64,000 bases of DNA, from assembly GCF_016406125.1 (NCBI RefSeq), contig NZ_CP066339.1, positions 682,001 to 746,000 on the forward strand, in the 5' to 3' direction. The DNA comes from Alicyclobacillus sp. SO9 (GTDB taxonomy: Bacteria; Bacillota; Bacilli; Alicyclobacillales; Alicyclobacillaceae). Shown here piece by piece: positions 1-64,000 of the stretch; positions within the stretch are counted from its first letter, which is position 1, and each line of letters starts with the position of its first letter. The notes under the pieces are model-generated. The model was not told the origin of the DNA. It searched no databases and was given only the letters and a program-made list of their open reading frames with translations. The translations under genes were made by a program, and so were the position numbers.

Positions 1-1
1 C

Positions 2-727
2 ATTAATACTCACGCTCACGCCGATCACTTTGGCGGCAACGAAACCCTGCAAAAACGCGCTGACCCGCGCTTTTATGCACCTGTGGGTGAAGCAGACGTC
101 ATTCGCCGCCCTGCATGGGAGCCTCAGTATCTCTGGCAAGGCGCCGCACCGCTTCCAGATATGAGAGGAAAGTTTTTACTGGCCGCCCCCAGCCGGGTAG
201 ACGAAGTGTTCGAGAGCGGCGCATCGTTCACAATTGCAGAGCGTACATTTCAGTCGGTTGCCTTGTCTGGGCATTCCCATTACCAGTCCGGAATCCTTGT
301 GGACGGGGTGCTCTTCTGTGCTGATGCTTATTTGGATGAAAATATCACAGACAAACACGGCCTTCCGTTTTTCGTGAATTACCTTGAGACGCTGCAGAGC
401 GCAAAGCAAACAAAGACTGTGAATGCGCAGTGGTGGGTGCCTGCCCACGGTATTGTGACGGACAAACCTGGCCGAGCAGTGGATTACTATATTCATCGGT
501 TGCAGCGGGTTTTTGACTTGATTACAACTTACATTGCCGCAGAGAGGCGGACACTGGAACAGGTTGTGAGCCTGGTATGTCAGGAATTGAATTTGACTCC
601 GCGGGGCGCAGGACCGTATGCTCTAGTTCGCACGCCTGTTTCCGCATGTATCACTGCAGCGGTAGAACAAGGTCTCGTGAAACCGGTTGTTGAAGACGGA
701 TACCTATGGTTTGAAAGAGGGAATTAA
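2..727 (+). CDS. MBL-fold metallohydrolase, 5'-truncated by window edge
   Basis: The reading frame is open from base 2, so the true start lies upstream. The visible 241 residues begin inside the metallo-beta-lactamase signature: the THAHADHFGG stretch gives the HxHxDH zinc ligands. Further ligands follow in order: a histidine in LSGHSHYQ, an aspartate in FCADAY and a histidine in WVPAHG. The last 80 or so residues look like a helical winged-helix-type tail. Enzymes of this fold are zinc-dependent hydrolases (thioesters, glutathione conjugates, lactones); the substrate cannot be read from the sequence. The stop lies 4 nt before the mutY start, so the two are probably co-transcribed. Confidence 0.85.
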   Translation: MNTHAHADHFGGNETLQKRADPRFYAPVGEADVIRRPAWEPQYLWQGAAPLPDMRGKFLLAAPSRVDEVFESGASFTIAERTFQSVALSGHSHYQSGILVDGVLFCADAYLDENITDKHGLPFFVNYLETLQSAKQTKTVNAQWWVPAHGIVTDKPGRAVDYYIHRLQRVFDLITTYIAAERRTLEQVVSLVCQELNLTPRGAGPYALVRTPVSACITAAVEQGLVKPVVEDGYLWFERGN

Positions 728-731
728 GTAC

Positions 732-1976
732 ATGTGCGAAACGCAGGACACTGTTACAACGCATGTTAAAACGCAGAACGCTGTCGCGGAATCGGCACGT
801 CAGCTTGTGGACTGGTACCTTCAGAACCAGAGAAAGCTGCCCTGGAGAGAAACAAGCAATCCTTATCAGGTTTGGATTAGCGAAACGATGTTGCAACAAA
901 CTCGGGTTGAAACGGTTATCCCTTATTACTATGCCTTTCTCGAACGCTTTCCGACAATTCTCGATTTGGCAGCTGCACAAGAGTCAGAAGTAGTGAAGAT
1001 GTGGCAAGGTCTGGGTTATTATTCACGTGCAAGGAACTTACATAGGGCAGCCATCCAGGTGGCTGAGAACTACGACGGCCTGATTCCCGAGGACGCACAA
1101 AAGTTTCGAGGTCTGTCCGGAGTCGGCCCATATACCGCCGGCGCGGTGATGAGTATTGCTTTTAATCAGCCTGTTCCGGCTGTGGACGGGAATGTGCTTC
1201 GTGTCATGGCACGGTTTTTGGGGGTTCGTGAAGAAGTACGAAGCCGTCAGGCGGTCACCGTTATTACCAGTACGGTAGAGCAGTGGCTGCAGCAGGAACC
1301 CCCGAGATTGATGACGCAGGGTCTAATGGAGCTAGGTGCACTTGTCTGCACACCGCGTAATCCGGACTGCGGCAAATGCCCGATTCAAACCCGTTGCACC
1401 GCGCGTGAACTGGGTTTGACCCAGGATATTCCAGTCAGGAAAAAGAAGCCCGATAGAAAAGTGGTTCAGGTTATCGCGCTCTGGTGCCAGCAAGACGAGA
1501 AGGTTCTTTTGCAACAACGGCCGGCAACGGGTCTGCTTGCAGGCATGTGGCAATTACCGGCCAAGGAACTGCCGGCGTCAGCCCCGCTGGGTGCAGGAGC
1601 GGCACATCGGGAAGCGAAAATACTGCTCGAAGGCATGCTGGACACCAGTTTGTATGACGATAATAAGGTTGCTGGGGATAAGGTTGATACGAATAAGGTT
1701 GATACGAATACAGTGCGTGCCGAAAATTATGTAGGGTCGCAGCACAAAAGCATCGGAAAAGTGGCAGAGGGTCCTGTCCGCGACTTTCATGAAATTGCAC
1801 AGGTCAAGCATATATTTACTCATATCGAATGGCATGTACAGGTTCTGCAGCCCGTAGGCTGGCCGCTGCACAGGATTGCGGAGGGGAGAGGCCTTGTTTT
1901 CGCAGGTGAAGACAAACTCTCCGAGCTTGCGGTGCCCCGGGTTTATGACAAGTTGCTGACGTCATTTTTCGGTTAA
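732..1976 (+). CDS. mutY: A/G-specific adenine DNA glycosylase MutY
   Basis: This base-excision-repair enzyme removes adenine mispaired with 8-oxoguanine. Visible are the catalytic-domain start ETMLQQTRVETV, a helix-hairpin-helix motif (LSGVGPYTAGAV) followed by the catalytic Asp in PAVDGNVLRV, and the [4Fe-4S] cysteines in the Cx6Cx2Cx5C pattern of CTPRNPDCGKCPIQTRC. A NUDIX-like C-terminal domain for 8-oxoG recognition follows. I chose ATG 732, 12 nt after GAGGG; a TTG 45 bases upstream would overlap the previous gene. About 414 residues, normal for the family. An odd DKVDTNKVDTN repeat is inserted in the C-terminal domain (bases 1660-1712). Confidence 0.95.
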   Translation: MCETQDTVTTHVKTQNAVAESARQLVDWYLQNQRKLPWRETSNPYQVWISETMLQQTRVETVIPYYYAFLERFPTILDLAAAQESEVVKMWQGLGYYSRARNLHRAAIQVAENYDGLIPEDAQKFRGLSGVGPYTAGAVMSIAFNQPVPAVDGNVLRVMARFLGVREEVRSRQAVTVITSTVEQWLQQEPPRLMTQGLMELGALVCTPRNPDCGKCPIQTRCTARELGLTQDIPVRKKKPDRKVVQVIALWCQQDEKVLLQQRPATGLLAGMWQLPAKELPASAPLGAGAAHREAKILLEGMLDTSLYDDNKVAGDKVDTNKVDTNTVRAENYVGSQHKSIGKVAEGPVRDFHEIAQVKHIFTHIEWHVQVLQPVGWPLHRIAEGRGLVFAGEDKLSELAVPRVYDKLLTSFFG

Positions 1977-2001
1977 ATCTGTATGGGGGTGAGGTGAAGA
2001 G

Positions 2002-2646
2002 GTGGAAACGTACTCCGTATCGAGACAGGCTGTTTTACCCAAAGTGTTCTCAGGCTTGTTTCTCAGCCTGCTGACAGCGTTTGTCGGTCTGGTATTAGGG
2101 CAGTTTGTTCCGACCCCGCTGCTTTTGGTCCTGATGATTGTAGAAGTTGTCATGATTATCGCGGCAATGCTAATGCAGGGGCGAAGACAAATTGGTATGG
2201 GGTTTGTCCTGACATTCACTTTTATTTCTGGCATGACACTGTATTTGGTGGTTTCGCAGTATATCAGTCAGTTGGGCAGCTTTATTGTGCTAGAAGCAGT
2301 CGGTGTAAGTGCAGGTGCTTTCTTGATTGCTGCTATTGTTGCTGCTCAGACGTCCTTGGATTTTTCCTTTCTCGGAGGTTTTCTGTTTATCGGTCTAATG
2401 GCTGTTTTACTGATGGGATTGGTGACACTGTTTATCCCATTTTCGAACCTTGCCAATTTGATTTATGCTCTGCTTGGCATTGCCGTGTTCATCGGGTATG
2501 TGCTGTTTGACGTCAATCGGATTGCCAGGCAAGGTCTGACAGAAGCCATGGTTCCTTGGGTCGTGTTGTCCTTGTACTTGGACTTTGTCAACCTGTTTCT
2601 GTTTGTGCTCCGGCTCATGGGTATCTTGCAATCCTCCAGAAGATAA
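2002..2646 (+). CDS. Bax inhibitor-1/YccA family membrane protein
   Basis: This 214-residue protein is almost entirely hydrophobic, with six to seven predicted membrane segments. It ends with the family-typical pattern VLFDVNRIARQG followed by a YLDFVNLFLFVLRL helix. The family (TMBIM/YccA/YetJ) comprises integral membrane proteins; YetJ-type members are pH-sensitive calcium leak channels. The GTG start at 2002 sits behind a purine-rich GGGGGTGAGGTGAAGAG site. It lies 25 nt downstream of mutY, so it may share the mutY transcript. Assignment rests on overall topology plus the C-terminal motif. Confidence 0.85.
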   Translation: METYSVSRQAVLPKVFSGLFLSLLTAFVGLVLGQFVPTPLLLVLMIVEVVMIIAAMLMQGRRQIGMGFVLTFTFISGMTLYLVVSQYISQLGSFIVLEAVGVSAGAFLIAAIVAAQTSLDFSFLGGFLFIGLMAVLLMGLVTLFIPFSNLANLIYALLGIAVFIGYVLFDVNRIARQGLTEAMVPWVVLSLYLDFVNLFLFVLRLMGILQSSRR

Positions 2647-2756
2647 CAGTATAATAATCCGCAACAATGTGATGACGACGAACGGACAATACGCCTAAGA
2701 GGTCGCCGGAGACGGTGTGCTGGTCCCGAACAGATTGTCACTGATTTTGCGGGAAT

Positions 2757-2798
2757 TAAAACCTCTCGTCTTAGCAGGCGTGAGGTTTTGTTTTTCTG
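2757..2798 (+). terminator. Hairpin with U-run in the leuS leader
   Basis: AAAACCTC pairs with GAGGTTTT around a short loop (one mismatch, then two further pairs) and is followed by GTTTTTCTG. This is the shape of a Rho-independent terminator. It lies 24-65 nt upstream of leuS, so it either ends the upstream transcript or acts as an attenuator of leuS. The conserved T-box antiterminator core (GGTGG.ACCGCG) is not present in the 170-nt leader. Confidence 0.6.
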
Positions 2799-2821
2799 TG
2801 CTGCGGCAAGGAGGATAACAG

Positions 2822-5239
2822 ATGGAATATCGACCACAGGAAATCGAAAAATACTGGAAAGAGAAGTGGGGACAGCAGGGGTTGGCCCGTTTGTCAGAAG
2901 GTACGGACAAGCCCAAGTACTACTGCCTTGACATGTTTCCTTATCCGTCTGGCAGCGGGTTGCACGTGGGACATTGGCGGGGGTATACGATTTCTGACGT
3001 CTGGGGGCGCTACAAGGCCTTGCAGGGCTATCAGGTTCTGCACCCAATGGGATGGGACGCATTTGGGTTGCCTGCAGAGAACTATGCCATCGCAAACGGT
3101 GTGCACCCGGCAGAATCCACTGCAGCGAACGTCCGCAACTTCAAGCGGCAGCTTGAGGATATCGGGGCAATGTACGACTGGGATCGCGAAATTAACACAA
3201 GCGACCCGAATTACTATAAATGGACGCAATACTTTTTTACAAAGATGTTTGAACGCGGCCTGGCTTATCGCAAAAAAATGCCGATTAATTGGTGTCCAAG
3301 CTGTAAGACAGGTTTGGCAAACGAAGAAGTGGTCGACGGCAAGTGTGAGCGCTGCGGCACAGAAGTGACAAAGCGGGACATGAGCCAGTGGATGCTCAAA
3401 ATTACTGCGTATGCCGACAGGCTTCTGGATGACCTGGAGACACTGGACTGGCCGGACAAAGTAAAAAGGATGCAGTCTGCCTGGATTGGACGCAGTGAAG
3501 GGGCCCACATTTACTTTTCGGTGGACGGACATCCGGAACACCGCATTGAAGTCTTCTCCACACGCCCTGACACGCTCTATGGAGCGACGTATATGGTCTT
3601 GGCTCCAGAACATCCGCTGGTGGAGAAAATCACAAGTGACGGCCAACGGGAGGCTGTTCAAAACTACGTTCAGGAAGCCTTGAAGAAATCCAATGTGGAC
3701 AGGCAGATTGTGGACAAGACGAAGACTGGGGTGGCGACCGGGGCTAACGTGATCCACCCGTTGACAGGTGAGAAACTGCCAATTTGGATTGCGGATTACG
3801 TGTTGATGGACTATGGCACAGGTGCCATCATGGCGGTTCCCGCTCACGACGAACGAGACTTTGACTTTGCCAAGGCATTTCAACTTCCCATCCGCCAAGT
3901 CGTCTCTGAGACTGGTGTACCTGAAGCAGAAACGAAACTCTACACGGGCGACGGCACGCTGGTCAATTCAGGTGAGTTGGACGGTTTGTCCGTAGAGGCA
4001 GGCAAGAAAGCTGTTGTCAAGCGTCTGGAGGAACTGAATGCAGGTGAGTTCACTGTAAACTACCGGATGCGTGACTGGGTCTTCGCAAGGCAGCGCTACT
4101 GGGGCGAGCCCATTCCCATTGTCTACTGTGACAAATGCGGAACGCTGCCTGTACCAGAAGACCAACTGCCAGTCATGCTGCCGGAGGTGGCCAGGTACGA
4201 ACCAACGGGTACAGGTGAATCGCCGCTGGCGGCCATCGAATCCTTTGTTCACACCACTTGTCCCAACTGCGGGGGACCTGCCAGGCGGGAGACAGATACG
4301 ATGCCGCAGTGGGCGGGATCAAGCTGGTACTTCCTGCGCTATCCTGATGCACACAACAACAAGCAGCCGTTCAGCAAGAACGCTGCGAATAAGTGGCTGC
4401 CCGTAGACATGTATATCGGCGGCGTTGAGCATGCAGTCCTGCACCTGCTGTATGCGCGCTTTTTCACAAAGGTCATCTACGATCTCGGCCTGATTGACTT
4501 CGAAGAACCGTTCCAGCACCTGTTCAACCAGGGCATGATTACGCTGAACGGCGCCAAAATGAGTAAATCCAAGGGCAATATGGTAACACCTGACGAAATT
4601 ATCAAGGATTACGGCGTCGACGCCCTGCGTGTATATGAACTGTTTGTCGGACCGCCCGAAGATGAGGCGGAATGGAACACCAACGGACTGGAAGGTGTGT
4701 CACGCTTCCTGCAGCGGTACTATCGCCTGTTTACCGGCAGCGTAGCGTCTCCTGCAAAAACCCGTGATTCACTGACCAAACTGCGGCATCGGTTTATGGC
4801 AAACTTGCAGGAGAGAATGGACAGCTTCCGCTTGAATACCGCTGTCAGTGCGTTTATGGAGTATGCGAATGCACTGCAACAAGAGGCGGACAAAGGCCTG
4901 GATAAAGACACACTTACCACCATGGCTGTGGCCATTGCTCCTTTTGCACCCCATTTAGGTGAACAACTGTGGCAGGAAATGGGACACGAATCATCTGTCT
5001 TTCAAGCAGAATGGCCCACTTACGAGGAGTTGTGGCTGAAGGACGACGAAGTCGAGATTGCCATTCAAGTCAACGGCAGACTGCGGGCCCGCGCCACAGT
5101 CGAGGCCGACGGTGACCAAAGTGCAGTTCTCCAGCAGGTTAAGAAGCTGCCCGACGTTGCCGAGTGGATTGAAGGCAAAGAAATTAAAAAGGAAATTTAC
5201 GTGCCCAATCGCCTGGTGAACTTTGTTGTGAAGGGCTGA
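2822..5239 (+). CDS. leuS: Leucyl-tRNA synthetase
   Basis: Class I aminoacyl-tRNA synthetase that charges tRNA-Leu in the cytoplasm. At 805 residues it matches the Firmicutes form. It carries the HIGH-type motif as HVGHWRGY near residue 43 and the KMSKSKGN loop near residue 578. Between them are zinc-knuckle cysteines (CPSC...CERCG, then CDKCG...CPNCGG) and the CP1 editing domain with the TRPDTLYGATY threonine-rich region. ATG 2822 follows a strong AAGGAGG at spacing 8. The leader contains a terminator-like hairpin. The gene is transcribed in the direction of mutY. Confidence 0.98.
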   Translation: MEYRPQEIEKYWKEKWGQQGLARLSEGTDKPKYYCLDMFPYPSGSGLHVGHWRGYTISDVWGRYKALQGYQVLHPMGWDAFGLPAENYAIANGVHPAESTAANVRNFKRQLEDIGAMYDWDREINTSDPNYYKWTQYFFTKMFERGLAYRKKMPINWCPSCKTGLANEEVVDGKCERCGTEVTKRDMSQWMLKITAYADRLLDDLETLDWPDKVKRMQSAWIGRSEGAHIYFSVDGHPEHRIEVFSTRPDTLYGATYMVLAPEHPLVEKITSDGQREAVQNYVQEALKKSNVDRQIVDKTKTGVATGANVIHPLTGEKLPIWIADYVLMDYGTGAIMAVPAHDERDFDFAKAFQLPIRQVVSETGVPEAETKLYTGDGTLVNSGELDGLSVEAGKKAVVKRLEELNAGEFTVNYRMRDWVFARQRYWGEPIPIVYCDKCGTLPVPEDQLPVMLPEVARYEPTGTGESPLAAIESFVHTTCPNCGGPARRETDTMPQWAGSSWYFLRYPDAHNNKQPFSKNAANKWLPVDMYIGGVEHAVLHLLYARFFTKVIYDLGLIDFEEPFQHLFNQGMITLNGAKMSKSKGNMVTPDEIIKDYGVDALRVYELFVGPPEDEAEWNTNGLEGVSRFLQRYYRLFTGSVASPAKTRDSLTKLRHRFMANLQERMDSFRLNTAVSAFMEYANALQQEADKGLDKDTLTTMAVAIAPFAPHLGEQLWQEMGHESSVFQAEWPTYEELWLKDDEVEIAIQVNGRLRARATVEADGDQSAVLQQVKKLPDVAEWIEGKEIKKEIYVPNRLVNFVVKG

Positions 5240-5354
5240 GGAATTGTGAACCGGCTGAGGGTTTGCAGGGGGCCTCAATCTGCTGAGGGCGAAGGACTAT
5301 GGGCTGGTCTGCGGAAATGGATTTAGAGGTTTTAGCCTCTGCTTGTCGAACACT

Positions 5355-5384
5355 AGTCTGTGTCGAATGCTAAGTATGCAGACT
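5355..5384 (+). promoter_or_regulatory. Inverted repeat upstream of the GntR gene
   Basis: AGTCTG and CAGACT form a 6-bp inverted repeat with an 18-nt centre that contains TGTCGA. The TGTCGA word, or a one-base variant, recurs about five times between 5345 and 5421, just before the GntR regulator. This is the kind of arrangement expected for an autoregulatory operator. Binding is inference. Confidence 0.35.
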
Positions 5385-5458
5385 GTGATGTCGAATTGCG
5401 CTGTCGATTTTGAGGTCGACTGTGAGGACCATTGTCATGAAACCACGAGGTGGTGTCG

Positions 5459-6157
5459 ATGCGGACCCAAGCCTATAATGCACGAAAGTTATATATTCGC
5501 ATTGCAGATCAGATCCGCGCTGCAATCGAGCGAGGCGATCTCCGTCCAGGCGATCGCCTTCCGCCGTTGGCACAAATTGCTTCTGAATTTGGTTGCAGCC
5601 GTGCCACCGTGAGAGAAGCATTGAGTACACTAAGAGGGCAGGGCCTGGTTGAGTTTCAACATGGAAATGGAACTTATGTGCGGACAGCGTCGCTCGATAC
5701 GTGGATGGAGCCGTTGGAGGCTGCCATGCTGCTTGGGCACAGCGATGTGCTTCACCTAGTCGAAACTCAATCCGCCATTTTGGCTGGAATTGTAACTGCT
5801 GCCGCATATAGAGCGAGCGACACGGATTTTGGCAAACTGCGTCAGGCACTGTTTCAACTGGAATGCGCAGTACCGCAAGGAGAAGAAGCAATTTCGACTG
5901 AACTGGGATTTTATCTCGAATTGGGAGCCTGCTGCGGCAATTCTATCTTGGAGAACGCCCTTCGCGTGTTACTCGAGGCGATGCGCAGCAGTTTGCGATT
6001 GTTAACACCGGTATTGGGACCAAGTAAAGAGCTGTGCCGACAGGTGTTTGATTGTGTTGTCAACGGGCAAGTGGAAGCATCCAGAGACTTGTTGTTAAGC
6101 CACGGAGACAAGCTCCGGGAAACAGTACTGTCTCTGTATGAGCAGGGGTTGACTTAA
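5459..6157 (+). CDS. GntR-family transcriptional regulator (FadR/FCD type)
   Basis: The N-terminal 70 residues form a GntR winged helix: IADQIRAAIERGDLRPGDRLPP, then SRATVREALSTLRGQGLV and the wing residues. The remaining 160 residues are all-helical and resemble an FCD ligand-binding domain, which in relatives binds small organic acids. ATG 5459 has CGAGGTGG about 7 nt upstream; the GTGs at 5450 and 5453 are less well placed. It stands alone after leuS, so its regulon cannot be told from neighbours. It may control itself through the repeats in its 5' region. Confidence 0.88.
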   Translation: MRTQAYNARKLYIRIADQIRAAIERGDLRPGDRLPPLAQIASEFGCSRATVREALSTLRGQGLVEFQHGNGTYVRTASLDTWMEPLEAAMLLGHSDVLHLVETQSAILAGIVTAAAYRASDTDFGKLRQALFQLECAVPQGEEAISTELGFYLELGACCGNSILENALRVLLEAMRSSLRLLTPVLGPSKELCRQVFDCVVNGQVEASRDLLLSHGDKLRETVLSLYEQGLT

Positions 6158-6191
6158 TTGAATTTGGGCTCGGGAAAATTAACAATTTAAC

Positions 6192-6220
6192 TTTCACTTT
6201 TCTGTGCGTTTGTGTATAAT
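6192..6220 (+). promoter_or_regulatory. Sigma-A-type promoter
   Basis: A perfect TATAAT (6215-6220) lies 17 nt after TTTCAC, a weak -35. The -10 ends 48 nt before the start codon of the small nucleotide-binding-domain gene at 6269. Confidence 0.55.
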
Positions 6221-6268
6221 AGAAATGTAAGCGCTGTCATGAATCAATGCGCAAGGGGAGAGGCAGCC

Positions 6269-6694
6269 ATGCAAAACACACTGATTGCTTCATTTGGAAA
6301 AGAAGGCATTTCACTGTACCAGCATTTGACCGATCTCGGACACCGGGTGCAAGTCCTCGATTGCTTTGATGACTATCATAGAAGGCTGACGCGTTGGTAC
6401 AAGAAGGACACATTATTGCCGATTGAAGGACACCGTACCAATGTGACTCAAGAAGTCTCCAAACACCACTATGATCTGGCCATTGTTATAGCCATGCAGG
6501 ATTTTGTGCGGACCGCTTTAATTACTCAGTCACTGCGTGAGGCTGGGGTTAGCAACGTTGTTGTTGTGACAAAAGACAGTACAAATCGTTCTGTATTTCG
6601 CCGTTTAGGTGCACATAAGGTTGTTGTTGCCGAGGATGAGGAACAGCTGTGGATCCAGCTGGATCGGGCCTTGGTCGAATACATGCCAGCTTAA
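6269..6694 (+). CDS. Small NAD(P)-binding (RCK/TrkA-N-like) domain protein
   Basis: This 141-residue protein has alternating strands and helices of a Rossmann-type fold: a hydrophobic strand followed by SFGKEGISLYQHL, then VQVLDC, then LAIVIAMQDFVRTALITQSLREAG and NVVVVTKD. This resembles the TrkA-N domain that gates potassium transporters, but there is no second TrkA-C domain and no adjacent transporter gene. It could be an orphan regulatory subunit. ATG 6269 follows AAGGGGAGAGG. A TATAAT promoter precedes it and a strong hairpin follows, so it is monocistronic. Confidence 0.6.
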   Translation: MQNTLIASFGKEGISLYQHLTDLGHRVQVLDCFDDYHRRLTRWYKKDTLLPIEGHRTNVTQEVSKHHYDLAIVIAMQDFVRTALITQSLREAGVSNVVVVTKDSTNRSVFRRLGAHKVVVAEDEEQLWIQLDRALVEYMPA

Positions 6695-6774
6695 GACACT
6701 CAGTTCTAAGGCGCACGTAGCAAAACTTTTCCTGCACAGCGCCGCTCGTCATAGCATGACAAATGTAAAGATAG

Positions 6775-6820
6775 GGCAGTCCCGCCGTTCATTGCTCGTT
6801 GTGAGCGGCTGGGCTGCCTT
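6775..6820 (+). terminator. Rho-independent terminator
   Basis: GGCAGTCCCGCCG and CGGCTGGGCTGCC form a GC-rich, slightly imperfect 13-bp stem followed by TTTCATTTTCTCTT. It lies 80 nt after the small nucleotide-binding-domain gene and closes its transcript. Confidence 0.7.
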
Positions 6821-6844
6821 TCATTTTCTCTTGTAATCCGGCAC

Positions 6845-6914
6845 GCTGGCGGGACTGGACTGGCTGGACTGGACTGGACTGGCTGGACTGGACTGGCTGG
6901 ACTGGACTGGCTGA
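6845..6914. repeat. GGACT/GGCT microsatellite
   Basis: About 70 bases are built from GGACT units interrupted by GGCT, forming a 14- to 19-bp higher-order unit repeated about four times. The equivalent place before the second block copy (7341-7355) has only a single GGACTGGGCT, so the array expanded in one copy. Confidence 0.9.
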
Positions 6915-6934
6915 GTGCGGTGAGCTGGCTGCCA

Positions 6935-7218
6935 GGGAGCTTAGTGTCTGAAAAGATCCCTATCTGTGGATGGGCCATGCCATAGGGATCGCAAAGATCC
7001 CTAATGCCTGTGGCCCGGGAGATTAGTGTCATGAAGGATCCTTAATGCGGGGAGAGGCAGGGTGGTGCGTGGGTGATAGGGATCAACGGGATCGCTATTG
7101 TAAAAGGCCTCTTGGCAATAGGGATCGAATCGATCACTATCATCGGAGGAGCATCGTAATAGGGATCAATGGGATCCCTAAGGAATGCGGCAACCGAACA
7201 TATGCGACGAGAGCGAGA
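6935..7218. repeat. 285-bp direct repeat, copy 1, with GATC palindromes
   Basis: This block starts GGGAGCTTAGTGTCTG and ends near GACGAGAGCGAG. It matches 7361-7643 with only scattered differences. It contains several short palindromic words of the TAGGGATC / GATCCCTA and GATCACTATC type. No credible gene lies between 6837 and 7828: the open frames there merely read through the repeats. Confidence 0.9.
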
Positions 7219-7360
7219 GCTCGCATGAGTGTCTTTGACGCAACAAGCACCATATTTAGCCGTTGAAGGAGGTAAGTGTATAAAGAGCACTTTACCGCCG
7301 GTATTTTTCTTCGATCCCGTTCGTTCATCCGGCACCGTGGCCGGACTGGGCTGGGTGCCC

Positions 7361-7643
7361 GGGAGCTTAGTGTCTGAAAAGATCCCTATCTGCGGATGGG
7401 CCATGCCATAGGGATCGCAAAGGTCCCTAATGCCTGTGGCCCGGGAGATTAGTGTCATGAAGGATCCCTAATGCGGGAGAGGCAGGGTGGTGCGTGGGTG
7501 ATAGGGATCAACGGGATCGCTATTGTAGAGGGCCTGTTGGCAATAGGGATCGAATCGATCACTATCATCGGAGAAGCATCGTAATAGGGATCAATGGGAT
7601 CCCTAAGGAATGCGGCACCCCGAACATATGCGACGAGAGCGAG
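7361..7643. repeat. 285-bp direct repeat, copy 2
   Basis: Second copy of the block at 6935-7218, in the same orientation and separated from it by about 140 bases of non-repeated sequence. The GATC-centred words are conserved between the copies. The block ends about 185 bases upstream of the MFS transporter. Confidence 0.9.
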
Positions 7644-7828
7644 ACGCGAGACGCCATCCCCCACTGTGAACGTGAGGAATGCAACTCTTCCGCTTATCTT
7701 CGTCTAATCTTCTTCCGCCATCCCCCTGACGCGGCTGACCTGCAGATTAAATATACGGAAAATTCAAACCTAGAACATCTGTTCGTATTATGGCATACTG
7801 AAGCTTAAGTAATTGGAGGTCGTATGCC

Positions 7829-9187
7829 GTGGGAATTCGTCTAAAACAGATTGCTGCGCAGTATCATCCTGTTGTGTGGTGGATAGTAGGGGCTACAGCT
7901 GTTACAAGGATTACTCAGTTCATGGTGATGCCGTTCCTCGCTTTGTATATGGCGGTTCATACACATGCGGGAACGGCAACCATTGGTCTTGCAATTGGCA
8001 TGGCGGCTCTGACTTCCACGGTGTTTGGATTTATCGGAGGACCGTTTGCGGATAAGTATGGGCGGAAAGGAATCATGGTTTTGGCTATGATTATCAGCGC
8101 TGTGGCTCTGGCTGGTTTCGCAAACGCACGCGTGACGTGGGTTTTCTTCGTACTTAGCGCATTAAACGGACTAACGCGGACTTTGTTTGGCCCGGCATCC
8201 CAGGCTATGCTGACGGATGTAACCAGTCCGGAACTGCGGTCGAATGTATTTGCCATGCGCTATTGGGCCATAAATGTAGGTGCATCTATGGGCCCTGTTG
8301 TGGGGGGCTATCTAGGTACTGTAGCGACTGGCTGGACCTTTTATTTGGCCGCTGCGGTTAGCGGGCTCTATGGAATCGTTATCCTTCTAATATTTCCGGA
8401 GTCCTCAAAGCTTGGTGCGGAGCGCGCTGAACGACCGGTCCTTATGAAAACCATGCAAACTATGAAAACCATCCTAGGAAAGTATTTCCATCCGGTACAA
8501 TCTGGAAAAGCAAGAAGAGCCGAATTCAAGAACAGAACTGCCAAAAAGGGTGCAAACCTACCTGAGATCACCTTTCGCAAGGCACTTCAGACGGTTTTTG
8601 CTGACAAGGCACTGCTTTTGTTTGTCCTTGCCACCATTTTCAGCAACATTGGCTATTCTCAGGTCGAAAGCACGCTGCCTCAGTTTATGGGGCAAATGTT
8701 TACGTCCCATTTGGCGGCACGGACCTATGCCTGGGTACTGACGTCAAACGCTGTTGAAGTGGTGATTCTGCAGCTGCCGTTGACGAAAATCACGAATAAG
8801 TTCGGCTTGATACCGTCCATGGTGCTTGGACAAGTATTGTTTGGAATCGGCTATGTCGGACTCGGCTTCAGTACAGGTCTATGGTCATTTGTAGCTTCTA
8901 TGCTGGTGGTCACAATGGGAGAAATTATTGTGTTCCCGCGAAACAGTGAATATCTGTCGGTGTTGGCGCCGGACAACCTAAGAGCAACCTATTTTGGCGC
9001 AAGCACACTGCGCAGTATTGGTTTCTTTCTGGGCCCGTGGATTGGGGGATGGATGCTTGGAAAGGCAGGAGGACCGGCGGTGTTCACTGTCATAGCAGGA
9101 GTGGCAGCAGTGGCGGCTCCGTTTTATGTGTGGTCAAATCATGTTCGCCATCATGTTGAGAAGTCTACTGAAAGCATGGTCCTGTAG
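7829..9187 (+). CDS. MFS transporter (drug/solute exporter type)
   Basis: A 452-residue protein with about 12 hydrophobic segments in two halves, split by a charged loop near residues 195-250. The loop-2/3 signature of the major facilitator superfamily is visible as GGPFADKYGRKGIMV (residues 71-85). Such proteins are proton-coupled inner-membrane transporters. The substrate is unknown; the overall look is of a DHA1-like multidrug exporter. The GTG start at 7829 is preceded by GGAGG at 9 nt; an ATG five bases earlier is out of frame. The 3' end merges into a 15-bp tandem repeat that includes the stop codon. Confidence 0.88.
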   Translation: MGIRLKQIAAQYHPVVWWIVGATAVTRITQFMVMPFLALYMAVHTHAGTATIGLAIGMAALTSTVFGFIGGPFADKYGRKGIMVLAMIISAVALAGFANARVTWVFFVLSALNGLTRTLFGPASQAMLTDVTSPELRSNVFAMRYWAINVGASMGPVVGGYLGTVATGWTFYLAAAVSGLYGIVILLIFPESSKLGAERAERPVLMKTMQTMKTILGKYFHPVQSGKARRAEFKNRTAKKGANLPEITFRKALQTVFADKALLLFVLATIFSNIGYSQVESTLPQFMGQMFTSHLAARTYAWVLTSNAVEVVILQLPLTKITNKFGLIPSMVLGQVLFGIGYVGLGFSTGLWSFVASMLVVTMGEIIVFPRNSEYLSVLAPDNLRATYFGASTLRSIGFFLGPWIGGWMLGKAGGPAVFTVIAGVAAVAAPFYVWSNHVRHHVEKSTESMVL

Positions 9188-9305
9188 GTATGGTCCTGTA
9201 GGTATGGTGTTGCAGGTATGGTGTTGCAAGTGTGATGTTGCAAGTGTGATGTTGCAGGTATGGTCCTGTATGTATGGTCCTCTAGATACGATGTTGCAGG
9301 TATGA
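9176..9305. repeat. 15-bp tandem repeats spanning the MFS stop codon
   Basis: About eight or nine degenerate copies of a unit like ATGGTCCTGTAGGT run from the last codons of the MFS gene into the intergenic region. Variants include ATGGTGTTGCAGGT and GTGATGTTGCAAGT. The first copy encodes the C-terminal MVL and the TAG stop. Confidence 0.9.
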
Positions 9306-9319
9306 TTTTAAGGGTTTTG

Positions 9320-9328
9320 TGATATTAT
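9320..9328 (+). promoter_or_regulatory. Extended -10 promoter element
   Basis: TGATATTAT fits the TGn-TATnnT extended -10 form and lies 43 nt upstream of the small membrane protein gene at 9371. No convincing -35 is present. Confidence 0.4.
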
Positions 9329-9370
9329 CGTACTAGACATCAAACAAGCACGGGATGAGGTGAATTCAAG

Positions 9371-9568
9371 ATGTCTGGTTCAGTCAAATTCGGTTTCTTC
9401 GTACTTGCTTTGGTGAGCATGACCGGTCTTGCGATAGCAAGTGTCTTTATGGCACAGAACCGGTTTTATATATCGACGGTTATCTTTGTTATCTCGTTTC
9501 TGCTGATTGGGTATGGATTTCGGTTGCGAAGACGGCTTATGAAACAAATAGACCAAGAAGCAAACTAA
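9371..9568 (+). CDS. Small two-helix membrane protein (YlaF/DUF5325-like)
   Basis: The 65-residue product has two hydrophobic segments (residues 7-28 and 33-50) and a positively charged tail RLRRRLMKQ. Size and layout resemble the Bacillales YlaF/DUF5325 proteins, whose function is not known; this match is tentative. The ATG follows GGGATGAGGTG. It has its own extended -10 promoter candidate and lies upstream of a ytvI-like gene. Confidence 0.6.
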   Translation: MSGSVKFGFFVLALVSMTGLAIASVFMAQNRFYISTVIFVISFLLIGYGFRLRRRLMKQIDQEAN

Positions 9569-9656
9569 GATTCGGGATGACTTTGCACCCTGCTTCGTAC
9601 TACAGCAGACTGGTTGATGCCCGTTACTGCTGAGCCTGGAGATTGGAGGGAAGGGC

Positions 9657-10811
9657 GTGGCCAATCCGCAACAACAGTTTTTGCTTCGACGGTACATGTG
9701 GCGTGCTGTAGAGGTTGCCAGCCTGCTGTTGCTTGTAACCCTCGTTTGTATCGGTTTCGCATTGTTTCTCCCGTATATTCTTCCGTTTGTCTTTGGAGGT
9801 TTTCTTGCTATTTTGCTGTTGCCGTTGGTCCGTATTCTGGAACGCATGGGAACGAGCCGGATCACAGCTGTACTGATAATTATGATTGGCGTGGGCGTGA
9901 TTGTTGCTCTGGCTTCGACGTACATTATTATTGCACTGACGCGGGAGGCAACGACACTCAGCACGACACTCCCCAGTTACATTAACAGCATTCAAACTTG
10001 GCTGACGGTGCAGTTGCAGGCGGGACGAACCTTTTATGGGCATTTGCCGCCGCAGGTAGCCAACGGGATCCAAAACGCGGCGGGACAACTTCTAACTGCT
10101 ACGGAATCACTGTCTAAGCAGTTCTTCAATTTCTTGTTTAATTCCGTTACGAGGCTTCCTGAATGGACGTTCATTATTGTTATTTCGGTGATTGCCACCT
10201 TTTTTATGATGGTAAATAGAGAGCGCATGTATCACTCCTTTTTGCGCGCGCTGCCCCCTGGTTGGTCCGAAAAAGTAGATGTTGCAATGGGTGACATGAT
10301 GCGGGCTTTTGCCGGAAGCATTCGCGTACAGGTTCTTCTCATGATAATGTCTGCGGTTCTCGGGATATTTGGGCTGTGGATTTTAAATGTGAATTACGCG
10401 GTTCTGTTCGGGTTATTGTTTGGTGTCACCGGCATGATCCCGATTGTAGGCTCAGCCATTGTCTCCATCCCATGGGCAGCGGGAGCGTTGGCAGTGGGGA
10501 GTGTTGGGGTTGCTTTAAAAGTGCTGTTGGTCCAAGTGGCCATCTCGCTAATTCGGCACATGGTGGAACCAAAAATTCTTGCTGACAGCGTAGGTTTGGA
10601 TACACTTTCCACGCTCTTCGCACTTTACGTTGGGATGAAACTCATTGGTGTTCTGGGTCTGTTTTTGGGGCCAATCGTACTTATTGGTGTGAAGTCACTG
10701 CTGAGAATGAGGCTGTTTGTGGATATTTTCCCAAGCTATGATCACGTTGCAGTGCAAACCAACCTTGCCGAGAAAAAGGCGGCGGCACCTGCGGACAAAG
10801 ACGAAAAGTGA
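9657..10811 (+). CDS. AI-2E/YtvI-family sporulation membrane protein
   Basis: A 384-residue polytopic protein. Two N-terminal helices are followed by a soluble segment (residues 100-165), then several helices including GLLFGVTGMIPIVGS and the C-terminal family motif GLFLGPIVLIGVKSLL. This is the layout of the AI-2E/PerM superfamily and of its sporulation branch YtvI. GTG 9657 has GGAGG 8 nt upstream. The stop overlaps the next gene's GTG by 4 nt, indicating translational coupling. The substrate, if any, is unknown. Confidence 0.8.
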   Translation: MANPQQQFLLRRYMWRAVEVASLLLLVTLVCIGFALFLPYILPFVFGGFLAILLLPLVRILERMGTSRITAVLIIMIGVGVIVALASTYIIIALTREATTLSTTLPSYINSIQTWLTVQLQAGRTFYGHLPPQVANGIQNAAGQLLTATESLSKQFFNFLFNSVTRLPEWTFIIVISVIATFFMMVNRERMYHSFLRALPPGWSEKVDVAMGDMMRAFAGSIRVQVLLMIMSAVLGIFGLWILNVNYAVLFGLLFGVTGMIPIVGSAIVSIPWAAGALAVGSVGVALKVLLVQVAISLIRHMVEPKILADSVGLDTLSTLFALYVGMKLIGVLGLFLGPIVLIGVKSLLRMRLFVDIFPSYDHVAVQTNLAEKKAAAPADKDEK

Positions 10812-11311
10812 AACTGCTGAGCAGCCACGGTGACGGAAGTGCCCACCGCAGGTGGGAGTCTGTGTATCCAACGGACAGCCCTTGGGCCTTTTGGATTCCC
10901 GCTTTTTCACCGGTTGTTGAAGCCGCCGGCGAGACATGGAGCAGTTCGTATCCGGTGATGGCTCTATTTTGGCCGCAAAGGTACTACCAGGTTTTTTTGT
11001 TGTTAAAGGAGGAGGGGACAGAGTATTACTGTAATGTAATTACACCTCCCGTGTACAATGCGAGGACGAGAACAGTTGAGTTCAGAGACCTGGATTTGGA
11101 CGTAGTGATGATGGGTGGAAAACTATGGGTAGCGGACGAAGATGAATTTTACAGTCGCAGTCCAAGCTACCCGCGAACGTGGATTAAAGCTGCGGAAGAC
11201 GCAAAACAGCAGCTACTACAGGGAGCAGCGGGGAGACAAGGACCTTTCTCCGTGCAGACAGCACAAAGATGGCGCACATGGATAGGAGCCCGCAACTCCC
11301 GCATCTGGTAG
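10808..11311 (+). CDS. DUF402 domain protein
   Basis: The 167-residue product contains the DUF402 core: FWPQRYYQVFLLL, then YYCNVITPPVYN and FRDLDLDVVMMGG. Characterised DUF402 proteins include nucleoside diphosphatases and FomD-like hydrolases with metal-binding acidic residues, here in the DLDLDV strand. GTG 10808 overlaps the stop of the upstream gene (GTGA). A terminator hairpin immediately follows, so this is the last gene of the operon. Confidence 0.75.
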   Translation: MKLLSSHGDGSAHRRWESVYPTDSPWAFWIPAFSPVVEAAGETWSSSYPVMALFWPQRYYQVFLLLKEEGTEYYCNVITPPVYNARTRTVEFRDLDLDVVMMGGKLWVADEDEFYSRSPSYPRTWIKAAEDAKQQLLQGAAGRQGPFSVQTAQRWRTWIGARNSRIW

Positions 11312-11340
11312 AAATCAGCCAATCCAGAAGGGGCTGATTT
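11312..11340. terminator. Bidirectional terminator between convergent genes
   Basis: AAATCAGCC and GGCTGATTT form a perfect 9-bp stem with an 11-nt loop. A-rich and T-rich flanks make it usable from both sides. It lies between the DUF402 gene (+) and the rsfA-like gene (-). Confidence 0.8.
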
Positions 11341-11366
11341 ATGTTTCTCCTGTTTTCTTATGTCAC

Positions 11367-11939
11367 TTACTTATGTCTGGGTTCAAGCAGTTTCCGCGCC
11401 CGTTCCATAATTGCGAACAACGCTTGGGAGTCTTGCTCCAACTGCTCCGGTGTCATAGGTGCAGGAGAACCATCACCGTGTGCAACCGATTGATGTTCCG
11501 TTTGCCGCAGTTTGGACTTGAGTTCGTTGCGCTCTCGTTCCAATTCCTGCACTTGCTGGCGCAGTTTTTGGTACTGTGCGTCATAGGTCTGCAAAAACTT
11601 GACTACGGCACTCATGGAATCTGAAGATGTCATTGTTGTGGGCGTCTGTGGATCCATTTGTTGGTCCGACGGCTTTTCTACTGCCTGTGTGCGTTGAGCA
11701 GATTTTCGAGACAGCTTTGCTCCTTCGATGTCTTCTCTTCGTTCTTTGCGCAGTACGCCGTTCCAGCGATAGCCGCATGCGGCTGCTGTTCGACCCAACT
11801 CGGTTGCAGCTTCTTCGAAAGCTTTTAGCTGGGTGCTTCCAGTCCGAATGTGTTTCAGGACAATGGAAGCTAGTTTCTCGTCATCTTGCCGGGTCCATGC
11901 GTCAGATCGGCTGGACCAACGTTCATCGACACTCTGCAT
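11367..11939 (-). CDS. RsfA-like prespore-specific transcriptional regulator
   Basis: The first 70 residues form a Myb/SANT-like helix-turn-helix (WSSRSDAWTRQDDEKLA, then ELGRTAAACGYRWNG) as in RsfA, a sigma-F-dependent regulator of forespore genes in Bacillus subtilis. A glutamine/serine-rich linker and a coiled coil (YQKLRQQVQELERERNELKSK, about 20 residues near position 135) follow. Length 190, slightly shorter than RsfA. The ATG at 11939 has a GGAGGA site upstream on the minus strand. Its presence supports a spore-forming host. Several RsfA paralogues exist in Bacillales, so orthology is not certain. Confidence 0.8.
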   Translation of the reverse strand: MQSVDERWSSRSDAWTRQDDEKLASIVLKHIRTGSTQLKAFEEAATELGRTAAACGYRWNGVLRKERREDIEGAKLSRKSAQRTQAVEKPSDQQMDPQTPTTMTSSDSMSAVVKFLQTYDAQYQKLRQQVQELERERNELKSKLRQTEHQSVAHGDGSPAPMTPEQLEQDSQALFAIMERARKLLEPRHK

Positions 11940-12079
11940 GCAGGATTCCTCCTTCTAGTCTGTACTATCTTTTATTTCCATGGTGTACGAGATTCATACA
12001 ATCCCGACAAATTCACTCTTTAACATGCTATGTTAGAAGACTAAAATCGTGACCTCTTAAACAGAATTTTTTCATAGAT

Positions 12080-12190
12080 AAGTTGATTTTTTTATCCTTT
12101 CGTACTCTTTTGGTGCTTTTCTGGGTTTCTTTGGCACTCTTTTGTTACCCTTTCCGTACTCTTTTCGTATTCTTTTCGTACTGTCGAGTC
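12080..12190. repeat. Pyrimidine-rich CTTTTCGTACT repeats
   Basis: The word TCGTACT or CTCTTTTNGTACT recurs about six times in 110 bases directly upstream of mrfA. The plus strand is strongly pyrimidine-rich. Its role is unknown; it overlaps where the mrfA promoter should be. Confidence 0.7.
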
Positions 12191-12215
12191 ATTTCGAACC
12201 AAGGATGTGAGTTCA

Positions 12216-14531
12216 GTGAATTTGTCTTTGCTGCTAGATGAATGGCGAAGGGATAGACAGTTCTACAACAATGTTGCCCACTGGGAGGTGGAGCCTGCGA
12301 AGCTGCCCCAGTACAGGTCGATTCCACCCTGGCTGCATGAAGAATTGACGGCTGCACTGCGCAACCGAGGCATTTCGCAACTCTATTCACATCAAGAGGA
12401 ATCTGTGCAGAGGGTGAGAAACGGATCGCATGTTATTGTGACTACGCCAACAGCAAGCGGAAAGACGCTGTGCTATAACCTTCCAGTGTTGAACTCGGTG
12501 CTCCAGGATAGTTCCAGCCGCGCATTATACCTGTTTCCAACCAAGGCACTGTCGCAAGATCAGGTGAGTGAACTTCATGAATTGGTTCAGCACTTGGAGA
12601 CCCAAGTGCAGTCATTTACTTATGATGGTGACACGCCTGTGCATGCGCGGCAGAAGATCCGAGAAGCGGGTCACATCGTTGTGACCAATCCAGACATGCT
12701 GCACTCGGCTATTCTGCCGCATCATACGAAATGGTTGAGGCTGTTTGAGAACCTGCGCTACGTAGTGATTGACGAAGCCCATATGTACCGCGGCGTTTTT
12801 GGCAGTCACGTAGCCAATGTAATAAGGCGGTTGCGTCGCATCTGTTCGTTTTACGGAAGCAGCCCACAGTTTATTCTCAGCTCTGCCACAGTGGCAAATC
12901 CCAGCGAACTTGCCAGAGAACTGATTGGTGAGGAGGCTGAACTTGTCGATAGGAGCGGGGCCCCGTCCGGGGAAAAGAACATCATACTGTACAACCCTCC
13001 AATTGTTCAGCCGCAATTGGGACTGCGCCGCGGCGCTTTACGTGAGGCCAGAATGCTCGGCACGAGACTGCTTCAGGAAGGCATCTCCACCATCGGCTTC
13101 GTGCGTACCAGAACACAGGTTGAAGTGCTGTCATCCTACTGGAAAAGAGATGTTTCACAGCGCATACGTCATCAAGTCATGGGCTACCGCGGCGGCTACC
13201 TTCCAAATGAGCGTAGGGCCATTGAGAAGGGCCTTCGAAACGGGGAAATAAAAGGGGTTGTGAGCACGAATGCCTTGGAACTCGGTGTCGATATCGGCAG
13301 TCTGGAGGCTTCTATCTCAGTGGGCTATCCGGGCAGTGTAGCGTCCATTCGCCAGCAGAGCGGCAGAGCGGGAAGGCGGAGCGGGCTGTCGGTAGCTATT
13401 TTTATTGCCAATGCTTCAGCACTCGATCAGTACATTATTCAACATCCAGAAGCCCTGCTCCACGCGTCTCCGGAGGCGGCGAGACTGTATCCGGATAATC
13501 TGTTGATTTTGTCCGATCACGTTAAATGCGCCGCCTACGAACTCCCCTTCTCCCGAGATGAGGAGTTTGGCGTAGAAACAACCACCGAACTCCTGGAGTA
13601 CCTTGCGGAAAACCGCGTCCTGCACTTGAGCCGGGACGGTCGATACCACTGGATGTCCGATGCATTGCCGAGTCACGGCGTCTCTCTGCGCAGCGCTGCC
13701 CAGGACAATGTTGTTGTCATCGACACCAGCGGCGGCAGACCCACAGCAATTGGCGAAACAGACAGGTTTAGTGCTTTGACAATGCTGCATGAGGAAGCAA
13801 TCTATTTGCATCAGTCAAAGTCCTACCAGGTGGAAAAGCTGGACTTGGAAAACGGAAAGGCCTTTGTTCGACCAGTAGATTCGGACTACTATACTGATGC
13901 AGAACTAGCTATCAAACTGAACATACTGGATGTTCTGGAACAGAATCAGACTGACAATCACATTTCGCACCACTATGGTGAAGTGATGGTAAACGCCATG
14001 CCCACACTCTTTAAGAAAATCAAGTTTGACACACATGAGAATTTAGGTTGGGGAAAGATTCATTTGCCTGAAGCAGAGCTTCATACATCCGGCTACTGGT
14101 GCAGCTTTCAAGAAAACTCTATCGCCGCCTCCAGGGACGAATGGGAGACAGCTTTGGTGGGCGCCGCATATGTGCTCCGCCAGGCAGGCGCACTCTTATG
14201 CATGTGTTCTGTCTCCGACTTACACTCCACCATCGAGGTTCGCCAGCCGCACACCGGTCTTCCCACCATCTTTATTTATGACAGCTATCCCGGCGGGATT
14301 GGGTTGGCGCAAAGGCTTTATCAGCATCGTCAGGAATGGACTGAAACGGCTCTTCGAATGGTTGCCGGTTGCGGTTGCCAGAGCGGTTGCCCTTCGTGCA
14401 TTGGCCCCCACGCACAAGATGACAATGCCAAAGGGCTGACCTTGCAACTGCTCCAAGCAGCCAGTCAAACGAGTGACTGGTCTGTCGAGCAGAAGGAGCA
14501 GAAGGAGCAGAAGGAGCAGGGGACACCATGA
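12216..14531 (+). CDS. mrfA: DEAD/DEAH-box helicase MrfA (YprA family)
   Basis: A superfamily 2 helicase of about 771 residues. Motif I is TPTASGKT, motif II DEAH, motif III SAT and motif VI QQSGRAGRR. The C-terminal region ends in a four-cysteine cluster (CGCQSGCPSC) typical of the MrfA/Hrq1-like group with DUF1998. In B. subtilis MrfA works with the MrfB nuclease in a UvrA-independent pathway that repairs mitomycin-C damage. I prefer GTG 12216, 10 nt after AAGGA, over the GTG at 12207, which almost touches the site. It overlaps mrfB by 4 nt. A GAGCAGAAG direct repeat encodes its EQKEQKEQ tail. Confidence 0.93.
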   Translation: MNLSLLLDEWRRDRQFYNNVAHWEVEPAKLPQYRSIPPWLHEELTAALRNRGISQLYSHQEESVQRVRNGSHVIVTTPTASGKTLCYNLPVLNSVLQDSSSRALYLFPTKALSQDQVSELHELVQHLETQVQSFTYDGDTPVHARQKIREAGHIVVTNPDMLHSAILPHHTKWLRLFENLRYVVIDEAHMYRGVFGSHVANVIRRLRRICSFYGSSPQFILSSATVANPSELARELIGEEAELVDRSGAPSGEKNIILYNPPIVQPQLGLRRGALREARMLGTRLLQEGISTIGFVRTRTQVEVLSSYWKRDVSQRIRHQVMGYRGGYLPNERRAIEKGLRNGEIKGVVSTNALELGVDIGSLEASISVGYPGSVASIRQQSGRAGRRSGLSVAIFIANASALDQYIIQHPEALLHASPEAARLYPDNLLILSDHVKCAAYELPFSRDEEFGVETTTELLEYLAENRVLHLSRDGRYHWMSDALPSHGVSLRSAAQDNVVVIDTSGGRPTAIGETDRFSALTMLHEEAIYLHQSKSYQVEKLDLENGKAFVRPVDSDYYTDAELAIKLNILDVLEQNQTDNHISHHYGEVMVNAMPTLFKKIKFDTHENLGWGKIHLPEAELHTSGYWCSFQENSIAASRDEWETALVGAAYVLRQAGALLCMCSVSDLHSTIEVRQPHTGLPTIFIYDSYPGGIGLAQRLYQHRQEWTETALRMVAGCGCQSGCPSCIGPHAQDDNAKGLTLQLLQAASQTSDWSVEQKEQKEQKEQGTP

Positions 14532-15766
14532 GCCGATCCTTGAAGTCCCGGCTGGGGGCTCTGGAGCAGTCGACGGGCAGGCGTGATGTTCAACCATCGG
14601 CGCATGAGGAGAGCGTTCAGCGACACACCCTTCAATCCCTCGGTTTTACTTATGAAGATATGGGAGAGGGCAGCTTCTGGCACCGCATGCTGTCCTATGA
14701 TGTGCTTAGCCTGTACGGACAGGTTCGTTTCCAAGACATACAGACTACAGACCTGTCACTGCTGGCCAAAGCCTGTAAACTGCCTGCAGCGGATGTAGAG
14801 GCCAACCTCCGCTTTTATGACACCGAGACAACAGGTCTTGGGACCGGCGCTGGGACTTTTCCTTTTTTGCACGCTGTTGGACAGATTGAAGACGACGAGT
14901 GGGTGATTCACCAGTACTTCGTGGATGATTTTGCAGAGGAACCAGCTTTGTTGTCAGCAATTGTACGACGTCATTTTCGCGACGGCGGTGTCTGTATTAC
15001 CTTCAACGGCAAGTCGTTTGACTGGCCTCTGTTTCTAAACAGGCTGGTCATGTATCGAATTGAACGGCCGGAACAAGTAAGGCAAATGGACCTGCTGCAT
15101 CCTAGTCGACGTCTGTGGCGCCGTAAACTCCAACGTGTCAGCCTTGGACATGTGGAAGAAGGAATCATGGGTGTAAGACGAACTGATGACTTGCCTGGCC
15201 GAGAAGCACCTGCCCGCTATTTTTCCTACCTTCAAGACCAAGATGTAGAAAAAATCCGGCCTGTACTTGACCACAATGCAGCAGATGTCTCTGCTCTTCT
15301 CGGACTTTCAGTGGTATTGGCGGACGTGCTTGGAGGACATCGCGATGTAGCGACTGCCGGTGAATACGCCGCTCTTGGGAAGTGGCGGGACGAGTGGGAA
15401 GATTACGATTTGGCGGACAAGTGCTGGCGGTCTGCGACACAGTGTCCGGATGCCACGTGGCGTGAGTTTTGGTTGTCCAGTTTGCGCTATAAACGGTTGC
15501 GGGAGTGGGACAAGGCGTGCGCAGTGTGGGAACATATGGCTGCCGAGTTTACTTGGAGCACCAATCCCCTCATTGAACTGGCAAAGTATTACGAGCACAG
15601 GGCAAAAGACTTCTCAAAAGCCTTGGCATATGCACAGGTTGCTTTACAAAGAGCGCGGTCACACTCCACGATGTCGACGGACCAAGCGGTTGTTGCGGCC
15701 GTAGAGCACAGGATTCATCGAATCCAAAGGAGGCTCGACCAGTCCTCTGCCAACGAAGCCCAATAG
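14528..15766 (+). CDS. mrfB: MrfB-type RNase H-like exonuclease with TPR tail
   Basis: A 412-residue protein with a DEDDh-like nuclease fold. The first acidic pair is in RFYDTETTGLG (about residue 96), further strand TFNGKSFDWPLF, and the last catalytic segment DHNAADVSALL. The C-terminal 130 residues are helical, TPR-like repeats. In B. subtilis the paired gene yprB (mrfB) encodes a metal-dependent exonuclease required with MrfA for repair of mitomycin lesions. The ATG start overlaps the mrfA stop as ATGA, a coupled operon. Confidence 0.9.
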   Translation: MSRSLKSRLGALEQSTGRRDVQPSAHEESVQRHTLQSLGFTYEDMGEGSFWHRMLSYDVLSLYGQVRFQDIQTTDLSLLAKACKLPAADVEANLRFYDTETTGLGTGAGTFPFLHAVGQIEDDEWVIHQYFVDDFAEEPALLSAIVRRHFRDGGVCITFNGKSFDWPLFLNRLVMYRIERPEQVRQMDLLHPSRRLWRRKLQRVSLGHVEEGIMGVRRTDDLPGREAPARYFSYLQDQDVEKIRPVLDHNAADVSALLGLSVVLADVLGGHRDVATAGEYAALGKWRDEWEDYDLADKCWRSATQCPDATWREFWLSSLRYKRLREWDKACAVWEHMAAEFTWSTNPLIELAKYYEHRAKDFSKALAYAQVALQRARSHSTMSTDQAVVAAVEHRIHRIQRRLDQSSANEAQ

Positions 15767-15855
15767 CATGAGCGTGTCTTATTGAAGTGGAGCGAGTGAG
15801 TCTTGTTGAGGTGGAGTGAGTGCGTTTCATGGACGTGGCCGGGGCCGGGGGGGAG

Positions 15856-16190
15856 GGGGCTTTCATAAGGATCCCAATGATCACTATCGGCTCGAAGCCG
15901 CAAAGGATAGTGATCCTTCGGATCACTACAAATGTACATCACAGAGCTTAATGTCGCAAAAGATCCCTATTCGCAGCCTGCCCACACCCAGTTCATCACA
16001 ATAGTGAGCAATGGGATCCTTAAGTTGGCGCGCCTGCCGAAATAGTGAGCAATGGGATCCCTATGTCGGCCCGGTTGTTGCAATAGTGAGCAATGGGATC
16101 CTTAAGTTGGCGCGCCTGCCGAAATAGTGAGCAATGGATCCCTATGTCGGCCCGGCTGCTGCCATAGTGAGCAATGGGAGACCGTCGATT
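15856..16190. repeat. GATC-centred intergenic repeats
   Basis: Five copies of ATAGTGAGCAATGGGATCC (one lacking a G) lie between 16000 and 16185, arranged as alternating units ending in TTAAGTTGGCGCGCCTGCC or CTATGTCGGCCCGG. Upstream, 15865-15925 has AAGGATCC, ATAGTGATCC and GGATCACTA words. No open frame here is credible. Confidence 0.9.
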
Positions 16191-16336
16191 AATCGCTTGG
16201 GCCTGCCCAAGAGTGCTGCTTATACCAGATTTTAATGGGGATTTTAGGGGCTTTGATATCCATGTCCTGGTAGTCCACTATGTTTCACCCTTTCTAGGCA
16301 TCTGAGGGCATCATACCTCCCGCCTTTTCGTTCCTT

Positions 16337-16827
16337 TTAGCTCATTGATGTAGCCGTTTGGGCACACTTAAGCCTTTGTGTGAGTGATTTCACCATGACT
16401 TTGAGGTTCACCACCATGGTCGTCAATTTCGCATCAATTCGTAGCGCATCGCGGCCGTGGGTTCGGGGACGGCCCAAACCATGATGATTCTTCATTTCCT
16501 TGTTCGTCGTTCGATTTCGCGTCGCTCTCGGAGTGCTGCTTGTCTATCTTCCGTTTGATTGTATTGTCTCCCCTCCTGAATGAGTTCCCAGTGGTCTACG
16601 AAAAAGAATGGTGCGACCCGATTTCGCCGTGGTACATTCGGCCCGCAACGGACACGACCTACAGTCTTCTCTACAAAAATAGAATTGTCGCCCTTTGAAT
16701 TCTTTAAGGTAAGTGCTGCGGTACGTGGTTTTAGCACCTGGACAAACAACCTGTTGTTGGTCGCTATTGTAGTGGAACTGTTCGTTCGTGAACAAATTAT
16801 CACGCTGCGGCTGTACCTTCACAGGAG
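16337..16827 (-). pseudogene. Decayed IS1182-family transposase, C-terminal part
   Basis: On the minus strand a frame carries CPGAKTTYRSTYLKEFKG, then CREDCRSCPLRAECTT and KSGRTI, the cysteine-rich region of IS1182-type transposases. The frame then shifts, and the continuation (LIQEGRQYNQTEDR ... ERREIERRT) and a final segment (NHHGLGRPRTHGRDALR) appear in other frames. At least two frameshifts and the missing N-terminal half mean it is dead. The homology stops at 16827, exactly where a duplicated block starts. Confidence 0.75.
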
Positions 16828-17165
16828 ATCGCCACCTCGGCCAATAGTGATGTTTCCGCGCACTATCCGCCTCATAGACCGCTCCTAGAGCACTCCGTTC
16901 ACAAATCCGCCACAAATGGGTACCTAACACAGTTGAGATGTGACGAAACTGTGACGGCGATGGTCCTGTGACGCTGGTCAACACAAATAGCGATCTCTGG
17001 GACGCTTATGTGGGCTGGAGGCGATATGCCCATACAAATAAGCTCCTGGAAAGTGCTTAAGCATCCCAGGAGCCATCGAATCCGGCGGCAGAGTTGGAAA
17101 TAGGCTCGTCTCAGGGCTCTATTTGGATGGTGGGACACTGGTTTTAAACGATAAGCTCATCTCGG
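16828..17165. repeat. Tandem-duplicated block, copy A (left part)
   Basis: Bases 16828-17165 match 18975-19312 at a constant offset of 2147 with very few differences. The block contains a stable hairpin with arms CTCCTGG and CCAGGAG (17041-17072). Copy A resumes after the IS at 18743. Function is unknown; short frames inside it do not resemble a known protein. Confidence 0.9.
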
Positions 17166-18735
17166 ATACTAGCGTTGCATTAACTTCAGTCGAAAATGTC
17201 AAGTGTTACGCGAGCACCGTTTCTCAGATAGGGTCAGAATATTTCGTGAATGAGCATTGAGGTGAATGAGCTAAAATGTCAAAGGGGATATAGACAGGTA
17301 GTCCGTTCCACATTTTACCTTATGAAGATGGGGTCGTACTCGCTGGTTTCTAAGTGCCCGACGTCTCCATTTACATATTGTTGTAAAGTTTGAGTAAAAG
17401 TCTGCTCATGGTTCATCCTCCTACGCCCACATGAACGCCGTGTCGGTGGTCGAGTCACGTAAAAGACGAATGTGTCAAATTTCTCGGCCCAATGACGTTG
17501 CAGGGATTTATAGACGGCGATCAGACGCCCGCTGTGTTTCACCCGTGCTTGCAGGAGTACAAGTAAGCAGAAGGTGATGAGCGCAATACGCAACTGGTTA
17601 TAGACAGCATTCTCACTCTTGCCATAAAGCTGCTTCACTGTGAGATGTTGCTTAATCCACTTGAAGAACAGTTCAATCTGCCAGCGATTGCGGTACAGGT
17701 CACAAATCTCCTCAGCCGGTAAAGTCAGGTCATTGGTTAAGAAGATAACACGTTGCCCCTCTTTGTCTAAGGCCTCGATCCGACGGGTCGGATGCGCCAT
17801 GCTCCGGAATTCGGAACCAAGCCGGATGACCGCATCACGTAACACAGGTGAATTCTCTGCAACGGGTCTTTCTTCTAACACTGCCATGGTGCCGGCATTG
17901 TGTCGGAGTCGTGTGACGAATTTGGTCCCACTTTGGCAATAGACGTCAAACTTTCGATAGTCGACGTAGCCACGGTCAAAGACAAACAGGGCATTTTCAT
18001 CACAGGAAATGAGCTCATCCATTTGTGTTGTGTCTGCCGGCCTGGCTGGTGTAAGCGTTGCTTTATCCGGGTATACTCGTTCATTCATAAAGACGAGACG
18101 AAGGTGTAATTTGACGCCGGCTTTGTCTCGCTGGAAACTCGCCCATGGATACTGAGACAGGCACATAGTAATCGTGGAGGAGTCTACGAGATTCATTCGT
18201 CCTAACCGGTTTGTAGCCTTCTTCCATCCCAGAGCCTGAATGTTTTGGTCAACACACCGCCGAAAGACAGACTCAAGAAATCTCGTCTCCATCCGTAACT
18301 TGCGCGACAGTTGTGAGGTGCTGATGGATGCGAGACCAAGTTGCGCCTGCAGCTTTGGATCCTCATTTAAAAGGCCGCTGAGATTGGTCAATGATGTAAC
18401 TTGTTGAATTTGTCCAAATACAAGCAGTTGAGTAAACGTGATAGCATCTAGCTTCTTCGTGTACTTGTCCAAACCCAAAGTTCGAATTTCGTCCAACATT
18501 TTCTCCGTATCCAAGGGAGAAAGGTATTTCATAAATGTGGATTTTGTAGTATCCTTGTCCATACTCTTTGGTTTCCTTAGTTTAGATTTGGACAGGACTA
18601 CCTGTACTTTCTATTCTAAGGAAACTTTTATATTTCAGGGGTTACAGTTTCGTGAAGATTCCAATGATTGAAACAATGAAACTTGTCAACAGTACCCGTT
18701 GACAAGTCACAAAAAATTTAATGCAATGCTAGTAC
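17166..18735. mobile_element. IS4-family insertion sequence, complete
   Basis: About 1570 bp with terminal inverted repeats TACTAGCGTTGCATTAA (left) and, reverse-complemented, TACTAGCATTGCATTAA (right), one mismatch. The flanks carry a 7-bp target duplication ATCTCGG (17159-17165 and 18736-18742). The same site appears once, uninterrupted, in the duplicate block at 19306-19312, which confirms the ends. An internal perfect 10-bp hairpin (ACTTGTCAAC/GTTGACAAGT, 18681-18707) lies upstream of the transposase start, where some insertion sequences block read-in transcription. Confidence 0.92.
17315..18562 (-). CDS. IS4-family transposase
   Basis: A 415-residue DDE transposase. The first catalytic Asp is in LVDSSTITM (about residue 126), the second in FVFDRGYVDY (about 195), and the Glu lies in the YREK motif of IS4 enzymes, seen as YRNRWQIELFFKWIKQHL (about residue 290). 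The frame is intact, so the element may be active. It cuts and pastes the surrounding element using the terminal repeats. The 7-bp target duplication suggests an ISPepr1- or IS4Sa-like subgroup. Confidence 0.93.
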   Translation of the reverse strand: MDKDTTKSTFMKYLSPLDTEKMLDEIRTLGLDKYTKKLDAITFTQLLVFGQIQQVTSLTNLSGLLNEDPKLQAQLGLASISTSQLSRKLRMETRFLESVFRRCVDQNIQALGWKKATNRLGRMNLVDSSTITMCLSQYPWASFQRDKAGVKLHLRLVFMNERVYPDKATLTPARPADTTQMDELISCDENALFVFDRGYVDYRKFDVYCQSGTKFVTRLRHNAGTMAVLEERPVAENSPVLRDAVIRLGSEFRSMAHPTRRIEALDKEGQRVIFLTNDLTLPAEEICDLYRNRWQIELFFKWIKQHLTVKQLYGKSENAVYNQLRIALITFCLLVLLQARVKHSGRLIAVYKSLQRHWAEKFDTFVFYVTRPPTRRSCGRRRMNHEQTFTQTLQQYVNGDVGHLETSEYDPIFIR

Positions 18736-18903
18736 ATCTCGGATCTCTATTTTCCGCGACTCTGACGGTGTGACCTCCAAGTCCCCGCCCCACTCTGGCG
18801 TTAGACCCCGAAGTCGTCGCCACCTACGGTCTTAGTCCTCCGCGATCGCGTCGGTTAGTGATCCTTTTGCGCCCTATCGCCCACGCCCCTCCGTGACTCC
18901 AGC

Positions 18904-18974
18904 GATATTAGTGTCGATTCATGACACTAATATCCCGGCCGGGTGGCATTAGTGATCCGTAAGATCACTAATGC
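18904..18974. repeat. Two perfect 12-bp-arm palindromes
   Basis: GATATTAGTGTC and GACACTAATATC (18904-18934) form one hairpin. GCATTAGTGATC and GATCACTAATGC (18946-18974) form the next. Both belong to the TTAGTGnTC repeat family seen elsewhere between genes in this window, here in its cleanest form. They end exactly where copy B begins. Confidence 0.9.
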
Positions 18975-19427
18975 ATCGCCACCTCGGCCAATAGTGATGT
19001 TTCCGCGCACTATCCGCCTCATAGACCGCTCCTAGAGCACTCCGTTCACAAATCCGCCACAAATGGGTACCTAACACAGTTGAGATGTGACGAAACTGTG
19101 ACGGCGATGGTCCTGTGACGCTGGTCAACACAAATAGCGATCTCTGGGACGCTTATATGGGATGGAGGCGATATGCTCATACAAATAAGCTCCTGGAAAG
19201 TGCTTAAGCATCCCAGGAGCCATCGAATCCGGCGGCAGAGTTGGAAATAGGCTCGTCTCAGGGCTCTATTTGGATGGTGGGACACTGGTTTTAAACGATA
19301 AGCTCATCTCGGATCTCTATTTTCCGCGACTCTGACGGTGTGACCTCCAAGTCCCCGCCCCACTCTGGCGTTAGACCCCGAAGTCGTCGCCACCCACGGT
19401 CTTGGTCCTCCACGATCCCGTCGGTAC
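18975..19427. repeat. Tandem-duplicated block, copy B (uninterrupted)
   Basis: It matches copy A on both sides of the IS4 element: 18975-19312 equals 16828-17165, and 19306-19427 equals 18736-18857. It therefore shows the state of the block before IS insertion. Homology ends near CGTCGG. Confidence 0.9.
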
Positions 19428-19880
19428 CTCATGCTCAGCTCAGCCAGCCCAAGGCAAGCCTCTCTGAGCGGACCTGGCAACAAATCGACGGTCTCAATGG
19501 CATCTCTATGGGAGCCAGGGCTTACCGCAGTGGCACCAGACGCAATCACGATGCAATCCCGATGCAATCCCTATGTGATCCCTATGTGATCCCGTTGACA
19601 GCCAAGCGGGCTTGCCACCTTCCCGCGTCGGCGCCTCTGGGTTGCGAAATGGAAATGGGGTTGCCTTCAACAGTCTACAACGCTGTCGGGGCAACCCCGC
19701 ATACCTTCCTTACCAACTTTGCTGCTGACATGGGCCACTGTGATTCGAACTTTGCTGCTGACATGGGCTGCTCTGATCCCAGCTTTCGCGCTCGTTCCTG
19801 CATCCTTCGCGCCGTTGCAGGGCCCCGCGCTCGTGGCCCTTGCGCTCCGCGTTACTTCTCGCGCACTGCGTTCACAATGG
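19428..19880. other. Gene-free stretch with short direct repeats
   Basis: I see no credible gene here. Present are CGATGCAATCC and CTATGTGATCC, each repeated twice (19549-19593), and AACTTTGCTGCTGACATGGGC repeated at about 19726 and 19750. Long open frames exist on both strands but have no domain-like features or ribosome-binding sites. Confidence 0.6.
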
Positions 19881-22800
19881 TTACAGCGCTTCTGCCTCGG
19901 CTTGAAGTGCTCTTTCCCTGCGATGAAGCCTGAAGTGGAGCAATTCATACATGAGCGGGACAATGACCAGAGTTAAGACGGTGGATGTTATCAGACCGCC
20001 AATGACCACTACGGCCAACCCCTGTGAAATCAGCGCACCTTCTGAAAAGCCTGCAGCCAAAGGCGTCAGAGCGCAGATGGTGGCAATGGCGGTCATCACA
20101 ATGGGCCGCAGCCTTGTCGTTCCGGCTTCAAGGAGTGCTCCGCGAACAGTCAACCCCTTATGCCGTTGCTGCTCCACTCTGTCCACAAGAACAATGGCGT
20201 TGGTAACAACAATCCCCATCAGCATCAAGATACCGATGAGTGACGATACACTGACGGGTTGATGTCCAATCACAGTGCCAAAGAAAGCGCCAATGAGGGC
20301 AACCGGCATGGAGAACAGAATTGCAAACGGTGCGGACCACTCTCCAAACGTAATGAGCATCACGATGTAGACGAGGCCGACAGCGACTAAAATTGCGTCA
20401 ATCAGTTCGCTGAAGCTCTGGTTCTGCTGCTGGCTGGAACCCGACAACTGTGTATGAACTCCTGTTGGCAAACTAAGCTTAGAAATCTTGGCCAAGGCGA
20501 GTTTGGTTGTATTGCCTGTATTTTGTGTCGTGAACGACCCTTGGATCTGGGCGTAGGCCTGACTGTTTCGATGCAGAACAGAAACAGGCGCATTGGTGAT
20601 TTTTACTGTTGCCACGTCGGAGAGTTTGATTGTTGTTCCGATGGACGTTTGCAGCGGCAAGTCTTTCAGTCGCTGCAGCTTTGTCAGGGGCTGATTGGGC
20701 TTCATTATGGCCGTAACATCGTAGGACGTGCCGTTCAGAGTCACTGTACCAATTTGGCTGTGTGATACATAGTTTTTCACGGCTGTCCCAATTTGGTAAG
20801 CTGTGAGCCCGTATTCTCCTGCTTTCTTAAAGTCTGGTACAACGCTGACTTCCGGCCGTGTCTGCGCAAGGTTGTTCTCAACATTGGCGAGACCGTTCAT
20901 ACCTTTCAGACTGTTGGTGATTTGTACAGCGGCCTTTTTGATGGACGCATCGTTCGGGCCGGTCACAATCAGGCCAAAGGACCCGCTGGAGCCGCCCATT
21001 GTGGTTTCCTGCACTTTGACTACCGCCGGAGAAGCAATTGGTTTGATGTTTGTTCGGAGCTTACTGACGAACTGACTGATGTCTGTGTTGGACTTAAGAC
21101 TTAGGAACATGCTGGCCTGATTCGATCCTGACACGCCTCCTCCGGCACTCACCTGGCCAGGGTCGCTCCCGATTTGCGTGTTCAGTTCCTTAATACTGCT
21201 TTTTTGCTCAAGCACAATGCGCTCCACTTGTTTAGCTTTGGACGCAGTGGCAAATCGCGGTGTTCCTATGGGCATTTTCACGGATATTGTCGCAAACTTT
21301 TCCTTCGAAGATGGAATAAAGGTGCTTCCGGCCAGCGGCAGGACTGCGATTGACGCAACAAACGCGACAATCGTAATCAGCAGCACCCACACCTTATGGT
21401 TGAGGACCCAGTTGAGCGCGCCTTGGTAGCGAATCTGCCAAGGACGGAAATTCGCGTTCAGGTCTGCAATGGCAGAGGACTTTGTACTGTGTTGTGCAAT
21501 CGCGTCCTGGTGCAGCGAAGGGTGTAAATCCTGGACCTCGTCACCTGTTTGTTCCGTGATCCAACTGTAATCGGCCCCTTTAGCCTGCTTTCTGGTCAGG
21601 AACATCCACGCCAGCATGGGAACAACTGTGAGCGCAATCAAAAGTGAAGACAACAGTGCTACAACCACTGTGATTGCAAAGGGGAAAAAGATTTTTCCGA
21701 TGACGCCGCTGACCAGGCCCAATGGCAGGAAGACTGCGACTGTAGTGATAGTCGAAGAAGTAATGGCTGACGACACTTCACCCGTGGCGTAGCGAACAAT
21801 GCCCTTGCCGTAGCCAAGCCCCCTGCGCCAGGCTCGATAGATGTTTTCTATGACGACAATACTGTCGTCCACGACTCGCCCGGTGGCTACTGCCATACCG
21901 CCAAGCGTCATAATGTTCATGCTGACGTTAAAGTGGTTCAGAACAATGATGGCTGTCAGGAGAGACAGCGGTATGGACACGACGGCAATCAGTGTTGTCA
22001 GCCAGTTGCGCAAGAACAACAAAATCACCAGAACTGCAAAGATGGCACCCAGTATAGCCTCTCGCATCATGCCGTTGATGGACGCGGTAATCATCTTTGA
22101 AGAATCGTACAAGGGTACAATGTGGACGCCTGAGGGAAGCTGAGATTTCAGTGTCGACAATTCCTTGTTGACAGCAGTTGCCATCTGAACTGTGTTCGCA
22201 TCCTCCGTTTTGACAACGCCAATAAATACGCTTGGTTTTCCGTTTGTACGATTAATCGATCCCGTTTTCGGCTGCTGCAAAGACACCGTTGCAACATCCT
22301 TCAGCGGAATTGTGTCAAGTTTTTTGGACGAACTGGTAGAGGAAGTTTTTACGCTTCCAGAAACCTTCGGTGCAGAGGCAGAGCTGCTGGCTCCGGACAG
22401 GGAAGACTGCAGGGACTTCAGCTTTGCGTCGAGACTTGACTGAGATTTTTGCAACGCTTGAATCTGCCCTTGGAGTTGTGCAATCTTTTGTGGACTGCGC
22501 TGCGCCGCAGGCTTCGCCATTTCTTGATTCAGGGATAACTCGGCGCCGAACAGTTGGCCTTGAATCTTTTGCAATGCGCTCAAGATTTGATTTTCAGCCT
22601 GCACAGCCCCAAGCCCCTGCCCCAGTTTGCTCACGCCTTTACCGAGTCCGGAGACTGCGTTTCCGAGCTGTTGCATCCCCGTTCCAATCTGTTTGATGCC
22701 AGCGTTGGGATTGGCAGGAACAGCAATCTGAAGGTTCTTGATGTCGTTAAGACTTGTGAAATGAGTGTTCAGTTGAACTGGATCGTTCTTTCCTCCTACG

Positions 22801-23465
22801 GTACTGCTCCCAAGCGGCATGGTTGTGTTATCCGACTTCAGGTCTTGCAGTACTTGTTGCATTGTTAGGTTGTGGTCTGACAGTTTCTTCTTATTGAACT
22901 GGATGACCACATTATCCGGTTGGGCTCCGCCGGTTTGGAGGGATGCCACACCTTCCACACCTTTCAGTGCCGGTGCCACAAGGTTGTTTGCAACATTTCG
23001 CATTTGCTTTGTGTTTCCATTGCTCGTCGTGACAGTGAAATACACCACAGGTTGCGAATTGAAGGAGAACTTCTGCAGTTTTGGTGTTTGCGCACCGCTA
23101 GGCAGCTTGACCTGGTTTACCTCGTTTTGCGCTTTTTGCATAGCAGTGTTCAGGTTTGCACTCATGTTCATTTGAAGTTCAATTTCCGAGACGTTTTCAA
23201 TAGAAGTGGATGTGACGGTATTGACACCGCTGACACCTCGTAACGCTTTTTCCAACGGTTCCGTGACGTTTTTTGCGACTTCCTGAGGAGATGCGCCTGG
23301 ATAAGGAGTGACCACCGCAACCACAGGGAACGCGATGTTTGGCATAAGTTCTTCTTTTAGATTGGTAGCGGAAAAAATACCGCCGATTGCGATAATCAGC
23401 GTCAAAATCACGACTGCTACAGGATTGCGTAGTGAGAAGCGAGTTAAAAACCGCAAAATGTCCAC
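19881..23465 (-). CDS. RND-family efflux transporter (SwrC/AcrB-like)
   Basis: A very large permease of about 1194 residues with the RND layout: an N-terminal helix (RFSLRNPVAVVILTLII), a porter domain, then helices 2-6 including the proton-relay segment GRVVDDSIVVIENIYRAW (about residue 530). A second half repeats the pattern (GIVVTNAIVLVDRVEQQRHKG near residue 1110). Gram-positive relatives such as SwrC export surfactin and other amphiphiles. An unusual alanine/glutamine/serine-rich coiled-coil insert spans residues 255-380. The GTG at 23465 overlaps its own AAGGAG, so TTG 23456 (starting MRFLTRF) may be the true start. No membrane-fusion partner is adjacent. Confidence 0.92.
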   Translation of the reverse strand: MDILRFLTRFSLRNPVAVVILTLIIAIGGIFSATNLKEELMPNIAFPVVAVVTPYPGASPQEVAKNVTEPLEKALRGVSGVNTVTSTSIENVSEIELQMNMSANLNTAMQKAQNEVNQVKLPSGAQTPKLQKFSFNSQPVVYFTVTTSNGNTKQMRNVANNLVAPALKGVEGVASLQTGGAQPDNVVIQFNKKKLSDHNLTMQQVLQDLKSDNTTMPLGSSTVGGKNDPVQLNTHFTSLNDIKNLQIAVPANPNAGIKQIGTGMQQLGNAVSGLGKGVSKLGQGLGAVQAENQILSALQKIQGQLFGAELSLNQEMAKPAAQRSPQKIAQLQGQIQALQKSQSSLDAKLKSLQSSLSGASSSASAPKVSGSVKTSSTSSSKKLDTIPLKDVATVSLQQPKTGSINRTNGKPSVFIGVVKTEDANTVQMATAVNKELSTLKSQLPSGVHIVPLYDSSKMITASINGMMREAILGAIFAVLVILLFLRNWLTTLIAVVSIPLSLLTAIIVLNHFNVSMNIMTLGGMAVATGRVVDDSIVVIENIYRAWRRGLGYGKGIVRYATGEVSSAITSSTITTVAVFLPLGLVSGVIGKIFFPFAITVVVALLSSLLIALTVVPMLAWMFLTRKQAKGADYSWITEQTGDEVQDLHPSLHQDAIAQHSTKSSAIADLNANFRPWQIRYQGALNWVLNHKVWVLLITIVAFVASIAVLPLAGSTFIPSSKEKFATISVKMPIGTPRFATASKAKQVERIVLEQKSSIKELNTQIGSDPGQVSAGGGVSGSNQASMFLSLKSNTDISQFVSKLRTNIKPIASPAVVKVQETTMGGSSGSFGLIVTGPNDASIKKAAVQITNSLKGMNGLANVENNLAQTRPEVSVVPDFKKAGEYGLTAYQIGTAVKNYVSHSQIGTVTLNGTSYDVTAIMKPNQPLTKLQRLKDLPLQTSIGTTIKLSDVATVKITNAPVSVLHRNSQAYAQIQGSFTTQNTGNTTKLALAKISKLSLPTGVHTQLSGSSQQQNQSFSELIDAILVAVGLVYIVMLITFGEWSAPFAILFSMPVALIGAFFGTVIGHQPVSVSSLIGILMLMGIVVTNAIVLVDRVEQQRHKGLTVRGALLEAGTTRLRPIVMTAIATICALTPLAAGFSEGALISQGLAVVVIGGLITSTVLTLVIVPLMYELLHFRLHRRERALQAEAEAL

Positions 23466-23741
23466 TCCTTATGTCTGTCTGATACTTTGGCACGCAGGTG
23501 TGCTTTGGAACCCGGTTGGGAAACATGCTATCCTAAGGTTATACCTGCAAGTTAAATCTATCCTCAATCAGTTTAGTGACTAAATCAACAGCGGTCAATC
23601 GGCTTTTACGATTTTTCCAGATGAACGTGGACAAGTTCTCCAATAGAGATGTCTTTGAACCCTGTCACGGAGTCTGATCTTCGAAGCCTGGCCCTCAATT
23701 CAGCGTACGACAATTGCGCTTTGTAAAGGAGTCGTGAGAAC

Positions 23742-24383
23742 GTGAACTTCACAGGATTTGAAGAAAAAGATTTCGAAGTATTTGAAATTCCAGGCCTCGA
23801 CAACCGTATGGATGCTTTAAAACAGCAGGTGCGGCCGAAATTCCAAGAAATAGGTCCCGTTATGGCCGAGTACTTAGAACAGCTTTTGAATCAGCCAATG
23901 TATCCCCATGTAGCTCGCCACGCTCGCAGAACCGTCAATCCACCTAATGACAGTTGGGTCGCGTTTTGTCATGACAAGCGCGGGTACAAGAAACATCCTC
24001 ACTTTCAAATAGGACTGTGGCAGACACATGTTTTTATGAACTTCGGTTTGATCTACGAATCACCGCAGCGGCAGCATTATGCCAAGCAATTGCGCGATCA
24101 CGCTGAAGAGGTCCTGGAGAGAATTCCGCAAAACTACGTTTGGATTCCCAATCATATGGATCCCAATGCTGTACCTGCCTCAGAGGTCGATGCGGGTAAG
24201 CTGGATGAATTAGCGACTCGGTTGGCAACGGTGAAACAAGGGGAACTCCTGGTGGGTCGTAACATTCCCAAGGCTGAAGCCGCAGCAATGTCTGGCGAAG
24301 AGCTGTTAAACGAGGCCAAGGCGTGTTTCAAAACGCTGCAACCTTTGTATAAGCTGGCTGCGGGGGAGGTTGTGTTTGTATGA
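23742..24383 (+). CDS. DUF1054 protein, YktB family
   Basis: A 213-residue protein starting MNFTGFEEKDFEVFEIPGLD and containing HVARHARRTVNPPNDSW and QIGLWQTHVFMNFGLIYE, which match the Bacillales YktB/DUF1054 family. Family structures are known but the function is not. GTG 23742 has GGAGTCGTGAGAA upstream. It overlaps the following HD-domain gene by 4 nt and runs divergently from the RND exporter. Confidence 0.88.
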   Translation: MNFTGFEEKDFEVFEIPGLDNRMDALKQQVRPKFQEIGPVMAEYLEQLLNQPMYPHVARHARRTVNPPNDSWVAFCHDKRGYKKHPHFQIGLWQTHVFMNFGLIYESPQRQHYAKQLRDHAEEVLERIPQNYVWIPNHMDPNAVPASEVDAGKLDELATRLATVKQGELLVGRNIPKAEAAAMSGEELLNEAKACFKTLQPLYKLAAGEVVFV

Positions 24384-24949
24384 AAACGAGACCGGAAGCG
24401 TTAGCCCTATTGCATGAGTACACGAAATCGGAGTCGTTGCGCAAGCACGCCTACGCGGTTGAAGCTGCAGTTCGCGCCTATGCCCGTAAATTTGGCGAGG
24501 ATGAGGAAAAATGGGCAGTTACCGGCTTGCTTCACGACTTTGACTACGAGCAGTATCCCACTCCTCAAGAACACACAGTCGTTGGTGCCAGGATTTTAGC
24601 AGAGCAGGGTTACCCGGAAGACGTGATTTACGCCATCAGGGCCCATGCTGACTACAACGGCTTGGACCGGACAAGCATGCTGGCTAAGGCTTTGTACGCT
24701 TGCGATGAATTGTCCGGATTTGTCATGGCGGTGGCTATGGTACGACCAAGCAAAAATGTAGCGGATGTGAAAGTAAAGAGCGTCAAGAAGAAACTCAAGG
24801 ACAAGGCGTTCGCCAAAGGCGTGAATCGGGACGATGTCTACCGTGGAGCGGAAGAGTTGGGTGTAGACCTGGATGAGCACATAGCCTTTGTCGTTGATGC
24901 ACTCACAGAGGTTGCGACGGAACTTGATTTGGCCGGGGCAAGCGCGTGA
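24380..24949 (+). CDS. HD-domain (HDIG-type) hydrolase
   Basis: A 189-residue protein with an HD metal-phosphohydrolase signature: KHAYAVEAAVRAYA provides the first His, LLHDFDYEQYP the HD pair, HTVVGARIL a further His, and ACDELSGFV the distal Asp. Such single-domain HDIG proteins hydrolyse phosphomonoesters or phosphodiesters of nucleotides; the substrate is unknown. ATG 24380 overlaps the yktB stop (ATGA), so translation is coupled. Confidence 0.85.
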   Translation: MKTRPEALALLHEYTKSESLRKHAYAVEAAVRAYARKFGEDEEKWAVTGLLHDFDYEQYPTPQEHTVVGARILAEQGYPEDVIYAIRAHADYNGLDRTSMLAKALYACDELSGFVMAVAMVRPSKNVADVKVKSVKKKLKDKAFAKGVNRDDVYRGAEELGVDLDEHIAFVVDALTEVATELDLAGASA

Positions 24950-25104
24950 TGATTCTTGCATAGACTGAGTCAGCGGAAGCGGCAGTTCGATTTTGCCGAG
25001 GGGCAAACAACGACAGCGTATCAGCGGCAGGATGACGGCAGGAAATGAAGGCGTTTCCGCGAATCCATTAAGCAGGAAAGAATCCTCTTGCTGGAGGTGC
25101 AGAA

Positions 25105-26784
25105 ATGAGGTTTCGGGGAGAGTCCATTGAAATTCCTTGCGCCAACTTGCTGGAAATGCTGGAAGCTACAGTCGAACGCTATCCGACACACACCGCCGCG
25201 TATTTTATGGGGAACGAAATGAGCTATCGCGAGTTGTACACTGCAGTTGCACAAGTGATGTCGGAATTGAGTGCACTCGGTGTAAAGCATGGCCAGAGAA
25301 TTGCTTTAATGATGCCAAACTGCCCGGAATACGTGATTGCGTATTATGCGATAACGGGGCTCGGTTCAGTTGTGGTCCAGATAAGTCCCATGAGTACCCC
25401 AACCGAGTTAAAGTACGTGCTTGGTGATTCTGGTGCACCCATCGTGATCGCCTACGAGCCGTTGTTGCGCACGGTCTTTGAAGTGCGAGCGGAAATCCCC
25501 ATGCAGACGGTTATCGGAGTTCGCTTTTCAGCCAGTGGTGAACGCAATCGTCAAACGTCCCCGCAGACGTCATCTGGCACGGATTCTCCAGATATCTGGC
25601 TGGACGAGTGGACGGAAGCCCAAATGGGTGAGTCTGCGGACCAATCCATGGGTGTTCGGCAGACGAGGACGGGCTCGAATGATGCCCAGCCTGCCGCCAG
25701 ACCCCTGTTACCGGACAGACACGCCATTCACCTTGATGACGTAGCTGTACTGCAATACACAGGAGGAACGACAGGAAAGCCAAAGGGGGCCATGTTGACC
25801 CATCGCAACCTTGTGGCAAATGCCGTTCAGTCAAGTCGGATGATTCCGGGCGGTATCACGGTTCAGGATAAAATGGTTTGTGCGCTTCCGTTTTTTCATG
25901 TCTATGCAATGACGGTGTGTATGAACCTTTCTGTTTTCACGGGCATGACCATGTTGATTGTTCCCAGATTTGACGCCAAAGAGGTCATGAGCCTGTTTGA
26001 GCAACACCACCCGACCCTGTTTCCGGGTGTCCCCACAATGTACGTGGCGCTGTCCCAGGCAGCAAAGGGACATTCGGACGCTTTAGCTTCTTTGCGCGCA
26101 TGTAACAGCGGCGGAGCTCCGCTGCCGGAACAGGTGATGGTGCACTTTGAAAACTTGACAGGCGCCGTCGTTTTGGAAGGCTACGGACTCAGTGAGGCTT
26201 CGCCTGTGACCCATACCAATCCAGGTGCTGACCGCCGTCGCCCGGGAAGCATCGGGCTGCCCGTTGCAAACACCGAAGCCAGGATAGTGGATGCAGTGGA
26301 TGGGGAGACAGAACTCGGTCCCAATGAAGAAGGCGAACTTCTCATAAAGGGTCCGCAAGTGATGAAAGGCTACTGGCAGAGACCCCGCGAAACAGAACAA
26401 ACCCTTGTTGACGGGTGGTTACACACGGGAGATATCGCTAAAATAGATGAAGACGGCTATGCGTATATTGTAGATCGAAAGAAAGACTTGATTATTGCCA
26501 GCGGATATAATGTATACCCGCGGGAAGTTGAAGAAGTTTTATATAAACACCCGGCCGTAGTGGAAGCGGCTGTGGTTGGCGCAGATGACCATTATCGGGG
26601 CGAAACGGTCAAAGCGTTTGTTGTCGTACAGAAGACTCATCAGGTAACCGAAGAGGAAATTATGAACTGGTGCCGCAAGCACTTGTCTGCATACAAAGTA
26701 CCAAAGCAAATTGAGTTTCGCGAAGACCTCCCGAAATCTGCAGTGGGCAAGGTGTTGCGGCGAGATTTACGTACTCACAAATGA
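25105..26784 (+). CDS. Long-chain acyl-CoA synthetase (AMP-forming)
   Basis: A 559-residue ANL-superfamily enzyme. Motif A5-like P-loop YTGGTTGKPKGAMLTH (about residue 217), adenine-binding EGYGLSEASPVTH, WLHTGDIAKIDEDGY and the hinge/catalytic KKDLIIASGYNVYPREVEE are all present. The C-terminal lysine is in LPKSAVGKVLRR. It activates fatty acids to acyl-AMP and then acyl-CoA. A low-complexity insertion around residues 150-200 (SGERNRQTSPQTSSG) is unusual for the family. ATG 25105 follows GGAGG at 7-8 nt. Confidence 0.92.
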   Translation: MRFRGESIEIPCANLLEMLEATVERYPTHTAAYFMGNEMSYRELYTAVAQVMSELSALGVKHGQRIALMMPNCPEYVIAYYAITGLGSVVVQISPMSTPTELKYVLGDSGAPIVIAYEPLLRTVFEVRAEIPMQTVIGVRFSASGERNRQTSPQTSSGTDSPDIWLDEWTEAQMGESADQSMGVRQTRTGSNDAQPAARPLLPDRHAIHLDDVAVLQYTGGTTGKPKGAMLTHRNLVANAVQSSRMIPGGITVQDKMVCALPFFHVYAMTVCMNLSVFTGMTMLIVPRFDAKEVMSLFEQHHPTLFPGVPTMYVALSQAAKGHSDALASLRACNSGGAPLPEQVMVHFENLTGAVVLEGYGLSEASPVTHTNPGADRRRPGSIGLPVANTEARIVDAVDGETELGPNEEGELLIKGPQVMKGYWQRPRETEQTLVDGWLHTGDIAKIDEDGYAYIVDRKKDLIIASGYNVYPREVEEVLYKHPAVVEAAVVGADDHYRGETVKAFVVVQKTHQVTEEEIMNWCRKHLSAYKVPKQIEFREDLPKSAVGKVLRRDLRTHK

Positions 26785-26799
26785 TACTGGGGTGAAGCT

Positions 26800-28227
26800 G
26801 TGAGAATTCACCTGTTCCAAACGAACGATGTTCACAGTCAACTAGAGAACTACATGCGTTTGGCTGCGAAGTTGCGGGCCCGGCGCGAACAGGCTCGCCG
26901 GGACGGGGATATCGTTCTGACCTTTGATATTGGCGACGTGTTGGACAGAGTCCGCCCTGAGACCGAGGTTACCTTGGGTAGAGTCAACGCTGCCATGATG
27001 GCGGAGTTAGGGTATGACGCTTGGGTGTTTGGCAACAATGAGGGCCTGACCGTGCCTGTCGAGAAATGGGACGAACTGCGTCGGCTGAGTCAGACAACAA
27101 TTATGGGCAGTAATATGAGAACAGTCCATGGTACAGAGTTCCCCGGCTTCAGAGACTTTCAGGTGTTTCTGGCTGAGGGAATTAAAATCGGTATCTTTGG
27201 CATTACGCCTAAATATGACAAACCGTATGAACTGCTGAATGTAGACATCAGTCATCCATTTGAGGCGGCCAGAACGCAAGTGAAACAACTGCAGAAACTG
27301 GGCTGTGACATCATTATTGCGCTATCGCACCTCGGTTTGTGGGATGACAGAAAACTGGCTCAGCAGATTGAGGGCATAGATGTCATACTTGGCGGGCACT
27401 CCCATCAATTTATGAAGGAAGCCGAATGGGTTAATGGGACGGCCGTGTTTCAGCCCGGAAAACATGCGTTGACGTATGGACATACGGTCGTAGACTACGA
27501 CCTCACTGCGAAGCATATAATTGAAGTCGTTTCGGCACCTGTGGAGGTAGACTTGCATGGGCCGATGGACGACAAGATGCTGTCTGTCTACCGCAGCTAC
27601 CTTCCGGAGATTGAACACGGACTGGCGGAACCCATTGTCACCTTGCCACACAGACTGCCGGTACAGTTCAATTCGGAGTCGACTCTTGCCAATGTGTTGG
27701 TTGAGGGACTGTTCGCCCGCTACTCCTGTGACATCGGACTGATGATGGCTGGAGCCTTAAATGCCAGCCTTCGGGCCGGGTCTGTTCGCAGGGGACATGT
27801 TCACGGTGCTTGTGCAACACCGACAAGGCCTGTCCTTATGACTTTGTCAGGTGCGCATCTGCGGGCTATCATTGAGAAGGCTTTGCGTCCTGAGTATTTC
27901 AACAAACGCGGCTTTGGTTTCGGGTTTCGCGGCGGGGTTGTGGGTTTTATGGCACTGAGCAACGCCGAAGTAGAGTTCTCGGTCATCCATCATGAACCGT
28001 GTATTGATGCATTTCGCATTGGCGGTTTTCCCGTGCATCCAGACAAGCTTTACCGCGTTGTGACTTGCGAATACTTGTGGCTCTCTCCCGTGTTTGAGGA
28101 GTTTCACCAAGGTCAGGATGTCCATGTTCAGGTGCCGCTGGTGCGTGAGATTTTGCTGGAGGCGTTGGGCAATCAAAAGGTCCTGGACCGAGCGAAGACA
28201 CGACACTATCACTTGCGAAAGCCGTGA
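26800..28227 (+). CDS. Bifunctional metallophosphatase/5'-nucleotidase (YunD-like)
   Basis: A 475-residue cytoplasmic protein (no signal peptide). The metallophosphoesterase ligands are visible: TNDVHSQLEN, DIGDVLDR, GNNEGLT, ALSHLGLWDD and GGHSHQF. The C-terminal 5'-nucleotidase domain includes LANVLVEGLFARYSCDIGLMMAG. The Bacillales YunD family has this architecture and lacks an export signal. GTG 26800 lies 15 nt after the acyl-CoA ligase stop behind GGGGTGAAGC. Confidence 0.88.
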   Translation: MRIHLFQTNDVHSQLENYMRLAAKLRARREQARRDGDIVLTFDIGDVLDRVRPETEVTLGRVNAAMMAELGYDAWVFGNNEGLTVPVEKWDELRRLSQTTIMGSNMRTVHGTEFPGFRDFQVFLAEGIKIGIFGITPKYDKPYELLNVDISHPFEAARTQVKQLQKLGCDIIIALSHLGLWDDRKLAQQIEGIDVILGGHSHQFMKEAEWVNGTAVFQPGKHALTYGHTVVDYDLTAKHIIEVVSAPVEVDLHGPMDDKMLSVYRSYLPEIEHGLAEPIVTLPHRLPVQFNSESTLANVLVEGLFARYSCDIGLMMAGALNASLRAGSVRRGHVHGACATPTRPVLMTLSGAHLRAIIEKALRPEYFNKRGFGFGFRGGVVGFMALSNAEVEFSVIHHEPCIDAFRIGGFPVHPDKLYRVVTCEYLWLSPVFEEFHQGQDVHVQVPLVREILLEALGNQKVLDRAKTRHYHLRKP

Positions 28228-28276
28228 CGGAAACGACTGCCGTGAAAACAGCATAGACTATAAAAGGAAGTAGCTT

Positions 28277-28975
28277 ATGAAACCTATATCTCTTGCTAAA
28301 ACCAGAAAAGTTCTGGACATACTTGCACAAACGTACCCAGATGCCAAGTGTGCGCTAAACTTCCGCACACCTTTTGAGTTGCTGATTGCAACCATGTTGT
28401 CCGCGCAGTGTACGGATGCGCGTGTCAATATGGTGACTGAGCGCCTTTTTCAAAAATATCACGGACCGGAGGACTACGCCTCTATTACACCGGATATACT
28501 AGAAGTAGATATCAAAGAGTTGGGGTTGTTTCGTTCAAAAGCCGAGCACATCGTAGCTATGAGCCGAATCTTGCTAGAGGAGCACAGCGGAGAAGTTCCA
28601 CGGACTCGCGAGGAACTCGTGAAACTTCCCGGAGTCGGAAAGAAAACAGCCAATGTCGTTCTGTCCAATGCCTTTGGTGTTCCGGCCATTGCTGTCGATA
28701 CGCATGTCTTGCGCGTTTCCAACCGCATTGGACTGGCAGACAGCAGTACGCCGGACGGCACAGAACAAATGCTGTGCAAGCGGGTGCCAAAGTATTTGTG
28801 GTCGTCGGCACATCATTGGTTGATTCATCACGGACGCAACATTTGTACAGCGCGAAAACCAAAGTGCGAAGTGTGCCCAGTCCAGGAATACTGTCGGTAT
28901 TATGCAGCCAGCCTGTCGTCGGATAAGAAGCCAAAAGCAAAGGCACAGTCTAAGCCTGCAACAAAGGCTAACTGA
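28277..28975 (+). CDS. nth: Endonuclease III
   Basis: A 232-residue base-excision-repair DNA glycosylase/AP lyase for oxidised pyrimidines. The helix-hairpin-helix LPGVGKKTANVVLSNAFG contains the catalytic Lys (K in GKKTA), followed by the catalytic Asp in AVDTHVLRVSNR. The [4Fe-4S] cysteines are in CTARKPKCEVCPVQEYC. A basic lysine-rich tail follows. ATG 28277 follows AAAAGGAAG. Together with mutY this gives the window two members of the same fold. Confidence 0.96.
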   Translation: MKPISLAKTRKVLDILAQTYPDAKCALNFRTPFELLIATMLSAQCTDARVNMVTERLFQKYHGPEDYASITPDILEVDIKELGLFRSKAEHIVAMSRILLEEHSGEVPRTREELVKLPGVGKKTANVVLSNAFGVPAIAVDTHVLRVSNRIGLADSSTPDGTEQMLCKRVPKYLWSSAHHWLIHHGRNICTARKPKCEVCPVQEYCRYYAASLSSDKKPKAKAQSKPATKAN

Positions 28976-29018
28976 GATGCAACGGCCAAACGCTTAGTGA
29001 GACGCACCGCACAAGGGC

Positions 29019-29336
29019 TTAGTGAGACGCAACGTACGGTTCGTAGTCTCCGTTTTCAGTTCTGCGAAGAGGCTGCTGACAGTGCGCACAGGCGTCATAC
29101 TGTCCTGTCGGTCGCGTCATCTCGCCGCAACGGGGGCACTCAATGGTCGCAATACTTTGATTGACTGGTCCGAAGCGGAAGTACAAAAGGATGCCCGCTG
29201 CGACTCCGATTCCTCCGATAATCATCAGATAAGGCAATAGGCTGCGGCTGTAGACTCCAAAGTACATGACAAAGAAACCGCCAAAGATAAACATCAGCGC
29301 TCGGTTCCGCCAACGGTTAATATTCAAATCTATCAC
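29019..29336 (-). CDS. YgzB-family membrane protein with zinc ribbon
   Basis: The 105-residue product has two membrane helices (residues 12-28 and 34-54) followed by a C-terminal zinc ribbon with CPRCG and CAHCQ. This matches the Bacillales YgzB/DUF2614 family, function unknown. It is convergent with nth; the short gap holds two copies of CTTAGTGAGACGCA (28993-29033). Confidence 0.85.
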   Translation of the reverse strand: MIDLNINRWRNRALMFIFGGFFVMYFGVYSRSLLPYLMIIGGIGVAAGILLYFRFGPVNQSIATIECPRCGEMTRPTGQYDACAHCQQPLRRTENGDYEPYVASH

Positions 29337-29497
29337 ACCTATGGGCTGTCCCGGAATTTAGGGTATACGGTTTGGGTAACACAGGCAGTGACTCTACGCT
29401 GTTTAGAGTGCAAGACTGTACTTGACAAACACATGTTATACCCGTTTTTGATGTTATCCCATCGGTCAGCTTCTGTCTAGATTAAGGGAGTGCGCGT

Positions 29498-30292
29498 ATG
29501 TGGAAAAAGGCGTTCATTTTACTATTGGCCATTAATTTGTTGATTGTTGTCGGCATCACCTCGTGGTGGGCGACGCTTCCGTCTCCACAGTCAAAAAAAG
29601 GACAAACTCCGCCAACGCCAGTGACGAAAACCGCGAACGTTCAAATTAGTGTTGGCCAGGACGCCATTAACAGCTATCTTGAGTACGCTTTGTCAAACCA
29701 GAAAGATGTCAAGAATGTTTTGGCGTATGCCCGTGTGAACTTCAACCAGAATTGGGATGTACAACTCGGTGCAAAATTGGCAAACAAGGTTATACCATTG
29801 AATGTAGTGTTCATTCCTACAGTGCTGAATGGCAATCTGCAACTACATATGAAAAGTGCTGATCTAGGGCAAGTTCCCGTACCGACTGCCTATTTGTTTC
29901 TTGTCTTGAGACACCTTCCGTGGCCGAACTGGATTACGGTGGACGCACTTCACTCCACCCTCAATCTGAATTTTACGAAGCGACCACAAAAGCCTTATGG
30001 CGTTCGTATTTTAAAGTATGACCAGAAGACTAAAATGCTGACGCTGCAGGTGTCGATTGTACCAAAGTCCCTTCTTAGCAAGAATTTTGGAACGTCGGGC
30101 GGGAGTTCATCCGGTTCCGCTGCCAAAGGACCGTCTAAATCCGCGGGCAGCTCTGCAAATTCCGCTGGCGCACCTGGGTCATCTGGGTCATCCAACTCGA
30201 CACCAGCCTCATCCTCCGCAGCAAATTCAATTGGCAGTCAGGGCAACTCCACGCCCGCCAATTCACCGTTTACAAACTCTCTGCTGGGCTGA
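29498..30292 (+). CDS. YpmS/DUF2140-like membrane-anchored protein
   Basis: One N-terminal membrane helix (residues 4-25) anchors an extracytoplasmic domain with the YpmS pattern: QISVGQDAINSYLEYAL, then VIPLNVVFIPTVLNGNLQLHMKSADLGQVPVP. The last 60 residues are an added Ser/Gly/Ala/Asn-rich low-complexity tail (SSGSAAKGPSKS...), which is not typical of the family. Function of YpmS is unknown. ATG 29498 follows AAGGGAG. Confidence 0.8.
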   Translation: MWKKAFILLLAINLLIVVGITSWWATLPSPQSKKGQTPPTPVTKTANVQISVGQDAINSYLEYALSNQKDVKNVLAYARVNFNQNWDVQLGAKLANKVIPLNVVFIPTVLNGNLQLHMKSADLGQVPVPTAYLFLVLRHLPWPNWITVDALHSTLNLNFTKRPQKPYGVRILKYDQKTKMLTLQVSIVPKSLLSKNFGTSGGSSSGSAAKGPSKSAGSSANSAGAPGSSGSSNSTPASSSAANSIGSQGNSTPANSPFTNSLLG

Positions 30293-30418
30293 GTGTGCAA
30301 CTCACTGAGTTCGTCGGAATCCACATAGTCTGTCTGGACAAGTGCACAATATACAAAACCACAGTCTACGAGCTGAACTCCGATGCAAAGTCGGAAGTCG
30401 TGGTTGCGGAGGGATATT

Positions 30419-32005
30419 GTGCACGCAAAACAATGGCTTCAATCACTGCTTACAGTTGACGACACCATCATGGATGAAGATTTTGCCCTGATAGGCTCAG
30501 ACTCATCTCAGTCAGGGTCTCAGTCAGGGTCTCAGTCAGGGTCTCAGTCAGGGTCTCAGTCAGGGTCTCAGTCAGGGTCTCAGTCAGGGTCTCAGTCATC
30601 CAGTTTTGGTATGCCTGACAAGAACGAGCAGCAAACAAATACTGACTCGACTTCGGCACCGTCTCAGGACAACGGACAAGGACAGCAGAAGCAGGACAAT
30701 GATACCAACAAAGCGTCAACAACCGAGGCCGGAGCGCAGGCTCGGCAGAGCAGGCAGGGGCCGACCGCAAAGTCAAACGGACCTCAGAGTATCCGACCAA
30801 AGACATTGTCCCAATACATTCAAGATACAGAGAAGAGTAAGGATGCACCTGTATCTGATACGGCTCTTGAGAACAAAGACACGTTAGACGGCGACATGGA
30901 TCGAACTAAGGCCATCCTAAAGGCCGTATTCCATATACCTCCTAATGCTGATTATGTGATTCGTGAGTTTACGGTTGGCACAGAGCGGCCATGGCGCGCA
31001 CTGGCTATTTTCATTGACGGCATGTCTGACAAGACAACGATTAACGAACACATTCTTGAACCTCTGATGATGATCTCGCAAATGCTTGATGAGCATCCGG
31101 ACAAGCGGATGGACAGCATTGTTAAGAAGCTTTTGCCGGGCAATCAAATTGAAATCAAATCAAAATGGATGGAAATCATCAATGGTATCATCACCGGATC
31201 GACCGCTGTATTTGTGGAAGGGTGCAGGGATGCCGCTATTGTCGAGACTAAGTCCTGGGAACACAGGTCCGTCACGCAGCCTGCCACAGAGCAAGTAGTA
31301 CGCGGCGCTCACGATGCCTTTACCGAGAGTTTTCGTGCCAATACAGCCCTCGTCCGATCCCGTTTACGCAGCGAAAACCTCATCACGGAAATGGAGTCCA
31401 TAGGAAGCGTTGCGAAGACGGATGTGGCCATTATGTACATTGCAGGTCTGACCAACTCGGCCTTGGTCAAAGAGGTCAAGCGGCGCCTGGATGCCGTCGA
31501 TATCGACTTTTTGGAAGACAGCGGTATGCTTGAACAGTTTCTGGAAGACAGACCCAAATCCATGATTCCGCAAATGATGTCCACGGAACGTCCGGACAGA
31601 GTCGCACAAATGCTGATGGAAGGGCATGTAGCTTTGTTTGTCGGCCAAAATCCGTACGTTATTGTTGCACCGACAACACTATGGGCCTTGATTCACAGCG
31701 GGGAAGACTCGTACTTAAAGTTTCCTTTAGGTAACTTCGTTCGTTTCATTCGCTGGATTGCTGTGATATGTGCCATTTTGCTCCCGTCTGTCTATGTGGC
31801 CGTAACCAATTACCATGCTGAGATGTTGCCCACGGACTTGATGCTGGCCATTGCAGCCAGTCGTGAACAAGTTCCATTTCCTGTGATACTGGAAGTGCTG
31901 CTGATGGAGTTCTCACTCGAACTGATTCGTGAAGCAGGCATCCGAATTCCTTCTGTCATCGGCCCCACAATTGGAATGGTGGATACAAGGATTAATCGTA
32001 ATTAG
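30419..32005 (+). pseudogene. GerA-type spore germination protein, 3' end replaced by mobile element
   Basis: The GerA domain begins near residue 160 (KAVFHIPPNADYVIREFTVG) and continues through VIVAPTTLWALI, FVRFIRWIAVICAILLPS and LLMEFSLELIREAGIRIPS. It is normal up to IGPTIGMV (base 31981), then breaks into DTRINRN and a stop. Relatives continue for about 130 more residues with further membrane helices, so this subunit of a germinant receptor is truncated. The N-terminus carries an SQSG repeat and a Gln/Thr-rich linker. GTG 30419 has GGAGGG at 5 nt; ATG 30383 is the alternative start. Confidence 0.85.
30504..30599. repeat. 12-bp tandem repeat coding for SQSG
   Basis: Eight near-perfect copies of TCAGTCAGGGTC lie inside the gerA-type gene. 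The unit is a multiple of three, so copy-number change keeps the frame. Confidence 0.95.
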
Positions 32006-32023
32006 CCCGTGATGTTGAAGTAA

Positions 32024-32140
32024 CGGTGCAAGCCACCGCGGGAGTCTGAGACTGTGCGGAGGTATAGACTCTCAGAACTCCCCGGCACGTGAGCGTGGGA
32101 TTCCAAAGTTCACACCCGCCTTGGGTTTCTCTGACGCTCA
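32024..32140 (+). ncRNA. Candidate structured RNA at the element's left end
   Basis: Three hairpins follow each other: CGGTG/CACCG (32024-32038); GGGAGTCTGAGA pairing with TCTCAG-A-ACTCCC (32040-32082); and CACG/CGTG (32086-32097). A further CCAA/TTGG closing pair spans 32103-32124. I do not recognise a known riboswitch, T-box or group II intron core. It could also be recombinase-binding DNA next to the junction. Confidence 0.35.
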
Positions 32141-32160
32141 CTTTGAGGTTTATAAATAGC

Positions 32161-33138
32161 TTACTTACGTAAGAGTTCTCCAAAAACAGCATGAATTTTA
32201 TTTTCTGAGAATGGCCAAAGCCATCTTTGAAATACAATTGAATGTTGCTTATGGTAGTCAAGCCATTCCAAGATTGTCTCTGCATCATCAAAGATAGCGA
32301 TTTCCATTGCTGATTTAATCATGTCTCTCATCCAATAAGGGTTTGAAGTACTTTGAGTTGAAAACGTGCCTTTCCATGGGTCCTCAGAAAAATCAAGAAC
32401 ATCAGTTGTTATTACAAAGGTGCCACTTGGTCGAACGCGTTCCCAGCAATAATCCAGTACCTGTCTAGAAAGAGTTGTAGAATAATTATAAATTTCTGGG
32501 TAGAAATCATCATGCATTTTGGCACGATCATCTCTCCAAACCACCTCGGAACATGCTCTATACATTGGGCCAATTAGCTGCGTTAAAACAGGTAGAATTA
32601 TAACGACATCATAGTGCTTGTTTCCAACAAACCGTTCGCTGCCATTAGATACACAGAAACGACTCATCGCATCTGTGAATTCGTTCACACTTCGCGACGC
32701 AAGCAGTTTGCAAAAAATCTCAGGAGTAAAGCCATTATTCGAAAGAGGAGTTATATCGGTAGAAATTACCTCCACTTTGTCTCGAAGATGGTATGGTACT
32801 CTCCTGTTTATTGCCTGTTCGATAGCATGACCGTCGATATCTACTAAATCCACTTTCGCTGAAGTGGAGATCAATTCAACCAAGTCAATATCATTGCAAT
32901 TTCCCGCCCCCACAATGAGCACCTCTGGCGAGCTTGTTCCATATTGAATTGCTTGATTCACTAAGCTCATAGTTCCAGCTCGATGTAATTCCCAATTTTT
33001 ATAATAGTAGGTATCACTTGTGTGTGCATTTACACGACTCATCCACTCACGCATAGTTGCCTCATTGGGTATCAACAAATCTTTCTCCTCCATATCAAGG
33101 TCGAAGGCCATGCCTTCCCGGTCTTTTATCGTACACAT
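32161..33138 (-). CDS. SAM-dependent methyltransferase-like cargo protein
   Basis: A 325-residue protein with a class I methyltransferase core. VLIVGAGNCNDIDL is motif I (about residue 93), VDLVDIDGHAI supplies the acidic residue after strand 2, and a later YDVVIILPVLTQL resembles motif IV. The substrate is unknown and no partner gene is adjacent. It lies alone between the element's left junction and the immunity module, the usual place for cargo. The region is more AT-rich than the chromosome to the left. Low similarity to anything I recognise beyond the fold. Confidence 0.65.
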   Translation of the reverse strand: MCTIKDREGMAFDLDMEEKDLLIPNEATMREWMSRVNAHTSDTYYYKNWELHRAGTMSLVNQAIQYGTSSPEVLIVGAGNCNDIDLVELISTSAKVDLVDIDGHAIEQAINRRVPYHLRDKVEVISTDITPLSNNGFTPEIFCKLLASRSVNEFTDAMSRFCVSNGSERFVGNKHYDVVIILPVLTQLIGPMYRACSEVVWRDDRAKMHDDFYPEIYNYSTTLSRQVLDYCWERVRPSGTFVITTDVLDFSEDPWKGTFSTQSTSNPYWMRDMIKSAMEIAIFDDAETILEWLDYHKQHSIVFQRWLWPFSENKIHAVFGELLRK

Positions 33139-33220
33139 CCATTAAGCCCTAGTGTTGGAATATATCTTGTTATGGTTCGCTGTATGCCGACGCTATACCT
33201 TGTTTTGCTGGTTCTCAATT

Positions 33221-33739
33221 TCAAGCGAAAAGAATTTGCTGTTCTGGTTCTGTAAATACGTCGGACTTGACCGGTCGAGTAAACTCCAATCGATACAAAT
33301 CCAATCGACGTTTTGCAAAGTCATAAGGGATGTCAAATGATTGAGCAACTGAAAGGAGTGGATGAATATGTTGACTGGCCATGGCATTTAGGCTGTCTGT
33401 GAGCATATGAGTTGGACTTAACAAATACATAGTCATGCGTCTTGTTTGAGATTCTTGATAGCTTCGAAAGAGAGGAGACATAAAAAGTTGGTCTCCGGAA
33501 TGTGCAACAAAGTGGCAGAGTTCATGAGCCAATTGGACTCTTTGCTCTGCAGTTGTCAAACGATTATCAAGGACAATTACCGGATGGTTTGCGGTTCCTG
33601 ACAAAGTGCTTAGGCAAGGTTTGCTTAACACAAGGACCTGCAAACGATAAGCAATCTCGAATAAGTCAATTTCGTCTGGATAGTGAACTTCAATAGCTGA
33701 CAACAATTGATTTTGTACTAACATTTCTAGTCGTGACAT
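33221..33739 (-). CDS. ImmA/IrrE-family metallopeptidase
   Basis: The zinc-protease motif HELCH (HExxH) lies in VQLAHELCHFVAHSGDQ, about residue 95 of the 172-residue form starting at ATG 33739. That start is preceded by GGGGTGAGG; the frame is open further upstream without a better site. In ICEBs1 and related phages ImmA cleaves the repressor ImmR after DNA damage or quorum signals and so induces the element. Here it lies directly downstream of the repressor-like gene on the same strand, the same arrangement. Confidence 0.88.
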   Translation of the reverse strand: MSRLEMLVQNQLLSAIEVHYPDEIDLFEIAYRLQVLVLSKPCLSTLSGTANHPVIVLDNRLTTAEQRVQLAHELCHFVAHSGDQLFMSPLFRSYQESQTRRMTMYLLSPTHMLTDSLNAMASQHIHPLLSVAQSFDIPYDFAKRRLDLYRLEFTRPVKSDVFTEPEQQILFA

Positions 33740-33895
33740 TACCTCACCCCACGGAAATAATCCCAGATCCCCTTGAATATGAATTTCTGTCTTGTTCTGT
33801 TTTAATTTGTCGATATCTGTCGATATGTTACTACAGAAAAACACAAAAAAGGAGACGCTTGTAGGTGGGAGCGTCCCCTATTTTAATTAGTTCAA

Positions 33896-34306
33896 TTAAT
33901 TGTCATGGCTATGTTTAATGCTTTTCCGAATGCTTGCCCAAATATCTAACATCATTCGTTTTTCCTCGTCCGTTGCATTAGCAAAGTCATAGAACATACC
34001 CAGCCATTCAGGATCATCACGAATTTCCCTGAGCAATGTAACTTGTTTATCAGTCAGTTGGATACCCATCGGATTGTTCTCGGGCTCCGGGCCAATGTTA
34101 TGGTTCGTACGATTCAATAAGTAATCTGTTGATACGTTGAATAATTCAGCCAATTTCCGAACTGATTCAGTGTCAGGATCTCTACGTCCAGCCTCATACT
34201 GAGAATATGCAGGACGAGTAATTCCCAGATGTCTCGCGGCATCAGCCTGGGTTTTTCTCGCTCGCTCTCTGGCGGAACGAAGCCTCTCACCAAGCAAGAT
34301 CTTCAC
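33896..34306 (-). CDS. ImmR-like XRE repressor
   Basis: A 136-residue protein with an N-terminal XRE helix-turn-helix (LRSARERARKTQADAARHLG, then RPAYSQYEAGRRDPD) and a C-terminal helical region. It is expected to be the element's immunity repressor and the ImmA substrate, by analogy with ICEBs1. GTG 34306 overlaps its own GAGGTGA site; TTG 34297 is at better spacing and may be the real start. It is divergent from a small HTH gene across an operator-rich gap. Confidence 0.88.
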   Translation of the reverse strand: MKILLGERLRSARERARKTQADAARHLGITRPAYSQYEAGRRDPDTESVRKLAELFNVSTDYLLNRTNHNIGPEPENNPMGIQLTDKQVTLLREIRDDPEWLGMFYDFANATDEEKRMMLDIWASIRKSIKHSHDN

Positions 34307-34342
34307 CTCAATAAACGTTATGAATAGTACCTCTATTGTAAC

Positions 34343-34439
34343 GTAACATCATGTTACCCACACATAATGTATCGAAAAGAAACATTGTTGTTGACATGTA
34401 TCGAAATGTTACGTTATTCTTGATGTAACAATTCGATAC
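34343..34439. promoter_or_regulatory. Repressor/operator region of the immunity module
   Basis: A palindrome GTAACATCATGTTAC (34343-34357) and two facing arms, GTATCGAAATGTTACG (34398-34413) and TGTAACAATTCGATAC (34424-34439), flank a rightward promoter. That promoter has TTGACA at 34391-34396 and TTATTC or TATTCT as -10 at 34414-34420. TGTATCGAAA also occurs at 34369-34378. The arms bracket the -10, as expected for repression of the divergent small HTH gene. Confidence 0.65.
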
Positions 34440-34455
34440 CTTGAGGGGTGGAATT

Positions 34456-34683
34456 ATGAAACGAGATTGGTTAGCCAGCATCAGAACGTCCAAAGAAAAG
34501 ACTCATGAAGATGTTGCAATTCAGGTGGAAATAAGCCGTGAGTATTACACTATGATTGAGAACGGCGTCAGAAATCCGAGCGTTACTATAGCAAAAAGAA
34601 TTGCACAAGCTCTGGAATTTGATTGGACTCTTTTTTTTGAGCTTAAAGGTAACATTACGACACAGTCAGGCTGTTTAGCATAA
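34456..34683 (+). CDS. Small XRE-type regulator (Cro-like)
   Basis: The 75-residue protein is one helix-turn-helix domain: WLASIRTSKEKTHEDVAIQ, then SREYYTMIENGVRNPS and IAKRIAQALEFDW. ATG 34456 has GAGGGG 9 nt upstream. Divergent placement from the ImmR-like gene and the shared operators suggest a Cro-like or excision-control role. Confidence 0.8.
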   Translation: MKRDWLASIRTSKEKTHEDVAIQVEISREYYTMIENGVRNPSVTIAKRIAQALEFDWTLFFELKGNITTQSGCLA

Positions 34684-34821
34684 CCAACAGAAGGACATCG
34701 TAACAATTGTTATTCGTTGAGATGGTAATGAAATCCTGCGAAATGGAGACAATTTGAAGGTGTGACGTAGATGGTCGTGGGAAATGGGAAGAAGTAATGA
34801 CTTGGATCGCTTTGGACTTAG

Positions 34822-35106
34822 GTGGCTGACTTCCGCGCGATAAAGTTGTCGAGTATATGGCAGACCATGCTGATTGTAAGGCAGGTGAACAAATTGTCAA
34901 AAACTGTAGAACGAAAGGTGAATGTGACGGTGACATATGTCGGAGATGTCTGCGGAAGAGATCCGATTTTTGGTGTTTACGAATATCTCATAGCTCAGAA
35001 GCAGAAGGATCTTACTCAAAATGTCAATGCGGGAACAGATAGAAGTTGGACTGAAGTCGCTACTGAAACCTTTGAGGAAGGCATTGCGAATGGTGAAGCA
35101 ATGTGA
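34822..35106 (+). other. Overlapping small frames, coding status unclear
   Basis: Two frames overlap here. One (ATG 34857 to 35042) is cysteine-rich: CKAGEQIVKNC, CDGDICRRC. The other (GTG 34822 or ATG 34869 to 35106) has a plausible soluble second half ending EVATETFEEGIANGEAM. A single frameshift between them would fuse the better-looking halves. No clear ribosome-binding site is visible for either. The surrounding 34684-35252 has nothing else I can support. Confidence 0.3.
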
Positions 35107-35252
35107 ATGAAGGGAAATCAGGAATCCGGTTGCCGTAGGCGGCACCCTGAAATCACGAGCGCTAGTTCGCAGAAACCTCGCCGTCGGGGGTCGTAGCTCG
35201 AGTTACTGGAGTACTGGCGACTGTGTCAACAATTTAATGGAGAGTGACTGGT

Positions 35253-35435
35253 ATGAGTGATTCGTCAAAGGGCTTCCTGCTTGGAGATTTGCAAGAGGGC
35301 CAAGCGCGCTTGCAGATGCTTTTGGATGAGCAACCCAAGGACGCTGACATACTACAGCAGATGTTCATGGATAATCTCTGGGCTCAGCGCGTGGTGAGGG
35401 GAGTACAAACAGCGTCCAGCAGTCGGAATCCGTAA
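35253..35435 (+). CDS. Small phage-type protein, unknown function
   Basis: A 60-residue soluble, mostly helical protein (GDLQEGQARLQMLLDEQPKD, then ILQQMFMDNLWAQRVV). ATG 35253 follows GGAGAGTGA. I do not recognise a family. Its position after the immunity regulators is typical of small early genes in such elements. Confidence 0.5.
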   Translation: MSDSSKGFLLGDLQEGQARLQMLLDEQPKDADILQQMFMDNLWAQRVVRGVQTASSSRNP

Positions 35436-35509
35436 ATGCTAGGAAGTCAGGAGTCACTTTGAATTCGGCATGCGTGAATACTTAAAGTTCCCGTTTCGGT
35501 GGGAAATCA

Positions 35510-35632
35510 TTACGTGGTTGTCATCGTAGTAGATGCGGTCACCACACTATCAAAATGGTGCATGAGATTTTCGTGGGCATGTAACTGCAATTGTACTGGG
35601 CAGCCAATGAAGCGATTGAAGTCATGAGACAT
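35510..35632 (-). CDS. Possible 40-residue antisense peptide
   Basis: On the minus strand ATG 35632 is preceded by AGAGGAG at 5-6 nt, a strong ribosome-binding site, and encodes a histidine-containing peptide (MSHDFNRFIGCPVQLQLHAH...). It is the only minus-strand candidate among the rightward small genes and lies in a 370-bp stretch (35436-35805) otherwise empty. No family is recognised. Confidence 0.3.
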   Translation of the reverse strand: MSHDFNRFIGCPVQLQLHAHENLMHHFDSVVTASTTMTTT

Positions 35633-35805
35633 TTGGTCTCCTCTAATCGAACATTGGTCTGTATGTTGAAACTCACTATTCCTTTGTAATTCTACAACAG
35701 TAAACCAGGTAGACAGTGAATGCGGGGCAAGCAGGTCTGAAATCAATGCCGTTTTGAGAGCTTTGAAGAAAAGTGTAAGTCACTTAGAAAGGGGGCGTCA
35801 TAAAG

Positions 35806-36030
35806 ATGTCCATAAAATGCAAAAGGCCAACCAGCGGCGAACTGGTCAGCCAACATCAAAAAGCATCCGTACCTATAGTATATCGCGGAGTCACTCTGCG
35901 AATCAAGCATCGCTTCTTTTCAGGTACATATCAGCAGAGGTATCACTGCGGGTCGGACCCTCCGTTTGGAGACGGTCCTATTTTTGATGCGTTCGTTTTA
36001 ACCAGTGTTCTTGTGGAGGTGATGGAATGA
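35806..36030 (+). CDS. Small protein coupled to the sigma-like gene
   Basis: A 74-residue protein of unknown family. ATG 35806 follows AAAGGGGG, and the end overlaps the next start by 4 nt (ATGA), so the two are translated together. It contains a conserved-looking VYRGVTLRIKHRFFSG stretch. Confidence 0.5.
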   Translation: MSIKCKRPTSGELVSQHQKASVPIVYRGVTLRIKHRFFSGTYQQRYHCGSDPPFGDGPIFDAFVLTSVLVEVME

Positions 36031-36674
36031 GTGAGGGACTTTGGGCGATTCAGAGGATACAGGAGTATCAGCAGTCTATGGAGCAAGTTCGAGAACAGCG
36101 AAAGGATCACGAAAGACGGGTGAAACGGGCCGAGGAGCAAAGAGATTTTGAGACCCTGATGGCCGAAGAGGAACACGTGAAGTACTGCAAATGGATGGAG
36201 GCCAACTGCCGCTATGCAATACGGCAGTTGGCCAAGTATGCCACTGCCTACGAGGTTGACCGTACGATTCAGAAGGAATCGGCGAAATGGGTGTATACGG
36301 TGACTCGATTTGACCCTGTGATTTTGGACAACATCGGTGGAACTTTTGATGACTATGATTTTTTGAGAGATGAAGTGCAGGCGGAAAGCACGGAGTACCA
36401 CTTGGACCTCAGGGTATTATCTTACCGCGAAAGGGAGGCTCTCCTCTTATACGTGCTAGACGGGTGCACGTGGAGTGAAATCGCTCAGCAGTTGGATGTG
36501 ACGCGAAGTAGTGTGCAAACGTACATCCGGCGTGCGAGGCAGAAACTTCAGCGTTTGAGAGTGGAGGGGGTACAGCTTACGCTTATCAATTCTCCAGCCT
36601 CTCCAGAGTCCGAGACCACATATGTTCACGGGTTGACTCGGGACAAGCCGCCACGGTTGGTTGCGACACCTTAG
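36027..36674 (+). CDS. Sigma-70 region-4-like phage transcription factor
   Basis: A 215-residue protein. The first half is helical and charged; the C-terminal half carries a sigma-70 region 4 helix-turn-helix: LSYREREALLLYVLDGCTWSE then DVTRSSVQTYIRRARQKLQRL (about residues 130-180). This is the form of late-gene or ArpU-like activators in prophages and conjugative elements. Such proteins usually act on promoters of the element's later genes. Confidence 0.75.
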   Translation: MSEGLWAIQRIQEYQQSMEQVREQRKDHERRVKRAEEQRDFETLMAEEEHVKYCKWMEANCRYAIRQLAKYATAYEVDRTIQKESAKWVYTVTRFDPVILDNIGGTFDDYDFLRDEVQAESTEYHLDLRVLSYREREALLLYVLDGCTWSEIAQQLDVTRSSVQTYIRRARQKLQRLRVEGVQLTLINSPASPESETTYVHGLTRDKPPRLVATP

Positions 36675-36718
36675 CAAAAATGAGGAATCCACTATATTCG
36701 CTGGAACGGAGGATTGTG

Positions 36719-36877
36719 ATGACGAACAACCAAGCGGAAGCTTACGCAAAACTGGCGATGGAAGCGGAAGGCTTAGGCAGAAAGCAAGTGGAGCAAATTT
36801 TACAGAACATGCGGATCCTCTTTGATACGTATACGGAACCGGAAATCTGTCGTAAAGCATTTGGGGTCGACTGTTAG
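36719..36877 (+). CDS. Small hypothetical protein
   Basis: 52 residues, helical, MTNNQAEAYAKLAMEAEGLG at the start. ATG 36719 is 6 nt behind a GGAGG; a longer frame from 36680 lacks such a site. Phage-like small gene of unknown role. Confidence 0.55.
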   Translation: MTNNQAEAYAKLAMEAEGLGRKQVEQILQNMRILFDTYTEPEICRKAFGVDC

Positions 36878-36975
36878 AGAACAGGTGAACGAGGTAGCAA
36901 TACGCTGATGTGGGTAACAGTAAACATAGATAGGTAATGCAGGAGATGGGAATTGCAGGCGGAAGGTGAGTAATC

Positions 36976-37188
36976 GTGGGGAAGCTTTCAGAGATCAACA
37001 AGCAGTACCAGGAAATTGTGGCATTGAACCAGTCCGAAGAGGAGCGGGATGAAGCGCTGGCAGAGCTCATGAAGGAAATGGAGCGACAGTATCAGATTCC
37101 GGTCATCCTGAATCCTGACTGGGAGTGGCGAAATAAAGCGGTGAGTGTGATGTATCATGTCATTTCCCAAAGCAGAACTGTGTTGTGA
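36976..37188 (+). CDS. Small hypothetical protein
   Basis: 70 residues. GTG 36976 follows GAAGGTGAG. The sequence is helical and charged in the first half (EINKQYQEIVALNQSEEERDE is the start of a probable coiled coil), then IPVILNPDWEWRNK. Family not recognised. Confidence 0.5.
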   Translation: MGKLSEINKQYQEIVALNQSEEERDEALAELMKEMERQYQIPVILNPDWEWRNKAVSVMYHVISQSRTVL

Positions 37189-37203
37189 ATTTGAAAGGTG
37201 GAC

Positions 37204-37572
37204 ATGAGCATGGGAGATAAATTGAAAGCTGGAGACCTCGTGGTAATGGAAGATTGCTGCGAGGTTCCCCGGTATAAGAATCGCGTATGGCGAGTTGCGT
37301 CTGACTCGTTTGATGTAGGCGGTCCGGGTGTAGGAGCAGAGGTCGTTATTCTGGATGGGTTCAGAGGGGGGGTTGCAACCCAGGGTCTCTGCAAAGTGAG
37401 CAGAGACCAGGTTGAGGAGCGTGGAATGTTCTTTTGTTCTAACTGCGGGCATACGCCGTTGGTTCACGTTCCTAATACGGACAGGCCTCATGAAGGCTGT
37501 GCCACCTGCGGATTCAATGAATGGATTTTTGAACCGACAGAAACTGTGTTGGCAGCGAAAAACAATACTTGA
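37204..37572 (+). CDS. Hypothetical protein with C-terminal zinc ribbon
   Basis: About 122 residues. The N-terminal part is a small beta-rich domain (KAGDLVVMEDCCEVPRYKN); the C-terminal part holds CSNCG and CATCG spaced by 24 residues, a zinc-ribbon pattern. ATG 37204 or 37210 follows AAAGGTGG. Function unknown. Confidence 0.55.
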   Translation: MSMGDKLKAGDLVVMEDCCEVPRYKNRVWRVASDSFDVGGPGVGAEVVILDGFRGGVATQGLCKVSRDQVEERGMFFCSNCGHTPLVHVPNTDRPHEGCATCGFNEWIFEPTETVLAAKNNT

Positions 37573-37633
37573 GAAAAGAGAAGCCTGATTAATCTCGGTA
37601 TCAATCTAAACGGTAAGGATGGAGTGAGAAGGT

Positions 37634-38326
37634 ATGGAGACTATGCCAAATGTGCAAGAACTCATGAACAATGCGGTGTTGGCACTGAACGAGAACGGCA
37701 TTTTGCATCAAATCGTGCAGAAGCAGATTGAAAAGACACTAGAGCATATCATCAATGATGTTTTCGGTAGCTTTAGTGAATTTTCCAAGACCGTTGAAAA
37801 AGCTGTCCAGTCTGCCCTGAAGATAAACATAGACAGTCTTGACCTGCCTGGATACAACACATTGGTGATTGAAACTGTTCGGGAAAAAGTAGACCAGTTA
37901 ATTCATGTGCAGGGGATCGAGCGGTTGCAGCAACAATTGGACGAGGTTCTAAACGGTGCAAAGAAAGAGTACTCACTGCAAGAAATTGTCGATGCAATCA
38001 AGGGGGATGCAACGGATTATTCGGATGCGCCTGGAGAGCACATGTCGCTATATATCGAATATAGACCAAGGACCTTAACCTTCATCTACATGGACAGTGA
38101 ACCAGATGTACAAAAATATCGCTGCAATTATGGCCTGGTCGTCAATCAAGATGGAACGGTTCACTCTGTGAAAATCGACGGAACTGAACTCAACAAAAAT
38201 CAAATCATGAATGGTTTTCATGGTTCCGAGAAACTGCTCTTTCAAGCATATGCAACGAAAGCAACTCTCGTTGGTTATCAAGACGAGGACGAGATCGATA
38301 CAAGTTATGACAATGAAGAGGATTGA
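37634..38326 (+). CDS. Hypothetical phage-type protein
   Basis: A 230-residue soluble protein. The N-terminal 115 residues are helical with heptad-like spacing (IVQKQIEKTLEHIINDVFGS); the C-terminal part is beta-rich (YIEYRPRTLTFIYMDSEP) and ends in an acidic tail. ATG 37634 follows AAGGATGGAGTGAG. I do not recognise the family. Confidence 0.55.
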   Translation: METMPNVQELMNNAVLALNENGILHQIVQKQIEKTLEHIINDVFGSFSEFSKTVEKAVQSALKINIDSLDLPGYNTLVIETVREKVDQLIHVQGIERLQQQLDEVLNGAKKEYSLQEIVDAIKGDATDYSDAPGEHMSLYIEYRPRTLTFIYMDSEPDVQKYRCNYGLVVNQDGTVHSVKIDGTELNKNQIMNGFHGSEKLLFQAYATKATLVGYQDEDEIDTSYDNEED

Positions 38327-38378
38327 AATTTGCTGATGGAAACTTCGGACCTAATTCGAAAGCGTGAGGTGATAAAAG

Positions 38379-39515
38379 ATGACGACAAAGATTGAATGGA
38401 CGGAGGAAACCTGGAATCCGGTAACGGGCTGCAGTAAGGTGAGTGCCGGTTGTACGCACTGCTACGCGGAGACATTGGATCGTAGATTTGCGAAGAAGGA
38501 TGGACATCCATTCAGACCCTGGAACTCTGCAAATATGGCACACAATGTGAGACTGCATCCAGAACGTATCGACGCACCCTTGCACTGGCGAAAGCCACGG
38601 AGGGTGTTCGTCAATAGCATGAGTGATTTGTTTCATGAGAAAGTGCCATTCGAGTTTTTGGATGAAGTATTCGCTGTGATGCTGGCGTGTGCGGTACTAG
38701 AGAGTCGAACTCACACATTTCAAGTCTTGACCAAACGTCCAGCACGCATGATGGAATACCTGACGCATCGAAGCCCCAGCGAAATGATCAAGGCGTGGGC
38801 CTATGCAGGTGATGGATTGATTCATCTGACGGACGGTGATGTGCTGTTCTCGGATGCGGTCTACACCGAAACAGTTCACGATTGGGATGCGTTTGGACAC
38901 AACTCCAACAACAGCCCAGCGAAGTCGTTCGGCTATACCAAGAAACTGTGGCCGTTGCCTAACGTTTGGCTTGGTGTATCCGTCGAGAATCAGCAGGCCG
39001 CAGATGAGCGGATTCCGATGTTGCTTCAGACACCAGCTGCAGTCAGATTCCTCTCATGTGAGCCACTGTTGGGTCCTATAGACCTAAACTGCATCACTCT
39101 TGGGGGGGAAATCACGGGTAATGGAAAGAGAAAAATAGTATGGGATGCGCTTAACGGGTGGGAGCACCAATTCTCCACCGAAAGAACGAGTGAGATTCCG
39201 AATCTATCTTCTTCAAAGTCACATCCTGACGTGGATTGGGTTATCGCCGGTGGTGAGTCTGGTCCCGGTGCACGACTGATGCATCCTGAATGGGTGCGGA
39301 GCCTGCGGGACCAATGTATGCAGGCTGATGTTCCATTCTTTTTCAAGCAATGGGGTGAATGGGCGCCGTTCCTGGCGTTAGATAAGCATCCTGGCCAGAA
39401 CAAGAAAGGCGTTATATTGGGAAAAGAAACAGTATGGCGCGTTGGCAAAAGGAAAGCAGGCCGAATGCTAGACGGGTGCACATGGGATGAGTTTCCGAAA
39501 GCTGGGGGGAAATAA
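38379..39515 (+). CDS. DUF5131 (phage Gp37/Gp68-like) protein
   Basis: A 378-residue protein opening with IEWTEETWNPVTGCSKVS and CTHCYAE, the invariant start of the DUF5131/Gp37-Gp68 family. Later family segments are RRVFVNSMSDLFHEKVPF, FQVLTKRPARM, WLGVSVENQ and DWVIAGGESGPGARLMHP. The Cx5CxxC near the N-terminus resembles an Fe-S or radical-SAM-like site. The family is common in prophages; its biochemical role is not settled. ATG 38379 follows GCGTGAGGTGA. It is the best conserved gene of this block. Confidence 0.88.
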   Translation: MTTKIEWTEETWNPVTGCSKVSAGCTHCYAETLDRRFAKKDGHPFRPWNSANMAHNVRLHPERIDAPLHWRKPRRVFVNSMSDLFHEKVPFEFLDEVFAVMLACAVLESRTHTFQVLTKRPARMMEYLTHRSPSEMIKAWAYAGDGLIHLTDGDVLFSDAVYTETVHDWDAFGHNSNNSPAKSFGYTKKLWPLPNVWLGVSVENQQAADERIPMLLQTPAAVRFLSCEPLLGPIDLNCITLGGEITGNGKRKIVWDALNGWEHQFSTERTSEIPNLSSSKSHPDVDWVIAGGESGPGARLMHPEWVRSLRDQCMQADVPFFFKQWGEWAPFLALDKHPGQNKKGVILGKETVWRVGKRKAGRMLDGCTWDEFPKAGGK

Positions 39516-39517
39516 GC

Positions 39518-39775
39518 ATGGACGACAAGTTGAAAGTCATCAACAGCTTGGAAGTGGTCGACTTATCAACGAGCGCTGGGGAATGCGAATACGTGCTGGT
39601 TGAAGACAATGAGCAGAATCGGAGGGCACTTCTGGAGTGCGGATTCTCCAAAGAGCAGCTGCTTGAGAGCAAGATGGATGAGGTGCTGGATGTAGCGTAT
39701 TTGGCCTTTTCGTACGGCGGATCTGATTGGTTCACACCAACAAACGGGTTTGTTGTGGACGGCAAATCTGCATAA
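39518..39775 (+). CDS. Hypothetical protein
   Basis: 85 residues, acidic, starting 2 nt after the DUF5131 stop, so co-transcribed with it. The ATG is preceded by GGGGGGAAATAAGC. No family recognised. Confidence 0.5.
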   Translation: MDDKLKVINSLEVVDLSTSAGECEYVLVEDNEQNRRALLECGFSKEQLLESKMDEVLDVAYLAFSYGGSDWFTPTNGFVVDGKSA

Positions 39776-39852
39776 GCAACACGGCCGTATGGCGGGCTCA
39801 GCAGTACAGCCTATGCGGCCTATCAATCATTATAGAGGGATGGGGTGTTTGG

Positions 39853-40446
39853 ATGGACTACGAAAAGAACATCAGAGAATGGTTCAAGAACCATCAAGCT
39901 CATCTTACGAGCTACAGTGACCGCTTGGCGATTTTGGATTGGTCACAACCAGGGACAAATACTTACCGCTGTCGGTATGTATTTGACGGCAACATGATGT
40001 ACATCTCGGGGGATATTGGAACGGCAGTGTTTTGGTTGACGTGGAAGGGTAACGTTCATTCCTTTGATGATATAGACATTGGATATTTTCATGAAAAGAT
40101 GGACGCTTTTTCGAATGATAGATGGTCATTTAACGAACGTTCTGTTGTCTCCAGTTTGCGCAACTGGTTAAAGGACATGAAGGAGGACGGGACGGAATAT
40201 GACCACGGAGAAATGAGGAAGCTGTTTCAAGAAGCAAGGTTGTGTTCACAACAGTGGGAATGGCGAGAAGTGATACAGTCTCACCAAGAATTCATCAGTG
40301 AGTTGAATCCAGATTACTGGGAGTGGATGTACGACTGCGGGAACGATTACCCAATGCGCGTAAGGGGCTACCTCATTGGCCTCCAAATGGCAAGCGAACA
40401 GATCCGCAAGCAAACGGACAGAGAACGACGACAGCCTGGGGCGTAG
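39853..40446 (+). CDS. Hypothetical protein
   Basis: 197 residues rich in Trp, Tyr and Asp (REWFKNHQAHLTSYSDRLAIL, WREVIQSHQEF, PDYWEWMYDCGNDYPMRVRG). ATG 39853 follows GGGATGGGGTG. It resembles uncharacterised phage proteins in style only. Confidence 0.5.
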   Translation: MDYEKNIREWFKNHQAHLTSYSDRLAILDWSQPGTNTYRCRYVFDGNMMYISGDIGTAVFWLTWKGNVHSFDDIDIGYFHEKMDAFSNDRWSFNERSVVSSLRNWLKDMKEDGTEYDHGEMRKLFQEARLCSQQWEWREVIQSHQEFISELNPDYWEWMYDCGNDYPMRVRGYLIGLQMASEQIRKQTDRERRQPGA

Positions 40447-40482
40447 GTTCGAAGTGTGGAGCCCCGTGTAGAAGGTGATCAC

Positions 40483-40650
40483 ATGCGTTACACCTATGTC
40501 TGGGTACGGGACTATGTCCGGTTTCAACAGATTGTACAAGCCTTGAGAGACCACGGGTATATCCTTCGTACGGGCACAACGAGTGACGGAACTTATGCTG
40601 TAGAACTGCTGGGGCAACGTGGGCCAGAACAGCTGAGTTTAGGGATATAA
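40483..40650 (+). CDS. Small hypothetical protein
   Basis: 55 residues with a ferredoxin-like beta-alpha-beta look (YTYVWVRDYVRFQQIVQALRDHG). ATG 40483 lies behind GAAGGTGATC. Function unknown. Confidence 0.5.
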   Translation: MRYTYVWVRDYVRFQQIVQALRDHGYILRTGTTSDGTYAVELLGQRGPEQLSLGI

Positions 40651-40663
40651 GGGGGGGATTGAA

Positions 40664-40957
40664 GTGTCACAGGAACGTGAATTGTACTTGTACGAATGTA
40701 GTCAGTGTGAAATTACTTTCGGTGTGGAGACAAGTTTTGAGGATCATGCTTTCATCGTCTTTCCTGTTTGCAAGGAAGCGAGTCATATCCATGATGCTGG
40801 ATGTTACACGGCAACTATGAACCGGCCTCCTGACACGGAAGCAGAACAGCCGGAACCCGCTTGCAGAGTCTGTGGTTGTACAGAGTCCAACGCGTGCCCA
40901 GGCGGTTGTTGGTGGGTGGAACCTGATTTGTGTAGCAGCTGTGTTGGAACGTCGTGA
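40664..40957 (+). CDS. Cys-rich double zinc-ribbon protein
   Basis: 97 residues with two cysteine clusters. An N-terminal one is YECSQCEITFGVE ... CKEASHIHDAGC; the C-terminal one is CRVCGCTESNACPGGC ... CSSC. Such clusters are common in phage and mobile-element proteins. GTG 40664 follows AAGGGGGGG. The N-terminal part resembles the small protein at 43086. Confidence 0.6.
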   Translation: MSQERELYLYECSQCEITFGVETSFEDHAFIVFPVCKEASHIHDAGCYTATMNRPPDTEAEQPEPACRVCGCTESNACPGGCWWVEPDLCSSCVGTS

Positions 40958-41014
40958 CTTGTGGGCATCGCAGAAACTGTACTCAGAAACCAGGACTGAA
41001 TTGAGGTGCATTTC

Positions 41015-41863
41015 GTGAATTACATCGAAGAGGTAAACGCATTTTATAACCGGTTGGAGGTGACTCCATTGTCCTCATCCGCCATTGCATTATGGTTTGC
41101 TCTGCTACACATATGCAACAAAACCGGATGGACGAAGGAGTTCTCCGCAGCGGTTGGAATGCTATCTCTCAAGAGTGGATTGGGTGCAAGAACAATCGTT
41201 AACGCACGGAATGAGCTCAAGACGAAAGGGTACATAGATTGGAAATCGAGAGGTGGAAGGAAGGCAGCTGTCTATCATGTCGAATTGTTGTGCGCAAATA
41301 CTGCGCACAATGCTTCCGACAACACTTCCGACAATGTTTCCTACAATCCTTCGCACAACGTTTCCGACAACAGCTCGAAGGACGATTTGTACGCAAATAT
41401 TGCGCACAACGTTTCCGGAAATGCTTCCACATTAAAAGATCTTAAAGATCTTTCTTCTTCTTCTGATTCTTCTACTACTCCTACTTCTACTACTGCGCAC
41501 GAACCAATAGTCGAAATATGGAAAATATACGAAGAGGAAGACTTTGGGAAGTTGACACCCATGATCCGTGATAAATTGCAAAGCCTTGTGGAGGAGTATT
41601 CTGTCGAATGGGTGCGAGAAGCGCTTGTCGAGGCGGTGATGTACAATGCGCGTTCCTTCGTCTACGTGGATTCCATGTTGAAAAGTTGGCTCAAGGAAGG
41701 CGGACCAGAAGCCGCCAGAGCAAAGCGGGAGGCAGCGGCTGCGGCTCCTCAGAAGCCTGCTGCTGTTGTGCAGGGGCAACGACGTTCACGTCAGAGCGAT
41801 ACGAAGGCTCCGGAACCGGACGGACGCTACAGCAATTTTTATAAACTCTTTCCGGATTCGTAG
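41015..41863 (+). CDS. DnaD-like replication initiation protein
   Basis: The 282-residue form begins at GTG 41015, 9 nt after GAGG. The N-terminal winged helix (SSSAIALWFALLHICNKTGW, then LGARTIVNARNELKTKGYIDW) is joined by a repetitive linker of NxSxN tetrads (HNASDNTSDNVS...) to a DnaD-type C-terminal helical domain (YEEEDFGKLTPMIRDKL ... MLKSWLKEGG). Such proteins open the origin or recruit helicase in phages and elements. The linker DNA carries iteron-like repeats. No DnaC-like loader gene follows immediately. Confidence 0.78.
   Translation: MNYIEEVNAFYNRLEVTPLSSSAIALWFALLHICNKTGWTKEFSAAVGMLSLKSGLGARTIVNARNELKTKGYIDWKSRGGRKAAVYHVELLCANTAHNASDNTSDNVSYNPSHNVSDNSSKDDLYANIAHNVSGNASTLKDLKDLSSSSDSSTTPTSTTAHEPIVEIWKIYEEEDFGKLTPMIRDKLQSLVEEYSVEWVREALVEAVMYNARSFVYVDSMLKSWLKEGGPEAARAKREAAAAAPQKPAAVVQGQRRSRQSDTKAPEPDGRYSNFYKLFPDS
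41290..41430. repeat. Iteron-like repeats inside the replication gene
   Basis: A block of about 30 bp with GCGCACAANGNTTCCG (41303-41318) recurs as GCGCACAACGTTTCCG (41403-41418). Between them TTCCGACAAC-like 12-mers repeat four times. An AAAGATCTT-AAAGATCTT direct pair and a TTCTTC-rich AT tract follow (41434-41465). This is the layout of an origin inside a rep gene. Confidence 0.5.
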
Positions 41864-41921
41864 GTGGTTATGGAACGGGTGAGCCAGTGCCGAACAACTC
41901 AGGCACAAGGGGAGGATTTTG

Positions 41922-42095
41922 GTGAGTCAAATCGACGTGGTCAACAGTTTGGAGTTCTGTCTTTGGCTTCAAACACGCCCTGAAGGAGTATCTGCAACGC
42001 AATGGAATTTAGCGAAAGCGACTGGATCAGCAACTGATGTTGAATCTATGAATGGAGGAGAGGACGGTAAGCGGGATGAAAAATACACTTGGTGA
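41922..42095 (+). CDS. Small hypothetical protein
   Basis: 57 residues starting at GTG 41922 behind GGGGAGG (spacing about 7). The start reads VSQIDVVNSLEFCLWLQTR. It overlaps the next gene's start by 20 nt. Family not recognised. Confidence 0.45.
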   Translation: MSQIDVVNSLEFCLWLQTRPEGVSATQWNLAKATGSATDVESMNGGEDGKRDEKYTW

Positions 42096-42306
42096 TTTAA
42101 ATAATCATTTGTTTGCGCAGCTTGAAAGGCTGTCGGATGAAGAATTAACTGGCGAGGAACTCACCGAGGAAATCAACAGAGCGAAGTCTGTGACGAGCGT
42201 TGCAGCGCAAATTATTGCAAACGGGTCACTCGTTCTTGAAGCCAAGAAACTTGTTGATGACAGAATGGATGCAAATACAGTCGTTCCGAAAATGTTGGAG
42301 GGATGA
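42076..42306 (+). CDS. Small conserved phage-type protein
   Basis: 76 residues, helical: MKNTLGDLNNHLFAQLERLS then LTEEINRAKSVTSVAAQI. Proteins with this start are common next to HNH endonuclease genes in Gram-positive prophages; no function is known. ATG 42076 was chosen over ATG 42052 because of the family start. The HNH gene begins 3 nt after its stop. Confidence 0.6.
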   Translation: MKNTLGDLNNHLFAQLERLSDEELTGEELTEEINRAKSVTSVAAQIIANGSLVLEAKKLVDDRMDANTVVPKMLEG

Positions 42307-42309
42307 TGG

Positions 42310-43077
42310 GTGGCCCGATACACGCAGGAGCAAATAGATTTCATTCGTGAGGTCGCTCAAGGAAGGTACAACACGGAAATTGCGGCTCTATTCAATGCAA
42401 GGTTCGGTACGAACGTGACGGAGGGCCAAATGAAAAGCTTTAAGGCGAACCATCAAATAAAAAGCAACGTGCCCAAAAGGCGCAGAACGGAGTCTGTCGG
42501 ACTTTTCACAAACGAGCAAAAGACTTTCATTAAGGATAATGTGAAAGGACTGTCTAATCAAAAACTGGCCGACCTCGTCAACAAGAGATTTGGTGTATCC
42601 ATCACCGCGAGGCAGATGAATACATGGAAAAAGAATCATGGACTGAGCAGTGGATTAAAAGGATCAGAGGGGATGTCACCACCCAACAAGGGAACCAGAG
42701 GTATATATAACGTTGGTGGGAATAAGACGTCATTCAAGAGGGGGGCAAGGTCTCATAACTACATGCCTGTTGGGTCTGAAAGAGTCAATGCAGATGACTA
42801 TGTGGATATCAAGATTGCAGACCCGAATCGTTGGCGAGGAAAGCATTTGATTGTGTGGGAGGAGCACCATGGACAGCGGGTTCCAAAGGGATATGTCGTG
42901 ATTTTTGGAGACCGTAACCGTCGTAACTTCGCTCCAGACAACTTGATATTGGTTTCACGAGCGCAACTCGCAGTCATGAACAAGCATGGTCTCATTCAAG
43001 ACAACGCGGAACTCACTCGGTTGGGCATGATTGTGGCTGACCTCTATCAGAAAATCAGCCAGAGGAAGAGAGGCTGA
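42310..43077 (+). CDS. Phage-type HNH endonuclease
   Basis: 255 residues. The N-terminal half has two repeated helix-turn-helix-like modules (YTQEQIDFIREVAQGRYNTE and FTNEQKTFIKDNVKGLSNQK, each followed by FNARFG/VNKRFG). The C-terminal half carries an HNH nuclease fold: VWEEHHGQRVPKGYVVIFGDR then NFAPDNLILVSR. GTG 42310 follows GGAGGGATGATGG. Such nucleases act in DNA packaging, recombination or homing; the role in this element is unknown. Confidence 0.8.
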   Translation: MARYTQEQIDFIREVAQGRYNTEIAALFNARFGTNVTEGQMKSFKANHQIKSNVPKRRRTESVGLFTNEQKTFIKDNVKGLSNQKLADLVNKRFGVSITARQMNTWKKNHGLSSGLKGSEGMSPPNKGTRGIYNVGGNKTSFKRGARSHNYMPVGSERVNADDYVDIKIADPNRWRGKHLIVWEEHHGQRVPKGYVVIFGDRNRRNFAPDNLILVSRAQLAVMNKHGLIQDNAELTRLGMIVADLYQKISQRKRG

Positions 43078-43085
43078 CATGAGAG

Positions 43086-43232
43086 ATGATTCACACTGGA
43101 ATGAGACTCGTTTATCTACGATACCATCAGTGCGACGTCGCATTTGGCGTGGATAGATTTCAGTCGGTCGTGAAGTGTCCTGGGGACGTTGCCGGCGTTG
43201 TCGAGGAGGTTGGGGCGGAATACGAGCGTTGA
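43086..43232 (+). CDS. Possible 48-residue protein related to the 40664 zinc-ribbon protein
   Basis: ATG 43086 opens MIHTGMRLVYLRYHQCDVAF, and the LVYLRYHQCDVAFGVDRF stretch parallels LYLYECSQCEITFGVETSF of the protein at 40664. One cysteine of the pair is missing, so it may be a degenerate copy. No clear ribosome-binding site. The gap to 43562 has nothing else I can support. Confidence 0.35.
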   Translation: MIHTGMRLVYLRYHQCDVAFGVDRFQSVVKCPGDVAGVVEEVGAEYER

Positions 43233-43562
43233 TACAGGAGAGTTTTGCAGAAAAATTGCGCGTGAACTGCGGAATCAAGTGGCACACGCCGTCGGCTGGT
43301 TACTTCGGACTTGTGTCGTAACAAAGTTGCAGATCAAGCTCTTATGTATTGACTTGTACGATTCACAATTAAGCATTTCTCTTAAGCAGAGTGACAATTA
43401 CGCAGCTATCAAACTGACATGAAGACTCATTCTAATGATATCATCCAGGTGAGAATTGTAAAAACTGAATGAGATAAGCTGTATATGTTTGAATGGTGTA
43501 AAATCTAATTTTACATAAACCTAGAGGAATGATAGAGTGGAGGTAGGGAGGTCGGACAAGCC

Positions 43563-43793
43563 ATGCAACAACGAACACCATTCGCAGCCGAACCAAAGAT
43601 TCGAGAAGCCCGTGTGAAAGTAGGTATGACGCAGGAGGAACTTGCGAAACAACTTGGAGTTTCACGACAGACAGTTTCCAATCTTGAGCACGGCCGAACG
43701 CTCCCGAACCTAGCGATTCTCTTTTTGATTGCTGGGATTCTTGGTGTCGCATGGTACACACTTTATTCGGAAGGAGGGAAAAATGATGGATAG
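43563..43793 (+). CDS. XRE-type helix-turn-helix protein with membrane segment
   Basis: 76 residues. Residues 10-48 are an XRE DNA-binding domain (REARVKVGMTQEELAKQLGV, SRQTVSNLEHGRTLPN); residues 50-66 are a hydrophobic helix (LAILFLIAGILGVAWYTLY). ATG 43563 is behind GGGAGG. Membrane-tethered HTH proteins of this size often accompany bacteriocin or immunity genes. It overlaps the next gene by 11 nt. Confidence 0.7.
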   Translation: MQQRTPFAAEPKIREARVKVGMTQEELAKQLGVSRQTVSNLEHGRTLPNLAILFLIAGILGVAWYTLYSEGGKNDG

Positions 43794-44034
43794 CAGTCTA
43801 CAAACCATTGATTGGTCCAACTGTTGTGACCTTAACGACAGCCAGCAGACAATTGATTGGGCAGGTGTTCTTCATACGGTCAGTGCAGCGACGTGGTTCT
43901 TATCTCTGGAAAAAGCAGTAACAAAAGGCGGATCAGCATGGTTTCCAGTGATTCTCGGTGGACTTGGACATCTTGCGGCTTACGAAATTAAAAAGAACCA
44001 GAACGTACAAGGCACTGCCATGCCTCAGTCCTGA
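43783..44034 (+). CDS. Small protein with hydrophobic core, unknown
   Basis: 83 residues: a polar N-terminus containing QTIDW twice, then a glycine-rich hydrophobic stretch (WFPVILGGLGHLAAYEIKK). ATG 43783 follows AAGGAGGG at 5-6 nt and overlaps the HTH-membrane gene. It could be a small membrane peptide, bacteriocin or immunity factor; nothing decides between these. Confidence 0.5.
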   Translation: MMDSSLQTIDWSNCCDLNDSQQTIDWAGVLHTVSAATWFLSLEKAVTKGGSAWFPVILGGLGHLAAYEIKKNQNVQGTAMPQS

Positions 44035-44037
44035 TTC

Positions 44038-44107
44038 TGTACAAAAAAACTTGACGCTCTTATAATACCAGAGATTTCAGATCGTTTGGATCGGAAATCT
44101 CTGGTAT
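44038..44107 (+). promoter_or_regulatory. Promoter and 43-bp palindrome upstream of the Type III mod gene
   Basis: TGTACA (44038-44043) and TATAAT (44061-44066) are 17 nt apart. The -10 overlaps a long palindrome, 44065-44107: ATACCAGAGATTTC, A, GATC, GTTTG, GATC, G, then GAAATCTCTGGTAT. The expected transcription start falls in its left arm, so it looks like an operator rather than an RNA hairpin. No U-run follows. Confidence 0.6.
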
Positions 44108-44144
44108 CACTCGTATATACCGCAAGAGAGAAGGAGCCCTTTAT

Positions 44145-45755
44145 ATGCCAACACTCAATTTCAAAGGGAAGACTTTTGTTCAGAATCACCATTTGACTGT
44201 TCCATACCATGAACTAATTCCACAACCAGACAAAAGTGTATCAGATGAGGTTCGACTGGATGACAACCTGATTATTCATGGAGACAATCTAGTGGCATTG
44301 AAGGCACTACTTCCGGTGTATGCGGAAAAGATAAAATGTATCTACATTGATCCACCCTATAACACAGGAACTGAACACTGGGTGTATAACGACAATGTAA
44401 ACTCTCCGATGATGCAAGAATGGTTGGGTGGCATTGTAGATCGAGATGATCTCACTCGTCATGACAAATGGCTATGTATGATGATGCCACGACTCCAAAT
44501 CTTGAGGGAACTACTTCGAGAGGATGGCGCAATCTTTATTTCGATTGATGACAATGAAGTGCATCATCTGCGCGTTATCATGGATGATATTTTCGGAGAA
44601 AAAAACTTTGTCGCCAATATCATTTGGGAGAAGAAGTTCTCTCCGCAAAACGATGAGAAATACTTGACTTCGACACATGACCACATTCTCTTGTACGCAA
44701 AAGACAAGGAACAGTGGAGTCCGAACTTGTTACAGAGAACGGATGAGGCAAATGAACGATTCAAAAATCCTGACAATGACCCTCGCGGTCCTTGGTCCAG
44801 TGGGGACATGACTTCCAAAACAAAAGCAAAGGGGCATTCTTATCCGATTACATCACCGAGCGGAAAAGTCTTTATCCCTCCCACAGGACGCCAGTGGGCA
44901 CCCTCGAAAGAGACGTTTGACCAACTTGAGGCCGAGGGGCGGATTTGGTATGGAGAAAAAGGAGAGAACGTCCCTCGTATCAAACAGTTTCTTTCCGAAG
45001 TTCAGCAAGGAATTGTACCTATGACAATCTGGAAACATGCGGAAGTTGGGCATAACCAAGAAGCCAAGCAAGAACTCAACGCAATTTTTAAGGATAATCC
45101 GATTGACTTTGATACTCCTAAACCTCGACGCCTTCTGAAACGTATTCTTCAAATTGCTACAGGACCTAACGATCTGATTTTGGATTCATTTGCGGGAACG
45201 GGCACAACGGCTCAAGCCGTTCTCGAAATTAATGAAGAGGATCAGGGTCATAGGAAGTTCATCCTCGTTGAGATGGAAGAGTATGCAAATGACATCACTG
45301 CTGAAAGGATTCGGCGGGTGATTCGAGGAATTCCGTCTTCGCGCGATGATGGCTTGAAAAATGGGCTTAACGGATCATTTTCCTTTTTTGAGTTAGGAGA
45401 AGCAATTGACGTCAACAGTCTCATATCAGGTGAGAAACTACCACCATACATGGAACTGGCTCGATACGTCTTCTATACGGCTACTGGAGAAGCGTTTGAT
45501 TCGATTGAAGTGGACGAATCGCGGTATTACATCGGGAGCAGCGCACACTACGAAGTGTATCTGCTATACCAACCGAACCTTTCATTCCTAAAATCGACGG
45601 CGCTGAATCTTGAATTCGCAGAGTCCATGGGCCCTTACGGGAACAGGAAACGCCTTGTCTTCGCACCGATGAAGTATCTGGATGAACACTACCTGGAGAA
45701 GTATTACATAGAATTCGCGCAACTACCGTACGAAATCTATCGGTTCAAGGGGTGA
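44145..45755 (+). CDS. Type III restriction-modification methyltransferase (Mod)
   Basis: A 536-residue beta-class adenine N6-methyltransferase. Catalytic motif IV DPPYNTG (near residue 70) precedes the SAM-binding motif FAGTGTT (near residue 350), the order expected for Mod subunits. The LDDNLIIHGDNLVALKAL start of the conserved domain is also clear. Mod provides the sequence specificity and methylates one strand of an asymmetric site. ATG 44145 follows AAGGAG. The Res gene begins 4 nt after its stop. Confidence 0.93.
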   Translation: MPTLNFKGKTFVQNHHLTVPYHELIPQPDKSVSDEVRLDDNLIIHGDNLVALKALLPVYAEKIKCIYIDPPYNTGTEHWVYNDNVNSPMMQEWLGGIVDRDDLTRHDKWLCMMMPRLQILRELLREDGAIFISIDDNEVHHLRVIMDDIFGEKNFVANIIWEKKFSPQNDEKYLTSTHDHILLYAKDKEQWSPNLLQRTDEANERFKNPDNDPRGPWSSGDMTSKTKAKGHSYPITSPSGKVFIPPTGRQWAPSKETFDQLEAEGRIWYGEKGENVPRIKQFLSEVQQGIVPMTIWKHAEVGHNQEAKQELNAIFKDNPIDFDTPKPRRLLKRILQIATGPNDLILDSFAGTGTTAQAVLEINEEDQGHRKFILVEMEEYANDITAERIRRVIRGIPSSRDDGLKNGLNGSFSFFELGEAIDVNSLISGEKLPPYMELARYVFYTATGEAFDSIEVDESRYYIGSSAHYEVYLLYQPNLSFLKSTALNLEFAESMGPYGNRKRLVFAPMKYLDEHYLEKYYIEFAQLPYEIYRFKG

Positions 45756-45759
45756 TCTC

Positions 45760-48258
45760 ATGGAACTCAAATCCTATCAACAGCAAGCACTTACGACCAT
45801 CGAGACGTACCTGCGAGAACTGAAAAAATGGCATGAAACCTACACGACTCTACCCGAGGTCGCTAGGACAGCTTTCGACTATTCCAAAGAGGCTTGGAAA
45901 AGGGTCTCTAATGAAACATATCATCCTAAAGAAACGGGGACAGGTCATTCTCTACCGAATTTTTGTATCAAAGTTCCCACTGGAGGTGGTAAGACTTATT
46001 TAGCAGTGCAGTCTATTGACAGAATTCAGGGATTGCTGCACGAAAGAAAGAATGGACTGGTTTTATGGATTGTTCCAACTAATCAGATCTATCGCCAAAC
46101 CTTATTTTATCTTCGGGACAGGACACATCCATATCGTCAGTTTCTTGATGTAACAACAGGCGGCCGAGTAATGGTCATTGAAAAAGGTGATCGATTTCAA
46201 CCAAGAGATGTTCAGGAAAGATTGGTCATTTTGCTCTTGATGTTGCCTTCGGCCAACCGGAAGAACAAAGAAACACTAAAAGTTTTTCAGGATGCAGATG
46301 GTTTTGAGGCGTTTTTCCCGCCGGAAGGTCGTCCTGATGAACATAAAGAGATCCTCAATAAATTCCAAAACTTGGACTGTTTCGGCTCTGAAGAGGACTT
46401 CTACGGATGGCAGGTTAAATCGAGCCTTGGTAATGTGCTTCGTATCCTCTCGCCTGTAATTATTGTCGATGAGGGGCAGAAAACATACAGCAAGGGGGCT
46501 CAAGCCACCATTCGTGGCTTCAATCCTAGCATCCTCGTAGAACTTTCGGCCACTCCACCACAGGAATCCAATGTTCTTGTAAACATTAAGGGACGCGAAC
46601 TTGACCAGGAAGAAATGATCAAACTTGACCTTCATATAACAAATAAGGGAAGCGCAACCTGGCATGGGATCCTAAAAGAGAGCGTTGAATGGCGATACGA
46701 ATTGGAGAAAGAAGCGTTAGAGTTTGAAGCAAAAAACGGACGGTACATTCGCCCCATCAGTCTCATTCAAGTTGAACGTACAGGTAAAGAGCAAATCAAG
46801 TCTGGATATATTCACGCTGAACATGTGGTCGAGGAATTGGTAAAGGTTCATCATATTCCAAGGGATCAAATCGCCGTGAAATCCAGTGAAAAGGATGACA
46901 TAGAAGGAATAGATCTTCTCTCAGCGGATTGTCCTATCCGATATATCGTAACAAAACAAGCTTTACAAGAAGGCTGGGATTGCTCCTTTGCATATGTTCT
47001 GACTGTATTGACTAATCCTTCATCGCTCACGGGCATGACTCAATTGGTCGGGCGTATTCTTCGACAGCCACATGCGAAAAAGACAGGATATAAACGACTC
47101 GATGAAAGTTATGTGTTTTGCTTTCAAAAACAAGCTGGGAAACTCCTGTCGTACATTCGAGGTGGCCTTCAGGGTGAAGGTCTTGGTGATCTAGCACATG
47201 GAATCACGGTGAGTGAGGATGATCCAGGTACGAAGGAACGTCGCTTGGTCGGAATACGGGAGAGGTTCAAACAGTTTGAGGGCAAAGTGTACTTACCTCA
47301 GTTCATCATCCAAGAAGACGATCGTGTTGAAAAAATTCGTTACGAGATGGATTTGGTGCAACGAATTCAGTGGGATAGGGTCTCTTTTAGGGCCATAGAA
47401 GAGTTATCCTTAAAAGAAAAGAAGATGTCTGACTTAGAAAGCGGTCTTGGATATGACGATGGAGAAGCTGAAGTTCTTATCGAAACTATGTCTGAGTGGC
47501 ACTATGTCTCTGCACATTTGGATGCAATGATGATTACACGCCGATTGGTATCAGTTGTCCCAAATGCTTGGGTCGCAAACGAAATGACACAGAAAGCACT
47601 GAGCATCTTGCGAAAACAATACTCTGAAGAAATGTTGGCAGCCAACCAAGTTTTTATAATGGAAGAACTTTTGAAAATGCTAGAATCTGAGCGTGATCGG
47701 TTGTGCCATGACATCTTCATTCAACTGGTGGAACAAGGGAAACTTCGGTTTGTCTTGATGGAGGGACAAGCCTATCAGGTTCCGAAGCACATAGAGATAC
47801 CTAATCGTAATCTAAAGCCTTTGACAGATGACGATACAGGTAAGTCGGTGCAGTTAAGCTTGTTTGACGATCCAGTACCTGAAGAAGACTTCAATGACTT
47901 AGAACGGTCGGTTGCACTCTATTTGGAAAAACAAGAGAAACTCCTTTGGTGGTACAGAAACCTAGTTAGCAAGGACTACTACGCCATTCAAGGGTGGCAA
48001 AAGCACAAAATCTACGCCGACTTCCTAGCTACAAAGAAGAGCGAAGCCAACCAGGAAGACTACGATGCTATTTACGTCTTGGAGACGAAAGGAAACCATC
48101 TTGATAATCCGGATACGGGGTATAAAAAAGATGTGTTTGCGCTCTGCAATAAACTCTCATGGAATCAGTTGAAGATGGAATTCCCGGACAAAAAAGTACA
48201 TTTCCAGGTCATCTTTGAGAATGAATGGGAGCGGGCCATCAATGAGTTGTTTGTTTGA
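45760..48258 (+). CDS. Type III restriction enzyme (Res)
   Basis: An 832-residue helicase-nuclease. Walker A is PTGGGKT (near residue 73); motif II reads VDEGQK instead of the usual DEAH/DEPH-like form; motif III is LSATPP; motif VI lies in QLVGRILRQP. The C-terminal nuclease has a PD-(D/E)xK pattern, DAIYVLETKG. It cuts DNA in complex with Mod at pairs of unmodified sites. This defence pair is cargo of the element and would protect it or the host from other DNA. Confidence 0.92.
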   Translation: MELKSYQQQALTTIETYLRELKKWHETYTTLPEVARTAFDYSKEAWKRVSNETYHPKETGTGHSLPNFCIKVPTGGGKTYLAVQSIDRIQGLLHERKNGLVLWIVPTNQIYRQTLFYLRDRTHPYRQFLDVTTGGRVMVIEKGDRFQPRDVQERLVILLLMLPSANRKNKETLKVFQDADGFEAFFPPEGRPDEHKEILNKFQNLDCFGSEEDFYGWQVKSSLGNVLRILSPVIIVDEGQKTYSKGAQATIRGFNPSILVELSATPPQESNVLVNIKGRELDQEEMIKLDLHITNKGSATWHGILKESVEWRYELEKEALEFEAKNGRYIRPISLIQVERTGKEQIKSGYIHAEHVVEELVKVHHIPRDQIAVKSSEKDDIEGIDLLSADCPIRYIVTKQALQEGWDCSFAYVLTVLTNPSSLTGMTQLVGRILRQPHAKKTGYKRLDESYVFCFQKQAGKLLSYIRGGLQGEGLGDLAHGITVSEDDPGTKERRLVGIRERFKQFEGKVYLPQFIIQEDDRVEKIRYEMDLVQRIQWDRVSFRAIEELSLKEKKMSDLESGLGYDDGEAEVLIETMSEWHYVSAHLDAMMITRRLVSVVPNAWVANEMTQKALSILRKQYSEEMLAANQVFIMEELLKMLESERDRLCHDIFIQLVEQGKLRFVLMEGQAYQVPKHIEIPNRNLKPLTDDDTGKSVQLSLFDDPVPEEDFNDLERSVALYLEKQEKLLWWYRNLVSKDYYAIQGWQKHKIYADFLATKKSEANQEDYDAIYVLETKGNHLDNPDTGYKKDVFALCNKLSWNQLKMEFPDKKVHFQVIFENEWERAINELFV

Positions 48259-48362
48259 CAGCGTAATGTAGTGAAAACTCGTCCTTCTTGGATGGTATTC
48301 TTGTTTCCTGCTTTAAGTCACAAGTCCACCGTTCACCCTCACATGAAATAATTAGGTTCCTT

Positions 48363-48384
48363 ATTATAACGAAAACGTTATAAT
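48363..48384. repeat. Perfect AT-rich palindrome
   Basis: ATTATAACG-AAAA-CGTTATAAT, a perfect 9-bp stem between the Res gene and the convergent lipoprotein gene. It lacks a U-run, so it may be a protein-binding site. The rest of 48259-48452 shows nothing else. Confidence 0.6.
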
Positions 48385-48452
48385 ACGAGGTCAGCATCAA
48401 AACTAGACACAAAAGGAGCATACATATGTTCGAAATCGCCAGTGGGTTCTCT

Positions 48453-49637
48453 TCATCTCTTAATCCAAATGTGTCCACCATCAGTTGTATGGTATAAGAC
48501 CCTCGTGTTCATCAATGCCCAACCATTTGTAGATGAAGTGAACTCTAACTCGGAGATGTTTCGTAACGAGACGTTGGGAGTTAATGATGACCACGTTTGA
48601 CCGCCGTCGGTCGTCTTAAAAAACTTCTCTCCGTCGGTCGCAAACCCGTCATTAAAAGTTGGAAAACTCGGTGCCGTAATCTCTTGATTTGCAACGCTAC
48701 TCTGCACTACTTTGCCCGGGGCCCATGTTCTCCCACCGTCTGTTGTGCGGTATGCAGTCAGCGTTGAACCGTCGCTCACAGGGAGGATACCTTCTTGTTG
48801 GTTGTAGAACATAGGTGGATAGGACGTGATTTCGGTATTTTTTAATTGTGATGGAACCGTTACCTGCTGTAGCGTCCACGTCTTGCCACCATCAGTTGTC
48901 TGGTACAGATAAATGTGTCCATTTGCAGATGTAAAACCCGTTGCCCAGCCATGGTCCTTATTGATGAAACTGGCTCCCGTCTTATCTCCATAAAAAGGGA
49001 GGGGACCTCCATGAAGATTCACAAAGCCAACCTTGCTCCAGGTGGTTCCCCCGTTATTTGTGTCATATATCGTCTCGCTTTCACTACCAGCGGCTGCTCC
49101 CTGCATCAAGGCGATCCAACCCTCTCTCGAATTGCGAAAGTGAAGCGTTATTGGATCACCGACGTCAGAAAACTGCTGCTTACTCCATGACTTTCCTCCA
49201 CTTGACGTATGGAAAATGGCTACAGGGTTGTCGACACTACTGTCATTCGTCACAGCCACCCATGCATGCTTGGCGTCTAACCCGAACACTCGAACCACAG
49301 TACTCGACGAAGCGGAAAAGCCCTTCGGGGTAACATTTCCCCACTTCTTACCGCCGTCCGCCGTAACCCACACTCTGCGCTTTGGACCTGTTGCCCAGCC
49401 CATATTCGAGTCAATCATCTGAAGGGAAGCAAGAGGAGGGACCGTCGAGTTCTGGTCTGAAGTCGTGCTGTTGCTACCAGGTGTCTGCGATATCTTGGTC
49501 ATGTTGCTCTTTACGCCGTTTGTGGTGTTTTCGTTCGTCGACATCCCTGTGTTTTCTATTGCTCCGCTACATCCAGTTAAAGAGATCATCATAGCTAAAG
49601 TCATACTTGCCGTAAGAAGCAGTTTATGTGTTTTCAA
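48453..49637 (-). CDS. YCF48-like beta-propeller lipoprotein
   Basis: A 394-residue exported protein. The signal peptide ends in a lipobox LTGC (cysteine about residue 23), followed by a Ser/Thr/Asn-rich linker. The rest is a repeat protein with about six blades carrying GGxxW motifs (ADGGKKWGNVTPKGF, SSGGKSWSKQQF, NNGGTTWSKVGF, TDGGKTWTLQQV, TDGGRTWAPGKV, TDGGQTWSSLTP), as in YCF48/sialidase-like propellers. It is likely a cell-surface binding protein. TTG 49637 follows GAGGAGG at about 11 nt. It is the only large minus-strand gene of the right half. Confidence 0.82.
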   Translation of the reverse strand: MKTHKLLLTASMTLAMMISLTGCSGAIENTGMSTNENTTNGVKSNMTKISQTPGSNSTTSDQNSTVPPLASLQMIDSNMGWATGPKRRVWVTADGGKKWGNVTPKGFSASSSTVVRVFGLDAKHAWVAVTNDSSVDNPVAIFHTSSGGKSWSKQQFSDVGDPITLHFRNSREGWIALMQGAAAGSESETIYDTNNGGTTWSKVGFVNLHGGPLPFYGDKTGASFINKDHGWATGFTSANGHIYLYQTTDGGKTWTLQQVTVPSQLKNTEITSYPPMFYNQQEGILPVSDGSTLTAYRTTDGGRTWAPGKVVQSSVANQEITAPSFPTFNDGFATDGEKFFKTTDGGQTWSSLTPNVSLRNISELEFTSSTNGWALMNTRVLYHTTDGGHIWIKR

Positions 49638-50036
49638 TTTCAGATTAACCTCCTCGTGTTACACAAATTTGACGAAACAGCACCGCACATCGTTTCATCC
49701 AATTGCTTTCAATTTTGTGTAAACGAACACGAATCCTTGCTGCGCCAAGCTGCCCGTTGACCAACCGCATTGCTGTTTTATGGAACAAGAAAATAAATAT
49801 CCATGCTATTTCTGGAAGGGACTGTCGGATATTCAGGTGCCTTGTAGAAAGGAACCCCAGGGGCACAGGACTGTACTATGGAGTCAAACTGTTACCAACT
49901 CTATTGTCCAGTTATCATCCTTTTTGTTCGTGATTCCTTTGATGAAATCCAGTATCTGAAATAGAAAGCTAAGGAAGTAAGGAGCCGCGCTGTTCAATCA
50001 GTGGTATCAGTTGTTGAATCAAGAGATGGGAGCAAT
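49638..50036. other. Gap without an identifiable gene
   Basis: Short frames occur on both strands; one minus-strand frame (49645-49866, ending RVRLHKIESNWMKRC...) has a sensible composition but no ribosome-binding site and runs into the lipoprotein's own SD region. I see no promoter I would name. Confidence 0.4.
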
Positions 50037-50070
50037 TTTGTCATGCACCCCTTCCAAGATGGAGGAGGTG
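50037..50070 (+). promoter_or_regulatory. TTTTGTCATGCA-box hairpin 1
   Basis: The box TTTGTCATGCA is followed by CACCCCTTCC pairing imperfectly with GGAGGAGGTG. The 3' arm is Shine-Dalgarno-like and is followed 9 nt later by TTG, which opens a 10-codon frame (50080-50112). It lies 90 nt before the first WxL gene. Confidence 0.55.
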
Positions 50071-50160
50071 TATTTTATTTTGCTTGAAAAGTTGTTGATC
50101 TCGACAATTTAGGGGAATGAAATGGGCGAGTCAATACATGTTCTGAAAGGAGAGCAGTGG

Positions 50161-50796
50161 ATGAAATCCATCAGCAAGGGCGCTATCGCTGCACTCAGTG
50201 CAGTTGGAATGCTTGCACTCAGTATTGTGCCAGCGTTCGCATCTACGACGGGGACGACTGTGACACTGAACCCGGGTTCGTTAACCGTATCGTCACCCTC
50301 TGTCGTGACGGCATTTCCGGCTGTCACTCTAAATGGGCAGCCACAACAGGTGACCGCCACTTTAGGGGCGTGGACAGTCGTTGACGCCACCGGATCCGGG
50401 AATGGATGGAAAGTGGACCTGACCGCAAGTCAACTGACAGAAGTCCAGCCCAGCTCCGGTTGGGCCAGTGGGACCAGTGCCAAAAAACTTCCGCTCGGTA
50501 GCCTCAGTTTATCGGGTCAACGGTCTATTGTTGCCGGTACCGGTTCTACACCTGTAAGTCCGACCAACGGACCGGTGCTGCAAAACCAGAGTGCTGCGAT
50601 AGATACGGGGACGCCCGTTACCCTCATTGATACGCAGCCAAATTACGGAATGGGGATGTATACCATTCAGGAACCGAAGGCTGGACTGACGTTATCTCTG
50701 AGTCCAAAGACAGCCTATACCGATCCAAAGAACTATCCCAGTTCTCCCACTGTGTATGCAACGAATCTTCAGTACACGGTGAGCTCTGGTCCGTAA
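50161..50796 (+). CDS. WxL-domain-like surface protein
   Basis: 211 residues. A signal peptide (MKSISKGAIAALSAVGMLAL, cleaved after AFA) precedes a single WxL-type domain. The conserved core is seen as WTVVDATGSGNGWKVDLTA, then LPLGSLSLSG, IDTGTPVTLID, and the end LQYTVSSGP. In WxL proteins the second motif is normally WxL; here it is YTV. These domains bind peptidoglycan non-covalently. ATG 50161 was chosen over 50122 because of AGGAG and the signal peptide. First gene of a three-gene WxL operon. Confidence 0.78.
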   Translation: MKSISKGAIAALSAVGMLALSIVPAFASTTGTTVTLNPGSLTVSSPSVVTAFPAVTLNGQPQQVTATLGAWTVVDATGSGNGWKVDLTASQLTEVQPSSGWASGTSAKKLPLGSLSLSGQRSIVAGTGSTPVSPTNGPVLQNQSAAIDTGTPVTLIDTQPNYGMGMYTIQEPKAGLTLSLSPKTAYTDPKNYPSSPTVYATNLQYTVSSGP

Positions 50797-50879
50797 TGGA
50801 ATAGGCAGGTTCTTCTATATCATTTCTGGTGCCCTCTACGAGGTTGTAGGGGGCAAACCGGAAAGGAGAGAATGAAGCA

Positions 50880-51926
50880 ATGACAGTTGGGAAGGTCGGG
50901 AAGTGGGTTTCACTCGTTGCTTCCGGTGTCACGACGGTTGTGTTTGCTAGTGCAACGGCCTTGGCAGCCAGTAGTACGACACTTACGACGGGATCGTCCA
51001 TGAACTTTACAGCGAATCCCACGAATCATAGTCAAGTAGACCCTACCATCAGCACGTATTTTTTAGACAAGGGTTCACAAGGGAAGGTCCTTCACGAATC
51101 TCTCCAGTTGGCCAGTCACTCGAGTCAGACCATTCAAGTCCATTTGTTCGCCACCACAGCCTCCAACGGATTAAACGGGAACATCGTCTATGGATTATCT
51201 CCAAAACATACATGGATAAAGAAGTTGCCAGGCGTCGTTACGCTGCGTGCTCACCAGACCAAACAGATTCCATTTGAGGTCGTAGTTCCGCAAGACACAA
51301 CGTCAGGTGATCATTTATTCGCCATATCCTGTAGCGACGGCCAGCATCAGCAGCACATTCGGAATACAGGTAAGTCTGGGATTGAACTCGGTATCAATGA
51401 ATCTGTACGGCGTGTTGTGGCGGTGGAGGTTGAAGTTCCTGGCGTTCAGAAAGTTGCCTTTGACCTAAACCACGTGAAAGTGGGGACGTACCCTTCTGGT
51501 CAGTACTATGAAGTCAGTGGTGCTGATCAAAGCAATGTGATTTTAAAAAACATCAGTGGGTCCATGACGTTATACAAAGGAACGCGGCAGGTCCTGACTC
51601 GAACGTTGACCGGTCTTAGTTTTGCCCCAAATGAGCCGATCACGTTTGAGGACCGATGGGTGAAAGGTGCGGCCCCCATCGGAACCTACCATGTGCAGAT
51701 TGTGCTGCGTGGCAAGGGGCTGGGGAAGTATACGAAAAAGCTCTCTTTCAAAATCACACCTCCAGCCATTCGTCACTACGACCAACTGACAGGCCATAAA
51801 GGCGTGCAGCTGGTTGTTGCGGATTGGACGTGGTGGGTCATGGGAGGACTAGGGCTATTGACCATGGGGATGGTGGGATATGTAGTTGTGCTGAGGCGAC
51901 GACGGTGGAAAGGGGAATCGTCATGA
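50880..51926 (+). CDS. WxL-interacting protein (DUF916/DUF3324 type)
   Basis: A 348-residue protein with a signal peptide (cut after TALA), two beta-rich domains and a C-terminal membrane helix (WWVMGGLGLLTMGMVGYVVVL) followed by RRRRW. Segments such as TISTYFLDKGSQGKV and LRAHQTKQIPFEVVVP match the DUF916 and DUF3324 domains of WxLIP proteins. In Enterococcus these bind WxL proteins and host matrix. The gene is preceded by a hairpin (TGCCCTCTAC/GTAGGGGGCA, 50831-50856) and an AAAGGAGAG site. It overlaps the next start by 4 nt. Confidence 0.82.
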   Translation: MTVGKVGKWVSLVASGVTTVVFASATALAASSTTLTTGSSMNFTANPTNHSQVDPTISTYFLDKGSQGKVLHESLQLASHSSQTIQVHLFATTASNGLNGNIVYGLSPKHTWIKKLPGVVTLRAHQTKQIPFEVVVPQDTTSGDHLFAISCSDGQHQQHIRNTGKSGIELGINESVRRVVAVEVEVPGVQKVAFDLNHVKVGTYPSGQYYEVSGADQSNVILKNISGSMTLYKGTRQVLTRTLTGLSFAPNEPITFEDRWVKGAAPIGTYHVQIVLRGKGLGKYTKKLSFKITPPAIRHYDQLTGHKGVQLVVADWTWWVMGGLGLLTMGMVGYVVVLRRRRWKGESS

Positions 51927-54016
51927 AGATGAAAAGTAGGAGACGCATCGTGAAAGGAGTCGCTCTGTCGAGCCTTCTTAGCGGGGCGTTATCCACACAG
52001 ATTGCGTACGCGGGGAGTCTCAGTGTGTCCGCTCCGAACAGTATCACGTTTCCTGCCACGACGCTGACCGGTGCACCCCAGACCCTCACGACGAATGTCC
52101 CTGGTCTCCAGGTTGGTGACACAACCGGGACTGGGCAGGGCTATCACCTGACAGTCCAGGCATCCCCATTTACATCAACGAACGGAAAACATACATTGCC
52201 AGCAGGCAGCCTTACGCTCCAAGCCCCCAATGCCATCACCGAGAAGGCACAAGTTGGACCGAATTTAGTGGCCAATCCTGGCTTTGAAGACCCTTATGCG
52301 GATTGGCAGCTCTATGCGTCTTCTAGCACAACAACCGTTCAGAACTCGTACTCTACGACGACAGTGCACTCAGGCAAGTATGCTTATCAATTGAGTGCGT
52401 CGAAGATGCCAAGCGGCTCCTATGTCCATTTGCATCAGTGGATAGGTGGCATTCATCCTGGAACTCATGTGCTGTCCAGTCTCTTTGTCGACGTCACCCA
52501 ACTCAGCAACAGTAAGATTCTCTATGAAGCAGACTTCTATGACGCCAGTGGCAAGTTCCAGGGAGCCCTCACGTCGGATACCGTCACGTCTACGACCAGC
52601 GGATGGACACAGCTTTCATTGCAGGGCACAGTTCCAGCCCATGCTGTATCTGTTGCTATCTATCCGAAGATTACGGCGACGGCTACAAATGGACAGGCAA
52701 CCGTGTATCTGGACGATGCGAATTTTCAGGAAAGCGGCTCCGGCGTTCCGGCTGGAACAACGAATCTGGTCACCAATCCTGGATTTGAGACGATATCCGG
52801 AGTCGGAAACCTTTTCGTCAACAACTGTGCGAGTGGCGAGGCATGGAAGAACACGACGGGATCCGTTTCTTTCGGTTCAAATGGCGTGACCCTGACACAG
52901 AATAACTCGACCCTCGTCACGCGGGACCAATGGCTCCCCTATCGTAATGAACCGCTGACGATACAGACCACCTTTGTGACACCAGCCAACACGCCGGTAT
53001 CGGCGGGGCTCCAATTATGGCAGAAGGCCAGCAACAACTATCAGATTGTCTGGCAAGGCGATGAGAACTTTGTCCTGTACAAGGTAGTGAACGGAACGGG
53101 TACGCCCATTGCTGCAACAGGACTCAACGGTGCTCAAGTCAATCAGAGCGCAAATACGACGTACACCCTGACGTTGACCCTTTCCTCGTCAGGAGCGCTG
53201 ACGGGAACGCTCTATTCGGGAGCCGGATCGTCGGGAACGAAACTGATCACATTGACAGCCAATGACACCCATCTTCACGGGCCTTTTTCCGCATCGGTGT
53301 TTGGAGATACAGGACCTCGATTCAATCAGATGATTGTGAAAGGCGGTTTGCCGCAGAGCTGGGGAAACTATACACAAGGCACCGTAGGTTCCTCCACCAT
53401 TGTGCCGACCACCGTGTCTCCTTTTAACGGATCGCATGCCTTACAATTCTCAGCTTACAATGTGGGCGCAAACGCAGCTCAATTCTGGATGGAGGGTATC
53501 AGCGTAAAGCCAAACATGCCCTTTACCGCAACAGGAGAGGTCTGGATCAAGACCTTGAGGGGAGTGCATTTGACGTATCAAATAGACTGGTTTAATTCAT
53601 CCGGAAACTATATCACTACGACCGGCGCCAATTATTCCAGCACAACGAACGGATACATGCCAATTCGGTTGGTTGGGACCACACCTGCGAACGCAGCCAG
53701 TGGTCACTTGGCTTTGGTACTTGGAGATAACAAGGTCGGGGGATACGGAACCGTGGAAGCGGATGACATGTCCTTTCAATACGGCACCACTACGCCGCCG
53801 GTCGCTGCAACTGGAGCCCCATGGGCCATTGATACCAAGACTCCAGTCACCCTTCTTTCGGCACCGGTCTGGACCGGGATGAGTCAATACACTGTTCATT
53901 GGCCAGCTGATGCGTTGAAACTGACACTGGAGCCAAAGAGTACCTATACCAATCCTTCATCCAGTTCCACCACTTATCAATCACAGCTCACCTACAGCAT
54001 CGTCTCAGGTCCGTAG
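51923..54016 (+). CDS. Large WxL protein with inserted carbohydrate-binding-like modules
   Basis: 697 residues starting at ATG 51923, overlapping the upstream stop. The signal peptide ends at AYA. Residues about 30-110 match the first half of a WxL domain (ITFPATTLTGAPQTL, VGDTTGTGQGYHLTV, LPAGSLTLQ). The second half appears only at the C-terminus (IDTKTPVTLLS ... LTYSIVSGP). Between them lie about 480 residues of beta-sandwich modules: NLVANPGFEDPYADW and NLVTNPGFETISG start CBM4/9-like domains, with a LamG-like region in the middle. It is likely a wall-attached adhesin. Both WxL tryptophans are replaced by tyrosine. Confidence 0.78.
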   Translation: MKMKSRRRIVKGVALSSLLSGALSTQIAYAGSLSVSAPNSITFPATTLTGAPQTLTTNVPGLQVGDTTGTGQGYHLTVQASPFTSTNGKHTLPAGSLTLQAPNAITEKAQVGPNLVANPGFEDPYADWQLYASSSTTTVQNSYSTTTVHSGKYAYQLSASKMPSGSYVHLHQWIGGIHPGTHVLSSLFVDVTQLSNSKILYEADFYDASGKFQGALTSDTVTSTTSGWTQLSLQGTVPAHAVSVAIYPKITATATNGQATVYLDDANFQESGSGVPAGTTNLVTNPGFETISGVGNLFVNNCASGEAWKNTTGSVSFGSNGVTLTQNNSTLVTRDQWLPYRNEPLTIQTTFVTPANTPVSAGLQLWQKASNNYQIVWQGDENFVLYKVVNGTGTPIAATGLNGAQVNQSANTTYTLTLTLSSSGALTGTLYSGAGSSGTKLITLTANDTHLHGPFSASVFGDTGPRFNQMIVKGGLPQSWGNYTQGTVGSSTIVPTTVSPFNGSHALQFSAYNVGANAAQFWMEGISVKPNMPFTATGEVWIKTLRGVHLTYQIDWFNSSGNYITTTGANYSSTTNGYMPIRLVGTTPANAASGHLALVLGDNKVGGYGTVEADDMSFQYGTTTPPVAATGAPWAIDTKTPVTLLSAPVWTGMSQYTVHWPADALKLTLEPKSTYTNPSSSSTTYQSQLTYSIVSGP

Positions 54017-54110
54017 TCGCCATCGAATCCTCCTCATGGTTTCATGCACCTGCCACATCTCTGATTTCGTTCGGGTCTCCTAGACTGTAATACTCATAAA
54101 ACATACGTGG

Positions 54111-54142
54111 TTTTGTCATGCTGCCCTCTTTATACAGGAGGG
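54111..54142 (+). promoter_or_regulatory. TTTTGTCATGCA-box hairpin 2
   Basis: TTTTGTCATGC is followed by CCCTC pairing with GAGGG. The 3' arm GGAGGG (54137-54142) is also the ribosome-binding site of the amidoligase gene at 54151, so the hairpin would hide it. Confidence 0.55.
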
Positions 54143-54150
54143 ATTAACGT

Positions 54151-55785
54151 ATGCCAGTAACTTGTATTGTTTGTAACCGGCCACTTCGGGCACCGAGAAG
54201 TGTCATGCAACAAGTGGGACCCGTTTGTGCCAAGCGTGTACGCGAATTAGGTGCACAAATTCAGACCCAGATGCGAAATGAAGGGACGTGGACAGATTCT
54301 GCAGCGGCTAGTTTTCGACCTGGGCAAGACGGATGGCTGGCTTTGGCGCAGCAAGCGCATGAAGGATATGTCCATACACGTGCCGCGAGAAGAGCAGCAA
54401 GAATCCGAGCCAGGCAACAGGCGCAGGTAACTCCGCAGCCCGAGCCAAGGACAGAAATCGTCCCTCATGTTTGGTCTGCGACACAACAGGACTACGGAGA
54501 CCTGGAATATGTGTATCTCAGTGCTGATCAGGCTGAATGTCATTCTAGTTCCGGAAATACCTACTTTGTGACGGAAAACTCCTGTACGTGTCCTCATCAT
54601 GACCACCGGGGTGCAGTCTGTCGCCATATTCAAGGGTTCCGTCAGTTGCAAGGGATTCCTGCAGAACCTGAGACGGTCTCTGATCCCGTTCCTCGTTCTA
54701 TGGTTCAGGCTGAACCCGACCTATCTGCTTTCGATTCACCAGAAGAGGCGTACCGTGAACAACAACTGAATGTCTGGCGCAGCTATTCAGGACAACCGAC
54801 CCTGTGGATGTCTCGGGATGACCAGGCTTGGGAAGCGCTTCGTGACGAGGCTAGTGGAGACTTGTCGTACGTCTACGAGGGGGTTTTGGGTGGTACGGAT
54901 AACACCTTTGGCTTGGAGATCGAGTTTGAAGATGGCGATACGTATTCTATCGGCAGAGAGCTATACGGGGACGGTTTGTTGCTCTCCCCTCAACGCAGTG
55001 GGTACCATGGCCGGACTGCGGAAGGAAAGTGGAAATTTGAATATGACGCGTCTGTCTCCAGGGGAGAGCGTGGGGGAGAACTCGTCTCTCCCGTATTTGT
55101 TGACTCCAGAGAGAGTTGGGCACAAATCCAGCGCGTGGCCGAAGTGGTCCATCGACATGGGGGCCGGGTGACCGTCAGTACGGGCGGGCATGTACATATC
55201 GGCATGGATCCGTTAGATGAGCGAGCGTACCGCTGGCAGCGTCTTGCTCGTATCGGACTGGGCTACGAGAAGGCACTGTATCGGATGGGGGCAGCGGATG
55301 ATGCCGCTTTTCAACGCGGGGACGCGGGGCGTCATAGAGGTGCTCATTATGCCAACCCGATTCCCGACTCGGCCCGAAGAATGTACGGGACCTCTCTAAC
55401 TGCAGACCAGGCGAGACGGTTGCTCGTCAACCATTCTGGGAGAGGGCATGGGGCGCGATACACGGCGTTCAATACCATGGGCTATATTGAACGGGGCATC
55501 CCGACCGTCGAGTTTCGCTATCCCAATAGTTCACTAGACCCTCGTTCCCTGCAAGCGCAGGTTTGTGTGACCAACGCATTGGTTCATCAGTCTGCCATCC
55601 TGAGACAGGCTACAGACCAGGGGCAGCTGCTGCCAGGACTGTCTCAAACCCGTGAGCAATGTCGTGTCAGTCAGCGTGTTTCGGAAGAACAAGAAACACA
55701 GAACTTCCGCAAGTTCCTGGACGTGCTTGGGAATCGGGAAGTTCAATTGGCCGCAACATGGCTGTGGTTACGAGGACGAGCATGA
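54151..55785 (+). CDS. Zinc-finger/SWIM/amidoligase fusion protein
   Basis: 544 residues in three parts. Residues 1-30 are a DUF6011-like zinc finger (CIVCNRPLRAPRS ... CAKRV). Residues about 145-170 are a SWIM finger (CTCPHHDHRGAVCRHI). From about residue 250 is an amidoligase domain: TFGLEIEFEDGD, WKFEYDASVS, GGELVSP, GGHVHIGMD and VEFRYPNSSLDP. Amidoligases of this COOH-NH2 ligase superfamily form amide or isopeptide bonds with ATP. The fused zinc-binding domains suggest nucleic-acid or protein targeting. A GGCT gene, often paired with amidoligases, lies 1.1 kb downstream. Confidence 0.82.
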   Translation: MPVTCIVCNRPLRAPRSVMQQVGPVCAKRVRELGAQIQTQMRNEGTWTDSAAASFRPGQDGWLALAQQAHEGYVHTRAARRAARIRARQQAQVTPQPEPRTEIVPHVWSATQQDYGDLEYVYLSADQAECHSSSGNTYFVTENSCTCPHHDHRGAVCRHIQGFRQLQGIPAEPETVSDPVPRSMVQAEPDLSAFDSPEEAYREQQLNVWRSYSGQPTLWMSRDDQAWEALRDEASGDLSYVYEGVLGGTDNTFGLEIEFEDGDTYSIGRELYGDGLLLSPQRSGYHGRTAEGKWKFEYDASVSRGERGGELVSPVFVDSRESWAQIQRVAEVVHRHGGRVTVSTGGHVHIGMDPLDERAYRWQRLARIGLGYEKALYRMGAADDAAFQRGDAGRHRGAHYANPIPDSARRMYGTSLTADQARRLLVNHSGRGHGARYTAFNTMGYIERGIPTVEFRYPNSSLDPRSLQAQVCVTNALVHQSAILRQATDQGQLLPGLSQTREQCRVSQRVSEEQETQNFRKFLDVLGNREVQLAATWLWLRGRA

Positions 55786-55855
55786 TGGACTCATTGACAC
55801 AATCTGACACGTAATGTATCATATACGAAACATATATGAGACCGGAGGAGTTAAT

Positions 55856-56566
55856 GTGAAACACATTGATGAGAACAGTGAGCTGACGGCAGCCTTCGTC
55901 GTGAGCTATGAAGGCAGGATGTTTGAGGCGGACACCCCGAGCCAAATCCTGACGGAGATAACCGGGGTCTTCTTCCCGGATGAAGAGCCGATTACAAGAT
56001 GGCTGGTGCGTGGGAAGTATGCGAGACAATGGCTCAACACCTTTGCAGCAGAGTCCAGAAAAGCTGAAATTGTAAGTGGTGACCGGAAGGTGGAAGCCAA
56101 CTTTATCAATCGGTACAGCAAGGATGAATCTGAGAATGAGGAATTCAGTTCTATGGAGTGGAGCGACGAGCCGGTAGCAGTGATCAATATTCTAACGGAT
56201 CGGACGCTGTTTCAATCGTTGTTGGAACTAGAGCTCCTGTCACTGATGGAAAGAGAGGACGTATTCTACTTCCGGAACGGGGGTCCCTGGGCAGCATCCT
56301 ACGAGGCGGGGCAAACCTCCTGTCAGTTGTGCCGGTATTTTCGGTCATTTCCGGATGGCAGCACACGATGTGTGGACCAAGCGGTGGATTTACAACATGG
56401 CGTGCGGGTGAATCCAGAGGCGCCTGTGGGGTGGTTCTGCCAAGCCTTTGCGCCCTTACATGACGATGACGGAATGGATGAACGTGTTGGGGGGAAGTAC
56501 GTCCCGATATCTCCAGATATGGTTCATCTCCCAGAATGGCAGGTCAACTATGTCAGCGAAGAATAG
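55856..56566 (+). CDS. Hypothetical protein with four-cysteine cluster
   Basis: 236 residues from GTG 55856, which follows GGAGGAG at about 7 nt. The C-terminal third has CQLCRYF ... TRCVD ... GWFCQAF, a likely metal site. The N-terminal part is an alpha/beta domain of unknown type. It sits between the amidoligase and the XRE gene and overlaps the latter by 17 nt, so it is part of the same operon. Confidence 0.55.
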   Translation: MKHIDENSELTAAFVVSYEGRMFEADTPSQILTEITGVFFPDEEPITRWLVRGKYARQWLNTFAAESRKAEIVSGDRKVEANFINRYSKDESENEEFSSMEWSDEPVAVINILTDRTLFQSLLELELLSLMEREDVFYFRNGGPWAASYEAGQTSCQLCRYFRSFPDGSTRCVDQAVDLQHGVRVNPEAPVGWFCQAFAPLHDDDGMDERVGGKYVPISPDMVHLPEWQVNYVSEE

Positions 56567-56915
56567 AGTTGGAGGGAGAATCCAAGCTCTTCGAAAGGCC
56601 CAGATGATGTCCTTACGTCGTCTGGGTGAGCTTTCAGGTGTGAGTGCATCCCAACTGTCAAAGATTGAGGCGGGTACACATGATACGACGGTGGGAACCC
56701 TGGAGAACATTGCACAGGCATTAGGATGTACAGCGGCTGCCCTTCTCAGTGACGACATGGATGCTGTCATGGACTTGGAGATGCTCTGTTTCACTTCTGC
56801 GGGATGGCGTACGACAGCAGGAGTCCTGTATCCGACTGACGAGGAGAGAAAGCTGATGGCGCAACAGATTGGAATGGTTCAAACGTATTTGTCACATGGG
56901 GGAGGCGACAAGTGA
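56550..56915 (+). CDS. XRE-family regulator
   Basis: 121 residues. Helix-turn-helix of the XRE type: GGRIQALRKAQMMSLRRLGE, then SGVSASQLSKIEAGTHD and LENIAQALGC. The C-terminal part is not recognised. ATG 56550 overlaps the preceding gene; its stop overlaps the following GGCT start by one base (TGATG). Probably regulates the amidoligase cluster. Confidence 0.8.
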   Translation: MSAKNRVGGRIQALRKAQMMSLRRLGELSGVSASQLSKIEAGTHDTTVGTLENIAQALGCTAAALLSDDMDAVMDLEMLCFTSAGWRTTAGVLYPTDEERKLMAQQIGMVQTYLSHGGGDK

Positions 56916-57331
56916 TGTGGGTGTTTGTATATGGCACACTGCGCTCCGGTGAATCCAATCACCACGTCATTCAAGAAGACATTGTCGAGTTAGAGCCGGG
57001 AAAGGTGGCAGGCGTGTTGCACGACGCCGGTCACTTTCCTTACTTGGTGACCAGTGATTCGGGTTGTGGATATGTCACGGGGGACTGGGTTCGAATTGAA
57101 AATGATACGGCGCTCGTGAAACTGGACAGTCTGGAAGGATTCAAGGAAGCTGGCTATGAGTTCAACCATTATGATCGTGTGGTATTGAAGGATGTCGAGT
57201 CAGGCCGAACTGGGTGGGGGTATATAGCGGGGCCAAGGATTCGAACTGCGATCTATCCAGCCATCAGTTCGGGAGACTGGAAGTTGCTCGCCAGAAAGTT
57301 TGAAAATATGAATCAAATCTGCTGGCGTTAG
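56915..57331 (+). CDS. Gamma-glutamylcyclotransferase-like protein (GGCT/AIG2)
   Basis: The 138-residue product starts with the GGCT signature FVYGTLRSGESNH and continues with GYVTGDWVRI, LVKLDSLEGF and GWGYIAG. GGCT enzymes release 5-oxoproline from gamma-glutamyl amides and can undo amidoligase products. ATG 56915 follows GGGGGAGG. The last 14 codons (after KLLA, 57293 on) lie inside the proposed inverted segment. In the flipped state the protein would instead end ATKVSRFG, with the stop 4 nt before the peptidase start. Confidence 0.83.
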   Translation: MWVFVYGTLRSGESNHHVIQEDIVELEPGKVAGVLHDAGHFPYLVTSDSGCGYVTGDWVRIENDTALVKLDSLEGFKEAGYEFNHYDRVVLKDVESGRTGWGYIAGPRIRTAIYPAISSGDWKLLARKFENMNQICWR

Positions 57332-57541
57332 CGTCCGCTGATAGCGAGCCATAAGTTCGTAATATGGTATTAAATTGAAGTGTGTGTTGGGCCCTGAGCC
57401 CCCTGGATTTCCGCCATTGGATAAATCAAACCCGTTCACCAGCAAAATAAGACATACTAACAATGAAGACAATACAAAGTGCATGGAGTATTTACTCAGC
57501 TTATAGACCTTGTTCCATTTGTTTTCTCTCTTTTCTCTCAT
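57287..57541 (-). CDS. Detached N-terminus of the S53 peptidase (inverted)
   Basis: Read on the minus strand from ATG 57541 there are 85 codons up to the inverted repeat. They encode a basic start, a signal-peptide-like helix (YSMHFVLSSLLVCLILLVNG), a Gly/Asn-rich linker and LTPADLIHIFKLSGE, which resembles the linker before an S53 catalytic domain. The frame runs on into antisense GGCT sequence. The SD-like GGTGA lies 4-5 nt upstream. On its own this is only half a gene; joined at GGCGAG it continues in frame into the plus-strand catalytic domain. Confidence 0.6.
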
Positions 57542-57578
57542 TAACTCACCCAAAGCGGCTCACTTTGGTAGCGGCGAG
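57287..57578. other. Candidate invertible DNA segment, 292 bp
   Basis: CTCGCC (57287-57292) and GGCGAG (57573-57578) are inverted repeats; AAAGT and ACTTT just inside are also shared but at different spacing. In both partners GGCGAG is read as Gly-Glu in frame: KLSGE on the detached N-terminus and SGETI on the catalytic domain. Flipping restores a continuous signal-peptide-linker-S53 reading frame and a GGCT-S53 operon spaced 4 nt. Confidence 0.65.
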
Positions 57579-58907
57579 ACCATAGCGCTATTGGAAAACA
57601 ATACATATTTTGATAGGACAGCATTTCAAGAATTTTGCAAACGATACAGGGCTCAAGACCCAACGATTTGGCAACCGGATAACAAGGTGCTAACAGCGGG
57701 TGCGGCACCACAGCAATTGCACATGACGGCAAAGAAGCACGCCGTATTGGTTCCTGAAACAATGTTAGATGTGGAATGGGCACATGTTATTGCTCCAAAG
57801 GCGCGGTTGGTTATTGTGGGAACTTACGGACTATCTAAATCTAGGTTGAACAAAATCTTGACTACATATCATGTATCCGTAGTGTCTGACTCTCACACCG
57901 GAATTTACCTTGGTACCCGTAGTCTTGGTAATCCCAAGCCATTGCAATATGTTTCATGGGCTGCCAAGCACCATGCAGTGTTCACAGCATCTGGTGATGG
58001 TGGATCCCTGCTTGAGAAAGAGGCCAATATTCCGCAGGTGGTATTTGTGGGAGGGACACAACTCAATCCATTTGATAAGACGTTTAACATGAGAAGTTTT
58101 CCAACTTGGCCGGCGGAAGGATATGGACATGCCGTATTTCAAATTCCAGCACTTCCTTATCAGCGTTCCATTGCAGGATACTGGCGGCGGACTCCAGACG
58201 TCGTGTGGCAGGCTGGATATCCAGGCGTTGTACTTGAAGTACAAAACGGCAAGTGGATACATGCAGAAGGTACAAGCTTGTCAACTCCTCTATGGGCTGC
58301 GATGTGGGCACTGGGAGATAAGGTTCATGAGATGAAAACGGGAGAGGCCCTGTCGCCTAATGCGAATGAAGTACTATATAGACTCCACACCCAAAACCCA
58401 TCGGCGTTTTTAAAAATGTCTGGCCAGCGTCACCAAGGATTGGGTATGCCTTCTCCATCTTTTGTAAAAGACATTGGTTCCTTCAAAAATAACGTCATAA
58501 AATCGTACTCAGACGGATACCCGACATGGCTCTTAGATACTCTTCGAGGAATCCTTCTGGCCCTGTTATGCACAAGTGGCGCTCTGTTCTGGAGAGCAAT
58601 AAAACACAAAAGGTATAAGGGGCTCTCATGGGTTTTAGCATATTTGACGGTAGCCCTTGTGATAGGACTATACGACGCTAGCTTCGATCCTGAATGGTTT
58701 TATGTTCCTATAAAGGCAGGTAATCTTCCCCTTCGCTTGCTTAGTCTGTTTGAACTGTTATTCGCTGCTTTTGGTTTTCTCTTACTTATGCGTACATATA
58801 TGATTCGTACAAGTCATCAGTTGACGCGAAAGTTGCGGAAACGAGTTCGAAATAGACGTTCCCAAAAGGAGCGTCATACACCAATCAATAAATCAGGAAG
58901 TAGTTGA
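57510..58907 (+). pseudogene. S53 (sedolisin-like) peptidase catalytic domain, N-terminus missing in this orientation
   Basis: Numbered from 57510, the serine-carboxyl peptidase residues are Glu83 and Asp87 (ETMLDVEWAH), Asp163 (SGDGG) and the nucleophile Ser256 (GTSLSTPLW). The domain begins at SGETIALLENNTYF and ends with three or four membrane helices (residues about 345-430) and a basic tail, so the enzyme should face outward from the membrane. Upstream there is a stop at 57504 and no start with a ribosome-binding site, signal peptide or linker. All motifs are intact, so it looks switched off rather than decayed. Confidence 0.7.
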
Positions 58908-59143
58908 GGTAAAAGGCCCTTTTACAATTGAGAAACACTGTTTGAAATCAAGCGAGCAGCTTTATTTGTCACACCGACAAACTTATCTTTCTCACGGTGT
59001 CCTGATGAATTACACTCTATCGCGACGTCGGTGGAGATAGTGATTCACGTCAAGATAGGGTTGTTTTCTTTATTCATAAACAGCGTCGTACATAAGCCTT
59101 AGACTTATTTTTGACACATGACCACTAGCATGAATTTCTTATG
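58908..59143. other. Intergenic stretch upstream of the recombinase
   Basis: No gene is visible. A short hairpin TTTGTC-ACACC-GACAAA (58955-58971) occurs. The position upstream of a resolvase-type recombinase is where a recombination (res) site would be expected, but I cannot define one. Confidence 0.3.
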
Positions 59144-59184
59144 TTTTGTCATACACCTCTCCATTTATACGGGAGAGGTTTTTT
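59144..59184 (+). terminator. TTTTGTCATGCA-box hairpin 3, attenuator-like
   Basis: TTTTGTCATACA is followed by ACCTCTCC and GGAGAGGT in a perfect 8-bp stem and a run of six T. This copy is a complete Rho-independent terminator in shape, 83 nt before the recombinase start. Its GGGAGAGG arm is also SD-like. Confidence 0.65.
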
Positions 59185-59266
59185 GATTGGGTCAGAAAGC
59201 AGGTAGAAATCTCGGTGATCGGATGTGTCAATAGCAACTCAACCATTATTCAAGGAGGCACGACGG

Positions 59267-59839
59267 GTGAAGGGGCAGAGAATTGGATATGTACGTGTAA
59301 GCACGGTGGAACAGCATCCAGACCGACAACTGGACGGTGTATCCCTGGACCGGGTCTTTACGGATAAAGTGTCCGGTAAGACCACTCATAGACCCCAACT
59401 CCAGGCATTGTTGGAGTTCGTGCGAGAAGGGGATCTTGTCGTCGTTCATAGCATGGACCGCTTGGCCCGAAACTTGGATGACTTGCGCAGTATTGTACGC
59501 CGTCTAACGGAACGCGGCATACAGGTGGAGTTTATCAAGGAGAATCTCACTTTTTCCGGCAAGGATTCTCCCATGGCCACTTTGTTGCTGTCAGTTATGG
59601 GAGCCTTTGCCGAATTTGAACGTGCCCTGATTCGAGAACGTCAACGTGAAGGGATTGAACTCGCGAAACAACGCGGCGTATACCATGGTCGCAAGAAGTC
59701 GCTAACTGATGATCAAGTCATAGAATTGCGCAGACGAGCGCGGTCAGGAGAGAGAAAATCTGAACTGGCTCGTGCGTTTGGGGTCAGCCGGGGAACGGTT
59801 TATGAATACTTGAAGGAGCAACCTGTCGATAGCACATAA
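59267..59839 (+). CDS. Small serine recombinase (resolvase/invertase family)
   Basis: 190 residues from GTG 59267, 8 nt behind AAGGAGG. The catalytic Ser is in GYVRVSTVEQ; other family motifs are DRQLDG, DKVSGKTTHRPQL, VVHSMDRLARNLDDL and FAEFERALIRERQREGI. The C-terminal helix-turn-helix is KSELARAFGVSRGTVYEYLK. Such enzymes resolve cointegrates or invert short DNA segments. It lies 1.7 kb from the proposed invertible segment. It is not a large serine integrase. Confidence 0.93.
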   Translation: MKGQRIGYVRVSTVEQHPDRQLDGVSLDRVFTDKVSGKTTHRPQLQALLEFVREGDLVVVHSMDRLARNLDDLRSIVRRLTERGIQVEFIKENLTFSGKDSPMATLLLSVMGAFAEFERALIRERQREGIELAKQRGVYHGRKKSLTDDQVIELRRRARSGERKSELARAFGVSRGTVYEYLKEQPVDST

Positions 59840-59885
59840 TAACCGAACCCCAGATTCCTCTGTGCTATTGGTCTACCCCAGCAAT

Positions 59886-59924
59886 CTTGTCATGCACCCC
59901 CTTATCCATTGAGGGGGTGCTTTT
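59886..59924 (+). promoter_or_regulatory. TTTTGTCATGCA-box hairpin 4
   Basis: CTTGTCATGCA is followed by a perfect GCACCCCC/GGGGGTGC stem and TTTT. The 3' arm GAGGGGG is the likely ribosome-binding site of the 35-codon gene at 59926. The stem plus T-run could end transcription after the recombinase. Confidence 0.6.
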
Positions 59925-59925
59925 C

Positions 59926-60033
59926 ATGTGGACATTACAAGTCGTTGGCAGTGTTGTTGTCTTGGGAGCTGTCACCCGGTATGTGATTGGACGGCCCTGG
60001 ACGAAGGGAGGGCAGCGTCATGAAGCTACGTAA
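59926..60033 (+). CDS. 35-residue membrane peptide at the head of the transfer operon
   Basis: ATG 59926 opens MWTLQVVGSVVVLGAVTRYV, one membrane helix, and ends at 60033, overlapping the TcpC-like gene by 14 nt. Small membrane proteins are common in conjugation operons. Too short for family assignment. Confidence 0.5.
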   Translation: MWTLQVVGSVVVLGAVTRYVIGRPWTKGGQRHEAT

Positions 60034-60847
60034 AGTCGTGCGCGTCATGATGTTTATACTTGTTATTCTAGGGGCCATCGGGGGTGTAGGAACGCTCATT
60101 CCCCATCATACAGCGGCTGTAAAGAAAGTGTCGAAGTCTGTCCATTACGCCGGAGAGCGGGCGTTTGCAGCAGCCTTTGCGAAAGCGTACCTGACGTTTC
60201 AGCCTTCGGATTCATCGAGTACAAGGGAACAGGAAATGTCCTCCTTTGCCGGAAATACCAGCTGGTTAGGGACGGATCCGGCTGTGAGCTCTCCAGGGAA
60301 GAAAGCGCAAACGGTGGGTCAGGTGCTGGCGGGCCGGGTTTCAAAACTGGATACGTCCCATGTCACGGTGAATGTGCTGGTGTATCTGCGGACGCCAAAG
60401 GCGCGCTGGGTGAAGTTGGTGGTCCCAGTTGGCATCTCTGGCTCACACTATGACGTCTATGCGCCGCCTACACTCACAAACGCCTTTACAGGGGTCGCCA
60501 GTGTGCAGGACAAAACTTGGTCGGGAAATGCGGCACCGGCAGCAGTGGTCACGAAAGTGCAAAACGTGCTCCAAGGTTTTCTTCCTCTGTACTTTCAATC
60601 CAGGGGGGTTACACCGCTGCAGCCGTATTTAAACTCGGCTGCCCATGTGCAACCGGGAGATGGACTAGTGAAGTTTGTGAAGATCGATACCCTGAACGTC
60701 TATGGTGCGAAGACCGGGCCTTGGATTGCCGTGACAGACGTCCAGGTCAGCGATCCGGTGACAAAGATGCACTATGAAGAAGAGTTCGCTATTGGGCTGG
60801 AAAGCCAGGCCGGGCACGATGTCATTACGGGGATTGTCGTGAATTGA
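60020..60847 (+). CDS. TcpC/VirB8-like conjugal transfer protein
   Basis: 275 residues with one N-terminal membrane helix (MFILVILGAIGGVGTL) and an extracytoplasmic part that starts ERAFAAAFAKAYLTFQPSDS, typical of TcpC/ConG-like proteins with two NTF2-like domains. They form the wall-spanning core of the Gram-positive type IV secretion channel. ATG 60020 follows GGGAGGG. It is the first large gene of the visible transfer operon. Confidence 0.75.
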   Translation: MKLRKVVRVMMFILVILGAIGGVGTLIPHHTAAVKKVSKSVHYAGERAFAAAFAKAYLTFQPSDSSSTREQEMSSFAGNTSWLGTDPAVSSPGKKAQTVGQVLAGRVSKLDTSHVTVNVLVYLRTPKARWVKLVVPVGISGSHYDVYAPPTLTNAFTGVASVQDKTWSGNAAPAAVVTKVQNVLQGFLPLYFQSRGVTPLQPYLNSAAHVQPGDGLVKFVKIDTLNVYGAKTGPWIAVTDVQVSDPVTKMHYEEEFAIGLESQAGHDVITGIVVN

Positions 60848-60863
60848 ATCATCAAACCACAGA

Positions 60864-60896
60864 TTTGTCATGCAACTCCTCTTCTGCAGAGGGGTT
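60864..60896 (+). promoter_or_regulatory. TTTTGTCATGCA-box hairpin 5
   Basis: ATTTGTCATGCA is followed by AACTCCTCT pairing with AGAGGGGTT (one wobble). The ribosome-binding site GGAGGTGA of the next gene begins 4 nt later. Confidence 0.55.
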
Positions 60897-60910
60897 CTTT
60901 GGAGGTGAGG

Positions 60911-61495
60911 GTGCTGAATTTCAAGACCCATGAAATGGTGGGCGCTTTGTCTATGGAGATGGTCCTGGTAGAGACCCACGCCGGATTGCATTGGTGGACC
61001 CCCGTCCTGGTGGTGGCAGCGGGCCTTGCGGCTCCGGTACCGGACATTGACCAGCCAGAGAGCTGGATTGCCCACAAGATTCCCCTTGGCCAGGTTGTCG
61101 GTCGGTTTGTTAGGCACAGAACGGTCACCCACAGTTTGTTATTCCTGGCACTCTTGTGGGTGGTTTTGCTGAGAGTAGTGCAGATTCCGTTGCCACTGGG
61201 GCTTTCCTGGAGAAGTGTGGCCTTTGCCTTGTGGATTGGGTATGCTTCTCATCCCCTGGCAGATTTATTGAATCCACAGGGCGTGCAGCTGCTTTGGCCG
61301 CTTCCATGGTGGGTGAAGGTGTTACCAGAGCCCATTGCCATTCCTGTGGAGTCCGGACGAGAGTCACTCTTGCACGCCATCTTGACGTTGCTGGTAGTCC
61401 TCATCGCCGCTGCCTTTGCGGTTGCCCACTTACCTGGCCACGTCCCCTTTGTCACGTCGTTCTCGCATCACATTCTCAGCATCATCACTTTCTAG
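60911..61495 (+). CDS. YdjM-family membrane metal-dependent hydrolase-like protein
   Basis: 194 residues with about five hydrophobic segments. Family landmarks are KTHEMVGAL at the start, VPDIDQPES, RHRTVTHSLLFLAL and a C-terminal SHPLADLLNPQGV. The His and Asp residues in these motifs are candidate metal ligands, as in the YdjM/LexA-regulated inner-membrane family. It is not a usual conjugation component. GTG 60911 follows GGAGGTGAGG. Confidence 0.8.
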   Translation: MLNFKTHEMVGALSMEMVLVETHAGLHWWTPVLVVAAGLAAPVPDIDQPESWIAHKIPLGQVVGRFVRHRTVTHSLLFLALLWVVLLRVVQIPLPLGLSWRSVAFALWIGYASHPLADLLNPQGVQLLWPLPWWVKVLPEPIAIPVESGRESLLHAILTLLVVLIAAAFAVAHLPGHVPFVTSFSHHILSIITF

Positions 61496-61527
61496 GTCTA
61501 TGTACAGGGAGAGAGGAGAAATGAAAC

Positions 61528-61890
61528 ATGTTCCAATTTGGAAGAAAACTCAGAAAAGGATTCATCGGTCTCATGGCAGGGCTTATATCGAGCGTGGCCA
61601 GTGTGGTGACGGCTTTGGCCAATTCAAACCCCCTCAGTGGCATTTCCAAGCCTTCCGTCTCCAGTTCCAGCGGTCCGGGTGCAGGCATGTATCAATACCT
61701 GATGCCGCAGATTGTGCCTATTTTTTTACTGGCACTGGGGGCGATGGCGGTTTGGTACTTCGTCCGTCACCAACATACCAAGCTGGTGACCTTGGTGATT
61801 ACCGCGACCATCGTGCTGGTAATTCTCACAGAACCCACGGCTCTCGGAACGTTTGTGTCCTGGGTAGGCGGTCTATTCAAGCAACTGTAA
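61528..61890 (+). CDS. VirB2/TcpD-like small membrane protein
   Basis: 120 residues: a signal-like N-terminal helix (GFIGLMAGLISSVASVV), a Ser/Gly-rich loop, then two helices (IVPIFLLALGAMAVWYFV and LVTLVITATIVLVIL). This is the size and layout of pilin-like or TcpD-like subunits of type IV secretion operons. The assignment rests on topology and position only. ATG 61528 follows GAGAGGAG. Confidence 0.55.
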   Translation: MFQFGRKLRKGFIGLMAGLISSVASVVTALANSNPLSGISKPSVSSSSGPGAGMYQYLMPQIVPIFLLALGAMAVWYFVRHQHTKLVTLVITATIVLVILTEPTALGTFVSWVGGLFKQL

Positions 61891-61906
61891 GGAGAGGGCA
61901 AACGGC

Positions 61907-62590
61907 ATGAACAGAACCTATCGGAAGTTGTTTCATCAACGCCCGACCTTGACCAGCCTGGGGGACTTCAAGTTCCCCGCAGGCATCAGTGTCCCCTTGG
62001 ATGGGCTGTTGGCGTTTGTCATTTGCCTCTTGCCTGCTGCGATTGTAGCACCGGTTTTGCACTGGACGCTGGGGATCAACCGTCTCATCGCCACCCCCAT
62101 GCTGGCGTTTGCCGGAGCGTGGCTGGCAACACGGATGGACATGCAGGGGAAACCCTTTCCGGTGTGGTTGATGAATCTTGCTGCCTATTTCTTTCGTGCC
62201 CATCACAGCAACGGCTGGGACCCCATCAAGGCAGCAGGGCGCATTCCTGGGAGCCTCCAAGTCGATGTGGGCTGGTTGTTGTCCAAGGGCAACCAGGTAC
62301 AGTCTGGTGCGCTGCCGGTAGAAGTGCGTTCCATTCAAGGCGATCCCGTTGAGCTCCAGACCCACGTGCCGGTGGATGTGAGAAGGCTGGAGAGACGCAG
62401 ATATATCATCCAGCGTGCTGTTTCTTCTGCCACACCCCGTCATACCAAGAAAGCGACCACAGGGTTGCAGCCTGGGCAGTTGTCCTTGACGGGCACGGAG
62501 GTCAAGTGGCAGACGCTCACATCGGTACCCACATTCCAACCCGGGCAGAAGGCGTCGAAGGACGTACGGGATCATCAAATTCGGTTTTAG
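61907..62590 (+). CDS. TcpE-family conjugal transfer protein
   Basis: 227 residues. A short N-terminal segment (MNRTYRKLFHQRPTLTSLGD then PAGISVPLDGLLAF) leads into two membrane helices, the typical TcpE form, with a longer soluble tail than usual. TcpE is a membrane protein of Gram-positive transfer channels. It is 16 nt after the previous gene and 5 nt before the ATPase gene. Confidence 0.72.
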   Translation: MNRTYRKLFHQRPTLTSLGDFKFPAGISVPLDGLLAFVICLLPAAIVAPVLHWTLGINRLIATPMLAFAGAWLATRMDMQGKPFPVWLMNLAAYFFRAHHSNGWDPIKAAGRIPGSLQVDVGWLLSKGNQVQSGALPVEVRSIQGDPVELQTHVPVDVRRLERRRYIIQRAVSSATPRHTKKATTGLQPGQLSLTGTEVKWQTLTSVPTFQPGQKASKDVRDHQIRF

Positions 62591-62595
62591 GGGGG

Positions 62596-64000
62596 ATGAA
62601 GGTGGCGCACAAACTGTTTCCTGCAATGTATTGGGAAGACAATCGCATTTTTGATGTGGAGGGACAAGCCTGGGGGGTATACAAGTTGCCCCAGTTCCCC
62701 TATGAGTTTCGGGCAGAAACGGAACGGTTGGCCGTGTCCGACCGCTTTGAACGGTTTTTGCACAACTACACGGGGAAGGGCATGCTGCTCAGCTTGAGCA
62801 AGCAGTTGTCTCGACAGCAATTGGAGCAGCAGATGCGGGCGAGATCGTCGCATAAGTATTGGCAGGAGCATGTAGATGCGGCGATGACAGAGTTGAAGTA
62901 TCGCCTGGCCTATGAGCGCAGAGTCTACTTGATTCTGCCACTGCGAACGTCTACCGCTAATCTGCGGCTGGACCAATTGTTGACCGACAGCAACGCGTGG
63001 AAAGAGACGCTGAAAAAAGCGGGACGGCAGGTTATGAATGGCATCATGGACATCGGCCAAAGTGCGCTGGACGCTTTCTTGCGGCAAGGGACGCAAAAGG
63101 AACTGTCGGATGACTTGCTGCAGTCTGCGTACAGTGTGGACCGTCAATTGATGGCCAAACTGAACGGGGCCATGAACGGCAAGGTGGAGCGGGCCACACC
63201 GGCAGAGCTGGAGTGGTTACATCGCAAACCGTACTTTCGAGGAATTGAGGAGCCGCAAAGTGTTCTCCCGGAACAGCTGCCCGTCTTGTTGTCTACGAAG
63301 CAGAACACAACGGTGATTCGACCGTTGCGCACTTCCATGCTGCAAATTGCCGAAGCAGATGTGGTAGAGGACCTGTTTCGGGTTCGGGTCCAACACCCGA
63401 ATCAACAGACCAGCTACCAGTCTGTCATGGCCCTGTCCAACTTCGCGGAGGGCATCGAGGACCTGGGGAACGAATGGTTGTATGAACCGCTGGAGGAACT
63501 GGATTTTCCGGTAGATGCGTGTATCCATTTTGAAGTGATTCCAGGACACGTTGCCAGAGCCAAGGTTCATCGCAAGAAAGGGGCTGCGGAAGACCAGTGG
63601 GACGAGCTGGCCAAAGATGGAGACGTGGAATTGGACGTGGAGGATGGATTGGCCGATGCACCCATATTGGCAGCCAAGCTGAAGGAAGGGATGCCCCTGG
63701 TCGAATTTCAGTCTTTCATGGCCATTGGGGCAGACGATGAACAGAAGCTCCTGGAACGGGAGGAGAAACTCATTAACCAGATGGATGGGTATGCCCGCCT
63801 GGTCCATCCACCAGGAGATGCGAGAGCGTTGTGGCAGGCATTCTTTCCATGCTTCACGGGAGGGGTTCATTCGACCTGGAAGGTGCCCGCTGAACCTCGG
63901 GTGGTGGCATGTGGAGCCCCGCTTGGGACCAGTACCCTGGGAGACCCTTCTGGATTTCTCTTTGGTCACCTGATTCGTAGCGGGAAACCTGTGTTTATGG
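62596..64000 (+). CDS. ConE/VirB4-like conjugation ATPase, 3' end beyond window
   Basis: The frame runs from ATG 62596 (or GTG 62602, better placed behind GGGGGG) to the window edge without a stop, 468 codons. The N-terminal domain reads FPAMYWEDNRIFDVEGQAWG and RRVYLILPLRTSTANL, as in TcpF/ConE ATPases. The sequence ends at GAPLGTSTLGDPSGFLFGHL, just before the expected Walker A. It would energise transfer at the membrane. Antisense frames here are artefacts of the high coding density. Confidence 0.8.
   Translation, partial: MKVAHKLFPAMYWEDNRIFDVEGQAWGVYKLPQFPYEFRAETERLAVSDRFERFLHNYTGKGMLLSLSKQLSRQQLEQQMRARSSHKYWQEHVDAAMTELKYRLAYERRVYLILPLRTSTANLRLDQLLTDSNAWKETLKKAGRQVMNGIMDIGQSALDAFLRQGTQKELSDDLLQSAYSVDRQLMAKLNGAMNGKVERATPAELEWLHRKPYFRGIEEPQSVLPEQLPVLLSTKQNTTVIRPLRTSMLQIAEADVVEDLFRVRVQHPNQQTSYQSVMALSNFAEGIEDLGNEWLYEPLEELDFPVDACIHFEVIPGHVARAKVHRKKGAAEDQWDELAKDGDVELDVEDGLADAPILAAKLKEGMPLVEFQSFMAIGADDEQKLLEREEKLINQMDGYARLVHPPGDARALWQAFFPCFTGGVHSTWKVPAEPRVVACGAPLGTSTLGDPSGFLFGHLIRSGKPVFM

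Follow-up and report, generated by a model that had tools for sequence, protein, structure and literature searches.

A small inversion has probably split an S53-like peptidase gene on a putative conjugative element of Alicyclobacillus sp. SO9

Introduction

The genome of Alicyclobacillus sp. SO9 (5.29 Mb, two contigs) contains a gene for an S53-like peptidase whose two parts lie on opposite strands. It was analysed within a 64-kb stretch of the genome (C1:682001-746000), here called the window. The plus-strand reading frame lacks a start and an N-terminus, and a matching N-terminus is encoded by the minus strand directly upstream; the 64 kb contain no further matching frame. The initial annotation described this arrangement correctly and took the region to be a candidate DNA inversion switch. 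The locus raises the question of whether the segment is a reversible switch or the trace of a single event. Known inversion switches and intragenic invertons, such as the e14 P segment with PinE/PinQ and the Cdi sites of C. difficile, likewise comprise a segment of a few hundred base pairs that includes part of a coding sequence, with a serine recombinase nearby. Intragenic invertons have reportedly been described by Chanin et al. in 2024, a study cited in PMC11868660.

Results

A gene in two adjoining frames

A family profile was built from six unsplit relatives, with the window's own gene left out, and was used to scan all 455 stop-to-stop frames of at least 60 residues in the window. Two frames match, and they adjoin on opposite strands (next best E 1.9). 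The plus-strand frame (57507-58904) scores about 282-283 bits and the minus-strand frame (57203-57559) scores 18.9 bits (E 1.5e-5); the latter is therefore the N-terminus of the S53-like family, with the profile similarity that the initial annotation predicted for it. In its present form, the plus-strand frame could start only at TTG 57510 or 57519, without an obvious ribosome-binding site, or within the catalytic domain, for example at ATG 57723. No clear promoter or terminator was found in the segment. The coordinates of the features are listed in Table 1.

The genome has two paralogs of the gene, with 44% and 35% identity, and both are continuous (L006 1192-2775; L007 1234-2724), as is every relative that was read, including L083-L086. 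Because these genes are unsplit, the split is a derived state and does not reflect a two-part design of the ancestor. Few genomes carry the subfamily: at E 1e-20 only the present genome and two others among 59 genomes of the order have it, and the nearest other species with this peptidase are Alicyclobacillus. Searches of viral contigs, phages and plasmids for the segment or its close relatives found at most the recombinase.

Table 1. Features of the split peptidase locus, in window positions
Feature	Position	Strand	Basis
GGCT (gamma-glutamyl cyclotransferase, AIG2-like), present orientation	56912-57331	+	PF06094, E 1.6e-18
DNA common to the sister element	ends at 57282, within GGCT		94% identity to L002
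Inferred inverted segment, 270 bp	57283-57552	.	best of 944 junctions; left edge at end of GGCT homology
Displaced peptidase N-terminus: ATG (57541-57539), hydrophobic segment, start of mature catalytic domain (LTPADLIHIFKLSGEQ)	57283-57541	-	only other window ORF matching the profile, E 1.5e-5
CTCGCC, left half of 6-bp inverted repeat, judged coincidental	57287-57292	+	
GGCGAG, right half of 6-bp inverted repeat, judged coincidental	57573-57578	+	
Remaining S53-like catalytic domain and two C-terminal hydrophobic segments	57553-58907	+	profile, 282.6 bits
Small serine recombinase, Tn21 resolvase-like	59264-59839	+	68% to Tn21 resolvase, 71% to plasmid recombinase

The encoded protein

The rejoined protein resembles S53 sedolisins, such as kumamolisin and kumamolisin-As, in its profile similarity across the catalytic domain and in its catalytic Glu/Asp/Asp/Ser. 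Profile A1 matches kumamolisin among PDB sequences (E 6e-5), and E155, D159, D235 and S328 (rejoined numbering) are present, invariant and aligned with the kumamolisin motifs. All four catalytic residues, including the serine of the GTS motif, are still encoded by the present plus-strand part. A structure search with a model of the relative L083 ranked kumamolisin first and, because confidence in the model is low (mean pLDDT 55.6), lends weak support to an S53 fold.

Sedolisins carry a propeptide of ~180 residues, for which the rejoined protein has no room. It differs from them further in having one N-terminal hydrophobic segment (residues 22-40) and two C-terminal ones, and in having no Pfam match; NCBIfam likewise gives no relevant match (E 0.01). 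The protein is called S53-like because neither it nor the two paralogs match the Pro-kuma_activ activation domain, and only about 70 residues precede its mature start. In the family-profile alignment, LTP falls on residue 6 of mature kumamolisin, and the LTPADL stretch, initially described as a linker, therefore belongs to the enzyme itself. Together with L083-L086, the three copies in the SO9 genome form a rare set of membrane-anchored, propeptide-free S53-like proteins that the Pfam and NCBIfam models do not recognise.

Position of the breakpoints

Each of 944 possible flips was scored by matching its rejoined protein to the six-relative profile. The best, 57283-57552, gives a protein of 537 residues that reads ...FKLSGEQQAAHFGSGETIALL... 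at the junction and scores 315.3 bits, against 282.9 bits for the present catalytic part by itself. In the four closest relatives, eleven residues separate the Leu/Phe after the LTP helix from GETI; two of them, a Gln and a Gly, are invariant (Q86 and G92 in alignment A1). The best junction keeps both residues and restores the exact spacing of the relatives.

The initial annotation placed the ends at 57287-57578, on a CTCGCC/GGCGAG pair. This flip also joins the halves in frame, but it scores 291.3 bits (24 bits under the best, rank 521 of 944), fuses FKLS straight to GETI and loses both Q86 and G92. The view that an inversion separated the N-terminus from the catalytic part, and that one flip rejoins them in frame, is strongly supported, whereas the proposed end points and the 527-residue product are not borne out.

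The left breakpoint can also be approached from a second copy of the GGCT gene, which is 94% identical as far as 57282 and directly afterwards can no longer be aligned; profile scoring and, independently of it, the end of GGCT homology agree. Since neighbouring junctions score within 1-3 bits of the best flip, the profile supports breakpoints at about 57283-57552, with each end uncertain by a few bases. Even with 3 mismatches allowed, the left junction sequence occurs only once in the genome.

Repeats at the segment ends

No inverted repeat above random expectation lies at the inferred breakpoints (57283 and 57552). When the two are centred, 6 of 26 bases are alike; shifting them by up to 6 bases raises this to 10 at most, and random pairs of places treated in the same way typically reach 11-12. 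Known invertible sites are bounded by repeats some 10-20 nt long (PMC5903667); those of the e14 P segment measure 16 bp (PMC12529663).

The CTCGCC (57287) / GGCGAG (57573) pair does exist, as the initial annotation stated, but a role as the crossover site is not supported: the resulting protein is worse, and the pair is at chance frequency, with 50 six-base inverted pairs in the surrounding 551 bp and 42 +/- 15 in other parts of the window. Once the segment is turned back, the GGCGAG copies become direct repeats with a spacing of 30 bp, and the apparent inverted repeat would be a by-product of the inversion. The strongest inverted repeat nearby (57386-57401 / 57649-57664, 14/16) lies inside both coding halves and by inspection would give an out-of-frame join.

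The GGCT gene and its surroundings

PF06094 covers residues 4-124 of GGCT as the sequence now stands, and the domain is kept in both orientations. The flip was initially said to repair GGCT. It does place the GGCT stop 4 nt before the peptidase ATG, with a plausible ribosome-binding site (GGGTGAG) in the rejoined form; the same spacing is produced by most other junctions tried, and the repair is weak evidence because GGCT is unbroken even without the flip.

TcpC and TcpE conjugation proteins, with a weak TcpF-like ATPase, are encoded downstream of the split gene, which suggests that the locus is part of an integrative conjugative element. The sister element near C1:870-890 kb (L003 8371-15230, C1 about 878-885 kb) carries the same GGCT gene, other cargo and then a serine recombinase 89% identical to that of the window (C1:884675). 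Between its GGCT and recombinase genes are three minus-strand ORFs that by eye look like spore-germination proteins GerA, GerB and GerC. These fill the slot after GGCT that the S53-like gene occupies in the window, and by this comparison the cargo between GGCT and the recombinase seems exchangeable.

Shortly 5' of GGCT, window positions 54151-55785 encode a 544-residue protein that matches the phage amidoligase family phrog_2443 (E 4e-12) and is kept in the sister element. It might form with GGCT a pair that makes and cleaves gamma-glutamyl bonds. An intergenic module, TTGTCATRCAMC, recurs on the plus strand at window positions 50038, 59146, 59887 and 60865 (5 matches with at most one mismatch in the window, 0.76 expected) and is mostly followed by a hairpin and T-run resembling a terminator, ahead of the element's next gene. 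Rfam has no family in window 56000-62000.

The serine recombinase

The usual targets of Tn21-type resolvases are res sites in direct repeat. The window recombinase is 68-71% identical over 183 residues to resolvases of this type (TnpR), from which it differs in its solitary position, with cargo on one side and a TcpC-type conjugation gene on the other; a Tn3-type transposase was not seen beside it. Its best PHROG is named DNA invertase, and against PDB sequences it is equally close to Tn3 resolvase (97.3 bits) and a DNA-invertase (96.4 bits). A small serine recombinase is present 1.7 kb downstream of the segment, as first noted; its closest relatives are Tn21-type resolvases. Because the recombinase also occurs in the sister element, which lacks the segment, its closeness to the segment says little.

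Discussion

The evidence points with good probability to a one-off inversion, free of repeats, by which an S53-like gene carried as cargo on a conjugative element was disrupted. The gene for a membrane-anchored, kumamolisin-like peptidase would have been carried directly after GGCT, and a single inversion of ~270 bp, with no repeats at its ends, would have reversed its 5' end. The other strand would since then have carried the start codon, the membrane/export segment of the N-terminus and the opening ~16 residues of the mature catalytic domain. The profile-matching frames that adjoin on opposite strands, the intact paralogs and relatives, and the coincidence of the best junction with the end of GGCT homology all favour this account, as do the restored residue spacing, the lack of repeats at the breakpoints, the unique left junction and the presence of the resolvase-like recombinase where there is no such segment. 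Counted against it are the position of the left breakpoint at a cargo boundary and the absence of stops in both halves, which is equally expected of a switch. Because an intact copy of the same gene is not known from a sister strain, the unflipped form is a reconstruction. The present split gene is almost certainly inactive, and the inversion was most likely illegitimate, not site-specific, in origin. Both halves are still open frames, which suggests that it was fairly recent.

It is unlikely that the S53 gene instead came in behind GGCT in an already rearranged form, through a single complex event of insertion with inversion, such that a continuous GGCT-S53 operon never stood on the element. 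In favour of this, the left breakpoint lies exactly at the end of the homology to the sister element's GGCT. The S53 cargo as now oriented also has a direct repeat of 6 bp, GGAAGT, on either side (57279-57284 and 58896-58901), which may be a target-site trace or chance. So short a repeat near both ends is weak evidence, with an estimated ~0.1 expected by chance, and the rejoined form has GGGTGAG and the GGCT stop 4 nt before the ATG, as in a former operon.

A reversible phase switch, with the segment flipped back and forth by the nearby serine recombinase or a different one to turn the peptidase on and off, is very improbable. The open frames of both halves, the nearby recombinase with its invertase-named PHROG and the restored frame with closely spaced GGCT stop and ATG would fit it. 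Unlike established inversion switches, the segment has no end repeats and its recombinase is of the resolvase type, kept in the sister element beside other cargo; the only repeat pair proposed as a crossover occurs at chance level and yields a worse protein. Comparison of homologous elements for the opposite arrangement, as initially suggested, gives a switch no support: none of the relatives examined has the flipped form, and the sister element has no S53 gene. A working switch, itself unlikely, would need a recombinase able to act on sites without recognisable similarity. A reversible intragenic switch in which a Tn21-type resolvase of a conjugative element acts at sites without recognisable inverted repeats, turning a membrane-anchored peptidase on and off, is scarcely to be expected; if it were a true switch, an inversion switch without recognisable repeats would be new.

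An assembly artefact, with a continuous gene in the real genome and the segment inverted in silico, is highly improbable, as such inversions normally need long inverted repeats, of which there are none here, and the two-contig genome suggests long reads.

With a one-off inversion as the preferred account, the locus would show clearly how an inversion of very small size can cut a gene. Ordinary annotation would report a truncated peptidase and a spurious antisense ORF. The locus also illustrates that a short in-frame inverted repeat spotted by eye can mislead: scoring all junctions against a family profile moves the breakpoints and removes the main argument for a switch.
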